A stretch of 64,000 bases of DNA from Candidatus Sulfopaludibacter sp. SbA3 (GTDB taxonomy: Bacteria; Acidobacteriota; Vicinamibacteria; Vicinamibacterales; UBA2999). The notes under the pieces were generated by a model. That model was not told the DNA's origin, ran no database searches, and saw only the letters and a list, made by a program, of their open reading frames with translations. A program made the position numbers and the translations under genes. The stretch is from assembly GCA_945903265.1 (NCBI GenBank), contig CAMDNQ010000003.1, positions 62,001-126,000 on the forward strand, in the 5' to 3' direction. This document shows positions 1 to 64,000 of the stretch, one piece after another (positions within the stretch are counted from its first letter, which is position 1; every line of letters starts with the position of its first letter).

Positions 1-9
1 ACGAGTCCA

Positions 10-255
10 ATGCGGGAAGCGGAACGGAGAGACATCAGCACACGCGCCGCGGTCGTCCAGCGGGTGATCAACGGGGTCGTCCAGAACCCGAGCGTCACGC
101 TCACCGTCGAAACGCTGCAGAAGTGGCTGAATGTTCCGATGGAAGCCGCCCAGCGGATTCTCGAACGCCTCGCCTCTTCCGGCCTGGTGCGTGAGGTGCA
201 AAAGGGCGTCTGGGCCCGCGGCACGTGGCCGGGCGCGCAGCGCGACTGGTACTAG
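10..255 (+). CDS. small winged-helix-like protein, 5' end uncertain
   Basis: An 81-residue protein with no catalytic motif. Residues ~28-70 have the hydrophobic spacing of a small helix-turn-helix or winged-helix unit: a helix around LTVETLQKWLNVPM, a second helix around AAQRILERLASSGL, then a short basic strand ending in KGVWARG. The same pattern recurs in the protein at 22580-22822, so both may belong to one lineage-specific family. The reading frame stays open to the first base of the window, so the true start could lie outside it. No Shine-Dalgarno sequence is visible before the ATG. The DNA-binding role is inference from shape only; an origin as a domain fragment of a larger regulator is also possible. 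Confidence 0.55.
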   Translation: MREAERRDISTRAAVVQRVINGVVQNPSVTLTVETLQKWLNVPMEAAQRILERLASSGLVREVQKGVWARGTWPGAQRDWY

Positions 256-343
256 CGCCTCCGCCCCCGGGCGGCGCGATGATCCACGCTCAATCGAACA
301 ATTCCTGAATTCTGCGTCAGAAACGGCGCTGATGAGGGAACCT

Positions 344-850
344 GTGGTGAAATCACGCATGTTCCTTTTTGCAGCCGCCGTGGCAGCCGCGCTGATGACA
401 ACCGTCGCCGTGCATGCGCAGGAGCCGTTGAAGCTCCCGACGCAGCAGGAAACCCTCGCCAAGTGGCCCTGGTCGATCACCGTTCACCCCGCACCCTTCC
501 AGCAGCAGCGCGTGCAGTTCACGCTCAAGCCGACCGAGGGCATGGAATACAAGTACCGCCTCGAGAAGGGCGGGACGTTCCTCTACTCGTGGACGGCGTC
601 AAGCGACCTGTATTGGGAGCTGCACAGTGAACCCGAAGGGTCACCGCGAGGCTACGCGGAATTTTTCGATACCAACCAGGGCGCCGCGTCGCACGGGGCA
701 TACCAGGCGCCCTTCCCCGGGATCCACGGCTGGTGGTGGGAGAACAAGAGCGATCGCGAAGTGACGATCACGTTGTCGACCTCGGGCTTCTACACGGAGT
801 CGCGTGAGTTCCGACGCGGCCAGCCCGTCAAAATCACGCCCTTGAAATAG
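344..850 (+). CDS. secreted hypothetical protein
   Basis: I do not recognise the family. The GTG at 344 is preferred because GAGGGAA lies just upstream at 334-340; ATG codons at 332 and 359 are in frame. The N-terminus is basic (VKSR), followed by a hydrophobic stretch and a VHAQ cleavage site near residue 25, so the product is probably exported. The mature part (~140 residues) is rich in aromatic residues (LYSW, SDLYWELH, GWWWENK) and looks all-beta, like a small sandwich domain. The last 17 bases overlap the convergent PepSY gene on the other strand. The sequence supports export but not a function. Confidence 0.6.
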   Translation: MVKSRMFLFAAAVAAALMTTVAVHAQEPLKLPTQQETLAKWPWSITVHPAPFQQQRVQFTLKPTEGMEYKYRLEKGGTFLYSWTASSDLYWELHSEPEGSPRGYAEFFDTNQGAASHGAYQAPFPGIHGWWWENKSDREVTITLSTSGFYTESREFRRGQPVKITPLK

Positions 851-2318
851 CTCCAGTCAGAAATCGCCACGCAATAACGAGCGACGTGGCGCTCAGCGCC
901 AGGCCGCCGAGACTCAAGCCGACGATCAGCGGGTACCAGAGCCACGGCGTCTGATACAGCACCGGAAAATCGAGGCTGTGCAGCGACTGGTACAGCCACC
1001 GCTCCGCGCGGCTGCCCCGCACTTCCCCACCCACGATCGATCCGTCATTGGCGTTCAGGTACAGCCAGGTTTCGTCCGGATCGTCAAACTTCGCACGCAG
1101 AACCGGCAGAGGACGGTCACCGGTCCGGTCGTAGTAGTACGAGTCGTACGCGGTGAGCCATGCGATGTCGGCTGGCGGATGCCCTCCCATCGCCGCGGTG
1201 GCTGCAGCGACCAGCTCCTCCCGGCTGAACGACATGCGGGTACCAGCCGCGCCGCTCCCGGCGGACACCAGCACCTTCCTTCTGCCGTCGGACGCCGCAT
1301 AGAACGGCGTGCCCATGAACTGCACGAACTCGATCTCCCTCGGCTGAAGTGTCTTCTCGAATTCGCCGAGCGCCGCCGCCGGCGGCAGCGTGAAGCGGTC
1401 GAGCGCGACCCCCTCACCCCGAATGGCCTCGATCTGCACGCCACTCGGTCCCTGAGGGAACAGATCCCACGGCGTCATCGTCAGCAGGCCGCTGAATGTC
1501 CAGGTCAAGGTGATGGCACCGAACAACAGGCCGGCATAGTGGTGCCAGCGCAGCCATCCAACGTACGGCGACATCGATGTGGCGCGAAGAAACCGGCGGC
1601 TGACGGAAAACCGGTAGACGCCGATCAGGAGGCCAAGCATGCACAGGAGGCACCCGACGAGGGACCCGTACACGATCAAGTCGTTCCAGAGCGCCGCCCG
1701 GCCCGCGCGCAGCGGCGTGTAATAGAACCAGTGGATGACGGGGCCCGCGTACCCCCAGAACCGGGAGCTGCGATCAGTCTTCTGCACGACCTCGCCGGTC
1801 GCCTCCGCGATGTAGAGCTCCGTCGCTGCCGGGTCGCCCAGCGACACACGATGGAGCGCACCGGTCGCGTTGAATCTGTTCCCGATCGTCCATTGGTCCG
1901 GTTCGGTGCTCGATCCGATCCACCTCGCGGTTCCGCGGTGGTCAGGGAACAGCCCCCCGGCGATCCTCGCGGCGCCGTCTCCATCGACGCGGTCCACATA
2001 GGCGCCGTCCGCGGCCGAGACGGTCGCGGAGCCCGGGCCGACAATGAACCGGTAAACCGGGCGGCCGTCGACCGATGTGAGCAGCATCCGATCGGGAGTG
2101 CCGCCGAGGCCCGCAGCGTCGAACGCCTGCGCCGGCGTCAGGAGCACAGTGCGCGCGTCGAGCGCCGGCAGCCGGGCCAGGCGCTCCTGCGCCGAGTACT
2201 CGGGCATCCGCTTGAAGATCATCACGATGCCGGAGGCAAACCAGATCAGGAAGATGAGACAGAACGCGACCCCGAGGTACCGGTGAACGGCGATCAGTGA
2301 CGGCAGGATGCGTTTCAT
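834..2318 (-). CDS. PepSY domain-containing membrane protein
   Basis: A 494-residue protein of the PepSY-associated TM helix type. It opens with an R-Y-L-G motif in the first TM (LIAVHRYLGVAFCLIFLIWFASGIVMIF, residues ~8-35), typical of this family. A large extracytoplasmic PepSY-like part follows, then a central pair of TM segments (~residues 210-285, including RWHHYAGLLFGAITLTWTFSGL) and a final TM near the C-terminus. Family members accompany iron-siderophore uptake or act as membrane reductase-like proteins; no TonB receptor is adjacent here, so the substrate is unknown. It ends the minus-strand run that begins near 7.4 kb, 7 nt after the MBL gene. It overlaps the convergent secreted protein by 17 nt. 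Confidence 0.8.
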   Translation of the reverse strand: MKRILPSLIAVHRYLGVAFCLIFLIWFASGIVMIFKRMPEYSAQERLARLPALDARTVLLTPAQAFDAAGLGGTPDRMLLTSVDGRPVYRFIVGPGSATVSAADGAYVDRVDGDGAARIAGGLFPDHRGTARWIGSSTEPDQWTIGNRFNATGALHRVSLGDPAATELYIAEATGEVVQKTDRSSRFWGYAGPVIHWFYYTPLRAGRAALWNDLIVYGSLVGCLLCMLGLLIGVYRFSVSRRFLRATSMSPYVGWLRWHHYAGLLFGAITLTWTFSGLLTMTPWDLFPQGPSGVQIEAIRGEGVALDRFTLPPAAALGEFEKTLQPREIEFVQFMGTPFYAASDGRRKVLVSAGSGAAGTRMSFSREELVAAATAAMGGHPPADIAWLTAYDSYYYDRTGDRPLPVLRAKFDDPDETWLYLNANDGSIVGGEVRGSRAERWLYQSLHSLDFPVLYQTPWLWYPLIVGLSLGGLALSATSLVIAWRFLTGAISRA

Positions 2319-2325
2319 GCGGGGG

Positions 2326-3096
2326 CTATCGGCTCGCTGCTGCGAACGCCGAGAGCTGCGCCATCCCCTGTATGACCGCGGAATGCGCAGGAACGATGGC
2401 GGTCACGTTGGCGCCATCGGCCACCAGGCGCTGCTCGAGACGGACGAGCGACGCCTCGTTCTCGGCCTGGCTGTCGCTGAACACCCAGGGCGCCCCGATG
2501 AGCGTGCCGTCGCTTGCCGCGTCGGCCGAATCGCCCACGAACAGCAGGCCGTTCGCCAGATAGGCGGCGCTGCCGGCCGTATGACCGGGCACGGCGTAGA
2601 CGCGGAACGCCACCCCATTCAAGGTGACGACTTCCCCGTCCCGGAGCGCGCGCGTCACGGTGATGCCGGTCGGATTCACGGAAAACAGCCGCGGCAATGG
2701 ACCGCGCGCGCCGGTCCGCCCTTCAATCAGCGGCACTTCGTCCGCGAGCGCCAGCACTTCGGCATTCGGGAACTGCGCGACCCCCCCGATATGGTCCGGA
2801 TGTCCGTGCGTGAGAAAAATCGCCACGACGGCGCCGGGGCCGAGTTGTCGCCGTGAGAGCTCTCGGAGGATCGCCGCTCCCGTCGCGTCATTGCCGGCAT
2901 CGATGAGCGCCACGCGCCCCTCTCGAAGCGGGATGACCGCAACGCTGGAAAACCCGTCGACCACGACCCGCGCGCCGCCCACCTCACGACCGTCAGTGGG
3001 GCCCGAGCGTGACAGGAACGTAAACGCCAGGATCCCGATCACCGCAATCACCAGAACCAGTATCGCCAGCGCGATCAGTTTGAGTACTCGTGCCAC
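2326..3096 (-). CDS. MBL-fold metallo-hydrolase, membrane-anchored or secreted
   Basis: A metallo-beta-lactamase-fold hydrolase of ~256 residues. The zinc signature THGHPDH is at about residue 100, with further ligands expected in VPGHTAG and the C-terminal VPAHS segment; VGDSAD supplies the bridging Asp. An N-terminal hydrophobic stretch (LIALAILVLVIAVIGILAFTFL) is a TM anchor or uncleaved signal, so it acts outside the cytoplasm. I prefer GTG at 3096, which starts 4 nt after the aldo/keto reductase stop; ATG at 3129 would give a 29-nt overlap. The family covers thiolesterases, lactonases and others, so the substrate cannot be read from sequence. Confidence 0.8.
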   Translation of the reverse strand: MARVLKLIALAILVLVIAVIGILAFTFLSRSGPTDGREVGGARVVVDGFSSVAVIPLREGRVALIDAGNDATGAAILRELSRRQLGPGAVVAIFLTHGHPDHIGGVAQFPNAEVLALADEVPLIEGRTGARGPLPRLFSVNPTGITVTRALRDGEVVTLNGVAFRVYAVPGHTAGSAAYLANGLLFVGDSADAASDGTLIGAPWVFSDSQAENEASLVRLEQRLVADGANVTAIVPAHSAVIQGMAQLSAFAAASR

Positions 3097-3100
3097 GGTG

Positions 3101-3907
3101 TCACAACCTGCCGGCGAGGCCGGCGACATAGGAACGTTCGTCGGGTCCGAACCAGGGCGCCCGTCCTGCCTCGGCGTTACTCCTCATGTGCGACGCGCTG
3201 GACGTGGCAGGAATCGCCACGTGGCAGCGCGCATCGCTGAGGATCCATTTGAGCAGCGCCTGCGCCCACGTTCGAACGCCAAACGGTCGAAGCGGCGCGA
3301 TGGCGTCCGGCGGGACGTCCTGCCGGATGAGCCGACCCTGTCCGAGCGGGCGCATGATGATAACGCCCAGACCGAGTTCCGCGGCGGCGGGGAGAATCTC
3401 CTCCTCCACCGTCCGCTCCAGCGGGTTGTACGGCACCTGCACGGCACCCACGCGCGGATCCTGCATCGCCTTCCGCAGCTCGCCAAACGCGCCGGCACTG
3501 TAATGCGTCAGACCCACCACCTTGACGGCGCCGCGCATGCGCCATCGATCGAGCTGATCCAGCCGGCGCGGCCACGCCGCGAGGTTATGAACCTGGTAGA
3601 CGTCAACCCGGCCTCCGAAGAATCCGAGCGCCGCCTCGATCTGCCGCTCCGCCTCGTCGTCACCCGTTGCCCAGAGCTTGGTCGCGACAATCGCGTCATC
3701 GCGGCGGCCGGCCAGCGTTGCGCCGAGCACGCGCTCGGCTTCCCCGTACATGGGAGAAGAATCAAAGAAGGTGCCGGTCTCGAAGGCAGCATCGGTCACG
3801 TGGCGGCGCTCCGCCGCCGCAGCGCCGCGGACGTCGAATGTCTGCCAGGTGCCCATGCCAATGACGGGCACCTCGAGGCCGGTCCGGCCGAAGGGACGCC
3901 GCTCCAT
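3101..3907 (-). CDS. aldo/keto reductase
   Basis: A 268-residue member of the aldo/keto reductase superfamily, NADPH-dependent enzymes with a TIM barrel. The start MERRPFGRTGLEVPVIGMGTW is the classic first strand. The catalytic Asp and Tyr are in the FFDSSPMYGEAE segment (~residues 48-58), the Lys in VATKLW, and the His in YQVHNLA. The C-terminal NADPH-binding loop is shorter than usual, and the total is a little short of the typical 300 residues. Its ATG overlaps the TGA of the upstream membrane protein by one base (TGATG), so translation is probably coupled. Substrate unknown. Confidence 0.88.
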   Translation of the reverse strand: MERRPFGRTGLEVPVIGMGTWQTFDVRGAAAAERRHVTDAAFETGTFFDSSPMYGEAERVLGATLAGRRDDAIVATKLWATGDDEAERQIEAALGFFGGRVDVYQVHNLAAWPRRLDQLDRWRMRGAVKVVGLTHYSAGAFGELRKAMQDPRVGAVQVPYNPLERTVEEEILPAAAELGLGVIIMRPLGQGRLIRQDVPPDAIAPLRPFGVRTWAQALLKWILSDARCHVAIPATSSASHMRSNAEAGRAPWFGPDERSYVAGLAGRL

Positions 3908-6147
3908 CAGGGTGGAGACAGGTCGAATTCGTCGCGCGGAAAGAGATCCGTATTCAGCTCCCCGAGTGTCGAGCGATCGAAATCCGGACCGAATCGCACG
4001 GGCATGTCGGGCAGGTATGCCTGCATCAACTGCACGATGTCGATGCCGGCGCGTGCGTAATGATCGCGAACCCGCGGATCCGCCAGGCGCGCCTCCATAC
4101 CAGCCCGATCGACAGCGAGCGGCTCATTGCTGCCGAGCATGATGCCCGGCAGGCTCACGACATACGGGAAGACGCTGATGAAGGTGTCGTGGATGCGGCG
4201 CGTCGGTGCCCACGTGGCCGCCACGCCGCCAGGCTTCAATCTGTTTTTTACGAGCGTGAAATAGGCGTCCGAATACAGGTTTCCCGAATACGCGCTGGTC
4301 GGCCGAAGTGCGTCTGCCTCGATCACGTCGAATTTCTGCGTGGAGCGCAGCAGGTAGGCACGGCCGTCACCCGAGACATGTTCCAGCCGTGGATCGTTGA
4401 GGAGTCCCTGCAATCCCGGATAGGGATCGCGCTCCGCCAGTGCGCGCAGCGTGACGAGCTGCGATCCGATGATCTCGATACAGATCACCCGCGTCGTGTC
4501 GGGGCGTCCGGCCGCGGCGTACACCGTGTCGCCCGATCCGAGGCCAATAATCGCGACGTCACGAGGGTTCGGATGCACGAGCACGGGCAGCGCCCCCAGC
4601 GCGGTGTGGATGTCGCCATACGGCAGCGCGCTCTGTCCGACGCCGTTGACGAAGACAACCTTGCGTCCCCGGAAGTCGGCGCTGCTGGCCGTGATCACCG
4701 AGAGGCCAGAATTGTCCTCCGCAAAGACGACGCGCTCGGGCGACGTGCCGTGCAGCCGCGACCAGAGCACCCGCGAGTCCGGCATCGCGATCGCGATCGC
4801 GAACATGCCGAGCACAGCCGCCGTCGCGGGCGCCCGGCCCCGGTGGCGAAGTGCGAACCACATGAAGACCGCGCTCGCCACCGCGAGCAGTTTGAGCGTG
4901 CCGGCGGCGCCCACGCTGTCGAGCAGCCACCACCCCGTGATGACGGTCCCCACGATGCTGCCGGTGATGTTCGCGAGCAGTAGTCCCCCGACGCGTCGTC
5001 CCAGGCTCCGCTCGTCGTCCTGGACGACCCGCTGCAGGATCGGGAACGAACAACCCATGAGGAATGTGGGTGGCACCACGAGCAGCATCGGCAGGAGGAC
5101 GTACAGGCGGATGAAGGTCGCGGGCATCGTTCCGGATCTGAATGCCTCGAGGCTCTCGCGGATGTTCAGCGGCTCGTAGGCTCCGAAATACCCGGCGAAC
5201 GTTCGGATCTCGCCCGAGGCTCCCACGAACAGCGCGAGCAGCACTGCCGCAGACACCCCCGCGCCCGCCTGCACGGCAAAGAACGCGCGAGCCGGGTTGC
5301 GCAGGCGCGCGGCGAGCGCGCTGCCGGCTACGGCGCCCAGACCGATCCCCGCCAGGTAGAGCGTCAACAGCGTTCCGAAGGTGAAGGCGGTCGACTTCGC
5401 CATCACGCCAAGCAGCCGGAACCAGACGATCTCGTATGAGAGCGCGATGAACCCCGAAAACGCGTAGATGCCCAGCCAGAACGCAAAGGCGCGGCCTTCC
5501 CCTGACACCCGTGGCGCGAGAGGTCCCTCCGCTTTCTCTGGGGACAGACGGACCACCAGCGGGAGGACAAGAGCGGCACACACGAGATTCAGCACGGCGC
5601 CGATGCGCAGGCTTCCGTCGAGGCCGAGCCATGGCAGCAGGCCCCACGTCGCGACGACCGCCCCGCAGGCGGCGCCGAGGGTGTTGAATCCGTAGAGGGC
5701 GCCGATATGACTTGCCGCGCGGTCCATGCGATCGGTCACCGCGCGCGCAAGCAGCGGCAGCGAGGCGCCCATGAAGAACGTCGGCCACAGGAGACTGACA
5801 AACAGAACGGCGGCGACCAGGCCGGGGCCCAGATCCATCGGGCCCAGCCGTTCGTACAGCACGCCGTAGTAGAGCCACGCGCTGATGCCGCCGAACAGGC
5901 CGACGGCGGTTTCCGCGCCCGCAAAGAGCATCAGGCTCGTTCGTCGCGAAACGCGGTCGGCCACGATGCCGCCCGCAAGGTTCCCGATCCCGAGGCCCGC
6001 CATGAACGCGGCCACGATGACGGTGGCCGAATACACATCGGCGCCGGAGAAGATGGCGAGCAGCCGCTGCCAGATCACCTGGTACAGCAGCGCGGCAAAT
6101 CCGGATGCGAAGAAGACTGCGAGCGTGAGAAGGACGGTCGGCGTCAC
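3907..6147 (-). CDS. membrane protein fused to spermidine synthase-like domain
   Basis: A 746-residue fusion. Residues ~1-470 contain about a dozen hydrophobic helices with MFS-like charged loops (GGIVADRVSRRTSLML). Residues ~480-740 form a Rossmann methyltransferase-like domain of the spermidine synthase type: GLGSGDTVYAAAG as the AdoMet-type glycine loop, ICIEII as the acidic end of strand 2, SGDGRAYL and FDVIEADALRP as the positions that hold catalytic Asp in true SpeE. The acidic residues are partly kept, so activity is possible but unproven. Families like this are usually annotated as fused MFS/spermidine synthase with no known substrate. It overlaps the upstream EEP gene by ATGA. speA lies 40 kb away. 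Confidence 0.82.
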   Translation of the reverse strand: MTPTVLLTLAVFFASGFAALLYQVIWQRLLAIFSGADVYSATVIVAAFMAGLGIGNLAGGIVADRVSRRTSLMLFAGAETAVGLFGGISAWLYYGVLYERLGPMDLGPGLVAAVLFVSLLWPTFFMGASLPLLARAVTDRMDRAASHIGALYGFNTLGAACGAVVATWGLLPWLGLDGSLRIGAVLNLVCAALVLPLVVRLSPEKAEGPLAPRVSGEGRAFAFWLGIYAFSGFIALSYEIVWFRLLGVMAKSTAFTFGTLLTLYLAGIGLGAVAGSALAARLRNPARAFFAVQAGAGVSAAVLLALFVGASGEIRTFAGYFGAYEPLNIRESLEAFRSGTMPATFIRLYVLLPMLLVVPPTFLMGCSFPILQRVVQDDERSLGRRVGGLLLANITGSIVGTVITGWWLLDSVGAAGTLKLLAVASAVFMWFALRHRGRAPATAAVLGMFAIAIAMPDSRVLWSRLHGTSPERVVFAEDNSGLSVITASSADFRGRKVVFVNGVGQSALPYGDIHTALGALPVLVHPNPRDVAIIGLGSGDTVYAAAGRPDTTRVICIEIIGSQLVTLRALAERDPYPGLQGLLNDPRLEHVSGDGRAYLLRSTQKFDVIEADALRPTSAYSGNLYSDAYFTLVKNRLKPGGVAATWAPTRRIHDTFISVFPYVVSLPGIMLGSNEPLAVDRAGMEARLADPRVRDHYARAGIDIVQLMQAYLPDMPVRFGPDFDRSTLGELNTDLFPRDEFDLSPP

Positions 6148-6887
6148 ACGTCGAGTTGTGCCATCAGGGGGAGGTGGTCGGAGGCATCAGGCGCCGGCGG
6201 CGTGCTGACAACGGTACACGAATAGACATTCGGCATGCAGCCGGCCGGCAGAAACAGGTAGTCGAGGCGAATGTGAGGATCACGCGCGGAGAACGTGTTC
6301 CCGACGAGATCCGGCTGCAGGTGGCGGAACACGTCCACATACCCGGCATCGAGGACCGTTTGGATCGTCCGCCACCGGATCTGACCTCCACTGAGCCAGA
6401 CCAGCGCGCGCAACCGATGCGGGAGCTTGGCGACATCGAGCACCGCGCCCGGCGCGAGCGTATTGAAGTCGCCGACGAGCGCATGCGGCCCGACTTGCCG
6501 CTGCGCGATCGCCCCGAGCAGCGCGCGCAGCTCGTAGAGGCGGCGGCGCTCGGTCCAGGCCGCATGCACGGCACTCAGGTGCACCCCGAAGATGCGCCAG
6601 GCACTCTCAGCCGGCACAATCTCGATGAACGCGTGCCGCGACAGGCGCGGCTTGCGCCATTCGACGTGCGCCACCGGCACGCGGCTCATGAACCCGAGCG
6701 ACTCCCCGCGCTTCGATCCGCACTGGGCCATCCCCGTCTCGCCGGCGACGCGCTCGATGACAGCCGGCTTGGTGGCCTCCTGGAAGACGACGAGGTCGGG
6801 CTGCACGGTGTTCACGACCGCCGCCAGCGCAGCCTCGCGGCCCGAGCCGCCGTACCGGATGTTGTACGACAGCACGCGCAGCTTCAC
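6144..6887 (-). CDS. endonuclease/exonuclease/phosphatase family protein
   Basis: A 247-residue EEP-fold metal-dependent phosphodiesterase or phosphatase. Fold hallmarks are in order: LSYNIRYGG at the N-terminus, VVFQEA with the metal-binding Glu (~residue 37), FGVHLSAVH, GDFNTLAPG (Asp-Asn pair, ~residue 137), RLDYLFL and the C-terminal SDHLPL with the catalytic His. No signal peptide is seen, so it is cytoplasmic. It overlaps both neighbours by 4 nt (ATGA at 6144 and 6884), implying a coupled operon with the nucleotidyltransferase upstream and the SpeE-like membrane protein downstream. Substrate (DNA, lipid head group or inositol phosphate) cannot be told apart from sequence. Confidence 0.88.
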   Translation of the reverse strand: MKLRVLSYNIRYGGSGREAALAAVVNTVQPDLVVFQEATKPAVIERVAGETGMAQCGSKRGESLGFMSRVPVAHVEWRKPRLSRHAFIEIVPAESAWRIFGVHLSAVHAAWTERRRLYELRALLGAIAQRQVGPHALVGDFNTLAPGAVLDVAKLPHRLRALVWLSGGQIRWRTIQTVLDAGYVDVFRHLQPDLVGNTFSARDPHIRLDYLFLPAGCMPNVYSCTVVSTPPAPDASDHLPLMAQLDV

Positions 6888-7402
6888 GCGTTGTCCGATT
6901 TCGCAATGAGCGTGAGATACGGCTGGTCGAGCATCCCGCCACGAAACTGAATGACGAGCTCTCGCGATGCCTGGATATTCACGGGCCGTCCGGTCAGTGT
7001 CATCAGCGTCTCACGCAGCGGAATGAGGTCGGGCGCGATGTCCGGATCATCATCCGACACCGGCCGGGTGTGCAGGCCCGGCACGAAGAACCCGGTCACG
7101 GTAAACAGCCCGATCACCGCGTCGCCGACCAGCGTCAGATCCAGATCGCTCGTACCGGGACCATCGGCGTCGAACGGGGCGCCGTCGCGCCAGCGCACCC
7201 CTGTCACGGCGCTGCCGCGGAGAATGACGGCGGTGCCGGGCGGGATCTCCTGCCTGATCAGCCGGCAGAAGTCATCGAAGCGCTCGGCGTTGCCGCCGAA
7301 AGCAAGGCGAATGACGTTCTGTCGCTTCTCGGCGTCGGTGAGCCCACCCTGCACCACTGCGTCGCCCGATGGCGCGGCGGACCGATCGGTTTCGTCGGTC
7401 AT
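6884..7402 (-). CDS. nucleotidyltransferase-fold protein
   Basis: I place the start at the ATG at 7402 (MTDETD), giving 172 residues; the frame extends further upstream but would run into the divergent gene at 7441. Residues ~55-85 read VILRGSAVTG followed by SDLDLTLVGD, the G-S then D-x-D pattern of the polymerase-beta-like nucleotidyltransferase fold with two metal-binding Asp residues. The remainder (LHTRPVSDDDPDIAPDLIPLR) is not family-diagnostic. It is first in a run of ATGA-overlapping genes on the minus strand. The target (nucleotide, antibiotic or protein) is unknown. Confidence 0.65.
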   Translation of the reverse strand: MTDETDRSAAPSGDAVVQGGLTDAEKRQNVIRLAFGGNAERFDDFCRLIRQEIPPGTAVILRGSAVTGVRWRDGAPFDADGPGTSDLDLTLVGDAVIGLFTVTGFFVPGLHTRPVSDDDPDIAPDLIPLRETLMTLTGRPVNIQASRELVIQFRGGMLDQPYLTLIAKSDNA

Positions 7403-7440
7403 CCCGGTAACATCCGGCGTGTCGTCGTCGTAATCCACCT

Positions 7441-8529
7441 GTGCGTCTCGTATCCGTGGCGATCGCGATCGCGCTCCTGATCCAGTTTCCTCAACACATC
7501 GATGCGCAGAACGGCGGGCCGCCCGCACGGGTCGAGCTCCAGTCCGCGCCGCTGCTGGCCCTGCCTGGCGAGGTCGATAGCAACAGCCCTGCCGTCTGGG
7601 AGCGGATTGGCGGACGCAATTTCCTGTTCGTCATGACGTCCATGTCGGGACAACCCTGGCGCTCCTGGGGCCGCGCACTGACGGGCCTCGGCGCGCCCGA
7701 GCCGATGCGCCTGGGTGACTGGCCGGAAGGCGGCATCTGGATGGAGGCGGTCGTCCAGGACGACGCGGGCACGTGGTACGGCTACTACCACAACGAGGTG
7801 CCCCCGGAAATGTGTCGGTCCGCCGGCTCCAAGGTGCTCCCGCGCATCGGCGCGGCGCGATCGGTGGACCAGGGCGCGACGTGGCAGCCGCTCGGCCTCA
7901 TTCTGGAAGCGCCACCGCGGAGCTACGACTGCACGACCGGCAACACCTACTTCGTGGGCGGCGTGGGCGACTTCTCCGTCCAGCTTGATCGGGACTCGCG
8001 CGATCTGTACTTCTTCTACTCGCTGTATCTCAGGGCGCAAGGGCAGCAGGGGGTCGGCGTGGCGCGCCTCGCGTGGGCCGATCGCGATGAGCCGAGCGGC
8101 AAGATCACGATCTGGCGCAACCGCGCGTGGCTGCCCGCCACGGGCGTCGGCACCAACCCGCCGCGATGGAACTATCCCGCGGCCTCTCCGATCTTCCCCG
8201 CCGTTGAATCGTGGCATGACGACGACCGTGCCGCGGATGCGTTCTGGGGGCCGTCGGTGCACTGGAATACCTACCTGTCGAAATACGTCATGCTGCTGAA
8301 TCGCACGAAGGATGTGGACTTCGCGCAGGAAGGGATCTACGTATCGCTGGCCACCGGGCTCGACGACCCGCTGCAATGGTCAGCACCGTCAAAGATCCTC
8401 AACGGCGGACGATGGTACCCCCAGGTGATGGGTATCGAGACCGGCACCGGCACCGACAAGTCGGCCGGTGAAGTCGCCCGATTCTACATGTCCGGCCGCT
8501 CGCAGCACCTCATTCGCTTCATCCGCTGA
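7441..8529 (+). CDS. secreted beta-propeller (glycosidase-like) protein
   Basis: A 362-residue exported protein. The GTG start is followed by a signal peptide (VSVAIAIALLIQFP...IDAQ, cut near residue 23). The mature chain has repeated beta-strand blocks with Asp/Trp-rich turns (WMEAVVQDDAGTWYGYYHNE, SVDQGATWQPLG, PSVHWNTYLSKYVMLLNR, GIYVSLATGLDDPLQWS), the layout of five-bladed propellers in sialidase or GH43-like proteins and DUF4185 relatives. SVDQGATW resembles an Asp-box. Catalytic residues cannot be assigned. It starts 38 bp from the divergent nucleotidyltransferase start, so both genes share one short promoter region. Confidence 0.7.
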   Translation: MRLVSVAIAIALLIQFPQHIDAQNGGPPARVELQSAPLLALPGEVDSNSPAVWERIGGRNFLFVMTSMSGQPWRSWGRALTGLGAPEPMRLGDWPEGGIWMEAVVQDDAGTWYGYYHNEVPPEMCRSAGSKVLPRIGAARSVDQGATWQPLGLILEAPPRSYDCTTGNTYFVGGVGDFSVQLDRDSRDLYFFYSLYLRAQGQQGVGVARLAWADRDEPSGKITIWRNRAWLPATGVGTNPPRWNYPAASPIFPAVESWHDDDRAADAFWGPSVHWNTYLSKYVMLLNRTKDVDFAQEGIYVSLATGLDDPLQWSAPSKILNGGRWYPQVMGIETGTGTDKSAGEVARFYMSGRSQHLIRFIR

Positions 8530-8574
8530 CCGCGGACTATTCCGGAACCGGCCGTTTGTTGTAAGCTCAACGGA

Positions 8575-8946
<372 letters not shown>

Positions 8947-8950
8947 CCAG

Positions 8951-10597
8951 CTAGGACCGGGGCTTGGTGTGGACATCCCCAAACAGGATGTTCCACGTCA
9001 TCCAGAACCCGCCGCCAGCCGCGGCGAGGAACAGCAGCATGGCGATGCCGGGGTAGCCGAGAATCATGAACGGCGTCGGCACGCGCATCAGCATCGCGGC
9101 GCCGACGATCAGCGCCGCGAGCACCAGGCCGAGCGCGATCCGGTTGGCGACCTTCTGCAGGCCGTCGATGATCGATCCGTGATCGATCAACTCCACCTTC
9201 ACCTTCAGGTTGTCGCCCGCCAGCGCGTCGAGGATCCGGTTGACGCGGCTGGGGAGCTGCTGCGCGAATTCGCGCACCTCAATCACCGACGTCCAGAGAT
9301 TCGCAGGGGTGGCCTGCTTCCTGAGCCGCTGCTGCATCAGGCCGGTGGCGTTCTTCCGGATTGACGCGTTGACGTCAAAGGCCGGATCGAGGACGCGGCC
9401 GATTTCATCCAGATTGAGCAGCGCCTTCCCGAGGAGCGCGAGGTCGGGCGCCATGCGCAACCCGTGCTTGCCGGCTTCCCGCATGATGTCCAGCATCACG
9501 CGTCCGACATTGAGCTGCTTCAGCGCCACGCCCTGATTGCGACTGACCAGCGCCGAGACCGCCCGCACCATCTGCGCCTCGTCGAAGTCGTCCTGCTTCT
9601 CGCTGAGCACGATCGCCACACGGGCGGCGTCGTCTCCCCGTCCTTCGGCAATGGCGAGAACCAGCTTGACGAGGTGCTCCTGCACGGTCGGTGACAGCCG
9701 CCCCACCATGCCGAGATCGATGAGGGCGAGACGGTGATCGGGGGTCAGCAGCACATTGCCCGGATGCGGATCGGCGTGGAAGACCCCGTCGACGAGGATC
9801 TGCTGCAGATACGCGCGGAACAGCTGATCGGCGAGCTCGGCGCCGTCAACCTCCGTCCGGACGACAGGGCTGACCGCCGTGATCTTCACGCCGGGCACGT
9901 AGTCCATCGTCAGGACCCTGGCGGTCGTGAAGTCGTCGACCGGCAGCGGGACGACGATGCTGTCGAACTCGCGCAGCTGCGCGGCCATGGTGGTCAGGCT
10001 GCGGGCTTCCTCGCGATAATCGAGCTCCAGGACGAGCGAGTGGCGGAGCTCCTCGAGCATGCGCGCCGTGTCAACGCTCCGGGTGGGGCCCGCGAAGCGG
10101 TCGAACACGGGGGCGAGCTCGTGGAGGGCATCGAGATCCTTCAGGACCCGCTCCCGGATCCCCGGACGCTGGACCTTGACGGCGACCTCGCGACCGCCGC
10201 GGAGCACCGCGCGATGGACCTGCCCCAGAGAAGCTGCCGCAATGGGTTCCCGGTCGAACTCCGCAAACGCTTTTGACAGGCGGACGCCCAGCTCTTCCTG
10301 GACAATCCGCTCCACATCGGCGTACGGAAACGGCTCGAGATCGTCCTGCAGACGCGCCAGCGCCTCGAGATACGCGGGGGGAAGCAGATCGGCGCGCGTG
10401 GACAGGAACTGTCCCAGCTTGATGAACGTCGGTCCGAGCGCCTCCAGATCGCACGCGAACGCCTTCGCGTCCTCGATTTCCTTGTCCGTCGGCTCCACCG
10501 GGTCGTCGCCGGATGGTGTGGTGAACTCCGCGCGGGCATATTTCGCCACGAACCACGCAAGATCCCTGTATCGGCTGAGCCGGTCGGCAAGTCGCAT
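8951..10597 (-). CDS. ABC1/UbiB atypical kinase family protein
   Basis: A 548-residue member of the ABC1/ADCK/UbiB atypical kinase family, linked to quinone lipid biosynthesis or homeostasis. The family KxGQ signature is in PTFIKLGQFLSTRADLLPPAYLEALARLQD (~residues 80-108), the Ala-rich loop in EPIAAASLGQVHRA, the catalytic DPHPGNVLL segment (~270), and the metal-binding LIDLGMVG. Two C-terminal TM helices (ALGLVLAALIVGAAML and GIAMLLFLAAAGGGFWM) anchor it in the membrane. I start at ATG 10597 (MRLADRL); an ATG at 10624 is in frame but would begin inside a GGGATC-type repeat. No ubi or men genes are nearby. Confidence 0.9.
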   Translation of the reverse strand: MRLADRLSRYRDLAWFVAKYARAEFTTPSGDDPVEPTDKEIEDAKAFACDLEALGPTFIKLGQFLSTRADLLPPAYLEALARLQDDLEPFPYADVERIVQEELGVRLSKAFAEFDREPIAAASLGQVHRAVLRGGREVAVKVQRPGIRERVLKDLDALHELAPVFDRFAGPTRSVDTARMLEELRHSLVLELDYREEARSLTTMAAQLREFDSIVVPLPVDDFTTARVLTMDYVPGVKITAVSPVVRTEVDGAELADQLFRAYLQQILVDGVFHADPHPGNVLLTPDHRLALIDLGMVGRLSPTVQEHLVKLVLAIAEGRGDDAARVAIVLSEKQDDFDEAQMVRAVSALVSRNQGVALKQLNVGRVMLDIMREAGKHGLRMAPDLALLGKALLNLDEIGRVLDPAFDVNASIRKNATGLMQQRLRKQATPANLWTSVIEVREFAQQLPSRVNRILDALAGDNLKVKVELIDHGSIIDGLQKVANRIALGLVLAALIVGAAMLMRVPTPFMILGYPGIAMLLFLAAAGGGFWMTWNILFGDVHTKPRS

Positions 10598-10626
10598 TGC
10601 GGTCCAACTCAACGCAACGGGCATGC

Positions 10627-10652
10627 CGGGGATCGGGGATCAGGGTTCAGGG
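10627..10652. repeat. GGGATCGGGGATCAGGG phrase repeat
   Basis: A short run of near-identical GGGATC/GGTTC units lies between the divergent UbiB-like and 10708 genes. The same phrase occurs inside addA at 11469-11513 and 13716-13752, in coding sequence. Non-coding here; function unknown. Confidence 0.7.
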
Positions 10653-10707
10653 AGTGTGCGGACTGATGAGATTCGCCGGCGCGTCCCGCATCGTAAGATC
10701 GGACCAC

Positions 10708-10944
10708 ATGGCAAGAGGCTGGGAGAGCAAGTCGGTCGAAGCGCAACAGGATGAGGCTGCGGCCGCTACAAAACTCAAACCGTCCGTCGACCCGGCCGAG
10801 GCGCTCCGTCAGTCGCAGCGCGCCACGCTGATGCTGGCCCGGACCCGTGCGCTGTCCGATCTTCAGCTCGCGTGCGCCCCGGCGCATCGAGGGATGCTCG
10901 AACAGGCGATCGCGGACCTCGATGAGAAGATCAGAAATCTCTAG
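10708..10944 (+). CDS. small conserved hypothetical protein
   Basis: A 78-residue soluble protein starting MARGWESKSVEAQ. It is charged, with a helical C-terminal half (ADPAEALRQSQRATLMLARTR-type and MLEQAIADLDEKI helices) and no enzymatic motif. The preceding open frame from 10597 has repeat character and was excluded. No Shine-Dalgarno is present; TAAGAT at 10694-10699 sits 8 nt before the ATG, compatible with leaderless expression. The stop codon TAG at 10942-10944 lies inside the AGTCGGT-type repeat. I recall similar MARGWESK proteins in acidobacterial genomes, but have no function for them. Confidence 0.65.
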   Translation: MARGWESKSVEAQQDEAAAATKLKPSVDPAEALRQSQRATLMLARTRALSDLQLACAPAHRGMLEQAIADLDEKIRNL

Positions 10945-10975
10945 TCGGTAGTCGGTAGTCGGTAGTCTCTAGCCG
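10939..10975. repeat. AGTCGGT tandem phrase repeat
   Basis: Three consecutive TAGTCGG units are flanked on both sides by TCTCTAG. The left edge contains the TAG stop of the small protein gene; the right edge ends 3 nt before the convergent addA stop. A related GTCGGC-type run is at 51759-51802. Confidence 0.8.
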
Positions 10976-10977
10976 CG

Positions 10978-13900
10978 TCAGACGCGGAGCAGTACTCCGC
11001 GCGGCTTCTTGCCCATTGCTGCCCCAACCGCCGCCGCATACGTCTGCACCTGGCGGGTGTACACCTCGAGCGCGCCATCGAGCTCCCGGTCGGTTTTGAA
11101 GTCGACGACCACGACCTCGTCGCCGGATACGAATGCGAGATCCACGTTGCCTTCGACGAGTGTCCCCTCATCGACACGTAAGGTGACGGGGGTCTCTCGG
11201 TAGCAGAGCCGGGCCGCGTCGGCGCGCATGGCCTCCCGCCAGACGGCGTGCCGGGAAACCGCGCCGGCCACCTCCTTGACCGCCGCGACTTCTTCCTCAC
11301 TCGCCGCGAGGACACGGCCATGCCCTTCGGCCAGTCGCGCAATCACCTCGACATCCGCCACAAGGGGCATGTCCGCGAGCACGGCGTGCACGAGCGTGCC
11401 GAACCGCTTGCCCGCCGGGCGATCCGAGCCTGTCAGGGCAGACTCGACGGACACGGCAATTTTCCAGATTCCTGATCCCTGATCCCCGATCCCTGATCCC
11501 TGCTCCCCGCTGCCCGCCCTTACCCACTCGGTAGCCGTGACGACGCGCACCGACGGCGCGGACGCCTGCTCCACCGCAACCTGCCGTTGCGTCCGCCAGT
11601 CTTCGTAGGCGTCGAGCTGACTGCGCAGCACCTGCGGCGAGACATCTTTCACAATCAGGTCGTCGCGCCGGAGTCCGAGCGGCGCCTGTACTCCCAGGGT
11701 GACCGCATCGGGCGACCACCAGACGACAGATGCCGCCGCAGCCTCCTCGGCGCCGCCGCCGACGCGGTGGAGTCCCGGACACATCGTGAGGAACGAGGCC
11801 GGGTCCCCGTCGGGCCGCTGCAGCACGGTGTCCTTGCTGGTGAAGGTTGGACAGCCAAGCGCCGGCGTCTGTTCGCGCCGAACGTCTTCGGGGGGATAGA
11901 TCGCGCGGTTGAGCGGTGAGATCCAGCCTTCGCTGTACGGCTCGTCGCCAATCGCCGGGACGACCAGGAGATCGCGCGCGCGCGTGGCCGCGACGTACGC
12001 GACGCGCTCGCCTTCCGCGCCTTCGCGCAGCAGTTCGGTCTCCCTCGCGTCGAGGAGATCCTTCGGCGCCCAGCCGCCAATCCGCAGCGCGCACAGATTC
12101 CTGACCGGATCAATGTGCCGGGACGCGTCGTAGGGCGCGAGCCGGGCCGTGATATCCGCGAGGACGACGACCGGGAACTCGAGGCCCTTGGCCTTGTGAA
12201 CGGTCATCAGCCGGACGCCGTCGCTCCCCTCCTCCAGAATGGGCGCTTCGGCCGGACGATGGACGGAGGCCTCGGCGTGGAGGGTTTCGACGAACCCGCG
12301 GAAGGACATGCCGCCGTCCAGCTCGTACTGCCGGGCGAGTTCGGCAACGTGCAGCACGTTGGCCAGCGCCTGCTCACCGCCTGGACGAAGGACGAAGCCG
12401 ACGTGCGCGCGCGTGGCATCCAGCAGCATGGCGATGGTCTCGGCCACCGGCCGCCTGTTGCGCCCCTGGTGCAGCCGTTTCAGCGTCATGAGCGCATCGG
12501 CGACGCACTGCAGATGCGGCGGCAGGCCGTCGGGGATGCGAAACGGATGAAACGCTCGGCTCCGCTGGTAGAACTCGAGCAGCTCCTCGTCGCCAAGCGC
12601 GAACAACGCGCCACGAAGCGACGCAAACACGGACAGCTGGTCGTCGGGCCATTCGATGGCCATCAAAGCCGCCCGCAACGTTTCAATTTCTTCGCGATCG
12701 TGGAAGGTGCGGCCGCCGACGAGAAGATGCCGCACGCCCCGCGCCTCGAGTGCCTCCACGTACGGGCGCGTGACATCCTCCCCGTAACTCAGAAACCTGC
12801 GGAAGAGGATGCAGATGTGCCGCGCGTCGAGCGGCACGCGCGTGTTCGGCGCCCGCCGCTCCGTCACCGTCCATCCGCTCTCCTGCACCAGCCACGCGAT
12901 GTACGCGCCCACCGCATCGGGGAGCGACTCTTCGATCCTGCGCGCGGTAATGAACCGATTGGAATACGGATACGGAACCGGCAACGCGACGACCGACGGC
13001 TGGCTGGATTCCTCGACGCGTGACGCCTCGAGCGGCACGTACCGCGCCTGCCGCGTCGCCGGGTTGCCGTCCATCACCGGCGCGAACGCCAGGTTGACGA
13101 CACGCTGGATGTTGGGAACGCCGCGGAAACTTCGCCGGAGCTCCAGCCGGCGGGCACCAGCCCGTTCGAGCTGATCGCACACCCGCATATACGTGTCGAC
13201 GTCGGCGCGTCGGAATCGATAAATCGACTGCTTCGGATCACCGACCAGAAAGAGCTTTCCCGGCAGCGGCATCACGGCTTCCCATTTCGTCTCGTCCGGG
13301 TCCGACGCCGCGAGCAGAAGCAGCAGCTCGGCCTGCAGCGGGTCGGTGTCCTGGAATTCGTCGACGAAGATCGCCGAGAAGCGGTGCTGGAAATGCCGGC
13401 GCACGGCAGCATTGCCGGTGATCAGGTTCCGCGCCCGCAGCAGGAGATCGACGAAGTCGAGAGCCCCCTCCCGGATCTTCAGCCGCTCGTATTCGTCGAC
13501 ACAGACAAGCAGCTCGTCGTGCAGCAGCGCGGCGAGATCGGCGTCGGCGCGCAGCTGGAAGTCGTTCAGCGCCTCGATGAGCGCGTCGCGCGACGCCAGC
13601 ACCCGCGGCCGCGGCACGCCTTTGCTGTACGTCGGCCCACTCCCCTTCCGCCCGCGCTTGAAGTCACGGTTGCGCCGAAGATCGATCAGCTGCGCCTCTA
13701 GGCCGTCCAAATCAGCAGGGGATCGGGGATCGAAGATCGGGGATCGGAGTTCCCGGCTCAGCCTGCGGACCGGTTCGGTGTCCACATAGAGGTTGTCCCC
13801 GGCATATGACGGATTGGCCGACGCATCCGCACAGTCATGGACCAGTTCGACGACGCGGAGGGCGACAGCGCCGCGATCGAATGGCTCTCGCGTCCACGCG

Positions 13901-14496
13901 CCGCGGAAGTCCCGCCATTCGGCGAGATCGAAGGCGGCCCGACGGAGGCGCTCGACGGGGCCGTCCTCATCCGCGTCACCGGGACGGAATCCACGGCTTC
14001 CCCGCCGCAGCGAACGGCGGACGCCCTCGCCTGGCTCTGCCAGCTCGCGCTGCAGCCACGCGTCGAACGCCTGCCTGAAGAGGCGCTCCGACTGGCCCTC
14101 GGTCAGCACTCGAAACAGCGGATCGACGCCGGCCTCGACGGGGCGCTCGCGGAGCAGGTCGGCGCAAAACCCGTGAATCGTGCTGACGTGCGCCTCCTCC
14201 AGGTTCTGAATGGCCGCGGACAGGCGCGAGACCGCCGCGCCGTCCGCAGCCTGCCGATCCTTCTCGAGCTGCTGGCGAAGCCTGAGCTTCAGCTCGCCGG
14301 CCGCCTTCTCGGTGAACGTCACCGCCACGATCTCGCGGACGTCGGCGCGCCCCTCGGCAATCACACGCACGATCCGATTCACGAGCTCTGTCGTCTTGCC
14401 CGTGCCCGCGGCCGCTTCGACAATCAACGTCTGATCGACGGCGGTTCGAATCAGCTCCCGCGCCTCCTCGTCGGAATATGGCGCCACGGCCGTCAT
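10978..14496 (-). CDS. addA: AddA-like ATP-dependent helicase/nuclease
   Basis: A 1172-residue UvrD/Rep superfamily helicase with a C-terminal RecB nuclease domain, as in AddA of the AddAB double-strand-break resection enzyme. The Walker A motif AAAGTGKTT is at residues ~28-36, the DEFQDTD-type motif II at ~370, GDPKQSIYRFR motif III after it, VHKAKGLEFPVVVL motif V and AATRARDLLVV motif VI. The nuclease block near the C-terminus reads GNVDLAFVSGDEVVVVDFKTD, with the Asp and D-x-K of the PD-(D/E)xK site. The ATG overlaps the addB stop (ATGA). Two low-complexity segments, at ~residue 253 and ~1000 (GSGEQGSGIGDQGSGI), are encoded by the GGGATC phrase repeat. Confidence 0.93.
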   Translation of the reverse strand: MTAVAPYSDEEARELIRTAVDQTLIVEAAAGTGKTTELVNRIVRVIAEGRADVREIVAVTFTEKAAGELKLRLRQQLEKDRQAADGAAVSRLSAAIQNLEEAHVSTIHGFCADLLRERPVEAGVDPLFRVLTEGQSERLFRQAFDAWLQRELAEPGEGVRRSLRRGSRGFRPGDADEDGPVERLRRAAFDLAEWRDFRGAWTREPFDRGAVALRVVELVHDCADASANPSYAGDNLYVDTEPVRRLSRELRSPIFDPRSPADLDGLEAQLIDLRRNRDFKRGRKGSGPTYSKGVPRPRVLASRDALIEALNDFQLRADADLAALLHDELLVCVDEYERLKIREGALDFVDLLLRARNLITGNAAVRRHFQHRFSAIFVDEFQDTDPLQAELLLLLAASDPDETKWEAVMPLPGKLFLVGDPKQSIYRFRRADVDTYMRVCDQLERAGARRLELRRSFRGVPNIQRVVNLAFAPVMDGNPATRQARYVPLEASRVEESSQPSVVALPVPYPYSNRFITARRIEESLPDAVGAYIAWLVQESGWTVTERRAPNTRVPLDARHICILFRRFLSYGEDVTRPYVEALEARGVRHLLVGGRTFHDREEIETLRAALMAIEWPDDQLSVFASLRGALFALGDEELLEFYQRSRAFHPFRIPDGLPPHLQCVADALMTLKRLHQGRNRRPVAETIAMLLDATRAHVGFVLRPGGEQALANVLHVAELARQYELDGGMSFRGFVETLHAEASVHRPAEAPILEEGSDGVRLMTVHKAKGLEFPVVVLADITARLAPYDASRHIDPVRNLCALRIGGWAPKDLLDARETELLREGAEGERVAYVAATRARDLLVVPAIGDEPYSEGWISPLNRAIYPPEDVRREQTPALGCPTFTSKDTVLQRPDGDPASFLTMCPGLHRVGGGAEEAAAASVVWWSPDAVTLGVQAPLGLRRDDLIVKDVSPQVLRSQLDAYEDWRTQRQVAVEQASAPSVRVVTATEWVRAGSGEQGSGIGDQGSGIWKIAVSVESALTGSDRPAGKRFGTLVHAVLADMPLVADVEVIARLAEGHGRVLAASEEEVAAVKEVAGAVSRHAVWREAMRADAARLCYRETPVTLRVDEGTLVEGNVDLAFVSGDEVVVVDFKTDRELDGALEVYTRQVQTYAAAVGAAMGKKPRGVLLRV
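11469..11513. repeat. GGGATCAGGGATC repeat within addA
   Basis: About seven degenerate 7-nt GGGATCA/GGGGATC units (read on the minus strand) lie in frame inside addA and encode a Gly/Ser/Asp/Gln-rich linker at ~residue 1000, just before the nuclease domain. The same phrase is intergenic at 10627-10652. Confidence 0.8.
13716..13752. repeat. GGGATCGGGGATCGAAGATC repeat within addA
   Basis: A second in-frame copy of the GATC phrase repeat in addA. On the coding strand it encodes a segment reading RELRSPIFDPRSPADL around residue 253, between helicase blocks. Confidence 0.75.
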
Positions 14497-17400
14497 GCGC
14501 GCCCCCGGAGCTCCCGCAGATCGGCGAGCCGATCCTGCGGCTTGCGGCTGATTCGGCGGAACACGTCGGGTCCGCAGACGGGCCGGAAATCGCAGCGCGA
14601 ACAGGCCTCCTCGGCCGGCGCCGCCGCGAGGAATCCACCTTCAATGGCGCGATCGATCACCTGCAGGACCTCGAGGCCCGCCGCGCGCGTGCGGTCGTTG
14701 AGCGGGATTTCGTGCTCGGCAAAGCTGCCGGCCGCCGTGCAGTAGAACAGCCGTCCCTGCGATACGCCGCGTTCGAGCGCGCGCTCGATGGCGAGGCTGT
14801 AGAGCACCGGCTGCAGCACCGCGCCGCCGCCGATGATGACGCGGTCGATCCGTTCCGGCTTGCGGCCGGTCTTGTGATCCGTCACCCGCAGCAGGCCGGT
14901 CGTCCGGTGCTCCTCGATCAGATCGATGGCGCCCCGCAGCTGATACCCCCCTTCGAGCGTGACATCGTCCCTGACGCTTGCGGCGTCGCGTTCGCCAGGC
15001 ACATTGCCAAACCCGAACTCGAAGTGCCTTGGATTCCACTCGGCGCCGTCGCGGACCAGATAGTGGAGCCACGAGTGAAGATCGCGGCCAATCGACGTCA
15101 CTTCGTCGGTCCAGACGCGATCCACCGCCGGCGCCAGCCGCTCGTACTCACGGGCGGCGACGGTCTCGACCGTCTCGTCGAGAACCGCGCGTGCCGACTC
15201 GATCCCTGCCTCGGTCATCGGCAATGCCTTCCGCTCGTACAGCGTCCGCAGGAATCGCGCCTGCATTTCGTGGAAGAGGCTGCCGCGCGTCAGCGGATCC
15301 ATCCGCTGCAGCGGCTCGGGCATCTCCAGCGGCTGAAGTCGATAGACCGCCGCCAGGAAGAACTGGTACGGGCACGCGCTGAACTTCTGCAGCGCCGACA
15401 GCGAGTACGGCCGCGCGGTCAACCGCTGCGAGGCGAGCATGGCGGCTGTGTCCGGAGCCACACGGATGAGGCCGTCGCTCGTGGACCAGCGCTGCTCGCC
15501 GCGGGCCCACCGGCCGACGACACTGCGTCGCAGCGATTCGTTCAGCTTGAGCAGGTAATGCGCGTGCCCTTTGACGCGGGCGCGGTCGCGCTCGTCGAGC
15601 AGGAGCCGCAGGGTGGAGAGATCGTGCTCGAGATCGTCGATCGCATTGGCCGGCTGCGGAGGCGCCGGCCACGCCAGCGTCGCGCTCCCGGTCTCCCGTG
15701 CGCGATCTTCGAGCCACTCGAAGTCGGGGATGCGGCCTGTGACGGCCCGCATGACATCCAGTGCGTAGAACGACGGCACGCGGGCACGTGATTCCGTCAG
15801 CTCGATGCGCGGGTACGACACGTACAGGCGCTCCACCGCGGCGCCGGCGGCGAGTTCGAGAAGCAGCCGCTCGGCGGCCAGCCGCCGGGGCTGGGTGGTC
15901 AACGATGCGTCGGCGGCCGCCCGTGTGCCGTCCAGGAGGAGCGGGTCCTCGCGGGGCTTCTGCGGAAACATCCGCTCCGCCAGACCCGGGACGAACACCA
16001 CGGTGAAACTGCGGCCACGTGCCTGCTGCGGCGTGCCGACGAAGATACGGCCGAATCGGCGCGAAGGCGGTTCCGATTCGAGTGTCAGCAGCCGCTCGGC
16101 GAGCACCCGGCGCGCCTCGTCGAGATCGATCGGCCCGATGTCGGCCATCGGGCGCAGATCGGCGAGGACGCGCAGCACCTGTTCAGGCCGGCGCAGCACG
16201 CGCGGCGCCAGGCCGGTGAAGGCGTCGAGCCAGGCGCCCCAGGTGGCCTGGACAGGCCACCGTGACAACTCCTCGATGACAGGCAACGCAAACGCGCTGA
16301 GGTGCTCGAGCTGCTGGCGCGTGCGCTGCAGCGACTCGGCGCGGGCGCCGTTGCGCCCATCCTGGCGTTCCGCCTCGCCGATTTGCCGCGCGAGTTCGGC
16401 GGCTTTTCCGGCAAGCCGGCGCCGCCACCGGTCAGCGTTTTTTCCGATGACGGCTGCTTCGACAAGCACTTTCTCCCATCGCCAGGGGGCGGGCAGTGTC
16501 TGCGCAACAGCGTCGGTCTCCTCCGTCCCGGCAGGCGCCTCGACATCGGCGCCGAGTCCGAAGACTTCATCCAGCGGCAGTACGTGGGGCGGGTCCGACG
16601 GCGAGGCGGAATCCGATCGAGCCGGCGACCCGCCGGCCTCGGGAACTTGCGCAAGCGACAGATACTCCGCAAACCGGGACGCCGACAGCTGCTCCGCCGC
16701 GCACGCCAGCAGCGCCAGGAACGCGCGCCCCGCCGGATGCGGCCGTCGCGTGCCGCGATCGAACCAGGCGGGGACGCCGGCGCGCTGCAGCGCGTGCTCC
16801 ATGAGGCCGAAATAGCTGTGCGGCGACCTGACGAGAATCGCCATCTCGTCGAATTTCACGCCGCGCCGCGCTTCCTTCAGGATGCGGCGCGCGATCTCCA
16901 CGCACTCCCGGCCCTCGCCCGGCGCCGAAAAGAATTCGAGCGAGCCGTCCTGGTCGCGCTGCACCGGCTCGACGTCCGGCTTGAACAGAAAGCGGCGCAG
17001 GTACGCCAGGTCGTTGTCGCCGGACTCTGCCCCATCGACGGCCGTCGGATGCATCGACGCGTAGTGGCGAAGGGTGTCCAGATCGCCAGGCGGGGCCGTC
17101 GCGACCGCGATCGCGGCGGCGCCGACAATGGCGCCGACCAGCGCGCGATCCGCCGCATGCTCGATGGCCACGTCGAGCAGCACCACGAGGTCGAACCGGG
17201 CGTTCAGCCGCGCGGCCGCGGTCAGAAACAGGTCTGCCCGGTCCACGGACGATGCGGACGCGAAGCATTCTTCAAAGCGCTCGAGTAGCCACGCGATATC
17301 CGGACCGGCAGGTCCCAAGGGAGAGAGACGGCTGGCCGGCACACCAGCCAGACGCAGTTCCTGCAGCGTGCGCGCGAGGGCGCGCGGGAAGCCGGGCGAT

Positions 17401-17738
17401 CCCGATACCGGCGAGAAGTAGGAGAGGGCACCCTCCCGAGCCGCGTCGAACGTGACGCGCGCCGATACGGCTTCGGCACCGAGCCACGTGCTGGGTGTGA
17501 CCGACTCCCCTGCCAGCGCGACAATCGCGGTCCGCGCGGCGAATTGCGTCAGGCTGAAGCGCTGAATGCCGAACGTGGCGGGCGCTGACGCTGCCGCGGC
17601 GCGGGCCAGATCATCAGCGGCACCCCGCGTCGCGCCGATGACCGCAACGCGCTGCCCGGGCGAGGCGCGGCGAATCGCGTCGCACGCGAAGGCCAGACGG
17701 GTGTGTGCGGAGGAAGAGGTTGAAAGGTGCAAAGGCAT
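14493..17738 (-). CDS. addB: AddB-like PD-(D/E)xK nuclease/helicase subunit
   Basis: Large subunit partner of AddA. It is ~1081 residues from the ATG at 17738 (MPLHLSTSSS); a GTG at 17786 is also in frame. The central part is UvrD/helicase-like but degenerate, as in AddB. The C-terminal nuclease carries RGAIDLIEE and LRVTDHKTGRKP. The cysteines that hold the AddB iron-sulfur cluster are visible: one in SACPYQFF (~785) and three in CSRCDFRPVCG (~1040). No intact Walker A is present at the N-terminus (VIGATRGAADD). It ends in an ATGA overlap with addA, so the two are coupled. Proteobacterial-type RecBCD is not indicated. Confidence 0.88.
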   Translation of the reverse strand: MPLHLSTSSSAHTRLAFACDAIRRASPGQRVAVIGATRGAADDLARAAAASAPATFGIQRFSLTQFAARTAIVALAGESVTPSTWLGAEAVSARVTFDAAREGALSYFSPVSGSPGFPRALARTLQELRLAGVPASRLSPLGPAGPDIAWLLERFEECFASASSVDRADLFLTAAARLNARFDLVVLLDVAIEHAADRALVGAIVGAAAIAVATAPPGDLDTLRHYASMHPTAVDGAESGDNDLAYLRRFLFKPDVEPVQRDQDGSLEFFSAPGEGRECVEIARRILKEARRGVKFDEMAILVRSPHSYFGLMEHALQRAGVPAWFDRGTRRPHPAGRAFLALLACAAEQLSASRFAEYLSLAQVPEAGGSPARSDSASPSDPPHVLPLDEVFGLGADVEAPAGTEETDAVAQTLPAPWRWEKVLVEAAVIGKNADRWRRRLAGKAAELARQIGEAERQDGRNGARAESLQRTRQQLEHLSAFALPVIEELSRWPVQATWGAWLDAFTGLAPRVLRRPEQVLRVLADLRPMADIGPIDLDEARRVLAERLLTLESEPPSRRFGRIFVGTPQQARGRSFTVVFVPGLAERMFPQKPREDPLLLDGTRAAADASLTTQPRRLAAERLLLELAAGAAVERLYVSYPRIELTESRARVPSFYALDVMRAVTGRIPDFEWLEDRARETGSATLAWPAPPQPANAIDDLEHDLSTLRLLLDERDRARVKGHAHYLLKLNESLRRSVVGRWARGEQRWSTSDGLIRVAPDTAAMLASQRLTARPYSLSALQKFSACPYQFFLAAVYRLQPLEMPEPLQRMDPLTRGSLFHEMQARFLRTLYERKALPMTEAGIESARAVLDETVETVAAREYERLAPAVDRVWTDEVTSIGRDLHSWLHYLVRDGAEWNPRHFEFGFGNVPGERDAASVRDDVTLEGGYQLRGAIDLIEEHRTTGLLRVTDHKTGRKPERIDRVIIGGGAVLQPVLYSLAIERALERGVSQGRLFYCTAAGSFAEHEIPLNDRTRAAGLEVLQVIDRAIEGGFLAAAPAEEACSRCDFRPVCGPDVFRRISRKPQDRLADLRELRGRA

Positions 17739-17818
17739 CGTCACTGTCCCGGACAATGTGCCGGGTCTCCGGTACGACAGCACCACGCTGCCGTTTCATG
17801 CGGACGATACCACGGAAG

Positions 17819-18437
17819 CTACGGCGCGAGGCGGGTGCGGCTCCAGGTGCCGTCGCCGTTCCTGCGGTACTGCACGCGGTCGTGCAGGCGGCTCGGACGG
17901 CCCTGCCAGAACTCGAGCTCGGTCGGCACGATGCGGTAGCCGCCCCACCAGGCCGGACGCGGCACCTGGTCCCCGTATTTCTTCCGCGCCACTTCGTAGC
18001 GCGCCTCGAGAGCCGCACGGTTTTCGATGGGATCGCTCTGGGGGGACGCGTACACGCTCCACCGGCTTTCAACCGGACGCGTGAGGAAGTACGCGTCCGA
18101 TTCCTCGGGGCTCACCTTCTCGACGGTCCCGTCCACGCGCACCTGACGTTCGACCGAGCGCCACATGAACAGCGCGCTGGCGTGTCCCGATTCCTCGATC
18201 TCGCGCGACTTCCGGCTGCCGTAATTGGTGAAGAACACGAAGCCGCGGGGATCGACGGCCTTGAGGAGCACGGTACGGACGGACGGGCGGCCGTCCCGCG
18301 TCGCGGTGGCCAGCGCCATGGCGGTCGGATCCTGCTCGATCTGGCGAACCTGCTCGAACCAGGTCGAAAACTGACGGAACGGATCGGGGTCCGATCGGAT
18401 CTCGTCGAGCGGCTCGCCCAGGTACTCGCGCCGGATG

Positions 18438-18451
<14 letters not shown>
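17819..18451 (-). CDS. pdxH: pyridoxamine 5'-phosphate oxidase
   Basis: FMN-dependent enzyme that oxidises pyridoxamine/pyridoxine 5'-phosphate to pyridoxal 5'-phosphate. The 210-residue length is normal for PdxH. Recognisable blocks are DPTAMALATATRDGRPSVRTVLLK (FMN site), GFVFFTNYGSRKSREI, ERQVRVDGTVEKVS, SDAYFLTRP, and the C-terminal PTELEFWQGRPSRLHDR, ending in the family R-L-x-P. The start at ATG 18451 (MSFADIRREY) lies 14 nt inside the 3' end of clpA. The longer open frame upstream is clpA antiframe and was not used. It links cofactor supply to the PLP enzymes in the window, but that is only suggestive. Confidence 0.93.
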
Positions 18452-20674
<2,223 letters not shown>

Positions 20675-20675
<1 letters not shown>

Positions 20676-21004
20676 TACTGATTGACGCTTTCCGTTTCGG
20701 GTTCCATCGTGGCCAGCAGCGGAAACTCGTGCTCTTCCGCCAGCCGCTCCGTCGCCTTGACCTTGGTGTCCGCCACGTCGTGGGTGAAGACGCCGGCGAC
20801 CCCCATCCCTGACTGATGCACGCTCAGCATGATGGAGAACGCCTCGGCATGCGGCTTCTGAAAAATCGACTCGAGCACCCAGACGACGAAGTCCTGTGTG
20901 GTGAAGTCGTCATTGTGCAGAAGTACACGCCACATCCGCGGGCGCTCGAGCAGCGGCTCGACGCGCGCCTGGGTCAGCGTGAACTCTCGCGGGTCGGTAC
21001 TCAT
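20675..21004 (-). CDS. clpS: ClpS adaptor (N-end rule specificity factor)
   Basis: A 109-residue adaptor that recognises N-terminal Leu, Phe, Tyr or Trp and delivers such proteins to ClpA. Core blocks are present: WRVLLHNDDFTTQDFVVWVLESIF (the N-x-D pocket and helix 1) and AFSIMLSVHQSGMGVAGVFTHDVADTKV, then the C-terminal Glu-rich LAEEHEFPLLATMEPE. It overlaps clpA by TAATG. Its upstream region is the TTCGTG-type repeat at 21005-21055, whose minus-strand GAAGAGC/GAAGGA units may serve as the ribosome binding site. aat, which creates ClpS ligands, lies 51 nt upstream. Confidence 0.95.
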
Positions 21005-21055
21005 ATCCTTCGTGCTCTTCGTGCCTTTGTGGCTATCTGTCGCGTCCTTCGTGGC
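21005..21055. repeat. TTCGTG phrase repeat between aat and clpS
   Basis: Degenerate copies of CCTTCGTG/CTCTTCGTG/CTTTGTGG spaced 8-10 nt fill the entire aat-clpS spacer and run into the last codons and TAA of aat (21056-21058). The same phrase occurs at 26351-26394, where it folds into a terminator. Confidence 0.8.
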
Positions 21056-21766
21056 TTATTTTGGCATACGGTCGCCGCCGTCCTCGTCCAGTCTCCAGGG
21101 CGACGGCACCGCCGGTTGCGCCGCCAGACGGGCCACATGCCTGCCGAACTCGGCCCTGGAAATCTCCCGCGCCCCGAGCGACGCCAGGTGCGAGGTGGAC
21201 ATCTGGCAGTCGATCAGCTCGAATCCCCAGCGCTGCAGTTGCGCGACGAGCGTCGCCAGTGCCACTTTCGACGCATCGGGGCGCCTGCTGAACATCGATT
21301 CCCCGTAGAACATCCGCCCGAGCGCGACGCCATACAATCCGCCGACGAGCTGCTCTCCCTCCCACACTTCCACCGAATGCGCGTATCCCGCTTCCGCCAG
21401 GCCCGTGTACGCCGCCATCATCTCGCCGGTAATCCACGTGCCGGCGTCATCGTCTCGTGGCTCCGCGCAGCCGTTCATCACCTCGCCAAACGCCGTATCG
21501 AGCGTGACGCGGAACCGGCGCGAACCGAGCACGCGGCGGAGCGATCGCGAGAGATGCAACTCGCCCAGCCACAGCACCATGCGCGGATCCGGACTCCACC
21601 ACAGGAGCGGATCCTCCTCGCTGTACCAGGGAAAGATGCCCAGGCGATACGCGTCGAGCAGACGCGGGATCGACAGGTCCGCCCCGGCGGCCAGCAGTCC
21701 GTTGGGCTCACGGAGGGCTGTGTGAGGGAAAGGGAACGGATCGTCGACGCCCAGCCAGGGGATCAT
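21056..21766 (-). CDS. aat: leucyl/phenylalanyl-tRNA--protein transferase
   Basis: Transfers Leu or Phe from aminoacyl-tRNA to proteins with N-terminal Arg or Lys, producing ClpS degrons. The 236-residue chain matches Aat: PNGLLAAGADLSIPRLLDAYRLGIFPWYSEEDPLLWWSPDPR (~residues 24-65), then GTWITGEMMAAYTGLAEAGYAHSVEVWEGEQLVGGLYGVALGRMFYGESMFS, then the C-terminal QLQRWGFELIDCQMSTSHLASLGA. It heads the N-degron cassette aat-clpS-clpA. The start is only 14 nt from that of the divergent gluQ, so its promoter must lie inside gluQ. No clear Shine-Dalgarno is seen. Confidence 0.95.
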   Translation of the reverse strand: MIPWLGVDDPFPFPHTALREPNGLLAAGADLSIPRLLDAYRLGIFPWYSEEDPLLWWSPDPRMVLWLGELHLSRSLRRVLGSRRFRVTLDTAFGEVMNGCAEPRDDDAGTWITGEMMAAYTGLAEAGYAHSVEVWEGEQLVGGLYGVALGRMFYGESMFSRRPDASKVALATLVAQLQRWGFELIDCQMSTSHLASLGAREISRAEFGRHVARLAAQPAVPSPWRLDEDGGDRMPK

Positions 21767-21780
21767 GTGAGGTGATGGTC

Positions 21781-22566
21781 GTGACGCGATTCGCCCCGTC
21801 TCCGACAGGGTACCTGCATCTGGGCCATGTCGTGAATGCGATCTACGTGTGGGGACTCGCGCGTGCCCTCGGGGGGCGCGTCGTGCTGCGAGTCGAAGAC
21901 CACGATCGCATCAGAAGCCGGCGGATCTTTGACACAGCACTTCTGGAAGATCTGGACTGGCTTGGCTTCGTCCCCGATGCCGGACGTCATCCCGTTCGTC
22001 GTCAGAGCGACGATCAGTCCGTGTATGCAGAGGCGCTCGACCGCCTGCGCGCGGGGCATCACGTGTACGCGTGCGACTGCTCCCGCAAGGAGATCGGCGG
22101 CGGGCCGTATCCCGGAACGTGCCGGACGCGAGGGCTCGTCGAGGTGCCGGGCCGCGGCGTACGCGTTCAGATGGACCCGGAGGAGGATTCCGGCGACCTG
22201 CTGTTGCGGGATCGCGACGGGAACTGGACGTACCAGTTTGCGGTGACCGTCGACGACATCCGGGACAACGTCACGCTCGTGATCCGGGGTGAGGATCTGC
22301 GCTCGTCAACCGGACTCCAGATTCGGCTTGGCGGGATGCTCGGCCGCGCGTCGCCTGCCCGCTTCCTCCACCACCCTCTGATTGCTGGTCCCACGGGAGA
22401 AAAGCTGAGCAAGTCGAATCGGGATACCGGAGTCCGGGAGCTTCGAGCGGCGGGGCTCGCCCCTGCCGACGTCATCGGACGCGCGGCGGCAGCAGTCGGA
22501 CTTCTCGCACAGGGAACGCCAATCGAGGCGTCAGACGTCGCGCGGCTGTTTCCGAATCCGGGCTGA
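21781..22566 (+). CDS. gluQ: glutamyl-queuosine tRNA(Asp) synthetase
   Basis: A paralogue of the GluRS catalytic domain that attaches glutamate to queuosine in tRNA(Asp). Class I signatures are present: RFAPSPTGYLHLGH near the start and KLSKSNRD (KMSKS-type) near residue 215. The zinc-type site is partly visible as CDCSRKEI...YPGTCR. The ~261-residue length excludes a full GluRS, because the anticodon-binding domain is absent. I chose GTG at 21781 because GAGGTG lies at 21769-21774 with 6 nt spacing; GTG 21772 and ATG 21775 are alternatives. Divergent from aat. Confidence 0.9.
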   Translation: MTRFAPSPTGYLHLGHVVNAIYVWGLARALGGRVVLRVEDHDRIRSRRIFDTALLEDLDWLGFVPDAGRHPVRRQSDDQSVYAEALDRLRAGHHVYACDCSRKEIGGGPYPGTCRTRGLVEVPGRGVRVQMDPEEDSGDLLLRDRDGNWTYQFAVTVDDIRDNVTLVIRGEDLRSSTGLQIRLGGMLGRASPARFLHHPLIAGPTGEKLSKSNRDTGVRELRAAGLAPADVIGRAAAAVGLLAQGTPIEASDVARLFPNPG

Positions 22567-22579
22567 CGCTACGCGCTCG

Positions 22580-22822
22580 TCAGGGCCGCTGATGTCTCCG
22601 CAGGTACTCGCCGTTGCACGACTCGAGAAACCCTTCTCGCGACAAACGGTCGAGCACCCATTCTGAGAGCGGCGCCGAAACTCCAAACAGCGACCCCGCC
22701 TGCTGGGTGGTAACCCGCAGGCACGGCATCTCCTCGAACTCGGCGCGGATCCGGTTGAGTATGCTGATCCATTCCGCATCCGCGACACGTTCATCGCTTC
22801 GCGGCTTCCAGGTCAGACCCAT
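22580..22822 (-). CDS. small winged-helix-like protein
   Basis: An 80-residue protein, MGLTWKPRSD..., of unknown function. The C-terminal half (LRVTTQQAGSLFGVSAPLSEWVLDRLSREGFLESCNGEYLRR) has the helix-helix-wing spacing of a small DNA-binding domain and resembles the protein at 10-255. The N-terminal half has a helix WISILNRIRAEFEEMP. The frame is open far upstream (to 23278), but that part overlaps a better-looking zinc-ribbon frame, so I start at ATG 22822. It converges with gluQ, 13 bp apart. Confidence 0.6.
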   Translation of the reverse strand: MGLTWKPRSDERVADAEWISILNRIRAEFEEMPCLRVTTQQAGSLFGVSAPLSEWVLDRLSREGFLESCNGEYLRRHQRP

Positions 22823-22859
22823 TCTCGCAATGCCTATGCACCGGCTGTGCCGCGTCGCC

Positions 22860-23102
22860 TCAGCGGGAATCGAGCAACTTCCAGCGGCGTTCCAGCGGAA
22901 GGAAGCCGTACTCTGCATCGCACGCCTGGCACTGGAAGCGTTCGTATGAGGCTCCGTCTCCACCTCGCGGCCGGCGTCGTTCCACGAAAACCAGCGCGCG
23001 CCGCGTGCAGCGTCGGCATATCGGCGCGCTGTCGCGCTCATTGCTGGCCGGACCATCGGTCCGTCGGTCCGACCGGAGTGCTCGCCTAGTCGTGCGCGCG
23101 AA
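22860..23102 (-). pseudogene. zinc-ribbon-like small protein, apparently frameshifted
   Basis: An open frame with no ATG, GTG or TTG before its conserved part encodes two CxxC pairs: ICRRC (cysteine codons around 23007-23018) and FQCQAC about 30 residues later. It ends FLPLERRWKLLDSR and a TGA at 22862-22860. Codon use is GC-rich at third positions, as in real genes here. A plausible ATG (MVRPAMSAT-type start near 23057) lies in the neighbouring frame, so a one-base loss near 23025-23040 would explain the layout. It could be a decayed gene, a sequencing error, or a gene with an unusual start. Function would be zinc binding only. Confidence 0.4.
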
Positions 23103-23298
23103 TCAACGACGCCATGTCGCTCTCTGGCGAAGGCATCTGCGGCTGCCCGAGGATCACGCCCGACAGCATACCCAACGAGGCGCGCGCGCAACAGCCGCCG
23201 TCGCGGCGTGTCAGGGAATTCCCTGACGGCAGACGGGCAGCTCAGCGGATCGAGGGAGGAATACCTTATGCAGCCCACATCGGCGGAGAGATGCGCCC
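23103..23298. other. intergenic region with palindrome, upstream of the protease-barrel gene
   Basis: About 200 bp with no convincing gene. It contains the perfect palindrome at 23210-23227 and, further on, a strong GGGAGGA ribosome binding site followed by an ATG at 23268 that opens a short frame overlapping the next gene out of frame. A leader peptide is possible but unsupported. Confidence 0.4.
23210..23227. promoter_or_regulatory. perfect 18-bp palindrome GTCAGGGAATTCCCTGAC
   Basis: A perfect 18-bp dyad 70 bp upstream of the 23299 start. Its symmetry, with no loop and no T-run, fits a dimeric repressor or activator site better than a terminator. The cognate regulator is unknown. Confidence 0.5.
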
Positions 23299-26200
23299 AT
23301 GCATATTCGGATAGTCGCGTTGCTACTCGTCGTCATTGGCCTCGGACTCGCGCCCGCCGCAGAGGCGCAGTATTTCGGCCGCAACAAAGTTCAATACGAG
23401 AAGTTTGATTTCAAGGTGCTCCAGACCGATCACTTCGACATCTACTTCTACCCTGAAGAAGAAGCCGCCGTTCAACTCGCCGCGCGCATGGCGGAGCGCT
23501 GGTATACGCGCCTGTCCACGCTGCTGAAGCACGAGCTCAACGGACGGCAGCCCCTTATCCTCTATGCCTCGGCCCCCCACTTCCGCCAGACGAACGTCGT
23601 GGACGGGATCGGTGAAGGCACCGGCGGCGTCACCGAAGGTTTCAAGCGGCGGATCGTCATGCCATTCGCCGGCGGGCTGGCGGAAACGGACCATGTCCTC
23701 GGGCATGAACTCGTGCACGCGTTCCAGTACGACATGGCGACGGGGCGGGATCTCGAAGGTAACGTCATCGGACCGGCTGTGAACGCGCTGCCGCTCTGGT
23801 TCATCGAAGGGATGGCGGAGTACCTGTCGCTCGGCCCCGTCGATGCGAATACGGCCATGTGGGTACGTGAAGCGGCGTCCCGCGAGGCGATGCCGACCGT
23901 GGCCGATCTCAGTAACCCGAATTTCTTTCCCTACCGGTATGGCCACGCGTTCTGGGCGTACGTCGCCGGACGCTGGGGCGACGCGGCCGTCGGCGACATG
24001 CTGCGCGCAACCGGTCCGAAGGGCGAAATCGAGCAGGCGATGCAAACCGTGCTCGGTCTCGACGAAGAGACCTTCACGACGGAATGGCACGCCGCGACTC
24101 AGCGGGCGTACGCACCGTTCTTCGAAACGGGCAAGCGGGCCGCCGCCTTCGCAAAACCGCTCATCACGGAGGGCGGGACGGGCAGCGACCTGAACCTGGC
24201 GCCGGCCATCAGCCCCGACGGAAAGCGCCTGGTATTTCTGTCCGAGCGGTCAGAGTTCTCAATCGATCTGTATCTGGCGGACGCCCAGACCGGCCGCGTG
24301 ATCCGCAAGATCGTCGAAACCGCGAGCGATCCGCACTTCGACAGCATCCAGTTCCTCACCTCCGCCGGCGACTGGGCGCCCGACAACCGGCGCTTCGTCT
24401 TCGCCGGGCTGAGCAAGGGACAGCCGGTCCTGGCCATCGTCAACGTCGACAACGGCTCGCGCGAAGCGGAGCACGGATTCGCCGACCTCGACGAGATCTT
24501 CAATCCCGCCTGGTCGGCGGACGGCAATCACATCGCCTTCTCGGCGTTGAAGGGCGGGCTGCTGGATCTTTACGTGTTCGACCTCCGCGGTGGAGCACTC
24601 CGCCAGCTGACCAACGATCCGTACGCAGACCTCGATCCGGAGTGGGCACCCGACGGCCAGTCGCTCGTCTGGGTCACCGACCGCTTCTCGTCCGACGCGC
24701 AGGCTCTCTCGTTCGGCAACTACCGGATCGCGATGATGGACGTCCGCACGGGCACCGGACGCGCGCTCGCGGGGTTCAGCGACGGCCGGAACACCAATCC
24801 GGAATTCTCTGCCGACGGCCGCGCACTTTACTTCGTGGGAACGCCTGAGGGGATTCCGAATCTGTACCGCGTTTCGTTGCAGGCGGAAGGCGGCACGCTC
24901 GTCTCGGGGACCACGACGCGGCTCACGAATCTCATCTCCGGGGTGAGCGGCATCACGCCGTTGACACCCGCGCTGTCGGCCGCAGCCGCCGCGCCGGACA
25001 TCGTCTTCACGGTCTTCGAGGACGGTCACCACAACATCTATGCGACGACGGCCGCCGCGAGCCCGGAAGCGGGCGGGTCGCCAGACCGCAATGCCGCGGT
25101 GCTGCCCCCGGCCGATCGCCTTGCGGGCGATGTCGTCCAGCTGCTTGCCACGCCGACGACGGGTCTGCCGCCGGCGCAGGCGCAGTTCCCGCAGGATGAC
25201 TACAAGGCGAGCCTCTCCCTGGACGCCATCGGCCAGCCAACGGTGGGCGTCGGCGCGGACCGCTTCGGCGCGTATGCCGCAGGCGGATTGTCGTTTCTGT
25301 TCAGCGACATTCTCGGCAACCACACCCTCGGTGCCACGTTCCAGGCCACCAACCGGTTCTCCGAAATCGGCGGCGCGGTGATGTACCTGAATCGTGAGCA
25401 CCGCTGGAACTTCGGGCTCGTCGCCGAGCAGACGCCGTACGTGACCGGCGGCTTCGCGCGGGGCGTCACGATTGTCGACGGACGAGAGGCGTTCGTCGAA
25501 CAGACGCGGCGCCTTACCCAGATCAACTCGGCGGTGAGCGGAATCGCCCACTACCCGTTCAGCCGCGCGCAGAGGCTCGAGTTCACGGGGGGCGCGCGCC
25601 GGATCGGCTTCGACCACGACGTGGAGACGGATGTCTTTTCGCTCGTGACCGGGTCACGCCTTGATAATCGCGTCGAGGAACTGGACCGGCCGGATGCGGT
25701 CTACCTCGGCGAGGCGGGGACGGCACTTGCCTACGACACCTCGATCATGGGCGCAACGGCGCCGGTGATGGGACAGCGTTACCGGCTGGAACTCACGCAG
25801 ACGGCCGGCACGCTGACGTACGCCGGAGCGCTCGTGGACTACCGGCGCTACGTCATGCCGGTCCGGCCGTTCACGTTCGCATTCCGGGGCCTCCATTACG
25901 GGCGATACGGGAGCGGCGGCGAAGATTCGCGGCTGGCGCCGCTGTACGTCGGTTATCCGGGTCTCGTGCGCGGCTACGAAATCAACTCGTTCGACCCGAC
26001 CGAGTGCATCGTCGCCGCCGAAACGTGCGCGGCGTTCGATCAACTCGTCGGCTCGCGCATCGCCGTCCTTGGAGCCGAGGTGAGATTCCCGCTCTTCGGC
26101 CTCTTCAGCCGGGATTCACTGTACGGCCCGTTGCCGCTTGACATCGCGTTCTTCGGCGATGCGGGCACGGCCTGGACGACCGGTGATGACCGGGTCCTGG

Positions 26201-26352
26201 GCGACGCCCGGCGGGACTGGGTGCGCAGCTACGGCGTGGCGATGCGGTTCAACGCCTTTGGCTACGCGATTCTGGAACTGGACTACGTGCGGCCGCTCGA
26301 TCGCCCGGGCCGCGGGTGGTTGTGGCAGTTCAATCTGACGCCAGGGTTCTAG
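23299..26352 (+). CDS. exported gluzincin-type protease / beta-propeller / outer-membrane barrel protein
   Basis: A 1017-residue outer-membrane protein in three parts. Residues 1-23 are a signal peptide ending AEAQ. Residues ~30-275 form a peptidase MA-like domain, with the zinc motif HELVH at ~residue 138 and the downstream gluzincin Glu in LWFIEGMAEY. Residues ~285-610 carry TolB/WD40-like repeats (ISPDGKRLVFLSE, WSADGNHIAFSA, WAPDGQSLVWVTD, FSADGRALYFVG). Residues ~640-1017 form a bacterial-surface-antigen type barrel (GGLSFLFSDILGNHTLGA...), ending in an aromatic LTPGF typical of barrel assembly. Proteolysis at the cell surface is plausible. A terminator follows immediately. Confidence 0.85.
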   Translation: MHIRIVALLLVVIGLGLAPAAEAQYFGRNKVQYEKFDFKVLQTDHFDIYFYPEEEAAVQLAARMAERWYTRLSTLLKHELNGRQPLILYASAPHFRQTNVVDGIGEGTGGVTEGFKRRIVMPFAGGLAETDHVLGHELVHAFQYDMATGRDLEGNVIGPAVNALPLWFIEGMAEYLSLGPVDANTAMWVREAASREAMPTVADLSNPNFFPYRYGHAFWAYVAGRWGDAAVGDMLRATGPKGEIEQAMQTVLGLDEETFTTEWHAATQRAYAPFFETGKRAAAFAKPLITEGGTGSDLNLAPAISPDGKRLVFLSERSEFSIDLYLADAQTGRVIRKIVETASDPHFDSIQFLTSAGDWAPDNRRFVFAGLSKGQPVLAIVNVDNGSREAEHGFADLDEIFNPAWSADGNHIAFSALKGGLLDLYVFDLRGGALRQLTNDPYADLDPEWAPDGQSLVWVTDRFSSDAQALSFGNYRIAMMDVRTGTGRALAGFSDGRNTNPEFSADGRALYFVGTPEGIPNLYRVSLQAEGGTLVSGTTTRLTNLISGVSGITPLTPALSAAAAAPDIVFTVFEDGHHNIYATTAAASPEAGGSPDRNAAVLPPADRLAGDVVQLLATPTTGLPPAQAQFPQDDYKASLSLDAIGQPTVGVGADRFGAYAAGGLSFLFSDILGNHTLGATFQATNRFSEIGGAVMYLNREHRWNFGLVAEQTPYVTGGFARGVTIVDGREAFVEQTRRLTQINSAVSGIAHYPFSRAQRLEFTGGARRIGFDHDVETDVFSLVTGSRLDNRVEELDRPDAVYLGEAGTALAYDTSIMGATAPVMGQRYRLELTQTAGTLTYAGALVDYRRYVMPVRPFTFAFRGLHYGRYGSGGEDSRLAPLYVGYPGLVRGYEINSFDPTECIVAAETCAAFDQLVGSRIAVLGAEVRFPLFGLFSRDSLYGPLPLDIAFFGDAGTAWTTGDDRVLGDARRDWVRSYGVAMRFNAFGYAILELDYVRPLDRPGRGWLWQFNLTPGF

Positions 26353-26394
26353 GACACCACGAAGAACACGAAGGTCACGAAAGTGACCTTCGTG
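26351..26394. repeat. TTCGTG phrase repeat, second copy
   Basis: CACGAAGAACACGAAGGTCACGA and its inverted partner form the same phrase as at 21005-21055. Here the inverted arrangement makes a hairpin. Confidence 0.75.
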
Positions 26395-26400
26395 GTTTTT
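26367..26400 (+). terminator. rho-independent terminator built from the TTCGTG repeat
   Basis: CACGAAGGTCAC, loop GAAA, GTGACCTTCGTG: a perfect 12-bp stem directly followed by GTTTTT. It lies 15 nt after the stop of the protease-barrel gene and abuts the stop of the convergent BON gene at 26399. Confidence 0.9.
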
Positions 26401-27427
26401 ACTTGCCTACGCGCAAACGATCCACCACCTGCACAACGCCCTTCGTCTGCTGCGCTTCGGCAATCACGCGCTGCCTGGCGGCGGCGGTCGGCACCACACC
26501 ATCCAGCAGGACGACACCATCTTTCGCCATGACCGTCACGCCAGGCGCGCCCTGCAGATGAGTGCGGACGGCCGTCTCGAGCGCGGCATCCGGCGATGAG
26601 GACGGCACCGACGGCGTCGCGGCCGGCGCTGCGGGTGCAGACGCTGCAGGAGCCGAGACCCCCGGAGCAGACGTCGACACTTGTGGTGCCGGATTCGTTG
26701 TCAGTGGCGGCTGCGCCTGACCTGAAATCGTCGTTTCGACCGTCAGCACATCATCCACGCGCTGCACACCGTGCGTCGTCCACGCGAGCAGCCGTGCCTG
26801 CGCGCGCTCGTTGTCATTGGCGACCGTTCCGCGCAGCGTCACGATCCCGCCTTGCGTGGCGACGTCGATATGGCGCGGCTTGAGCGAACTGTCGCGGAAA
26901 AATTTCGCCTGGATGCCCATCGTGACCGACGCGTCGTCGGTCGGATACATGGCGGCGGCGCCCGGGTCGATGCCGCCGGTTGCGCCGCTTGTCGCGCCGC
27001 TCGTCACTCCGCCGGTTCCGACGGCGCCCGCGGTAACGCCCGGTGCCGTCGGCTGCGGCATGGCGGCTGCGCGACGTGCATCGACACGAAGCTGGTCGTC
27101 GATGCGTTCGACGCCGTCGGTGTTACGGGCAATGCTGAGTGCTTCGTCGCGCTCCGCATTGCTGCCGAGCACGCCTTTCAACGTGACGACACCGTCGCGC
27201 GCGGACACACCAATATCGCGCGCTTTGACGTCGTCATCGGCGAAGTACTGCGACTGAATTTTTGTCGCGAGCCAGCTGTCGGCGATCTGCTCGCCCGCGC
27301 GGCCTGCCAGCTCGCGCATCTCGGCACTCGCGCGCCGCGCGTTCTCGTCCGTATCCGCGCGATTGCAGCCGATGGCCACCGCCGCGGACAGAAAGGACAT
27401 TCCAATGACCAGTTGAGATCTACGCAT
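26399..27427 (-). CDS. BON-domain lipoprotein
   Basis: A 342-residue envelope protein. The start at ATG 27427 is set by GGGAGG four nt upstream. The N-terminus MRRSQLVIGMSFLSAAVAIGC is a lipoprotein signal with Cys at ~residue 21. Three BON domains are visible: one around WLATKIQSQYF...VKARDIGVSARDGVVTLKGVL, one around MGIQAKFFRDSSLKPRHIDVATQGGIVTLRGTV, and a C-terminal one around VRTHLQGAPGVTVMAKDGVVLLDGVVP. They are joined by Gly/Ala/Pro-rich linkers. BON domains are linked to envelope stress and phospholipid binding (OsmY, Kbp). Divergent from the TPR-protease gene, with a ~65-bp shared promoter region. Confidence 0.88.
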   Translation of the reverse strand: MRRSQLVIGMSFLSAAVAIGCNRADTDENARRASAEMRELAGRAGEQIADSWLATKIQSQYFADDDVKARDIGVSARDGVVTLKGVLGSNAERDEALSIARNTDGVERIDDQLRVDARRAAAMPQPTAPGVTAGAVGTGGVTSGATSGATGGIDPGAAAMYPTDDASVTMGIQAKFFRDSSLKPRHIDVATQGGIVTLRGTVANDNERAQARLLAWTTHGVQRVDDVLTVETTISGQAQPPLTTNPAPQVSTSAPGVSAPAASAPAAPAATPSVPSSSPDAALETAVRTHLQGAPGVTVMAKDGVVLLDGVVPTAAARQRVIAEAQQTKGVVQVVDRLRVGK

Positions 27428-27491
27428 GATTCCTCCCACGCTTTCCGCTGACCGGTGCAAATGGGAGCCCAACTTGCTACGATGGCGACCG

Positions 27492-28592
27492 ATGAGCTGG
27501 AATCGCATTGCGGTGGCGCTGGTTATCGCGCTCCTCTGTGCCGGAACCGCCAGCGCGCAGGGGATTCCCGGATCCCCGGCCTATGTCGCGGGACGTCTGG
27601 GCTGGGATGCCATTCGCGAAGGACGCCACCAGGATGCCGCCGCCGCGTTTGCGAAAGCGGTCGACGCTGAACCGCGGGACCCCTCTCTTCATCTCGGCGC
27701 CGGGCTGGCGGCGTTCCTGCTCGGGCAACCCACCGCGGCCCGCCAATCGCTCGAACGGGCGCTGACGATGGCTCCTGCGCTCACACAGGCTTCGTTGCTG
27801 CTCGGCGACATTCTGTATCGGGGCAGCGATATCGCCGGCGCGCTGCAGGTGTACGAAGCCGCGCTTCCGTACGCGCCCGATGACAAGACGCTCGCCACCC
27901 GCGTTGAAAGACTGCGCCGCGAATCGGCCGTGCACGACGCGTTTTTCGCGTCACGCGGTGCGCATTTCACTGTGTTGTTCGAAGGACCGGCGGACGAAGG
28001 ACTGGCCGCGCGCGCGGTGGACATTCTCGAAGCCGCCTACTGGCGTGTGGCAACCGCCCTGGCGATCTACCCCGAAGATCAGATCACGGTGGTGCTCTAT
28101 ACGCAGGAGCAGTTCCGCGATATCACCCGTTCGCCACAGTGGGCCGCCGCCGCGTACGACGGGCGTATCCGCATTCCGGTCCGCGGCACCGCGGCCGATT
28201 CAGGGGAGCTCGAACGCGTGCTCGTCCACGAGTTCACCCATGCGCTGGTGCAAAGCGTCGCGCCGCGCGGCGTGCCGACGTGGCTCCACGAGGGGCTGGC
28301 GGTGGCCTTCGAGCCGGATGGCGAGGCGTGGGCCGCGGCGCAGCTGGCCGTGACACCCGACCGGCTCCCTCTGAGCCGGCTGACCGGCAGCTTCGCTCCG
28401 CTGTCTGCGACCGAGGCCCGGCTCGCGTACGCCCAGAGCGCGGGGCTGGTGCGCGCCATGCTGGACCGCGGCGGCCCGCTCGCGGTCGGCGCGCTGCTGC
28501 AGGACGTGGCGCGCGGCGACCCGCTCCAGGCGGCGTTCGAACGACAGTACCTGATGTCGTTCGATGCTTTCGTTGACGGACTCGCGCAATAA
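27492..28592 (+). CDS. secreted TPR and peptidase MA-like protein
   Basis: A 366-residue exported protein starting MSWNRIAVALVIALLCAGTASAQ (signal peptide, cut at ~23). Residues ~30-140 hold three TPR-like helix pairs (GWDAIREGRHQDAAAAFAKAVDAEP, LGAGLAAFLLGQPTAARQSLERAL). Residues ~155-366 form a gluzincin domain, with zinc motif HEFTH (~residue 247) and TWLHEGLAVAFEP for the third ligand. It shares the protease fold with the 23299 protein two genes away. TACGAT at 27478-27483 lies 8 nt before ATG with no Shine-Dalgarno, so the mRNA may be leaderless. The 3' end contains the promoter of the RRM gene. Confidence 0.8.
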   Translation: MSWNRIAVALVIALLCAGTASAQGIPGSPAYVAGRLGWDAIREGRHQDAAAAFAKAVDAEPRDPSLHLGAGLAAFLLGQPTAARQSLERALTMAPALTQASLLLGDILYRGSDIAGALQVYEAALPYAPDDKTLATRVERLRRESAVHDAFFASRGAHFTVLFEGPADEGLAARAVDILEAAYWRVATALAIYPEDQITVVLYTQEQFRDITRSPQWAAAAYDGRIRIPVRGTAADSGELERVLVHEFTHALVQSVAPRGVPTWLHEGLAVAFEPDGEAWAAAQLAVTPDRLPLSRLTGSFAPLSATEARLAYAQSAGLVRAMLDRGGPLAVGALLQDVARGDPLQAAFERQYLMSFDAFVDGLAQ

Positions 28593-28600
28593 GCTACAAT
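28573..28600 (+). promoter_or_regulatory. sigma70-type promoter for the RRM gene
   Basis: TTGACG (28573-28578), 16-nt spacer, TACAAT (28595-28600). It lies at the 3' end of the protease gene and predicts a start near 28607 and a ~19-nt leader with GGGGA seven nt before the TTG start codon. Confidence 0.75.
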
Positions 28601-28625
28601 CTCTAGGCCTTTCGGGGAAACCTTT

Positions 28626-29333
28626 TTGGGAGTTCGGCTTTTCATCGGTAATTTGCCATACGGGGCAACGGAGGCGGACCTCCGGGCCCACTTCGCACCC
28701 GTCGCGGAACCATCGCACGTTGTGATGCCGGTGGATCGCGAGACGGGACGTCCGCGTGGATTTGCGTTCGTCGAGTTCGCCGAGCGCCCCCAGGCCGAAG
28801 AAGTCATCCGCAAATTCGACGCGCAGCCATTCCAGGGCCGCAATCTCGCGGTCAGCGAAGCGCGCGCGCGCGAGGATCGCCCGCCAGGCGGCTTTTCAGG
28901 TCCTCGGCCAGGCGGCTTCAGCGGTCCCAGACCAGGCGGGTTTTCCGGTCCACGTCCAGGCGGGTTCGGCGGCGGCGGATTTAGCGGCGGATTCGGCGGG
29001 GGCGGAGGCGGGTCAGCGCGCCCTGGCGGCCCGCCCGGCGCCGGCGGTTCCCGCGATCGATCGGCCAACTTCGGCCCCCCCGCGCCTCCCCGCCGTCTTC
29101 GCGGCAAGAAGGGCGCGCAGCAGGAATACAAGCCGCGCGGCCCCATCAAGGAGCGCTCGGGCGGACGGATCTACGCCGTCGACGATCTCGAAGGGGACGA
29201 CGCCCTCGAAGCGGACAATTTGGCGACGAAGGATGCGGAAGACGGGGATATCGACACCGCCCCCGCAGCTGATGTCGATGTGGATCTTGAAAATGACGCC
29301 GATGATCTCGAGGATGACGACGATCAGACCTAA
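28626..29333 (+). CDS. RRM RNA-binding protein with Gly-rich repeats and acidic tail
   Basis: A 235-residue RNA-binding protein. The start is a TTG at 28626 preceded by GGGGA; no in-frame ATG precedes the domain. Residues 3-78 form one RNA recognition motif with RNP2 LFIGNL and RNP1 RGFAFVEF. Next comes a PGGFSGPR tandem repeat and a Gly-rich FGGGG stretch (~residues 87-140), then a basic patch (RRLRGKKGAQQEYKPRGPIKER) and a strongly acidic C-terminus rich in Asp and Glu. It resembles cold-inducible bacterial RRM proteins, but the long basic-acidic tail is unusual and could drive condensate formation. Its own promoter is visible. The flippase-like gene follows with no gap. Confidence 0.88.
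   Translation: MGVRLFIGNLPYGATEADLRAHFAPVAEPSHVVMPVDRETGRPRGFAFVEFAERPQAEEVIRKFDAQPFQGRNLAVSEARAREDRPPGGFSGPRPGGFSGPRPGGFSGPRPGGFGGGGFSGGFGGGGGGSARPGGPPGAGGSRDRSANFGPPAPPRRLRGKKGAQQEYKPRGPIKERSGGRIYAVDDLEGDDALEADNLATKDAEDGDIDTAPAADVDVDLENDADDLEDDDDQT
28882..28968 (+). repeat. 24-bp tandem repeat encoding PGGFSGPR
   Basis: Three full 24-bp units beginning CCAGGCGG at 28882, 28906 and 28930, plus a partial fourth, lie in frame in the RRM gene. Copy number is likely to vary between strains. Confidence 0.85.
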
Positions 29334-30314
29334 GTGATCCGATCCGTCCCCCAACTCGTATCGGTGGCGGCGATCGTCATCGGCATCGCGCTCTTCATCC
29401 TTACCCTCTTCTACATCGACCTCGACGAAACGATGGCCAGCGCCAGCCGTCTGGGACTGGCGCTGCCCGTCATCCTCCTGCCCGGCGCGTGCTGGCAGCT
29501 GCTGCGCACGTGGGGATGGGCGATCTCGTTTCCGGAGGCCGTGCGGCCGCCGTTTACGCGCCTGTTTCGCGTCCGACTCGCGGCCGACGCGATCGGCTTT
29601 TTCACGGTCAGGGGCCTGGCGGGCGAACCGCTCAAGGTGGTCCTGCTGTACGACCGCGTCGCCCCGGAAGTGACCACCGCCGCGGTGGCACTCGAGCGCC
29701 TGGCATTCGCGGTGGTCGGGATCCTGATCGCGTTTTTCATTTCGTTCGCGGCGCTCACCAGCCTGTCGATGCCGGGCGCGTGGGACACCGTCTTTACGCT
29801 GCTGATGATTGGAGCCGTGGTCGTGCTCGCCGCGCTCTGGGCGATGGCCCGGCGGCGCACCGGCGACTACCTGGGGCGGTTCGTCGGCCTGATCGAGCGG
29901 CTGACCGGGCGGCGGCTCGCCTCCTCGCGCGTAATCAAGTTCATTCTCGACGTGGAAGATGTCCTGCTCGATCTGCTGCGCGGCGGTCAGCACCGGCTGG
30001 TCACGCTCACGGGGCTGGCGGTCGTCTGCTACGCGCTGATGACGCTCGAGGTGTGGCTTGTCTTCTGGGCCGTCGGCGAGTCGATTGGCCTGATCGAGGC
30101 ACTCGCGGTCGAAACGTTCGCCCGGCTGGCCAGCGTGGCATCGGCTGCGGTGCCCGGCAACATCGGCACGCTCGAAGCGTCGAACGCGGCGGTCGTCGCG
30201 GCACTCGGGCTGGGCGGCGGCGGCGCGCTGGCGCTGGCCCGCCGCATCCGCGCGCTGCTATGGGCGGCGGTCGGACTGGCGCTGTACCCGCGGATCCACG
30301 AACGGCGCCAGTGA
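29334..30314 (+). CDS. lysylphosphatidylglycerol synthase TM-like (flippase-like) membrane protein
   Basis: A 326-residue integral membrane protein with about eight TM helices, of the LPG_synthase_TM/UPF0104 family (the flippase part of MprF without the synthetase). The GTG start directly abuts the TAA of the RRM gene, so they are probably co-transcribed. Recognisable family pieces are FFTVRGLAGEPLKVVLLYDR, ALERLAFAVVGI and the C-terminal SAAVPGNIGTLEASNAAVVAALGLGG. The role is likely transfer of a lipid or lipid-linked molecule across the membrane; the substrate is unknown. The last 57 nt overlap a convergent gene in antisense. Confidence 0.85.
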   Translation: MIRSVPQLVSVAAIVIGIALFILTLFYIDLDETMASASRLGLALPVILLPGACWQLLRTWGWAISFPEAVRPPFTRLFRVRLAADAIGFFTVRGLAGEPLKVVLLYDRVAPEVTTAAVALERLAFAVVGILIAFFISFAALTSLSMPGAWDTVFTLLMIGAVVVLAALWAMARRRTGDYLGRFVGLIERLTGRRLASSRVIKFILDVEDVLLDLLRGGQHRLVTLTGLAVVCYALMTLEVWLVFWAVGESIGLIEALAVETFARLASVASAAVPGNIGTLEASNAAVVAALGLGGGGALALARRIRALLWAAVGLALYPRIHERRQ

Positions 30315-31160
30315 TTCGACGGGGAGCCTCTTGTAGGCGAACCAGTCGATCGCGAAGTCGATCACCAGCCGGCGCAGCACCAGCGCACGCCCGCGTCCCT
30401 TCATCGTCAGCCGCGTGGGCATCCACAGGTTGCCCTCCACCGGCTCGCGGGTGAGCGTCACGGTCGTCCCCTCACTCAGTTTCGCCACCATCCCGTAGCC
30501 GTACGACATGTCGCCCGTCGACGTCGCCTCGAGGGAGAAGACCTCGTTGACGCGTTCGTCCACATACAACGTCCCGTTGAACTTCTGCGCGATGCGTCCC
30601 TGCCGGGTGGACGGAGTCGCGTCGGCCTTCCCCGCGAAACCAATCGCGATCGCCGGCACGCCCTTGTGTGTCACACGGCCCTTCATCGTGAATGCCAAGG
30701 TGTCGACCACGTCATCGACGGCACGCTGCCGCCGCTCACGGGCCCGCTGCGCCTCGCCCTCGAGCACCCGCGGATCCGCGGCGGTGCGTGCGGCAATGTC
30801 CTTCTGCACCTCTGCGAAACGTGTCCGGTAGCGCTGATCCTGCGCCGCCACCTGCGTGGCCGGAATCCGCACGCCGTCCTTTTCAATCAAACGCCGGTAT
30901 GTGAGCCGCCGCGTGGGCGACGGGTACACCTCGAACACGCTCTTCCCGCCGGTGCCCAGCTTGCCGAACGGATTGGTGTGAATGTCAGTCCGGCGCTCAC
31001 CGTAGGTATAGCGATGCGTTTCGCGTTCGGCCCGGACGAGATTCTCGCGGACGGCCCGGAACAGGGCGTCGGCATCGGGAAGAGGACGATCCTGAGCCGT
31101 GCTCGCGCTGCCAAATCCCAAAGCCCAAATCCCGAATCCCAACGCGAGCAGAATTCTCAT
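30258..31160 (-). CDS. secreted LolA-like hypothetical protein
   Basis: A ~300-residue exported protein. I start at ATG 31160, which overlaps the aminotransferase stop as ATGA. The signal peptide is LLALGFGIWALGFGSASTAQ, whose duplicated ALGFG is encoded by a GGGATTTGGG-type repeat. The mature part is mostly beta (TYGERRTDI, KSVFEVYPSPTRRLTYRRLI, GVPAIAIGFAGKAD, FNGTLYVDERVNEVFSLEA, RLTMKGRGRALVLRRLVIDF), similar in outline to LolA/LppX outer-membrane sorting folds. That is structural inference; no binding residue can be named. The 3' end overlaps the convergent flippase-like gene by 57 nt. Confidence 0.7.
   Translation of the reverse strand: MRILLALGFGIWALGFGSASTAQDRPLPDADALFRAVRENLVRAERETHRYTYGERRTDIHTNPFGKLGTGGKSVFEVYPSPTRRLTYRRLIEKDGVRIPATQVAAQDQRYRTRFAEVQKDIAARTAADPRVLEGEAQRARERRQRAVDDVVDTLAFTMKGRVTHKGVPAIAIGFAGKADATPSTRQGRIAQKFNGTLYVDERVNEVFSLEATSTGDMSYGYGMVAKLSEGTTVTLTREPVEGNLWMPTRLTMKGRGRALVLRRLVIDFAIDWFAYKRLPVESLAPFVDPRVQRQSDRRP
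31111..31143. repeat. GGGATTTGGG phrase repeat in a signal peptide
   Basis: Read on the minus strand: GGGATTCGGGATTTGGGC, then TTTGGGATTTGG. In frame, it encodes the hydrophobic core ALGFGIWALGFG of the 30258-31160 signal peptide. Confidence 0.75.
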
Positions 31161-32290
31161 ACGCGGCACAGCCTCTCCGCCGCCGCCTGCAGCGTTTCAT
31201 CGCGCTTCGCAAAGCAGAACCGCAGCACCGGTCCGGGATCGACGCCGGACAGAAACGGCGACAACGGAATCGAGGCGACCCCATGCTCACGAACCAGTCG
31301 GAGCGCGTAGTCCGAGTCGCGCTCGCTGGTGATGGCCGAGTAATCAAGCAGCTGGAAAAATGTGCCGCGGCACGGCAGGGGCCGGAACCGTGAGCCGCGA
31401 ATCAGCCGGAGAAACGTGTCGCGCTTGGCCTGATAAAAGCGCGTGACATCCCCGCACGCCGGATCCCGATCGACGAATCCGGCATAGGCGCGTTGCACCG
31501 GCGTGTTGACGGCGTACGTCACCCACTGGTGCACGCCCGCCACCGCCGCGAGCAGAGGTTCCGGCGCGCAGCAATAGCCGACCTTCCAGCCGGTCGTGTG
31601 ATAGGTCTTCCCGAACGAGCTGATGACGACCGCCCGCGCCGCAATGTCGGGATATCGCGCCACGCTTTCGTGGCGGGCGCCGTCGAACACGATGTGCTCG
31701 TACACCTCGTCGGAGACGACGAAGGCGTCCGTGGTCTGCAGCACGCGCCCCAGCTCGCGCATGTCTCCGGCGTCGAGAATCGTCCCTGTCGGATTGTGGG
31801 GCGAATTGATCACGATGGCCCGGGTGCGCGGCGTGACAGCCCGACGGACGTCATCCCAGTCGACGCGGAACTCAGGGCTGCGCAGCGTGACGAAGACCGG
31901 CGTGCCTCCGCTCAGCTGAATCGCCGGCACATACGAGTCGTACGCGGGTTGGAAGAGCACCACTTCGTCGCCGGGCCGGACGAGCGCGGTCAGCGTGCTG
32001 AAGAGGCCCTCGGTGGCGCCGGACGTCACGACGATCTCGGTCGCGGGATCGTACCGTCGTCCGTACAGTTTCTCGATCTTGCGAGACAGCGCCTCGCGAA
32101 GCGCAGACACGCCGAGCATGGGCGCGTACTGGTTGAAGCCGTCGCGCATCTCGCGCGTCACGGCCTCGATGAGATCGGGTGCGGTGTTGAAGTCGGGAAA
32201 GCCCTGGCCGAGATTGATCGCGCCCAGCTCGTCGGCGAGACTCGACATCGTGGCGAAAATCGTGACGCCGCCGGACGCCAGCTTCAGCAC
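31157..32290 (-). CDS. class I/II PLP aminotransferase, methionine aminotransferase-like
   Basis: A 377-residue fold-type I PLP enzyme. It shows INLGQGFPDF near the N-terminus, TSGATEGLFSTLTALVRPGDEV, INSPHNPTGTI with the conserved Asn (~165), SDEVYEHIVFDG with the Asp-Glu pair, and the PLP lysine in SSFGKTYHTTGWKVGY (~residue 225). This pattern matches the YbdL/kynurenine aminotransferase group, which prefers methionine, glutamine or aromatic amino acids. It starts with GTG at 32290, 4 nt after the small protein gene, in the run headed by the SahR-like regulator and ahcY. A methionine salvage link is attractive but inferred. Confidence 0.88.
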   Translation of the reverse strand: MLKLASGGVTIFATMSSLADELGAINLGQGFPDFNTAPDLIEAVTREMRDGFNQYAPMLGVSALREALSRKIEKLYGRRYDPATEIVVTSGATEGLFSTLTALVRPGDEVVLFQPAYDSYVPAIQLSGGTPVFVTLRSPEFRVDWDDVRRAVTPRTRAIVINSPHNPTGTILDAGDMRELGRVLQTTDAFVVSDEVYEHIVFDGARHESVARYPDIAARAVVISSFGKTYHTTGWKVGYCCAPEPLLAAVAGVHQWVTYAVNTPVQRAYAGFVDRDPACGDVTRFYQAKRDTFLRLIRGSRFRPLPCRGTFFQLLDYSAITSERDSDYALRLVREHGVASIPLSPFLSGVDPGPVLRFCFAKRDETLQAAAERLCRV

Positions 32291-32294
32291 CGCC

Positions 32295-32540
32295 TCATTC
32301 TACCCATTGCCATAACTTGAGCGAGAGCAGCGGATACCGTGTGCGAATCTGTACGACGTGCGCGTAGTAGTCCGTTTTCGCGAGCTGCTTCTGCAGCAGG
32401 CGGTCGCGGAGGCGCCTCAGTTCGTACCGGTAGAGGTCGTTGACGAAGTCGTGAACGAGCTGCGGAGGGGTGTCCCCGGTGGGCGCGATTCCGTGGACGG
32501 CGAGCTGATGGAGAACGTCCTGGCGGTAGCGAGGGCTCAC
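32295..32540 (-). CDS. small conserved hypothetical protein
   Basis: An 81-residue protein starting at GTG 32540, which overlaps the TGA of the gene upstream (GTGA). The sequence is helical and basic (LHQLAVHGI, PQLVHDFVNDLYRYELRRLRDRLLQKQLAKTDYYAHVVQIR), ends LSLKLWQWVE, and has no TM segment or enzymatic motif. The block from SPRYRQDVLHQL to the end looks compact and conserved; I recall similar small ORFs beside kinase or TPR genes in acidobacteria but cannot name a function. An overlapping frame at 32284-32604 is out of phase and was rejected. Confidence 0.7.
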   Translation of the reverse strand: MSPRYRQDVLHQLAVHGIAPTGDTPPQLVHDFVNDLYRYELRRLRDRLLQKQLAKTDYYAHVVQIRTRYPLLSLKLWQWVE

Positions 32541-33958
32541 CGCGGACAGCCGCCGAGGTACGCGCGCGCTTCCGCGATCTCGACTGGCAGGCCCGGACGC
32601 GCACCCCACACGTCGGCGAGGCGCCGGTAGGCGGTGCACGCCGCAGGCATATCGTTCAGCCGCCGCGCCGATCTCGCGAGGCCCGACAGAATGCGGAGCG
32701 TGAACCCCACGCGCTCGGCCGCCTCTGTGTACGCGCGCCGCGCCTCGTCGTAGCGTGAGACCTGCAGCCAGAAATCACCCGCGAGTTCCGACGCCGACAC
32801 GATCGGCGCGCCGCCCTGCATGGCCGCCAGCTGCAGCGACTCCATCTGGATGGCCGAGTCGATGTACAGACGCATTTCGTCGCGCTCACTCTGCGCCGCA
32901 GCTGAGGCCGCCTGCAGCACGAGGCGCGCGATTTCGGCGGCGCCCGGCCGGCCCCCGGAGATCTCCCCGAGCGTTGTGAGCGATGCGTGCACGGGCGCGA
33001 GCGCGCTCGGATCGCCACCGTCTCGAAAAGCCTCGCGCGCGCCGATCAGGCCGCGCACGTACAACACTGCCAGGCGCGCGAACGCGTCACCGCGCCCGGC
33101 TGCCGCCTCGAGCAGTGAGAGCGCCCCCTCGAGATCGAACTCGGTGGCGTGCACCCTTGCTTCGGTGATGAGCGTCGTCGTATCGCGGCTGTCTGTGACC
33201 GGAAGCGGACGGCGTACCGGTGCCGGAGAGGACGGTGGCACCGGAGAAGCTGCCGGTGACGCCGCGGGCGCGCGCCGCATAACAGGTTCGGGAGGCGCAG
33301 GTTCCGCTTCGGAGGCCGGCGCAGACGTCATTGCCGCACGCGGGCGTGGGCTCGGATCGGTCGCCACGTAGTCGCGAATCTCCGTCTGTTCAGGCGGCAG
33401 CAGTTCGCGCTCGGGCACGGGCGGCGGCGCGGGAATCGCGGGAACGACGGGCGTGTCCGGAGGCGCGGACTGCGCGGCAAGCGCCGCCTCCTCGGGAGCG
33501 TCCTCACCACCTCCCACGGCGAACATGCCGATCGCGATGGCCACAACGGCCACTGCCGCCGCGATCACCCATCCACGCTTCGGCGCCGGGACGTCCCGCC
33601 GCACCGCTGTCCCAAACGCTGCCCCAAGCGCTGGCCCAAAGGCCGGCTGGACACCAGGAACGAGCGGAGCGGCCGCAGGGTGAATGGGTTCCGAGACGAC
33701 GTAGATGGCCTGGGGATCGACGCCGACGAGATGAATGGTGAGGGGATCCGGCTGGACGCGGGCGGCAGCCGCGCGCACATGCTGTTCGAAGCGATCGCGA
33801 ACGTCCTCGTCCTGCGCGGCGTTGGTCCGCAGGACGTGAATCGCGACGTCGCGATCGTTCTCGTCGTCGCGAGCCGCGTAGACCTCCCCGAAGCCGGGGA
33901 GGTCCACGCGCTCAACAATCTGGAACGGGCCGAGTCGGGTGCCGCTGCTGAGCGACAT
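32537..33958 (-). CDS. membrane protein with degenerate Ser/Thr kinase N-lobe and TPR-like region
   Basis: A 473-residue protein. Residues 1-50 copy the start of acidobacterial Ser/Thr kinases: SGTRLGPFQIVERVDLPGFGEVYAARD keeps the glycine-loop position, but only in part, and VAIHVL has His where the ATP-binding Lys of VAIKVL should be. The chain has no catalytic loop, no DFG and no C-lobe. A TM helix follows (~residues 130-150, WVIAAAVAVVAIAIGMFAVGG), then a Pro-rich linker and a C-terminal helical TPR-like domain (ALSLLEAAAGRGDAFARLAVLYVRG). It is therefore not a kinase. It might be a docking or sensing protein. It lies 15 nt after ahcY. Confidence 0.75.
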   Translation of the reverse strand: MSLSSGTRLGPFQIVERVDLPGFGEVYAARDDENDRDVAIHVLRTNAAQDEDVRDRFEQHVRAAAARVQPDPLTIHLVGVDPQAIYVVSEPIHPAAAPLVPGVQPAFGPALGAAFGTAVRRDVPAPKRGWVIAAAVAVVAIAIGMFAVGGGEDAPEEAALAAQSAPPDTPVVPAIPAPPPVPERELLPPEQTEIRDYVATDPSPRPRAAMTSAPASEAEPAPPEPVMRRAPAASPAASPVPPSSPAPVRRPLPVTDSRDTTTLITEARVHATEFDLEGALSLLEAAAGRGDAFARLAVLYVRGLIGAREAFRDGGDPSALAPVHASLTTLGEISGGRPGAAEIARLVLQAASAAAQSERDEMRLYIDSAIQMESLQLAAMQGGAPIVSASELAGDFWLQVSRYDEARRAYTEAAERVGFTLRILSGLARSARRLNDMPAACTAYRRLADVWGARPGLPVEIAEARAYLGGCPR

Positions 33959-33973
33959 AGCCCGGAGATTGTA

Positions 33974-35476
<1,503 letters not shown>

Positions 35477-35489
35477 GGTCTCCTCATTC

Positions 35490-35516
35490 GTCCGGCTGAA
35501 GCCGGACACTACGTAC
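35490..35516 (-). repeat. REP-type palindrome (VRLKPDTT element) in the regulator-ahcY gap
   Basis: The palindrome GTCCGGCTGAAGCCGGAC is joined to ACTACGTAC. The opposite-orientation copy at 60609-60635 differs at one base over 27. A frame through it reads VRLKPDTTY. It can form an 8-bp hairpin in the sahR-ahcY transcript. Confidence 0.85.
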
Positions 35517-35519
35517 GAA

Positions 35520-36455
35520 CTACCGTTGTCTTGTCGCGACCGCCGCAAACAGCGCGGGGCCCTTTGCGTCCTGATCGACGGGCAGCGGCCGGACACGGAC
35601 GTTGCCGAATCCTGCGCCGTTCAGGAACTTCGTGATCTGCTTGTCGGAGAACCCGAGCCAGACGTGCCCCATCTGGTGCTGGTACTCTTCGCGCTCGTGC
35701 GGCAGCATGTCGACGATCAGCACGCGGCCGCCCGGCTGGACGACGCGCGCGACTTCGGCGAGGGCACGCGCGGGATCGGGCGAATAGTGCAGGACGAGCG
35801 ACATCATCGCCGCGTCGAGTTCGCCCGCCTGAATCGGCAGCGCTTCGAGCTCGCCCTGCCGGATGTCCACATTCGCGTGCTCGCCGACGCGCCCGCGCGC
35901 GGCGTCGAGCATCTCGGGCGACGCGTCGACTGCAATCACCCGATGGACGTGGGGGGCCACCGTTTCCGTCAACTGCCCCGTCCCGCATCCGAGATCGCCG
36001 ACCGTCAGGGACGGATCGATCAACCCGAGCACGGCCCACAGGTAGAAGCTGTCCCCGAACAAATCGCCGCGCAGGCGATCCCAGCCCGCCGACGCCGTGG
36101 CAAAAAATTCCTGCGATTTCGCGCGCCGGCGCGCCAGCACGCCCGACAGCCGATGTTCGTCCTGCCCTGCGGCAGCGGTCCCTGCAACCTGATCACGAAT
36201 GAGCGGCCACAACTGACTCGCCCCTGAATCGAGGTCGTCGAGCGGCATGCTGTAGAACCGGCTCGTCCCGTCCCGGCGCGAGACGACCCAGTCGTCATCC
36301 GCCAGCGTTTTCAAATGACGGCTCACGCTCGACTGCGGGAGCTGGAGCGCTCCACACAGCTCCCCCACCGTCAGCTCATGTTTCTCGAGCAGGAGGAGGA
36401 TTCGGCACCGCGTTGGGTCGGCCAGAGCCGACATGTGATCGAGGATGGCAACCAT
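35520..36455 (-). CDS. ArsR-family regulator fused to methyltransferase domain (SahR-like)
   Basis: A 311-residue fusion. Residues ~1-85 are an ArsR winged helix ([41 protein letters not shown]), lacking the metal-binding ELCVC motif. Residues ~100-300 form a class I methyltransferase fold ([11 protein letters not shown] motif [42 protein letters not shown]). This architecture matches SahR, an SAH-responsive repressor of SAM-cycle genes known in Proteobacteria, where the methyltransferase-like domain binds SAH as a signal. Directly downstream is ahcY. The start codon lies inside a 32-bp inverted repeat (36450-36481), consistent with autorepression. A paralogue precedes metH. Confidence 0.88.
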
Positions 36456-36481
36456 CTATCCGTTTATGCGGATGAATGGTT
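36450..36481. promoter_or_regulatory. operator-like inverted repeat over the SahR-like start
   Basis: AACCATCTATCCG, six bases TTTATG, CGGATGAATGGTT: 13-bp arms with two mismatches. The core ATCCGTTTATGCGGAT (36458-36473) matches the 54139-54154 site in pattern. It covers the start codon; TTGACT lies upstream at 36504-36499 on the minus strand. Confidence 0.7.
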
Positions 36482-36521
36482 GCATATATTTAGACGGTAG
36501 TCAACGGCGGTCGCCGCCTGC

Positions 36522-39143
36522 TTAATTCGGAGAGAACCAGTACGTCATCTTGACGGCGAAGAAGTTGTCGCCGTCCTGTCCCAACGAGCCGAACATGTCG
36601 CCGGCGCTCGTCCGGAACGGGCGGTAAATCTCGGACTCCCGGTCCTGCTGCCAGACCAGGTACAGCTGGCTCCCCGCGCGCCATTCCCATCGGAGCACGA
36701 GATTGCTTCGGAACGACTGCACGTTGAAGTCGCTGTTTCGAAGGGTGAACGCCTGCGCGCCATCGGTCACGCGACGGTTGCCATCGGCCAGCGTCGTGAT
36801 GGTCGTCCCCTCGGTGCCATACAAACGGATCGCGCGGGTGCGCGCGGCCACGAGCTCCCCTGTGTTGCCGTAGCTCCCGCTCGCGGAAAACGGTTCCCCA
36901 TAGAAATCAAGCGTCAGGTCCGGCTTGAACGTGTAATTCACGCGGATCTGCGTCGAATATTCGGACTGGTCGATACGGGAGAACACGTAGCGGCGGCCGA
37001 ACGTCGCCGCCGGCCCGCCCGCGAGCGCGGCCACATATTGCTGTGTGGAGACCTCACGCGAATACTCCGGCGTAATCTGCAGCTGCAGCTGCGGCATCGG
37101 CTGCATGGTGAACTGGCTCTCGAGGGTGAATTCCAGCCCGCCATCCTCGTTCGAACCGTACCCCGTCCCGATCTGCCAGCGCGTGGACGCCGCTTCGCTG
37201 TTCGACACCTCGATGTCGGCGTTCCAGCTGTGCGGCTGCTGCATGAGCGGGCCGCCGCGGGTGAGCCGCTGGTTCTGCGTGCGCCCCCTGAATTGCGCAC
37301 TGAGTTCCGTCTCCCAGAAGTTCGGCCAGGTCAGGCGGGCGCCAGGCGACATCTGCGCCTGCTGCCGCTCGCCGCCGAAATTCCATTCATTGCGGGTGTC
37401 GATGAACAGGGTGTAGTCCCGCAGGATGCGGTTGGGCGTCGTCTGCTCGTACTGAATCTGGCCCTGGCCCACCACGCCGTCGCCCTGATTCAGCCGGCCG
37501 ATGTCGTTGGTCTCGAACTCGGGCGACTCGATGTCGGTCCCAATCTCCCAGGTCCAGTGGCGGGCGTTCTCCCGTGAGAACGTCGCGCCGAACTTCCCGC
37601 CTGACAGCGCGGTCCGGGTGGGGTCGTACACCACGTAGTCGGCGTCCGGCCGCTGCAGGTATCTGGCACTGGCCCGCTGGACGCGATCGATGGCAGCAGC
37701 GCTGCCACCTACCCGGCTGTAGCCCGCGTATGACTCGAGCTCGTAGTCACCTCCGCCCAGGCGCAGCAGCGAGTCGCCGCTCACCGTGAACGCGTTGCTC
37801 GTCGAGAGCAGCCCAATCGGGTCGCCCGCCGGCAAGTCCCGGCGCATCCCGGTGACCATGACGGCCGCCGTCGACCCTTCCGCGCCGAACTCCTGCTGCA
37901 GACGCCCCACGCCGTAGGCCGTCTGGGGTGCCACGCGGACCCGGCCGAATGTGTTTGGAAAATCGAACGTACGGGCCGTCTCTTCGGCAGTCAGCGCGCC
38001 GAGCACACCGATCGACAGCCCCGTCTCCGTGCGGCCGGTCAGCTTGGCCGCGCCCAGAATCGACGACTGCGCCGGGAAGTCGACGAAGTCCGCGTCGGCA
38101 TCGCCGACCGGCGATGCGCCGATGCGGCGCGAGTAGAAGAAGTTATTGACGGGCCCCTGCAGCAGGGTGATCCCCTCGACAAAGAACGGGCGCCGCTCTG
38201 TGAAGAAGGTTTCGAACGCCGAGAGGTTGACCTCCGCCGGATCGGCTTCCACCTGGCCGAAGTCGGGATTGACCGTCGCTTCCAGCGTGAGGTTGGAGCC
38301 GATGCCGATCTTGGCGTCCATCCCGAGCCGTCCCGCGGCATTCGCCCCGGAGGTGAAGGGGTCGCCGTCCTCGCGGACGCCAATCAGATGCGAGGAGCTG
38401 GCAACGTACGGCATCAACTCGATACGCCGGCTCGGCCGGATGCCGTCAATGCCGTGCAGATCCCCAAAGCGGGAGGCCAGCCGCTGGTCGGTGCGCGGGA
38501 TCTCCTGCCAGTGAATTTCCTCGTTGCGCGAGGGCACCCACCGGTACATGTTCAGACCCCAGACCTGGGGACTCCGCGCCGTGAACCGCAGCTGCGAGAA
38601 CGGGATCCAGAGTTCCGCGGTCCACCCCTGCGCGTCGCGGCTCGTGCGTGCCTGCCAGACGGGATCGAAGCTCGTGTCCTCTTCGCGCTCGTTGTCCTGC
38701 GGGTAATACCAGTCGAGCCGCACGCCGGCGGCCGTCACACCGAATTCATAGGCGGTGCGCCGATCGAGGTACGTATCCAGCATGACGCTGAAATATTCCG
38801 ACTGCTCCCCTTCGTCGCGACGGCCCATCGGCGCCTGGAGCGGGACCGTCGACACCATCCGCGCGCCGACATACAGCGCGTCGTCGTCGTACGCGAGGCG
38901 GACCTCCAGCGGATCGCTGGGCGACGCGCCCTCCATCGGCTCGCGCTGCCAGAAGTTCGTGACCGGCACCGCGTCACGCCACGCGGCATCGTCCAGACGA
39001 CCGTCGATGTTGACCGAGCCGGGCGCGACGCGCACGGCCTGCGCCTGCTTCCGGACGATATCGGGAATGTCCTGTCCGGCCGCCGCATGAGCGATTCCGA
39101 GGACCGTAACGACACACGCTGCGCACAAGGAGATGTGTTTCAT
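36522..39143 (-). CDS. DUF5916 outer-membrane barrel protein with CBM9-like domain
   Basis: An 873-residue exported protein. The signal peptide ends at AHAAAGQ (~residue 23). Residues ~35-215 form a carbohydrate-binding family 9-like sandwich (VNIDGRLDDAAWRDAVPVTNFWQREP, EVRLAYDDDALYVGARM), and residues ~225-873 are the DUF5916 barrel, with many alternating-hydrophobicity strands and a terminal aromatic FSPN. Such proteins are abundant in Acidobacteriota and Bacteroidota. They are presumed to be outer-membrane transporters or binding proteins, with ligand unknown. A TACAAT hexamer at 39166-39161 (minus strand) suggests a short leader. It ends 66 bp before the SahR-like start. Confidence 0.85.
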   Translation of the reverse strand: MKHISLCAACVVTVLGIAHAAAGQDIPDIVRKQAQAVRVAPGSVNIDGRLDDAAWRDAVPVTNFWQREPMEGASPSDPLEVRLAYDDDALYVGARMVSTVPLQAPMGRRDEGEQSEYFSVMLDTYLDRRTAYEFGVTAAGVRLDWYYPQDNEREEDTSFDPVWQARTSRDAQGWTAELWIPFSQLRFTARSPQVWGLNMYRWVPSRNEEIHWQEIPRTDQRLASRFGDLHGIDGIRPSRRIELMPYVASSSHLIGVREDGDPFTSGANAAGRLGMDAKIGIGSNLTLEATVNPDFGQVEADPAEVNLSAFETFFTERRPFFVEGITLLQGPVNNFFYSRRIGASPVGDADADFVDFPAQSSILGAAKLTGRTETGLSIGVLGALTAEETARTFDFPNTFGRVRVAPQTAYGVGRLQQEFGAEGSTAAVMVTGMRRDLPAGDPIGLLSTSNAFTVSGDSLLRLGGGDYELESYAGYSRVGGSAAAIDRVQRASARYLQRPDADYVVYDPTRTALSGGKFGATFSRENARHWTWEIGTDIESPEFETNDIGRLNQGDGVVGQGQIQYEQTTPNRILRDYTLFIDTRNEWNFGGERQQAQMSPGARLTWPNFWETELSAQFRGRTQNQRLTRGGPLMQQPHSWNADIEVSNSEAASTRWQIGTGYGSNEDGGLEFTLESQFTMQPMPQLQLQITPEYSREVSTQQYVAALAGGPAATFGRRYVFSRIDQSEYSTQIRVNYTFKPDLTLDFYGEPFSASGSYGNTGELVAARTRAIRLYGTEGTTITTLADGNRRVTDGAQAFTLRNSDFNVQSFRSNLVLRWEWRAGSQLYLVWQQDRESEIYRPFRTSAGDMFGSLGQDGDNFFAVKMTYWFSPN

Positions 39144-39251
39144 GCTGAATGAGAAGACCTATTGTACCCGGCGGTGAGCGTAGCGGATCACACATGAAGC
39201 CACCGTGAAGGTGCGCCTCGTCGAGGTCAGATACAATCTCCGCGATCTGTG

Positions 39252-39917
39252 ATGCACATTCGCGCCGCCCTGACGCCTGTCGCAGCCGCCGCGCTGATGC
39301 TCGCCCACGTGAGCGCGCAGGTCTCCATCCGCACGTTCGATGACGATCCGATCGGCAGCGCGCCGCCCGGGCTCACGTTCCCGGTGGCGCGGCAGCAGGC
39401 CGCCGCGAAGTGGTCGGTGCGCGCGGACGGCCCGGGCCGCTACCTCACCCACGCCGCCGACGCGTCGGCCTCGGGCGGGTTGTCGCTCGCGGTCCTCGAC
39501 AGCGCCCATCCATCACAGATGCGCGTCTCCGTCCGTGTGAAGCTGGTCGACGGCGAGCGTGTGGGCGGACTCGTGTGGCGCTATCAGGATCAGGACAACT
39601 TCTATCTGGCGGCCCTCGATCTGCGCCTCCAGGAGCTCGCGCTCTATCGCGTCGTCCGCGGCAACCGCATCCGGCTCGACGACGAGGACGAGCTCGAGCT
39701 CGATACGTCGGCCTGGCACAGCGTGCGCGTCGTCCAGGATGACGACGACATTCAGGTATCGCTCGGCGGCATTGGCGTCATGCGCGCGCGCGATCTCACC
39801 TTCACCGAAGGCGGCCGCGCGGGCGTCTGGTCCGGTGGCGGCGGGACAGCCTGGTTCGACGACCTCCGGGTGGAGCCCGAAGACGATCGGCGCGGAGGTC
39901 GCGGGAGGACGCGGTGA
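39252..39917 (+). CDS. secreted DUF1080/laminin-G-like hypothetical protein
   Basis: A ~221-residue exported protein. The signal peptide MHIRAALTPVAAAALMLAHVSAQ is cut at ~23. The mature domain is a beta sandwich (MRVSVRVKLVDGERVGGLVWRYQDQDNFYLAALDLRLQELALYRV, GGRAGVWSGGGGTAWFDDLRV), as in DUF1080/3-keto-glycoside-binding or concanavalin-like proteins. A GTG at 39249 is an alternative start. TACAAT at 39232-39237 is a likely -10 element. Its stop overlaps the response regulator start (GTGA), an unusual operon of an exported lectin-like protein with a two-component system, which hints at a shared envelope role. Confidence 0.75.
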   Translation: MHIRAALTPVAAAALMLAHVSAQVSIRTFDDDPIGSAPPGLTFPVARQQAAAKWSVRADGPGRYLTHAADASASGGLSLAVLDSAHPSQMRVSVRVKLVDGERVGGLVWRYQDQDNFYLAALDLRLQELALYRVVRGNRIRLDDEDELELDTSAWHSVRVVQDDDDIQVSLGGIGVMRARDLTFTEGGRAGVWSGGGGTAWFDDLRVEPEDDRRGGRGRTR

Positions 39918-40570
39918 GACTCCTGGTCGTCGAGGACGAGCGCGACCTGGCGGACGCGCTGCGACGCGCCCTCGAGGAGGAAGAGTTCGCGGTCGATATT
40001 TCCGGCGACGGCGAGGACGCGCTCTTCAAGATCCGGGAGATGCCGTACGACGCCGTGGTGCTCGACCTGATGCTGCCGCGGCTCGACGGCTGGTCGGTCC
40101 TGCAGCAGGCGCGTGCCGCCGGGATCCGCACACCGGTCCTCATTCTCACCGCTCGCGACGTGATCGACGACCGCGTCCGCGGCCTGAACCTTGGCGCCGA
40201 CGATTACCTGACCAAGCCATTCGCGCTCGCCGAGCTCGTCGCCCGCGTGCGCGCCATGATTCGGCGCGCGTACGGGAATCCCGTCGCCACCCTGCAGCTC
40301 GGCGATCTGACGATTGATACGGCGGCCCGCGAGGTGCGGCGCCACGGCCTGCCCCTCGAGCTGACCGCCCGCGAGTTCGCGATCCTCGAGCTCCTGATCC
40401 GGTCGCGCGGTTCGGTGGTCGCCCGCGCGACCATCTGCGAGCACATTTACAACGAGGAGGCGGACGTCCTGTCGAATGTCGTCGACGTGCACGTGGCGGC
40501 GCTGCGCCGCAAGCTGGGTGCCGATCTGATTCGCACGCGACGGGGCGAGGGCTACATCATCGATGCTTAG
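39914..40570 (+). CDS. OmpR/PhoB-family response regulator
   Basis: A 218-residue transcription regulator. The receiver domain (1-~120) has acidic pocket ED near residues 8-9, phospho-acceptor Asp51 in VVLDLMLP, switch Thr/Ala in ILTARD and Lys in YLTKPF. The C-terminal winged helix (~125-218) includes LTAREFAILELLIRSRGSVV and VDVHVAALRRKLG. It overlaps the preceding secreted gene by GTGA and the histidine kinase by 8 nt, so the pair is co-translated. Target genes are unknown; the exported protein in the same operon is the first candidate. Confidence 0.95.
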   Translation: MRLLVVEDERDLADALRRALEEEEFAVDISGDGEDALFKIREMPYDAVVLDLMLPRLDGWSVLQQARAAGIRTPVLILTARDVIDDRVRGLNLGADDYLTKPFALAELVARVRAMIRRAYGNPVATLQLGDLTIDTAAREVRRHGLPLELTAREFAILELLIRSRGSVVARATICEHIYNEEADVLSNVVDVHVAALRRKLGADLIRTRRGEGYIIDA

Positions 40571-41903
40571 CTCGCTGCGCGCCCGCCTGCTGCTCTGGTA
40601 CACGCTGATTCTCGCCCTGGTCATCGCGACATTCGCCGGCACGGTCTGCTACCTGTTCTGGCGCTCGCTCGTCGACGACGTCGATCAGGGCCTGCAGGGG
40701 AGCGCCGTCGGTCTCGTCGAAGGGCTCCGGCCGACCGACTTCGGGGACTTCGACCTCGTGCTGCCCCTCGAATATCGCGAGATCGATGGCGCCCCTCCTC
40801 CGCTGACCTATTACGCCGTCTGGAATGGTGCGGGCGAGCTCATCGATCGATCGGCGATCGACTTCGAGATCCCCATGCCGGCGGCGACGGGCGCGCGGAC
40901 GCACGACGGCCGGCGCGAGCTGGCGGTCACCGCGGTGAACGGGACAATCGTGCTCGTCGGCCGCGATCTCCGAGAGATACAGGGCGAGGTGCTCGGGTTT
41001 GCGACGACGGCTGCCGCCGGCGGCATCGTCGCGCTCGCGCTGTCGCTCCTGGGCGGCTGGTTCCTCGTCGGCCGGGCGCTGGCGCCGGTGGCCCGCATCA
41101 GCCAGGCCGCCGCCCGCATGACGGCGGGCGATCTCTCGGCCCGCATCGCCATCGAGCGCACGGAGAACGAGCTCGAACAGGTGGCCCTCGCGCTGAACCA
41201 GGCGTTCGATCGCCTTCACCTGGCGGTGGACAACGAGCGGCGGTTCACGGCGGATGCGTCGCACGAACTGCGGACGCCGCTCGCGACGATCTCGGCGGAG
41301 CTCGAATGGGCGCTGGCGCGCGAGCGCTCGTCAGACGAGTACCGCCGCTGCCTGGACACCTCCAGCCGCGCGGCGCAGCGCATGCGGAGCGTAGTCGAGC
41401 GCCTGTTGACGCTCGCCCGGGCGGACGCCGCTGAGATGTCACTGCAGAAGGCGCCGGTGGGCCTCGGGCCAATCGTGCAGGACGCGCTCGGCATCCTGCG
41501 GCCGCTGGCTGAGCAGAAGCAGGTCGCGATTGACGCGGAGCTCGGCGCCGCGACGGTCGTCGGCGACCGCGACCGCCTCACCGACCTGGTCACCAACCTG
41601 TTGTCGAACGCCATTCAGTACAACCACCCGGGCGGCCAGCTGCGCGTCGATGTCTGGCCGGAGGGAGACGCCGCCTGCCTCCGCGTCCGCGACACGGGCA
41701 TCGGCATCAGCGCGGAGGATCTGCCGCGCATTTTCGAGCGCTTCTATCGAGCCGACAAGGCGCGAACGACGCATTCGGGGGGCGCCGGTCTCGGGCTGGC
41801 CATCGCGAAATGGATTGTGGATGCTCACGGCGGGCAGATCGCCTGCGAGAGCGTCGTCGGCAAGGGAACGGACATTCTCGTCCGCCTGCCGCGGGTTACG
41901 TAA
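40563..41903 (+). CDS. sensor histidine kinase, HAMP type
   Basis: A 446-residue membrane kinase. TM1 is ~residues 9-35 (LLWYTLILALVIATFAGTVCYLF). A periplasmic domain of ~115 residues follows, then TM2 (~150-175, AAAGGIVALALSLLGGWFLVG), then HAMP (~176-225). The HisKA block DASHELRTPLATI has the phosphorylated His at ~234. The ATPase domain has N-box NLLSNAIQYN, G1 DTGIGIS, F-box FERFYRAD and G2 GGAGLGLAIAKWIV. It overlaps the response regulator by 8 nt and the convergent pepF by 8 nt. Confidence 0.94.
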   Translation: MLSSLRARLLLWYTLILALVIATFAGTVCYLFWRSLVDDVDQGLQGSAVGLVEGLRPTDFGDFDLVLPLEYREIDGAPPPLTYYAVWNGAGELIDRSAIDFEIPMPAATGARTHDGRRELAVTAVNGTIVLVGRDLREIQGEVLGFATTAAAGGIVALALSLLGGWFLVGRALAPVARISQAAARMTAGDLSARIAIERTENELEQVALALNQAFDRLHLAVDNERRFTADASHELRTPLATISAELEWALARERSSDEYRRCLDTSSRAAQRMRSVVERLLTLARADAAEMSLQKAPVGLGPIVQDALGILRPLAEQKQVAIDAELGAATVVGDRDRLTDLVTNLLSNAIQYNHPGGQLRVDVWPEGDAACLRVRDTGIGISAEDLPRIFERFYRADKARTTHSGGAGLGLAIAKWIVDAHGGQIACESVVGKGTDILVRLPRVT

Positions 41904-43710
41904 GACCCAGCTCCTGCTCCAGGCGCGCGACGAGCACATCGAGCTCGGTCGTCACCGCCCGTACCGTGTCCGGCTGGCTCAAGTCGACACCCGCCCGTGC
42001 CAGCAGCGTCATCGGATAGTCGCTGCCGCCGGCACGCAGCAGATCGAGATACCGCGAGACCGCCCCGGATCTGCCCGCGGAACCGCCCGCGCCACGGATG
42101 TTCTGCATCAGGCTGGCGGTCGAGGCAAAGCAGGTCGCGTACTGATAGACGTAGTACGGCGTACTGAAGAAGTGACTGATGCGCGCCCAGGTGAGCCGCG
42201 AGCCTTCCTCCTCGTCCAGCGCGTCGCCGTAGTACTCGCGAAGCAGGCCCGAAAACAACCCGCCCAGCGTATCCGCGGTGATCGGCTGATCCTGCTCGAC
42301 AAGCCGATGCGCACGCAGCTCGAAGTCGGCAAACAGCACCTGTGTATAGAACGTGCTCGCAATGCTGTCGATCGCATGCTGCAGAAGGATGATGCGCTCG
42401 TTGCGTGACTCCGCGCGGGCCAGCATGAAGTCGAGGAACAGCGCCTCGTTCAGCGTCGACGGCACTTCGGCCACGAAAATCGTGTAGCCCGCGTAGACGA
42501 ACGGCTGCGCCTCGTGCGACAGCAGCGTGTGCATCGAGTGCCCCATTTCGTGGGCGAGCGTGAACACCGCGTCGAGCGTCTCGTTGTAATTGAGCAGCAT
42601 GTACGGATGCGCGCCGTACACGGGCGCCGAATAGGCGCCGTGCCGCTTCCCGGCATTCTCGAAGACATCGATCCAGCGGTCGCGGAAGGCGCGGCGGACC
42701 TGCTGCTGATACTCGGGGCCGAGCGGGGCCACCGATTCGACGATCCACTCCCCCACCTGATCGTACGGATAACGTTCGTCGTGATCCACGAGCGGGACGA
42801 ACGCGTCGAACATCTTGTACGTCTCGAGTCCCAGCGCACGCCGGCGCAGCCGGTGATACCGGCGCAGCGGCGCCACGCCTTCGCGCGTCGCCGCAATCAG
42901 ATTCTCGACCACGGCCGGCGGGATGTTGTTGCCGTGGAGCGCCGCGTCGAGCGTCGTCTTGTAGCTGCGCGCGCGCGCATGAAACCAGTCGCGCTGCAGG
43001 ACGCCGCTGTAGAGCGCCGCGTGGGTGTTCTCGTTCTCGGCGTACATCCGGTGAAACGCCCGGTAGGCCGCCGCACGATCGTCCTGATGCCGGTTCGTTT
43101 CGAGCAGCGCGCGGTACTGCCCGTAGGAGAGCGTGACCGATTCGCCGGTCGAGAGCGTGATCGTCGGAAATTTCGCGTCGGCGGTCGTCAGCGCGGCGTA
43201 GGTGTCGTGCGGGACGCTATCGAAGCGGCCGGAATACGACAGGAGCCGCTCGCCACCCTCATCGAGCACATGCTCCTGCTCGTGAAACAGGCTCTCGATG
43301 GCGAACCGATAGACCGCGAGGTCGCCGTTCGCCTTCAGCCAGCCGCGGATCGTGTCGATCGGAATCGTCAGCAGCTCGGGGTTGAACCACGCACCGGCCT
43401 GCGCCTGCCTGGCGAACAGGATCTGCACCCGCTGCCGGCGGCCGTTGATCGTGTTGTCGCGCTGATCCTCGTCGTACTGGAGCGCCGCGAAGTACCAGAC
43501 GCGGTAGCTCAGCGCGCCCATGTCGTCCATCGCCCGGTACGCCGCCAGCAGCGCCTCGGGACCGCTCGCGAGTGTGCCCTGCAGCGACGGAAATGCGTCG
43601 ATCGCGGCCTCGAGCTGCTGATAGGCCGCCGACCAGTCGTCCCAGTTACGGCAAATCGCCGTCAGATCCCACTTGTACTGGGATGGGATCTCCTCGCGCG
43701 CTTTGATCAA
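41896..43710 (-). CDS. pepF: M3-family oligoendopeptidase F
   Basis: A 604-residue cytoplasmic zinc oligopeptidase of the M3B PepF type, degrading peptides of ~7-17 residues. The zinc motif HEMGHSMHT is at ~residue 390, with the downstream Glu in EVPSTLNEALFLDF. It has no signal peptide. The start is a TTG at 43710 with GGGGA ahead; the first ATG would remove conserved N-terminal sequence (PSQYKWDL). It converges with the histidine kinase, overlapping by 8 nt, and lies 13 nt after thrC. Confidence 0.93.
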   Translation of the reverse strand: MIKAREEIPSQYKWDLTAICRNWDDWSAAYQQLEAAIDAFPSLQGTLASGPEALLAAYRAMDDMGALSYRVWYFAALQYDEDQRDNTINGRRQRVQILFARQAQAGAWFNPELLTIPIDTIRGWLKANGDLAVYRFAIESLFHEQEHVLDEGGERLLSYSGRFDSVPHDTYAALTTADAKFPTITLSTGESVTLSYGQYRALLETNRHQDDRAAAYRAFHRMYAENENTHAALYSGVLQRDWFHARARSYKTTLDAALHGNNIPPAVVENLIAATREGVAPLRRYHRLRRRALGLETYKMFDAFVPLVDHDERYPYDQVGEWIVESVAPLGPEYQQQVRRAFRDRWIDVFENAGKRHGAYSAPVYGAHPYMLLNYNETLDAVFTLAHEMGHSMHTLLSHEAQPFVYAGYTIFVAEVPSTLNEALFLDFMLARAESRNERIILLQHAIDSIASTFYTQVLFADFELRAHRLVEQDQPITADTLGGLFSGLLREYYGDALDEEEGSRLTWARISHFFSTPYYVYQYATCFASTASLMQNIRGAGGSAGRSGAVSRYLDLLRAGGSDYPMTLLARAGVDLSQPDTVRAVTTELDVLVARLEQELGLT

Positions 43711-43723
43711 GGGATCCCCAGGA

Positions 43724-45001
43724 TCAACGGATCACCAGGTCGACGAGCGCCGGATAGTCGACATCGATGTGCGCGCTCTGGCGGGGCCGCGCGATGGCGT
43801 CGGAGAGCGCCGCCGGGAGCGGCACCCTGGCGCCAATCGCCGGTTCGACCACTTCACGGAACTTCGCGGGATGCGCCGTCGCCAGAAACACGCCGGTTGC
43901 GCGCGGATGCTTCTCGAGCTGCTGCTGCAGCCCGAGCCAGGCGATGGCGCCGTGCGGGTCGAGTAGATACCTGCGCTCCCGGTGCACCCGGGCGATTTCC
44001 GCCACGATCGCCGCGTCATCGAACGCCGCCCCCACCATGTCCTCGCGGATCCGCTCGATGCTGTCGTCGTACATGGCGCGGATCCGCTCGAAATTGCTCG
44101 GCGCGCCCACGTCCATGGCGTTCGCGACGGTCCGAAGCGAGGGACGAGGCGCATAGGTGCCGGTGCGCAGGTATTCGGGGACGACGTCGTTAAGGTTGGT
44201 CGCGGCGACGAACCGGCGGACCGGGAGGCCCAGCCGCTTGGCGATGAGGCCTGCGGTCAGGTTCCCGAAATTCCCGCTGGGCACGGAGATGGTCAGCTCT
44301 CCCTCCAGCCGGGCCAGAAGGAAGTAGTAGATCACCTGTGGCAGCAGCCGCCCGAGGTTGATCGAGTTGGCCGGCGTCAGCCACACCCGCTTCCGCACCT
44401 CGTCATCGGCAAAGGCCTGCTTGACCAGGTGCTGGCAATCGTCGAAGGTGCCGCGCACCGACACCGCGGTGATGTTCCCGCCAAGCGACGCCATCTGCGC
44501 TTCCTGGACGTCGGTGACCTGTCCCTGCGGATAGAGCACGAAGACCCGGGAATCGGGCACACCGTGAAAGGCATCCGCCACGGCACTGCCGGTATCCCCC
44601 GAAGTGGCGACGAGGATGGTGAGCGGCGTGCCGTCCGTGAAATGGTGCAGCAGCCGGGCCTGGACCCGTGCGCCGACATCCTTGAACGCCAGCGTGGGCC
44701 CGTGAAACAGCTCGAGCACCCAGGCACGATCGGCGACCTGGACCAGCGGGATGGAAAAGTCGAGCGCATCCCGGACGATCGCCCGCATGTCCGGCTCGGA
44801 CATGTCGCCGCCGAGCAGGTGCGTGCCGACGACGGTGCCGATGTCGACAAGGTCGGCGGTCCGGAACGACGCGAGCGTCGAGGCCGGAAGCGGCTCGAAG
44901 CGGTCGGGAAAATAGAGGCCGCCGTCCGGCGCCGTGCCGGCGAAAAGGGCGTCAATAAAGGGCACCGCGGGCGACTTGCCCCGCGTCGACACCCACTTCA
45001 T
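43724..45001 (-). CDS. thrC: threonine synthase
   Basis: PLP fold-type II enzyme converting O-phosphohomoserine to threonine. It has 425 residues, near-normal for ThrC. The N-terminus MKWVSTRGKSPAVPFIDALFAGTAPDGGLYFP is typical. The PLP lysine is in HGPTLAFKDVGARV (~residue 108), with the phosphate loop SGDTGSAVADAF and SVPSGNFGNLTAGLIAKRLG. It overlaps the thioesterase upstream by ATGA. Homoserine kinase and dehydrogenase are not in the window. Confidence 0.95.
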   Translation of the reverse strand: MKWVSTRGKSPAVPFIDALFAGTAPDGGLYFPDRFEPLPASTLASFRTADLVDIGTVVGTHLLGGDMSEPDMRAIVRDALDFSIPLVQVADRAWVLELFHGPTLAFKDVGARVQARLLHHFTDGTPLTILVATSGDTGSAVADAFHGVPDSRVFVLYPQGQVTDVQEAQMASLGGNITAVSVRGTFDDCQHLVKQAFADDEVRKRVWLTPANSINLGRLLPQVIYYFLLARLEGELTISVPSGNFGNLTAGLIAKRLGLPVRRFVAATNLNDVVPEYLRTGTYAPRPSLRTVANAMDVGAPSNFERIRAMYDDSIERIREDMVGAAFDDAAIVAEIARVHRERRYLLDPHGAIAWLGLQQQLEKHPRATGVFLATAHPAKFREVVEPAIGARVPLPAALSDAIARPRQSAHIDVDYPALVDLVIR

Positions 45002-45396
45002 ACCTGCACCGGCTCGGGACGGATGGGCACCGACTGGCCCTGGTCGTTCACGGCCACCAGGACGACGACCGCTTCCGTCACGTGGACCACCTCACCATGC
45101 GCGGCGCCGCCCGGCCGCCAGCGCTCGGCTTCCACGCGGACGCGCACCGTCACCGAGGTGCGGCCGACCCGGACCGTTTCCGTATAAAAGCTCACGACAT
45201 CGCCGACGAACACCGGCTCGTGGAACTCGACCTCGCGCATCGCCCGCGTGACGTACCGCAGCGGCGCGGTCTTCCGCGCCTCGACCGCCGACGCGAGGTC
45301 GATGTGCGACAGGATGACGCCGCCGAATATCGTGCCGTAGGCATTGGTGTCCTTCGGCAGCAGCACGATCTTGATGGCAGGCATCCGGTCGGGCAT
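44998..45396 (-). CDS. acyl-CoA thioesterase, hotdog fold
   Basis: A 132-residue YciA/acyl-CoA hydrolase-like protein. The motif NAYGTIFGGVILSHIDLASAVEARK is the hotdog helix with the catalytic Asp, followed by FHEPVFVGDVVSFYTE and VRVRVEAERW strands. The size suits a single hotdog domain that works as an oligomer. It hydrolyses acyl-CoA in the cytoplasm; chain-length preference is unknown. It overlaps thrC by ATGA, probably for gene-dosage reasons rather than pathway logic. Divergent from speA, with the AGAGAC repeat in between. Confidence 0.9.
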   Translation of the reverse strand: MPDRMPAIKIVLLPKDTNAYGTIFGGVILSHIDLASAVEARKTAPLRYVTRAMREVEFHEPVFVGDVVSFYTETVRVGRTSVTVRVRVEAERWRPGGAAHGEVVHVTEAVVVLVAVNDQGQSVPIRPEPVQV

Positions 45397-45428
45397 GGAG
45401 ATTCATTATGGTCCGACCGATAGAAAAA

Positions 45429-45452
45429 CTAGAGACTGGAGACGAGAGACTG
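45429..45452. repeat. AGAGACTGGAGACGAGAGAC phrase repeat
   Basis: Four degenerate GAGAC units lie between the thioesterase and speA starts, immediately upstream of the speA TATCAT hexamer (45455-45460). The related run at 55106-55123 is between the SahR-like gene and metH. Confidence 0.65.
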
Positions 45453-45469
45453 CGTATCATGAATCCGGC

Positions 45470-47428
45470 ATGAGCACTGCGACCAACGGGCGTCCAACTC
45501 CGGCCGCGTCGACTACGGCGTCGAGCACGTCATCGACCAGGGCGTGGAGCGTGCACGACGCGAGCGAGCTCTACGAGGTCGCGCGCTGGGGCCACGGGTA
45601 CTTCTCCATCAATCCCGCCGGCCACGTGCAGGTCCACCCGACCAAGAATCCCGCGCACGCCATCGACCTCAAGGAGCTCGTGGACCGACTCGAGCTGCGC
45701 GGCATCAGCCTGCCGGTGCTCATCCGGTTCACCGACATCCTCCGCCATCGGCTCGGCGAGATTCACACCGCCTTCCAGTCCGCGATCGCCCAGAACCAGT
45801 ACCAGGGCGGCTACAGCTGCGTGTACCCGATCAAGGTCAACCAGCAGCGCCAGGTCGTGGAGGAAGTGCTCGATTTCGGCCGGCCCTATAAGTTCGGTCT
45901 CGAGGCGGGATCCAAGCCCGAGCTCCTGGCCGTCGTGGCGATGGCCGACAACGACACGCCCATCATCTGCAACGGGTTCAAGGACGCCGAATTCATCGAG
46001 ACCGCCATGCTGGCCCAGAAGATCGGCCGCAACATCATCCCGGTTGTCGAGAAATACACCGAGCTCGGGCTGATCCTCGAGATCGCCGAGCGGGTTGGCG
46101 TGCGGCCGCAGATCGGCATGCGCGTCAAGCTGGCCGCCCGCGGCAGCGGCCGCTGGCAGTCGTCGGGCGGGTTCCGCTCGAAGTTCGGGCTGACGGTCAC
46201 CGAGATCATGCGCGGCCTCGATGAGCTGAAGTCGCGCAACATGCAGGACTGCTTCAAGCTCCTGCACTTCCATCTCGGCAGCCAGATCACGAACATCCGG
46301 ATCGTCAAGGGCGCCCTCAACGAAGCGGCCCGGGTCTACACGGAGCTGGCGCGGCTCGGTGCGGGCCTCCAGTTCCTGGACGTCGGCGGCGGCCTCGGCG
46401 TGGATTACGACGGATCCCAGACCAACTTCGAATCGAGCATGAACTACACGCTCGAGGAATACGCCAACGACGTCGTCTATCACATCCAGACTGTGTGCGA
46501 CGAAGCCGGGGTGCCGCACCCGACGATTATTTCGGAGAGCGGACGCGCGGTCGTCGCGTATCACAGCGTGCTCGTCTTCAATGTGCTCGGGGTCTCGGGG
46601 TTCGGCGACGAGAAAGTGCCGCTGGCGGCCAATCCCGACTGGGAGCAGCCGCTCGTCGACCTCGTCGAGACGTATAACAACGTCACCGCGAGGAACGCGC
46701 TCGAGGCGTACCACGACGCGCAGCAGGCGCTCGACATGGCACTGAGCCTGTTCAACGGCGGGTACCTGCCGCTCGAGCAGCGCAGCATGGCCGAGAACCT
46801 GTACTGGGCGACATTGATCAAGCTCCAGAAAATCGCCCAGACGATGGGCGACGTGCCGGAAGATCTGCAGCACCTCGACGAGCAGCTGTCGGACACCTAC
46901 TTCTGCAACTTCTCGCTGTTCCAGTCGATCCCGGACAGCTGGGCGATCAAGCAACTGTTCCCCGTGATGCCGATTCACAGGCTGAACGAAAAACCGGGCA
47001 ACCATGCCGTTCTCGGCGACATCACCTGCGACTCCGACGGCAAGCTCGATCGGTTCGTCGACCGGCGCGATGTCAAGAAGACGCTGCCGCTCCACGGCGT
47101 GAACGGCGGCAACTACTACCTGGGCGTCTTCCTCGTGGGGGCCTACCAGGAGATTCTCGGCGACCTCCACAACCTGTACGGCGACACGCACGCCGTCCAC
47201 GTCAGTCTCGACGCCAACGGCGAGCCGCGGCTCGACACGCTCATCAAGGGCGACACCGTGCGCGAAGTCCTCGACTACGTCGAATTCGACGCCGAGATGC
47301 TGATGGGGAAACTACGGACCGACGTGGAAACCGCCGTCCGGGCGGGACGGGTCGATTACGAAGGGGCCGGCCGTCTGCTCCGGTTCTACGAAGACGGCCT
47401 GCACGGGTACACCTACTTAGAAAGCTAG
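45470..47428 (+). CDS. speA: biosynthetic arginine decarboxylase
   Basis: PLP enzyme of the alanine-racemase fold that makes agmatine, the first step of the arginine route to putrescine. It has 652 residues, as expected for SpeA. The PLP lysine is in YPIKVNQQRQVVEEV (~residue 120); other blocks are GLEAGSKPEL, HFHLGSQITNIR, DVGGGLGVDYDG, SESGRAVVAYHS and SLFQSIPDSWAI. The start at 45470 (MSTATNGRP) opens a low-complexity Ser/Thr leader of ~24 residues. No Shine-Dalgarno is seen and TATCAT ends 9 nt upstream, which suits a leaderless mRNA. speB is not in the window. Confidence 0.96.
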   Translation: MSTATNGRPTPAASTTASSTSSTRAWSVHDASELYEVARWGHGYFSINPAGHVQVHPTKNPAHAIDLKELVDRLELRGISLPVLIRFTDILRHRLGEIHTAFQSAIAQNQYQGGYSCVYPIKVNQQRQVVEEVLDFGRPYKFGLEAGSKPELLAVVAMADNDTPIICNGFKDAEFIETAMLAQKIGRNIIPVVEKYTELGLILEIAERVGVRPQIGMRVKLAARGSGRWQSSGGFRSKFGLTVTEIMRGLDELKSRNMQDCFKLLHFHLGSQITNIRIVKGALNEAARVYTELARLGAGLQFLDVGGGLGVDYDGSQTNFESSMNYTLEEYANDVVYHIQTVCDEAGVPHPTIISESGRAVVAYHSVLVFNVLGVSGFGDEKVPLAANPDWEQPLVDLVETYNNVTARNALEAYHDAQQALDMALSLFNGGYLPLEQRSMAENLYWATLIKLQKIAQTMGDVPEDLQHLDEQLSDTYFCNFSLFQSIPDSWAIKQLFPVMPIHRLNEKPGNHAVLGDITCDSDGKLDRFVDRRDVKKTLPLHGVNGGNYYLGVFLVGAYQEILGDLHNLYGDTHAVHVSLDANGEPRLDTLIKGDTVREVLDYVEFDAEMLMGKLRTDVETAVRAGRVDYEGAGRLLRFYEDGLHGYTYLES

Positions 47429-47475
47429 TTCACGCTTCTAAGTTCTCACTTCGCGGTTCGTGTTCAGGTGTTCGG
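47429..47475 (+). repeat. TTCACGCTTCT phrase repeat, left copy
   Basis: TTCACGCTTCT, then GTTCT, CTTC and GTTCGTGTTCA. An inverted partner sharing these blocks is at 48626-48670, so the two copies flank the kinase pseudogene and the small membrane protein gene. Confidence 0.65.
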
Positions 47476-47483
47476 CATTCGGG

Positions 47484-48130
47484 TTATTGCTGCCGCAGCG
47501 CCGGCCAATTCGTAATGAGCGTGAACGCATTGGAGCCCGGCCCATCCTGGGTTACGTTGACGAGAAACCGTCGTCCATCCACAGACACGTCATATCCGTA
47601 TCCGAGAGAATCTGGCGTCGGGCGCAACGGGAACATCGCCTCGGGCGTCGGGCGAGAAGCGGGAAGGCCACATGGCGCCCCGTCGACCACAGGAATGCGC
47701 GCGCCGCCACCGTCGAGAGGGAGCGCGAAGACGCTGAACTGGTCCTAAAAGAGAAGGTACCTGCCGTCGCTCGACCAGCTCGTGGTGCGCCGCGTTGCTG
47801 TTGCCGCGACTACCAGCCCGGCCCTCGGGGCCGGGGTAGAACGTGAATTTGCTGCGAACGCCGCGCGCCATCTCAACAAGCCAGATGTGATGTCTTCGAG
47901 GCCATGGACGATGGCGATGTTCGGATGGTTCAGGGATGCGAGGAGCTGCGCCTCGCGTTCGAAGCGCGCCAGGCGTTCGGGTCCGCAGCGAACGCCTCGG
48001 GCAGCACCTTGATCGCCACGTCGCGGGCAAGGCGCGTATCGCGGGCGCGATACACCTCACCCATGCCGCCCACGCCAAGCGGCGCCACAACGTCGTACGG
48101 ACCGCTGCGGGTACCGGGTGAAAGAGACAT
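47484..48130 (-). pseudogene. decayed Ser/Thr protein kinase
   Basis: The reading starts well: [47 protein letters not shown], with an intact glycine loop and Lys. After a frameshift near 47990, another frame continues with [27 protein letters not shown], the alphaC region. The sequence then jumps straight to IWLVEMARGVRSKFTF, which belongs to the C-terminal propeller of such kinases, so most of the kinase is deleted. An in-frame TAG near 47747 interrupts SDGRYLLF-DQFSVFALP, and the tail ends LITNWPALRQQ. Full-length relatives are ~850-900 residues. It cannot make a functional kinase. Confidence 0.85.
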
Positions 48131-48268
48131 CAGTTCTGGCGACGAGCGCGACGATTCTATGCGGATGCAGGCCTAAAGATACGGCGCTGACGTGCGGGGG
48201 CGTCGAGATGCCGGCGCTCACAGCCGGCATCGGAAATTATTGGAATCGTCGCGGAGAGAACGGTGTTT

Positions 48269-48541
48269 TCAGCGCAAGCCCTGAAGCGTCAGATTCAGAA
48301 TCGCAGCCATGGCAGCGAGCTGCCCGACCCAGAACAGGAAGTTCCACTTCAGCAGATCGAACCGGAGATTCGACATCCGCTCATTGAGCCGCGAGTCGAA
48401 CCGCGCCTCCGCCTCGTCGAGGGTGCGACGGAGCCGCTCCTCGCCTATCCGGTGCGCCTCGGCAAACATCATGAGCAGTCCATCCGCTCCCTCGCTGCCA
48501 AGCTTCTGGCGGACAGGCGGCGGCACCAATAAGGTTTCCAT
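48269..48541 (-). CDS. small coiled-coil membrane protein
   Basis: A 90-residue protein starting METLLVPPPVRQ at ATG 48541, with GGAGACG ahead. The middle is a helical, charged stretch (LMMFAEAHRIGEERLRRTLDEAEARFDSRLNERMSNLRFDLLKW) suited to a coiled coil. The C-terminus has one TM helix (FLFWVGQLAAMAAILNLTL). This layout recalls DUF1640/CCDC90-like proteins, including the LKW-FWVGQ junction. The role is unknown; DUF1640 relatives include mitochondrial carrier regulators, a distant analogy. The longer frame to 48625 would begin in repeat sequence. Confidence 0.75.
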   Translation of the reverse strand: METLLVPPPVRQKLGSEGADGLLMMFAEAHRIGEERLRRTLDEAEARFDSRLNERMSNLRFDLLKWNFLFWVGQLAAMAAILNLTLQGLR

Positions 48542-48625
48542 TCGCGTCTCCACGCCGGCACCTGACCTCGCACCAGACGACGATGCCATCGTCGTGACCG
48601 GCCTGTCAAACACCGCGAGCCGCAC

Positions 48626-48670
48626 CGAACATGAACACGAACTGAGAAGCCAGAACAGAGAAGCGTGAAC
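48626..48670 (-). repeat. TTCACGCTTCT phrase repeat, right inverted copy
   Basis: Read on the minus strand: TTCACGCTTC, TGTTCT, GGCTTC, AGTTCGTGTTCA, TGTTCGG. The same blocks appear in the same order at 47429-47475 in the opposite orientation. Confidence 0.65.
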
Positions 48671-48673
48671 GTT

Positions 48674-51571
48674 CTACGACGCTTTTCGGCGCAGGTCGAA
48701 AAAGCGTCTGCACGCCCGCTGGAACCGCTCGTTGAGCGGACCTGCGACGGCCGACGGCACCGGGCCGAGGCGCGTCCACTGCGCCTGGACGCTCTTGACT
48801 TCCTGCTCCGCGGCTCTCCACCGCGACTCCTCGGACTCGGACTTCCCGCCGGCGATCGTGTTCGACGCCAGACGGTCGCGCCAGCGCTGAGCGAGCAGCT
48901 CGGTCGGCGACATCTGTTTTGCCGGCTGCGGCGACTCCGACGCCAGCTCCTCGACGCGCGTCACCAGCTTTTCCATGCGCTTCTGCGTCGTCTCGGGATC
49001 GAGATCCGTCCCGGCAAACGCCGCCGGCCATGCCGCCACCAGACGCGAGACCGCGTCGTGATATCGGGCGGCCAGGTCCTGCTGCATGTGACGTGGAAGC
49101 TCCGGTGCCTGCTGCCACCGGTCGCGGGCCTGCTGGATCACGGCCGCGAGGCCGTCCGGGGCGGGGGCCGCCTCGGCGCCGGCGTCAGCGCCTGCCGCCG
49201 GCGTCAGCTGCTCCAGCTCGCCGATGATCGCCTCGCGCGGCGCGGCTTTGGCCGAGAGCTCCAGCTGGTCGCGATGCTTGTAGCGATCGAAGAAGCGATC
49301 GCAGGCCGTCCGGAACCGCTGCCAGACGACGTCGGACTTGGACTTCCGGACGGGCCCGATGGTCTTCCACTGGGCCTGCAGCTGGCGGACCTGCGACGAC
49401 GCGGCGTCCCAGTCGGTTGACTCGGCGAGCGCCTCGGCTTTCGCGCAGAGGTCTTCCTTCGCCGTCAGATTCGCGTTCCACGCTTCCTTGCGGTTCTTGA
49501 GGTCTTCCTGGCGGCGGGTGAAGAAGCGATCGCAGGAAGCGCGGAAGCGCTCCCAGACCGCCTTCTCGTGGCCGCGCGGCACGGCGCCCACCGTTTTCCA
49601 CTCCGCCTGGAGCCCCTGCAGGGCGACGGCGGTCTTGACCCAGTCGGTCGAATCGGCGAGCGCCTCGGCGCGGTCGCAGAGCGCCTGCTTCTTCGCGAGG
49701 TTGGACGTCCGCTCCTCCGCCTGCGCGGCGAAGTGCGGCGCCGTGCGGCCAAACACCTCATCCTGCGCCGTCTTGAAGCGGCGCCACATCAGCTCGCCCT
49801 TGGCGGGAGGCGCCAGGGCGACCTCCTTCCACTTGGCCTGCAGCTCGCGCATGCGGCGCACTGCTGCCTCAGGTGCCGCCTCGGTGTCGGGCAAGTCCTT
49901 GAGCGCCTCCATGTCCTTGCAGAGGGCTTCCTGCACCTGCAGGTTCGCCCACCGCTGCCACTCGTCGGCGTCGCGCTGCTCCTGTACCCGCGGCGTGAGG
50001 GCCGCACGGGCCGCCTCGAGCCGCGCATGGATCTCCTGCCAGTCTTTCTTGGAGGGGAGGGACACGCGCTCCTCGAGCGCGGTGCGGATATCGCGCAGCG
50101 CGCGGAGTCCTGCCTTGAGCGAGATCTGGTCGGCGGCCGCCAGCGCATCCACGTGCCGCACGAGCTGCTGCAGCCGCCGGAGGGCGTCCTGCTGCTGCCG
50201 CGCACGCGCCTCGACCTGCTGGTGTTCACGCCCCTCGAGAACCGCGATCGCACGCTCGAGCCGCTCGGCCGCGGCCGGATTCGCCTGCGCATGCTCTCGG
50301 AGGACGTCGGCGTCGCGGCGAAGACCGCGCCAGCGTGCGATCACTTCCTCCAGTGACTGGTCGGAGGAGACGAGCTGTTCCAGCTCGGTGGCGAGTGTCT
50401 CGAGCCGTCCACCGGCTGCCGCGGCGAGCTGGCGGCGGCGCTCGCCGTCCTCGTAGGTCCGGCACGCGTCCTGGAACCGGCGCGTGAGCGGCGCGGCGTA
50501 TTCCAGCGCCATCGGCGGCAGGCTGTCCCACCGCACCTTGAGCTCCGCGATCCGATCCGCGGCGTCCGGACCGGACAACGGGCCCGAGAGGCGCTCCGCT
50601 TCCTCGCAGATCGCCAGCCGGTCGGCCTGCTCGCGGAGCAGCGCGCGGGCGCGCTCCTCGTCGGCGGCCCGCTCCTGCTGCCGTTCGGCAATCGCCTCGC
50701 GCACAGCGTCGCTGGCCACCTCGAACTGCTGCAACAGGGCCGGCTCGACGTCGACGGCGACATCGGCCTGCATCTCCGCCCACGCGAGCCGCACGGCGGT
50801 GAGGCCCTCTCCCGCGGCGTCCGGATCGGCGAGGGCGACGAGCGCCTCGGCGCGGTGCAGCAGGTCGAGCGCGCGGTCGCGTTCCTCCGCGGTCATGCGC
50901 ACCTCGGCGGGCGCCGGCACCGGTGCCGGCTCCGTCAGCAGCCGCAGCCGCGCGCGCGCGCGCCGCGCCGCCACCTTGTTGCGCGCGTGCTGCGCGACGT
51001 CATCGAACGCGTCGGCCGTCGAGAGCTGCTCGAGTGCCGCCACGGCGGCGTCGGTGTGCTCCGCCTTGAGCGCCACGTTGCGAATTTCGTCGGCATCGGT
51101 GAGCCGTGCCAGCGCGCGCAGGCGCGTGGCGCCGTCGCGGCTGTGACGGCTGATCGACGACAGGATTTTCTGATCCTCGACGAGATCGACCACGCCCGCG
51201 CGCACGTCGGCGCTGGAGCTGTCGCGGGCGACGAGCACGATTTCCTTGCTTCGCGACAGCGCGATCAGCTGACGGACGGCGTCGAGGGCCTGCGGCAGGT
51301 CGTCGGTCTCGGCCGCGATGCCGGCGATGCCGCGGATCGCTTCGGCGCGCACGTCCTCGTCCGGGTCGGTCTTCGCGATATCGGCAAGTACCGAGGGGTC
51401 ATCGATTCTCGTGGCCGCGGCGCGGCGGACGCGGGGTTCGGCGTCTTCGCGCGCGAGCGCGTGCAACGCCTCGGCCTCGTCGGGGCCGAGTTCGTACACC
51501 GCGGCGGCGCGGACCGAGGGGTCCGTGTGCTTCCAGCGAGGTTGAGGACGCAGCTTTTCGAGAATACCCAT
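48674..51571 (-). CDS. HEAT-repeat and DUF349 protein
   Basis: A 965-residue cytoplasmic protein. Residues ~1-220 hold HEAT-like repeats (DPSVRAAAVYELG, EPRVRRAAATRIDDPSVLADIAK, DEDVRAEAIRGIAG). The rest is built of helical DUF349 units, recognisable by a W-K/R-x-(I/V/L)-G-P-(V/A)-x-(R/K) consensus: LQAEWKTVGAVPRGHEKAVWERFR, LQAQWKTIGPVRKSKSDVVWQRFR, VQAQWTRLGPVPSAVAGPLNERFQ, and more degenerate copies before them. DUF349 proteins are widespread and uncharacterised; a nucleic-acid or ribosome link has been suggested only weakly. No catalytic residue is visible. It is preceded by a 288-bp gap. Confidence 0.85.
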   Translation of the reverse strand: MGILEKLRPQPRWKHTDPSVRAAAVYELGPDEAEALHALAREDAEPRVRRAAATRIDDPSVLADIAKTDPDEDVRAEAIRGIAGIAAETDDLPQALDAVRQLIALSRSKEIVLVARDSSSADVRAGVVDLVEDQKILSSISRHSRDGATRLRALARLTDADEIRNVALKAEHTDAAVAALEQLSTADAFDDVAQHARNKVAARRARARLRLLTEPAPVPAPAEVRMTAEERDRALDLLHRAEALVALADPDAAGEGLTAVRLAWAEMQADVAVDVEPALLQQFEVASDAVREAIAERQQERAADEERARALLREQADRLAICEEAERLSGPLSGPDAADRIAELKVRWDSLPPMALEYAAPLTRRFQDACRTYEDGERRRQLAAAAGGRLETLATELEQLVSSDQSLEEVIARWRGLRRDADVLREHAQANPAAAERLERAIAVLEGREHQQVEARARQQQDALRRLQQLVRHVDALAAADQISLKAGLRALRDIRTALEERVSLPSKKDWQEIHARLEAARAALTPRVQEQRDADEWQRWANLQVQEALCKDMEALKDLPDTEAAPEAAVRRMRELQAKWKEVALAPPAKGELMWRRFKTAQDEVFGRTAPHFAAQAEERTSNLAKKQALCDRAEALADSTDWVKTAVALQGLQAEWKTVGAVPRGHEKAVWERFRASCDRFFTRRQEDLKNRKEAWNANLTAKEDLCAKAEALAESTDWDAASSQVRQLQAQWKTIGPVRKSKSDVVWQRFRTACDRFFDRYKHRDQLELSAKAAPREAIIGELEQLTPAAGADAGAEAAPAPDGLAAVIQQARDRWQQAPELPRHMQQDLAARYHDAVSRLVAAWPAAFAGTDLDPETTQKRMEKLVTRVEELASESPQPAKQMSPTELLAQRWRDRLASNTIAGGKSESEESRWRAAEQEVKSVQAQWTRLGPVPSAVAGPLNERFQRACRRFFDLRRKAS

Positions 51572-51758
51572 TCTTTACAAGTTTTCCGGAACCCGTAAGT
51601 CCTTACATCTCACGTAGAACCGGCAAAGAGCACCGGACGACATTTTGGATCGGTGTAAACGGCTGGCCGTAGATCCTGGGTCATTACTCCACGCCAGTCG
51701 CATGGGTGCCAAGGTCGACTAGGCCTTATTGCAGGATGGGTACCAGCTTTGGATGAAA

Positions 51759-51802
51759 AGTCGGCAGTCGGCCGTCGGCCGTAGGCAGCCGGCGGTCAGC
51801 AG
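51759..51802. repeat. AGTCGGCAGTCGGCCGTCGG phrase repeat
   Basis: Degenerate GTCGGC/GTAGGCAGCC units related to the TAGTCGG run at 10939-10975. It lies just beyond the glnA terminator. Confidence 0.75.
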
Positions 51803-51807
51803 CGGCA

Positions 51808-51839
51808 GAAAACAAAAGGGCCGGCACGAATGCCGGCCC
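51808..51839 (-). terminator. rho-independent terminator of glnA
   Basis: On the minus strand: GGGCCGGCA, TTCG tetraloop, TGCCGGCCC, then TTTTGTTTT. A perfect 9-bp stem about 20 nt after the glnA stop. Confidence 0.93.
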
Positions 51840-51859
51840 CTCTGCCTACTACCTACCGC

Positions 51860-54037
<2,178 letters not shown>

Positions 54038-54125
54038 TGCGAGTGCTGTCCTTTCGGGAAAATTAGGAGCCCGGTGGGCGATGTCGAGAATTATGTGCGG
54101 AAAGGACGGGCTTCCGCAATATCCG

Positions 54126-54155
54126 TTGACGGCCATATATCCACATATGTAGATT
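54126..54155 (+). promoter_or_regulatory. promoter of the second SahR-like gene
   Basis: TTGACG at 54126-54131, 18-nt spacer, TAGATT at 54150-54155. The operator lies between the boxes. The predicted start is at ~54162, only a few nt before the GTG at 54166. Confidence 0.6.
54139..54154. promoter_or_regulatory. operator-like site of the second SahR-like gene
   Basis: ATCCACATATGTAGAT, a near-perfect 16-bp dyad around ACATATGT. It shares ATCC, TATG and GAT at the same spacing with ATCCGTTTATGCGGAT at 36458-36473. Confidence 0.7.
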
Positions 54156-54165
54156 CATAGATATC

Positions 54166-55119
54166 GTGCAGCGCGCATCGGCCCTTTTTCGCCTCCTTTC
54201 GGACAGCACCAGGCTTCGGCTGCTTCGGGTGCTGTCGCAGGATCGCTTCAATGTCAGCGAGTTAACGGGCATTCTGGGAGTTGCCCAATCGGGGGTCTCC
54301 CGACATCTTGGGTTGCTCAAGGACGCGGGGCTCGTTGAAGAGGAGCGCGAGGCTGGATTCGTCTACTACAAGATTGGCCATCAAAACCGTAGCAACGGAC
54401 ACGGCCCGCTCTGGTCGCTGCTCGACACCCATTTCGCGTCGGCCGATGACGAACAGGCCGTCCGGCAGGATGAAGCGCGCCTGCACGAGGTCCTGCGGCA
54501 CCGGAAGGAAAATTTCGAGACGCACGGGGACATCCGGCAGCTCGTCCCGGGCCGCAGCTGGGCCGCCTGGGCACGCGCGCTCGGCCATCTGCTTCCCCCG
54601 CTGGAGGTCGCCGACATCGGGTGCGGCGAGGGATATCTGACGGTGGAAATGGCGGGCTGGGCCAGGACGGTCTACGGCATCGATCGGTCGGACGAGGTGC
54701 TCGAGCGCGCGCGCGCCCTCGCCGGCCGGCGAAAGGTCGCCAATATCCAGTGGCGCAAGGGCGAGCTCTCGCACCTGCCGTTGCGCGAAGACGCGGTAGA
54801 TGTCGCCCTGGTGTCGCAGGCGCTGCACCACGCAGCGGACCCGGAAGAAGCGGTCGCCGAGGCCGTCCGGATCCTCAAGCCGGGCGGCCGTCTGGTCGTC
54901 CTCGATCTACGCAAGCACGATCAGAAATGGGTGGCGACCCGCTTCGGCGATCGCTGGCTTGGATTCGACGACGCCGAACTCGAACGATTGCTCACGGGGA
55001 GCGGCCTCACGGACGTGCGCGTACAGGTCGGCGCGCGCCTGCCGGGTGACCCGTTTGTGGTCCTGATCGCGTCCGGAGCCAAGCCCGCCCGATCCAGGAA
55101 ACTCAAGAGTAGAGACTAG
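54166..55119 (+). CDS. ArsR-family regulator fused to methyltransferase domain (SahR-like), second copy
   Basis: A 317-residue paralogue of the 35520-36455 protein. An ArsR winged helix (residues ~1-85: LLSDSTRLRLLRVLSQDRFNVSELTGILGVAQSGVSRHLGLLKDAG) is followed by a class I methyltransferase fold (~residues 140-310: VADIGCGEGYL motif I, VYGIDRSDEVLERARALAG, VSQALHHAADPEEAVAEAVRILKPGGRLVVLDL). It starts with GTG and is divergent from glnA. metH begins 9 nt after its stop, so the two form one operon. By analogy with SahR it probably senses SAH and represses this operon. The last codons (KSRD) and TAG lie in an AGAGAC repeat. Confidence 0.88.
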   Translation: MQRASALFRLLSDSTRLRLLRVLSQDRFNVSELTGILGVAQSGVSRHLGLLKDAGLVEEEREAGFVYYKIGHQNRSNGHGPLWSLLDTHFASADDEQAVRQDEARLHEVLRHRKENFETHGDIRQLVPGRSWAAWARALGHLLPPLEVADIGCGEGYLTVEMAGWARTVYGIDRSDEVLERARALAGRRKVANIQWRKGELSHLPLREDAVDVALVSQALHHAADPEEAVAEAVRILKPGGRLVVLDLRKHDQKWVATRFGDRWLGFDDAELERLLTGSGLTDVRVQVGARLPGDPFVVLIASGAKPARSRKLKSRD

Positions 55120-55123
55120 AGAC
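55106..55123. repeat. AGAGTAGAGACTAGAGAC phrase repeat
   Basis: Covers the last codons and TAG of the SahR-like gene and most of its 9-nt gap to metH. Related to 45429-45452. Confidence 0.6.
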
Positions 55124-55128
55124 CCTTC

Positions 55129-58100
55129 ATGACCACAGCTGATCGACTGCACGAACTACTCGCGAAGCGCATCCTCATCCTCGATGGCGCGATGGGAACC
55201 ATGATTCAGCGCCGGAATCTCGTGGAGGCGGATTACCGCGGCGATCGGTTCACGGACCATCCGCGCGAGCTCAAAGGCAACGGCGACCTCCTGCAGGTGA
55301 CCCGTCCCGACATCATTGGCGACATCCATCGCGAATACCTCGCGGCCGGCGCCGACATCATCGAGACGAACACGTTCAGCGGCACGTGGATCGCGCAGGC
55401 CGATTACGCGCTCGAGCCGTTCGTGCGCGAGATGAACCTCGCCGGCGCCCGCGTGGCGCGAGAGGCGGCGGACGAATGGACGCGCAAGACGCCGGACCGC
55501 CCCCGGTTTGTCGCCGGCGCCATCGGGCCGACGAACCGCACGCTCTCCATCTCGCCCGACGTGAACAACCCGGCCTTCCGCGCAACCACCTTCGACGAGA
55601 TGTGCGAGGCCTACCGGGATCAGATTCGGGCGCTGCTGGAAGGTGGCGTCGATCTGCTGCTGATGGAGACGATCTTCGACACGCTGAACACGAAGGCGGC
55701 CATCGCGGCGATGCTCGACGTGTTTGCGGAGCGCGGCGCCGCCGTCCCGTTGATGATTTCAGCGACCATCACCGACCGGAGCGGCCGCACGCTGTCGGGC
55801 CAGACGATTGACGCGTTCTACGTCGCGATTCGCCATGCACATCCGTTCAGCGTCGGGCTGAACTGCGCGCTCGGCGCGGAGCAGATGCGCCCGTACATCG
55901 GCGAGCTCGCGCGGTTCGCCGAGTGCTACGTGACCGCGTACCCCAATGCCGGTCTGCCGAATGCGTTCGGCCAGTACGACGAAACGCCTCCTGAGACCGC
56001 GGCCATGCTCCGCGAATGGGCCGGGTCCGGATTCGTCAACGTCCTCGGCGGCTGCTGCGGCACCACGCCGGATCACATCCGGGCAATTGCCGACGCCGTG
56101 AAGGACATCCGCCCGCGCCCGCGGCCCGTGCGCGGAGAACGGTTTACGGAGTATTCAGGCCTCGAGACATTCACGATCCGCCCCGACAGCAACTTCACCA
56201 TGATCGGCGAGCGGACCAACGTCACCGGTTCCAAGCGGTTCGCGCGCCTCATTACCGGCGGCCAGTTCATCGACGCGGCGGCCGTCGCCCTCGACCAGGT
56301 CCGCGGCGGCGCCAACATCCTCGACGTCAACATGGACGAGGGGATGCTCGACTCGGAAGCGGCCATGACGACGTTCCTCAACGTCATTGCCACCGAGCCG
56401 GAGATCGCGCGCATCCCGTTCATGGTGGACAGCTCCAAGTGGTCGGTGATCGAAGCGGGCCTGAAGTGCGTCCAGGGCAAGCCGATCGTCAACTCACTGA
56501 GCCTCAAGGAAGGCGAAGCAGACTTCCTCCATAAGGCGCGACTCGTCCGCCGCTACGGCGCGGCCGTTGTCGTCATGGCCTTCGACGAAACGGGTCAGGC
56601 CGACACCATCGAACGGAAAGTCGCGATCTGCCAGCGCGCGTATCGCCTGCTGCTCGACACGGCCGGATTCGAGCCGGGCGACATCATCTTCGACCCGAAC
56701 ATCCTCGCCATCGCCACGGGTCTCGAGGAGCACAACGACTACGCCATCAATTTCATCGAGGCCACGCGGATCATCAAGGCGACCTGCCCGGGCGTGAAGG
56801 TCAGCGGCGGCGTCAGCAACCTCTCCTTCTCCTTCCGCGGCAACGACATCGTCCGCGAGGCGATCCACTCGGCCTTCCTCTTCCACGCCATCAAGGCCGG
56901 GCTCGACATGGGGATCGTCAACGCCGGACAGCTGGCGGTCTACGAAGACATCCCGAAGGACCTGCTGGAGCACGTCGAGGACGTCATCTTCAACCGTCGT
57001 CCCGACGCGACCGAGCGGCTCGTGCAGTTTGCCGACACGGTCAAAGGCGCCGGGACCAAACGTGAACACGACATCGCGTGGCGCGACGCCCCTGTCGAAA
57101 AGCGCCTCGCCCACGCACTCGTCCATGGCGTCATCGACTTCATCGAGGTGGACGTCGAGGAAGCGCGCCTGAAGCTGCCGCGCCCGCTCGATGTCATCGA
57201 AGGTCCGCTCATGGACGGGATGAAGACGGTTGGCGACCTCTTCGGCGCGGGCAAGATGTTCCTGCCGCAGGTCGTCAAGAGCGCGCGCGCCATGAAGAAG
57301 GCCGTCGCGTACCTCCTCCCCTACATGGAGGAGGAAAAGAAGAAATCAGGCGCGAAGCGCGAGGCGCCCGGCAAGATCGTCATGGCGACCGTCAAGGGCG
57401 ACGTCCATGACATCGGCAAGAACATCGTCGGCGTCGTGCTCGGCTGCAACAACTACGACGTTGTCGATCTGGGTGTGATGGTGCCGCTCGACCGGATCCT
57501 GCAGACCGCGGCCGATGAAAACGCGGATCTGATTGGACTCAGCGGTCTCATCACGCCGTCGCTCGACGAGATGGTGTACGTAGCGCGCGAGATGGAGCGG
57601 CGCTGCCTCAAGACGCCATTGCTGATTGGCGGAGCCACAACGAGCAAGGCGCACACCGCCGTCAAGATTGCTCCTGAGTACAGCCAGCCGGTCGTGCACG
57701 TGCTCGACGCGTCACGGGCCGTGGATGTGGTCTCGAGGCTGCTCAGCGCCGGTCAGAAAACCGAGTTCATCGCGACGACTCGAGCCGACCAGCAGCGCGT
57801 CCGGGAGCAGCATGCGGCCCTCAAGCAGCGGCCGATTGTCCCGTGGCAGGCCGCGCAGGCGAACCGGCTGCGGCTCGACTGGCGCCAGGCCGACGTCGCG
57901 CAGCCGCGATTTACGGGGGCGCGCCTCCTGGACGATGTAGGGCTCGAGGATCTGGTGCCGTATATCGACTGGACCTTCTTCTTTGCGGCATGGGAGCTCA
58001 AGGGACGCTTCCCCGCCATCCTCGACCATCCCCAGTACGGACCGGCGGCGCGCGATCTCTACGACAACGCGCGGACGCTGCTGGATCGCATCGTCAAGGA

Positions 58101-58794
58101 CCGCCTGCTCACGCCGCGCGGCGTCTACGGCTTCTGGCCGGCGCATACCGACGGGGACGACATCGTTCTGCCTGACATCCGCTTCAACATGCTGCGGCAG
58201 CAGGAGCAGATGCCGGACGGCACGCCGAACCTCTCACTGACGGACTTCGTCGCGCCGGCGGGCGGCGGCATCACCGACCATGTGGGTGCGTTTGCGGTCA
58301 CGGCCGGTCATGGCGCCGCAGAACTGGCCGCTGCGTTCGAGCGTGACCACGACGACTACCACGCGATCATGGTGAAGGCGCTCGCCGATCGGCTCGCGGA
58401 GGCGTTTGCCGAGTATCTCCATGCGCGCGTGCGCAAGGAGTGGGGGTACGGCGTCGACGAGCGGTTGACGCCCGAGGACCTGGCCGCCGAAAAATATCGC
58501 GGGATCCGGCCGGCGTTCGGGTATCCCGCCTGCCCGGATCACAGTGAAAAGGGCAAGCTGTTCGAGCTGCTCGGAGCGGGGCGCGCGGGGGTGGAGCTCA
58601 CCGAAAGCTACGCGATGATGCCCGCCGCTTCCGTGAGCGGCATCTATCTCGCGCACCCGGCTGCCCGCTACTTCACCGTAGGGCGGATCGGACGTGACCA
58701 GATCGAAGACTATGCGCGGCGCAAGGGTATCGGCATATCCGAGGTCGAGCGGTGGCTGACGCCCAACCTTGGCTACGAGCTGGTTGGTCGTTAG
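55129..58794 (+). CDS. metH: cobalamin-dependent methionine synthase
   Basis: Transfers a methyl group from methyltetrahydrofolate to homocysteine through B12. At 1221 residues it is full-length (E. coli ~1227). Domains in order: homocysteine-binding (~1-330, with the zinc cysteines in GLNCALG and GGCCGT), pterin-binding (~345-610, [14 protein letters not shown]...DVNMDEGM), cap helices (~650-740), the B12-binding Rossmann domain with the ligand in [11 protein letters not shown] (~762), and the C-terminal AdoMet reactivation domain (~900-1221, including [15 protein letters not shown] and [13 protein letters not shown]). The homocysteine that AhcY makes is its substrate, so two SahR-like genes guard the two ends of one step. 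Confidence 0.97.
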
Positions 58795-58845
58795 GGCTGG
58801 TGGTGAGTGGTTCGCGGTTGATCTAGGATCGGCAACGGAGACCCC

Positions 58846-59439
58846 GTGGAATATCTGATCAAGCAATACCCGCTGGAAAAGGGCGCGCTGGAGATTCAGT
58901 ACCTCGAAGAATTCTTCGGCGAATTCCCCCGCAAGAAGACGGCGCAGGAAATTATCAACCGGCTCAACGGACGCGAGTACCTCATCCTCATGGCGGAAGC
59001 TCCGCTGCCGGATGACCCGGGCATGACCGCACCGGTGAGCTTCAAGGTCGTCCACGAGATCCGCGCCAACGAGCACGAGCCCAGGCTCCGTGATCTCGTC
59101 GACCGTCTCCGCGACTCCGTGAAATTCGAGGACCGCAAGGTCCTCTACAGCTGGATCGGCGGCACGCGCAGCGATTGGCGAGGACAGGGCCATTTCAGAG
59201 CGCTCACCGAAGAATCGGAAGCGTGGGCGCACACTGTCGGCTTCCACGAAGTGGTCGTCAAAACGAAGAACAAGTTCTACGACATGCGCGGCACCCTCGA
59301 CCATCTCGAGTTCGACGTCGTGAAATACGAGGTCGATGCGCAGGACAACCGCGAGTCGAAGGTATACCTCAGCAAGAAGCTCACCTCGGAGGTCCTCCGC
59401 AGCCATCGCAGTCTCAGAACCGTGGTGCACGCGCATTGA
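58846..59439 (+). CDS. GNAT-like acetyltransferase
   Basis: A 197-residue protein starting with GTG after GGAGAC. The acetyl-CoA-binding segment is WIGGTRSDWRGQGHFRALTEESEAWAHTVGFHEVVVKTKNK, with an R-G-Q-G-H-F variant of the GNAT Q/R-x-x-G-x-G/A motif (~residues 115-122), followed by a strand near the C-terminus. The N-terminal ~70 residues (MEYLIKQYPLEKGALEIQYLEEFFGEFPRKKTAQEIINRL) are helical. The substrate (amine, protein or tRNA) is unknown. Its TGA overlaps the TTG of the next gene, pointing to co-translation with the hydroxy-acid oxidase. Confidence 0.78.
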   Translation: MEYLIKQYPLEKGALEIQYLEEFFGEFPRKKTAQEIINRLNGREYLILMAEAPLPDDPGMTAPVSFKVVHEIRANEHEPRLRDLVDRLRDSVKFEDRKVLYSWIGGTRSDWRGQGHFRALTEESEAWAHTVGFHEVVVKTKNKFYDMRGTLDHLEFDVVKYEVDAQDNRESKVYLSKKLTSEVLRSHRSLRTVVHAH

Positions 59440-60629
59440 CGGTAGGGGCGCCACGCGTCCTCAACATCGCCGACCTGCGGCGGCTGGCCGAGCGCCGCCT
59501 CCCGCGGGTGGTGTTCGACTACATCGACGGCGGCGCGGACGCCGAAGTCACGCTCGGCGACAACTGCCGCGCCTTCGAACGCGTCACGTTCCGTCCACGC
59601 CAGGCGGTGGCGGTGCCGGCCTGCGATCTCGGCACGACGGTCCTCGGCACACGCATCCAGCTCCCCTTTCTCCTCGCGCCGGTCGGCAGCAGCCGCATGT
59701 TCTGGCCGCGTGGCGAAGAAGTCGTCGCACGGGAGGCAGGCATGGCCGCCACCATCTATTGCCTCTCGACACTCTCCGGCTGTCCGCTCGAGGATGTGCG
59801 CCGCGCCACCAGCGGTCCCGCCTGGTACCAGCTCTATCTCGTCGGCGGCCACGATGCCGCCCGCGCCGGCATCGCCCGCGCGAAAGCCGCCGGCTTCTCT
59901 GCGCTCGTCGTCACCCTCGACACGCCCGTGGCCGGAATGCGGGAGCGCGACCTCCGCAACGGCACGCGCCAGTTGCTGACCGGCGGACTGAGAGCGCTCC
60001 CCCATGTCGGTCAGGTCCTCTCGCGGCCGCGGTGGCTGATCGACTTCCTGCGGGACGGCGGTCTCATGAGCTTCCCGAACGTCGTCTCGCCTGACGGGAG
60101 GCCGCTTCCCTACCTCGACGTCACCGCTGCGCTCGAACAGACGACGGTCACCTGGAAGGATCTCGGATGGATCAAGCAGGCGTGGGGCAACGGGCCGGTC
60201 CTCGTCAAAGGCGTGCTGACCGCGGAGGATGCGCGGCGGGCCGTGGACGAAGGCATGGCAGGTGTAATCGTCTCGAACCATGGCGCGAGGCAGCTTGATT
60301 GCGTCTCGCCGACGCTACGTGCGCTCGTCGAAGTGGTGGATGCGGTTGGCGACCGCGTCGAAGTCCTGGTGGACGGCGGCGTGCGGCGCGGCAGCGACAT
60401 CGTCAAAGCGATCTGCCTGGGGGCGAAGGCCGTCCTCGTCGGGCGCGCTTATGCGTATGGACTGGGTGCTGCGGGAGGCCCAGGGGTCGCGCGCGCGATC
60501 GAAATCTTAAAGACGGATTTGATACGGACGCTGAAGCTGCTCGGATGTCCCTCGATCGCCGAACTCGATCGCTCGTATGTGGACGTCCCCCACGAATGGG
60601 AGCGGCAGGTACGTAGTGTCCGGCTTTAG
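59436..60629 (+). CDS. FMN-dependent alpha-hydroxy-acid oxidizing protein
   Basis: A ~397-residue flavoenzyme of the lactate dehydrogenase/glycolate oxidase family, oxidising 2-hydroxy acids. It shows FDYIDGGADAEVTLGDN (typical Y-x-x-G-A/G-x-D), FRPRQAVAVPACDLGTTVLGTRIQLPFLLAPVG, LSTLSG, TLDTPVAGMRERD, VLVKGVLTAEDARRAVDEGMAGVIVSNHGARQLD (active His and Arg at ~residues 280-285), DGGVRRGSDIVKAI and LVGRAYAYGL. The start is a TTG at 59436 overlapping the preceding TGA (TTGA). No mycofactocin genes are present, so I do not call it MftD. The TAG at 60627-60629 lies inside the REP palindrome. Confidence 0.9.
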   Translation: MTVGAPRVLNIADLRRLAERRLPRVVFDYIDGGADAEVTLGDNCRAFERVTFRPRQAVAVPACDLGTTVLGTRIQLPFLLAPVGSSRMFWPRGEEVVAREAGMAATIYCLSTLSGCPLEDVRRATSGPAWYQLYLVGGHDAARAGIARAKAAGFSALVVTLDTPVAGMRERDLRNGTRQLLTGGLRALPHVGQVLSRPRWLIDFLRDGGLMSFPNVVSPDGRPLPYLDVTAALEQTTVTWKDLGWIKQAWGNGPVLVKGVLTAEDARRAVDEGMAGVIVSNHGARQLDCVSPTLRALVEVVDAVGDRVEVLVDGGVRRGSDIVKAICLGAKAVLVGRAYAYGLGAAGGPGVARAIEILKTDLIRTLKLLGCPSIAELDRSYVDVPHEWERQVRSVRL

Positions 60630-60635
60630 CCGGAC
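60609..60635 (+). repeat. REP-type palindrome (VRLKPDTT element) over two convergent stops
   Basis: GTACGTAGT followed by GTCCGGCTTTAGCCGGAC. The plus-strand TAG (60627-60629) ends the hydroxy-acid oxidase and the minus-strand TAA (60628-60626) ends the quinone oxidoreductase. The opposite-strand frame reads [10 protein letters not shown] copy lies at 35490-35516. Confidence 0.88.
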
Positions 60636-61615
60636 CCGGTCGTCAACACGATCTTCCCTACATGCTCGCTCGATTCCATGAGACGGTGCGCGTCGGCGGC
60701 CTGCGCTAAGGGAAACGTCCGGTAGATCACCGGCTTCACGCGGCCGCTTTCGAGCAGCGGCCACACCTCGCGCCGGAGCGCCGCCGCAATCGCTCCCTTT
60801 TCCTCGACGCTCCGGTTCCGCAGCGTGGACCCGGTGACTGTCAGCCAGCGGCGCAGGACCTGATTCAGGTCGATCGTCGCCTTCGACCCGCCCCCCATGA
60901 GACCGATTTGCACCAGCCGGCCGTTGACGGCGAGGGCGGCGAGATTCCGCTCGAAGTATTCCGCGCCGATGTGATCGAGAATGAGATCAACGCCACGGCC
61001 GCCGGTCAGTTCTTTCACCACCGCCGCGAAATCCTCGGTGCGATAGTTGATGCCCCGCTCGGCGCCCAGCGCTTCGCAGGCACGGCACTTGTCATCCGAT
61101 CCGGCGGTGGCAAAGACACGTGCGCCCCGTGCCGTCGCGAGCTGAATCGCGGTCGTGCCGATGCCGCTGGTGCCGCCGTGAAACAGCGCGGTCTCGCCTG
61201 CGGCCAGCCGTCCGCGTTCGAACACGTTGGTCCAGACCGTGAAGAACGTCTCGGGAACCGCGGCCGCGTTGACCAGCTCCATGCCCTTGGGAACGGGCAG
61301 GCACTGCGCCGCCGGCGCCACGCATTTGGTGGCATAACCCCCGCCGCTCACGAGCGCGCACACGCGATCGCCGATCCGCCATCCCTCGACATTTGCCCCG
61401 ACCGCTTCGACCGTGCCCGCCACTTCGAGGCCCGGAATATCGCTCGCGCCAGGCGGCGGCGGGTAGTGTCCCCTGCGCTGGAGAACATCGGGGCGATTGA
61501 CGCCGGCGGCGGCGACGGCAATCAGCAGCTCACCGTGGCCGGCCACCGGGTCAGGCCGTTCCGCAGGCACAAGGACCTCGGGCGGCCCTGGGGTCGAGAT
61601 CTCGATGACGCGCAT
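60626..61615 (-). CDS. NAD(P)H quinone oxidoreductase, zeta-crystallin type
   Basis: A 329-residue medium-chain dehydrogenase without structural or catalytic zinc. Signatures are MRVIEISTPGPPEVLVP at the start, AAGVNRPDVLQRRGHYPPPPGASDIPGLEVAGTVEAVG, ALVSGGGYATKCVAP, and the NADPH loop HGGTSGIGTTAIQLATARGARVFAT (~residue 145). It reduces quinones by NADPH in the cytoplasm. The start at ATG 61615 overlaps the upstream SDR stop (TGATG); a long open frame upstream is antisense to that gene and was excluded. Its TAA lies in the REP palindrome. Confidence 0.92.
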   Translation of the reverse strand: MRVIEISTPGPPEVLVPAERPDPVAGHGELLIAVAAAGVNRPDVLQRRGHYPPPPGASDIPGLEVAGTVEAVGANVEGWRIGDRVCALVSGGGYATKCVAPAAQCLPVPKGMELVNAAAVPETFFTVWTNVFERGRLAAGETALFHGGTSGIGTTAIQLATARGARVFATAGSDDKCRACEALGAERGINYRTEDFAAVVKELTGGRGVDLILDHIGAEYFERNLAALAVNGRLVQIGLMGGGSKATIDLNQVLRRWLTVTGSTLRNRSVEEKGAIAAALRREVWPLLESGRVKPVIYRTFPLAQAADAHRLMESSEHVGKIVLTTGSG

Positions 61616-62628
61616 CAGCTTTTGTAGCGTTCGGTGATTGTCGGGATCAGGTAGTCGTTGAAGGCGTGGTCGAAATCGTATCGGGGAGAGAATCCCCAGT
61701 CGCGGCGGGCCGCTGAGTCGTCGACCTCGGCGGGCCATGAGTCGACGATGCGTTGGCGCTTCTCGTCGGTATTCCACGTCATGGACGCGCGCGGAAACGC
61801 GCGCGTCACCACCTCGCATATCTCGTCGGCGGTCGGGCTGAAGGCAGCAAGGTTGTACGCCGTCCGGGTCAGGCGCGCGCGCGGGGCCGCCGCCAGGAGT
61901 AGAAGCGCGTCGATCGCATCCGGCATCACCATGAACGGAATACGCGTGTCCTTCCGCACGAAACAGGAGTACGGCTCCCCTTTCGCCGCGGCGTGAATCA
62001 TTTCGGGCGCGTAATCCGACGTGCCGCCTGACGGCGTCGTGAGGGCGGAGATCAGACCCGGAAAGCGAACGCATCGGAAATCGACGTGGCCGGCGGGCTC
62101 GGCCGCAAGCTGCTTGTAGTGCCGCGTGTAGTAGCGGCCCAGGTGCTCGCAGTACAGCTTGTTGCACCCGTACATCGTCGTCGGCGTATTCCACTCGTCC
62201 TCGCGCACCCGCTTTGCGCGATTCTTTGTCTCGATGTCCGGCAGCCCGTAGGCGGCAATGGACGAGGGATACATGAAGACCACCGGCCGCCCGTGCGACA
62301 GCCCCTCGTAGTGCGCGAATTCGAGGAGGTGGAGCGTGCCCTCGACGTTCACCTGGTGAGCGCTCATGGGCGTGAATTCGGATCGCGTCGAGAGCAGCGC
62401 CGCCAGGTGGAAGACGAGATCGATCTCGAACTCCGAGAGGATGCGTTCCAGGAGGCCGAGGTCGGTAATCGAGCCAGTGAACTCCCGCCGAACGAGCTTC
62501 GCGAGCTGCGGCTCCAGCGGCGCGATATCGAGCGTGACGATCGAACGGCCGTCGGCGGCCAGGCGCGTGAGCAGGCCGTGCCCGATTTCTCCGTTTGCGC
62601 CGGTGACGAGAACTGTGGCTGCGCGCAT
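61615..62628 (-). CDS. SDR-family L-threonine 3-dehydrogenase-like protein
   Basis: A 337-residue extended short-chain dehydrogenase. TGANGEIGHGLLTRLA is the NAD-binding glycine loop (G-x-x-G-x-x-G). Tyr and Lys are in MYGCNKLYCE (~residue 155), and PSS(IAAYG) supplies the Ser. The pattern RFPGLISALTTPSGGTSDYAPEMIHAAAKGEPY is characteristic of GalE-like threonine 3-dehydrogenases rather than UDP-sugar epimerases. It would oxidise threonine to 2-amino-3-ketobutyrate with NAD. A Kbl partner is not in the window. TGATG coupling links it to the quinone oxidoreductase. Confidence 0.85.
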   Translation of the reverse strand: MRAATVLVTGANGEIGHGLLTRLAADGRSIVTLDIAPLEPQLAKLVRREFTGSITDLGLLERILSEFEIDLVFHLAALLSTRSEFTPMSAHQVNVEGTLHLLEFAHYEGLSHGRPVVFMYPSSIAAYGLPDIETKNRAKRVREDEWNTPTTMYGCNKLYCEHLGRYYTRHYKQLAAEPAGHVDFRCVRFPGLISALTTPSGGTSDYAPEMIHAAAKGEPYSCFVRKDTRIPFMVMPDAIDALLLLAAAPRARLTRTAYNLAAFSPTADEICEVVTRAFPRASMTWNTDEKRQRIVDSWPAEVDDSAARRDWGFSPRYDFDHAFNDYLIPTITERYKS

Positions 62629-62679
62629 CAGCGTTGGCGGGTCCGCGGCTCGCCGGCGCCCGTCTCCCGCGGAGCCGCC

Positions 62680-63486
62680 CTACGTACCATCGCCGCCGAT
62701 CAGGTCGCCCAGTCCGCCGAGGACCGACCCGCCTTCGCGGCGACTTCCGCCGGCCGCCGGCGCCGCCTTGTAGATACGGTCGGCCATCCGGCTGAACGGC
62801 AGCGACTGCAGCCAGGCGCGGCCCGGACCTGTCAGCGACGCGAAGAACAATCCCTCGCCGCCGAAGAGCGCTGACTTCACGCCGCCGACATACTCGATGT
62901 CGTACGTGACCTCCGGCTGCAATGCGACGAGGCAGCCCGTGTCGACCCGCAGCTTTTCGCCCGGCTGCAACTCCACCGGATGCACGGTGCCGCCCGCGTG
63001 CACGAAGCACAGGCCGTCACCGGTCAGGCGCTGCATGATGAAGCCCTCGCCGCCGAACATGCCGACGCCGATCTTGCGCTGGAACGCGATGCCGACCGCC
63101 ACGCCCTTGGCCGCGCAGAGGAACGAATCCTTCTGACAAATCAGCTCGCCGCCCAGCTGCTTCAGGTCCATCGCGAGAATCTTGCCGGGGTATGGCGCCG
63201 CAAACGCGACGTGCTGTTTGCCGGCTCCCCCGTTGGTAAAGACCGTCATGAAGAGGCTCTCACCGGTGATGAGCCGCTTCCCTGCGCCCAGCAGCGCGCC
63301 CATCACGCCCGATCGATGCTGTCCGCTGCCGTCGCCGAAGATGGTTTCCATCTGAATCGACGGTTTCATGTACATCATCGATCCGGCTTCGGCGATTGCG
63401 CTTTCGCCCGGGTCGAGCTCTATCTCGACGAACTGCATCTCGTTGCCGATGATGCGGTAGTCAACTTCGTGTTGTTGTTGCGCCAA
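62680..63486 (-). CDS. AIM24/TIGR00266 family protein
   Basis: A 268-residue protein of the AIM24 (DUF124) family, with a tandem beta-roll fold of unknown biochemical role. It contains MQFVEIELDPGESAIAEAGSMMYM at the N-terminus, GESLFMTVFTNGG, and GVGMFGGEGFIMQRLTGDGLCFVHAGG. The C-terminal ~35 residues are Gly/Arg-rich and low complexity. The start is a TTG at 63486 with GGAGAAGAG upstream and an encoded QQQ run. It overlaps the 3' end of the ABC exporter gene by 26 nt in a different frame, so the pair may be coupled. Confidence 0.88.
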   Translation of the reverse strand: MAQQQHEVDYRIIGNEMQFVEIELDPGESAIAEAGSMMYMKPSIQMETIFGDGSGQHRSGVMGALLGAGKRLITGESLFMTVFTNGGAGKQHVAFAAPYPGKILAMDLKQLGGELICQKDSFLCAAKGVAVGIAFQRKIGVGMFGGEGFIMQRLTGDGLCFVHAGGTVHPVELQPGEKLRVDTGCLVALQPEVTYDIEYVGGVKSALFGGEGLFFASLTGPGRAWLQSLPFSRMADRIYKAAPAAGGSRREGGSVLGGLGDLIGGDGT

Positions 63487-64000
63487 CGTAGCTCTTCTCC
63501 GGTTCCGGCGTGAAGTCCTCGCCGGGGTTGATGAACCTGTTCATTTCGAAGTGGTACTGCTTGTCGTACAGCTGCCGGTAGCGGCCGTTCAACGCCAGCA
63601 GCTCGGTGTGCGTCCCCCGTTCCACAATCTCGCCCCCTTCCAGCACCAGGATCTGATTCGCGCTGCGGATGGTCGACAACCGGTGCGCAATGACAAAGGT
63701 CGTCCGCCCCGAGCGGAGCCGGTTCAGGCCGTCCTGGATCATCTGCTCGCTGTCGCTGTCGAGGCTCGATGTCGCCTCGTCCAGGATGAGGATGCGCGGA
63801 TTGGCGAGAATGGCGCGCGCGATAGACACGCGCTGCCGCTGGCCGCCCGACAGTCTGACGCCCCGCTCGCCGACGATCGTCTGGTAGCCGTCCGGGAAGC
63901 GGCTGATGAACTCGTCGCAGTGCGCGATGCGGCACGCGTCCGTGATTTCCTCCAGCGTCGCCCCGGGCTTCGCATATCCGACATTGTCCGCAATGGTCCC
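63461..64000 (-). CDS. ABC exporter ATP-binding domain, 5' part missing
   Basis: The 3' end of an ABC transporter ATPase, cut by the window edge; ~179 codons are visible. It contains IADNVGYAKPG, then the signature LSGGQRQR, Walker B in ILILDEATSSLDS and the switch His in VIAHRLSTIR, then a typical exporter C-terminus. The pattern (TSSLDSDSEQMIQDGL, GTHTELLALNGRYRQLYDKQYH) matches half-size exporters such as MsbA or LmrA, whose TM domain should lie outside the window. Substrate unknown. The gene overlaps the AIM24 gene by 26 nt. Confidence 0.9.
   Translation of the reverse strand, partial: GTIADNVGYAKPGATLEEITDACRIAHCDEFISRFPDGYQTIVGERGVRLSGGQRQRVSIARAILANPRILILDEATSSLDSDSEQMIQDGLNRLRSGRTTFVIAHRLSTIRSANQILVLEGGEIVERGTHTELLALNGRYRQLYDKQYHFEMNRFINPGEDFTPEPEKSYVGATTTRS

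Follow-up and report, generated by a model that had tools for sequence, protein, structure and literature searches.

A predicted zinc peptidase, a TolB-like propeller and an Omp85-type barrel in one outer-membrane chain of Acidobacteriota

Introduction

What does a peptidase do on the same polypeptide as an outer-membrane barrel, and on which side of the membrane would it act? The question is raised by an open reading frame at positions 23299-26352 (+ strand) of the 64,000-nucleotide stretch of DNA analysed here (the window). It encodes a 1017-residue chain in which a signal peptide is followed by a gluzincin-type zinc peptidase domain, then a TolB-like propeller and finally, at the C-terminus, a barrel of 16 strands. 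The initial annotation of this locus suggested that the protease could be displayed by its own barrel. The genome to which the window belongs comprises 3.5 Mb over 45 contigs, and the close named relatives of the window are Acidobacteriota, one Vicinamibacterales bacterium included.

Propellers in front of Omp85 barrels have been described. Heinz and Lithgow defined a WD40-Omp85 subfamily in 2014, with a TolB-like propeller before the barrel (PMC4104836), and a 2024 paper on PlpD counts WD40-like Omp85 proteins among those that are not well characterised (PMC11116518).

Peptidase, propeller and barrel form one chain

We took 99 loci, with one relative found in each, and checked them for domains (60 regions from the phylum search, 32 further regions and 7 loci from the search for relatives). 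Before counting, L087 (in three pieces), L088 (a fragment) and L064 (a duplicate of L004) were left out. The remaining 96 full-length relatives comprise 39 of type A, which are like the window gene, and 57 of type B, a paralog. As the initial annotation had it, peptidase, propeller and barrel are joined in a single outer-membrane chain, which Pfam and fold matches confirm (Table 1). The same layout recurs in all 96 relatives with the zinc ligands unchanged, so it reflects more than chance. A hydrophobic N-terminal segment is present in 94 of the 96; the exceptions are L008, which is truncated, and L124, which falls just below the threshold used.

Table 1. Features of the 1017-residue protein and its two neighbours (positions in the window).
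Feature	Position	Strand	Residues	Remarks
Signal peptide	23299..23370	+	1-24 or so	AEA near end; cut site placed by eye
Gluzincin-type zinc peptidase domain	23410..24129	+	38-277	Pfam BSP over cut-off; domain model matches M30, M9 and M1 peptidases
HELVH zinc motif	23704..23718	+	136-140	H136, E137 and H140 in 96/96
Third zinc ligand (EGMAEY)	23806..23808	+	E170	E in 96/96, 23-33 residues after E137
Candidate transition-state tyrosine	23932..23934	+	Y212	Y in 96/96, 65-78 residues after E137; role putative
TolB-like beta-propeller	24145..25068	+	283-590	PD40; Z 23-25 to TolB structures
Linker	25069..25215	+	591-639	No POTRA up to E 1; from model
16-stranded Omp85-type barrel	25216..26349	+	640-1017	PGF end; Pfam Omp85; BamA match; C-terminal F/W in 96/96
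VRGY motif	25966..25977	+	890-893	Long loop between strands 11 and 12, equivalent to Omp85 loop 6
FGDAG (Omp85 FxDxG motif), strand 13	26152..26166	+	952-956	From model and alignment of relatives
Lipoprotein, three BON domains	26399-27427	-		Start re-read at residue 28 of ORF; not a conserved partner
TPR + Peptidase_MA_2 protein (HEFTH...EG)	27492-28592	+		Start re-read at residue 23; not a conserved partner

The zinc site is conserved

The peptidase domain scores 25.5 bits with Pfam BSP (cut-off 23.8), and weak matches to Peptidase_MA_2 (below its cut-off) and M9 fall within residues 128-270. Modelled alone (pLDDT 71.9, pTM 0.73), the domain matches the M30 peptidase lugdulysin (Z 14.0), M9 collagenases (up to Z 13.9) and M1 aminopeptidases (about 12), and the best 50 fold matches are all M30, M9, M1 or related zinc peptidases (Z 11.0-14.0). 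In helical domains, a common arrangement can by itself yield a Z this high; here the match is convincing because a uniform family of enzymes is returned and the zinc motif is present. Sequence similarity to these structures is low, with identities of only 9-18% in the fold alignments and no match when a profile of the domain was compared with PDB sequences. Nevertheless, the domain shares both its fold (Z 11-14) and an HExxH...E zinc site with the M30, M9 and M1 gluzincins (lugdulysin, collagenases, aminopeptidase N).

The HExxH motif and a downstream glutamate ligand were found in 96/96 relatives. H136, E137, H140, E170 and Y212 are all invariant in this set, including paralogs that are only about 25% identical, so the zinc ligands named at the outset proved to be conserved. 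The spacing between E137 and Y212 is 65-78 residues across relatives. By analogy with a lugdulysin mutant entry (E242Q Y315F, residues 73 apart), Y212 is a candidate for the catalytic tyrosine.

The barrel is of the Omp85 type

The full chain was modelled with AlphaFold2 from an alignment of 8 rows, giving a moderate model (mean pLDDT 69.1, pTM 0.64). The expectation that the C-terminal part is a barrel held when structure prediction was run on the whole protein: a manual count gives 16 strands between residues 640 and 1015, and residues 646-1013 match residues 425-806 of BamA (Z 20.2, rmsd 4.2, 300 aligned), which is the whole BamA barrel. Pfam Omp85 matches residues 837-1003 with 34.6 bits (cut-off 24).

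Omp85 barrels carry a (V/I)RG(F/Y) motif in loop 6 and an FxDxG motif on strand 13. Both are present at these places, VRGY in the long loop that joins strands 11 and 12, FxDxG on strand 13. Among type A proteins G892, Y893 and F952/D954/G956 are each kept in 39/39, and R891 in 33/39 with H in the other 6. The motifs are weaker in type B, with R891 in 57/57, G892 in 41/57, Y or F at position 893 in 35/57 and D954 in 48/57. E927 and R929 are invariant in all 96 barrels, and the last residue is always F or W. The six type A proteins with H for R in VRGY (L041, L070 and L082-L085) all belong to one family (f10). Profile, motifs and fold all assign the barrel to the Omp85 (BamA) type and hence to the Omp85/TpsB superfamily, which is defined by its barrel (PMC4104836). 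A Pfam search up to E 1 detected no POTRA domain in the chain, setting it apart from the POTRA-bearing Omp85 proteins (BamA, TamA, FhaC, PlpD).

In the propeller, PD40 repeats score 80.6 bits (Pfam), and residues 283-576 of the full-chain model match TolB-type propellers with Z 23-25 (against PDB chains). While this fold is common to both proteins, TolB has neither peptidase nor barrel. The window protein lacks a TolB_N domain (Pfam) and scores 119.6 bits with TIGR02800 (cut-off 343.15), so it is not TolB of the Tol-Pal system; a separate TolB is carried in the same genome.

Two branches inherited the three domains together

Types A and B share a mean identity of 22-29%, depending on the domain. 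The peptidase is the best conserved of the three (54.8% within A and 28.5% for A vs B), and the barrel shows 42.5% within A and 22.3% for A vs B. Types A and B separate in the same way, with support 1.0, in the tree of each domain (peptidase, propeller and barrel); therefore the fusion predates the split, and the domains have been inherited as a unit.

Profile matches were found in 60/60 genomes of the window's order at E up to 0.001, in at least one of them through the propeller only. Judged by eye from the bit scores, 18/60 of these genomes have type A intact (3 more have pieces only), and 58/60 reach 225 bits or more with a type B match. Across the phylum, 98/199 genomes match at E up to 1e-30, and, by the same reading, 21/199 have type A over 1000 bits. 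The window's own genome carries a second copy with the same layout (L060:8604-11747 on contig C12; G000:C12:104693-107407). This copy is of type B, which is near-universal in the order, and is about 25-28% identical to the window gene.

Outside Acidobacteriota, where sampling was sparse, a Balneolaceae locus (L009) encodes the full layout at full length with 37% identity. A homolog on Salinibacter ruber plasmid pSR116 (L150:4926-6827, 40% identity) has 633 residues, with signal peptide, peptidase and propeller, and ends before the barrel; it is annotated as a basic secretory protein-like protein. We considered a split gene with the barrel next door and rejected it, the next gene encoding a serine carboxypeptidase-like protein. 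The barrel-less gene indicates that peptidase and propeller form a unit for which the barrel is dispensable, and suggests that this unit does the work while the barrel serves as a tether.

Gene neighbours differ between branches

A BON lipoprotein and then a TPR gluzincin had been noted beside the window gene, and both are as described (Table 1). The window resembles the BepA/DolP/BAM set of E. coli in that genes for a BamA-like barrel, a BON lipoprotein and a zinc peptidase with TPRs occur together. However, BepA is an M48 peptidase, and this three-gene grouping was not found elsewhere: neither a BON nor a TPR-peptidase gene was found in the available flanks of any of the 38 other type A loci (0/38), and a conserved BepA/DolP/BAM-like module of three linked genes was rejected. 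These neighbour counts are lower bounds, since flank genes were called by a crude codon-composition script, and flanks are short in L027, L063, L066, L088 and L089. In L027, from the same family, gluQ lies upstream and the RRM gene follows directly, its match starting about 590 bases downstream; this locus therefore lacks both neighbours. A weak TPR-peptidase match in a type B locus (L076) sits inside the type B gene itself. No gene family was common to the type A flanks as a whole, neighbours being shared only between close relatives. Elsewhere in the window, clpA, clpS and aat (leucyl/phenylalanyl-tRNA-protein transferase) stand in a row at 18438-21766 (- strand), an N-degron pathway cluster.

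Type B genes outside Vicinamibacterales are accompanied in 39/48 loci by a gene for an exported protein of about 230 residues with weak FlgT_M similarity, which immediately precedes type B in the same orientation (gaps -110 to 148). In 26/48 it is preceded by a gene for a small TPR protein that is lipoprotein-like where inspected. The resulting same-strand cluster (TPR, FlgT_M-like, type B) is seen across Acidobacteriota in L102-L149 (e.g. L120:449-4619), and FtsE/FtsX-like genes, recognised by eye, lie near it in several loci. This cluster was found in none of the 9 Vicinamibacterales type B loci; a TPR protein family adjoins the gene in 9/9. The one member of that family scanned (L060:12562-14205) has aspartyl-protease-like domains.

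Discussion

N-terminal domains of Omp85 barrel proteins lie in the periplasm. In our model, the longest barrel loops (49, 19, 13 and 8 residues) face away from the N-terminus, and most turns on the side of the N-terminus are short (2-6 residues, one of 15). By homology and by this model, peptidase and propeller would thus lie on the periplasmic side of the outer membrane. PlpD provides a precedent, as a protein once thought to display its enzyme that keeps the enzyme domain in the periplasm (PMC11116518). Taken together, Omp85 homology, model loop lengths and the PlpD precedent make surface display unlikely, and we set aside this part of the initial annotation. The layout does resemble the original picture of PlpD, and a free-living bacterium could conceivably use a surface protease. 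However, a type Vd-like route, in which peptidase and propeller reach the cell surface through the barrel of their own chain, would require some 590 residues to be threaded through a barrel that retains loop 6, would place outside an N-terminus that the model loop lengths put inside, and would follow a prototype whose mechanism has been overturned (PMC11116518). We regard such export as quite improbable.

The explanation that we favour, with somewhat better than even confidence, is an outer-membrane-anchored periplasmic zinc metallopeptidase. The chain would be exported by Sec, and its barrel, of the Omp85 type but without POTRA, would insert in the outer membrane and serve mainly as a tether. 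The peptidase and TolB-like propeller would stay in the periplasm, where the propeller may dock or gate substrates, much like the propeller of S9 peptidases, and the gluzincin site would cut periplasmic polypeptides or nascent or bound outer-membrane polypeptides. In S9 peptidases (acylaminoacyl peptidase, Dpp5) a propeller is likewise coupled to a peptidase, although there the peptidase is an alpha/beta hydrolase of the serine type, not a zinc enzyme. We count for this explanation the Omp85 barrel, the zinc set and Y212 kept in 96/96, the peptidase as best conserved domain, the A/B split shared by the three domain trees, the Salinibacter form and PlpD. The predicted peptidase probably serves to process envelope proteins or to control their quality.

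The VRGY loop and barrel motifs are, however, kept in type A (Y893 in 39/39) beyond the need of a mere tether, and an active role in assembly or translocation fits them equally well. The protein could be an assembly factor with built-in quality control, with the barrel as insertase, the propeller comparable to BamB, and the peptidase, like BepA next to BAM in E. coli, removing clients that misfold. Consistent with this, the Omp85 loop-6 and strand motifs are kept, branch B clusters with the small TPR lipoprotein (26/48) and the FlgT_M-like exported protein (39/48), and Heinz and Lithgow likened WD40-Omp85 to a BamA-BamB fusion (PMC4104836). Yet type A has no conserved partner genes, and no POTRA was found, whereas known assembly factors bind their accessory proteins through POTRA domains. 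Three POTRA-Omp85 proteins and a genuine TolB are already encoded in the genome; on that ground, we also rejected replacement of BamA or TolB by this protein. An assembly role therefore appears improbable to us, and we are equally doubtful of its extension to a phylum-wide class of one-chain machines of the envelope. These would fuse an Omp85 barrel with a propeller standing in for BamB and a zinc peptidase standing in for BepA, so that a single polypeptide folds, docks and destroys outer-membrane clients, and branch B would work from an operon shared with the TPR lipoprotein and the FlgT_M-like protein. Also conceivable is a structural or signalling scaffold in the envelope whose zinc domain binds but does not catalyse, given that peptidase activity is a prediction and that the propeller of TolB is a binding platform. 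With the catalytic E137 unchanged in 96/96, along with both histidines, E170 and Y212, we consider such a scaffold very improbable indeed.

We found no description of a peptidase-propeller-Omp85 protein in the open-licence literature searched. We take PF00149 to be the metallophosphoesterase family, in which case an Omp85 subfamily based on it would not be of the present type. The separate 'metalloprotease' subfamily of 2014 rests on PF00149 (PMC4104836). Going by its description, WD40-Omp85 shares with the window protein the propeller before the barrel and the lack of POTRA; the 2014 text on that subfamily makes no mention of a peptidase (PMC4104836). Added here to that description are the conserved peptidase, the two ancient branches A and B, the barrel-less Salinibacter homolog and the conserved gene cluster around B. 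PlpD and the patatin-like Omp85 proteins (formerly type Vd) also join an N-terminal hydrolase to an Omp85 barrel, likely on the same membrane side, but PlpD is a phospholipase with one POTRA and no propeller, and a homodimer (PMC11116518).

An invariant zinc peptidase on a WD40-like Omp85 protein offers an enzymatic handle, pointing to a catalytic mutant, a search for substrates and a predicted side of the membrane. If our explanation is true, Omp85 barrels would tether periplasmic enzymes more widely than in PlpD alone, and N-terminal fusions to such barrels should be read as inside rather than displayed. That branch B is found almost throughout one order of Acidobacteriota hints at a central function for it in the envelope in this poorly known phylum.
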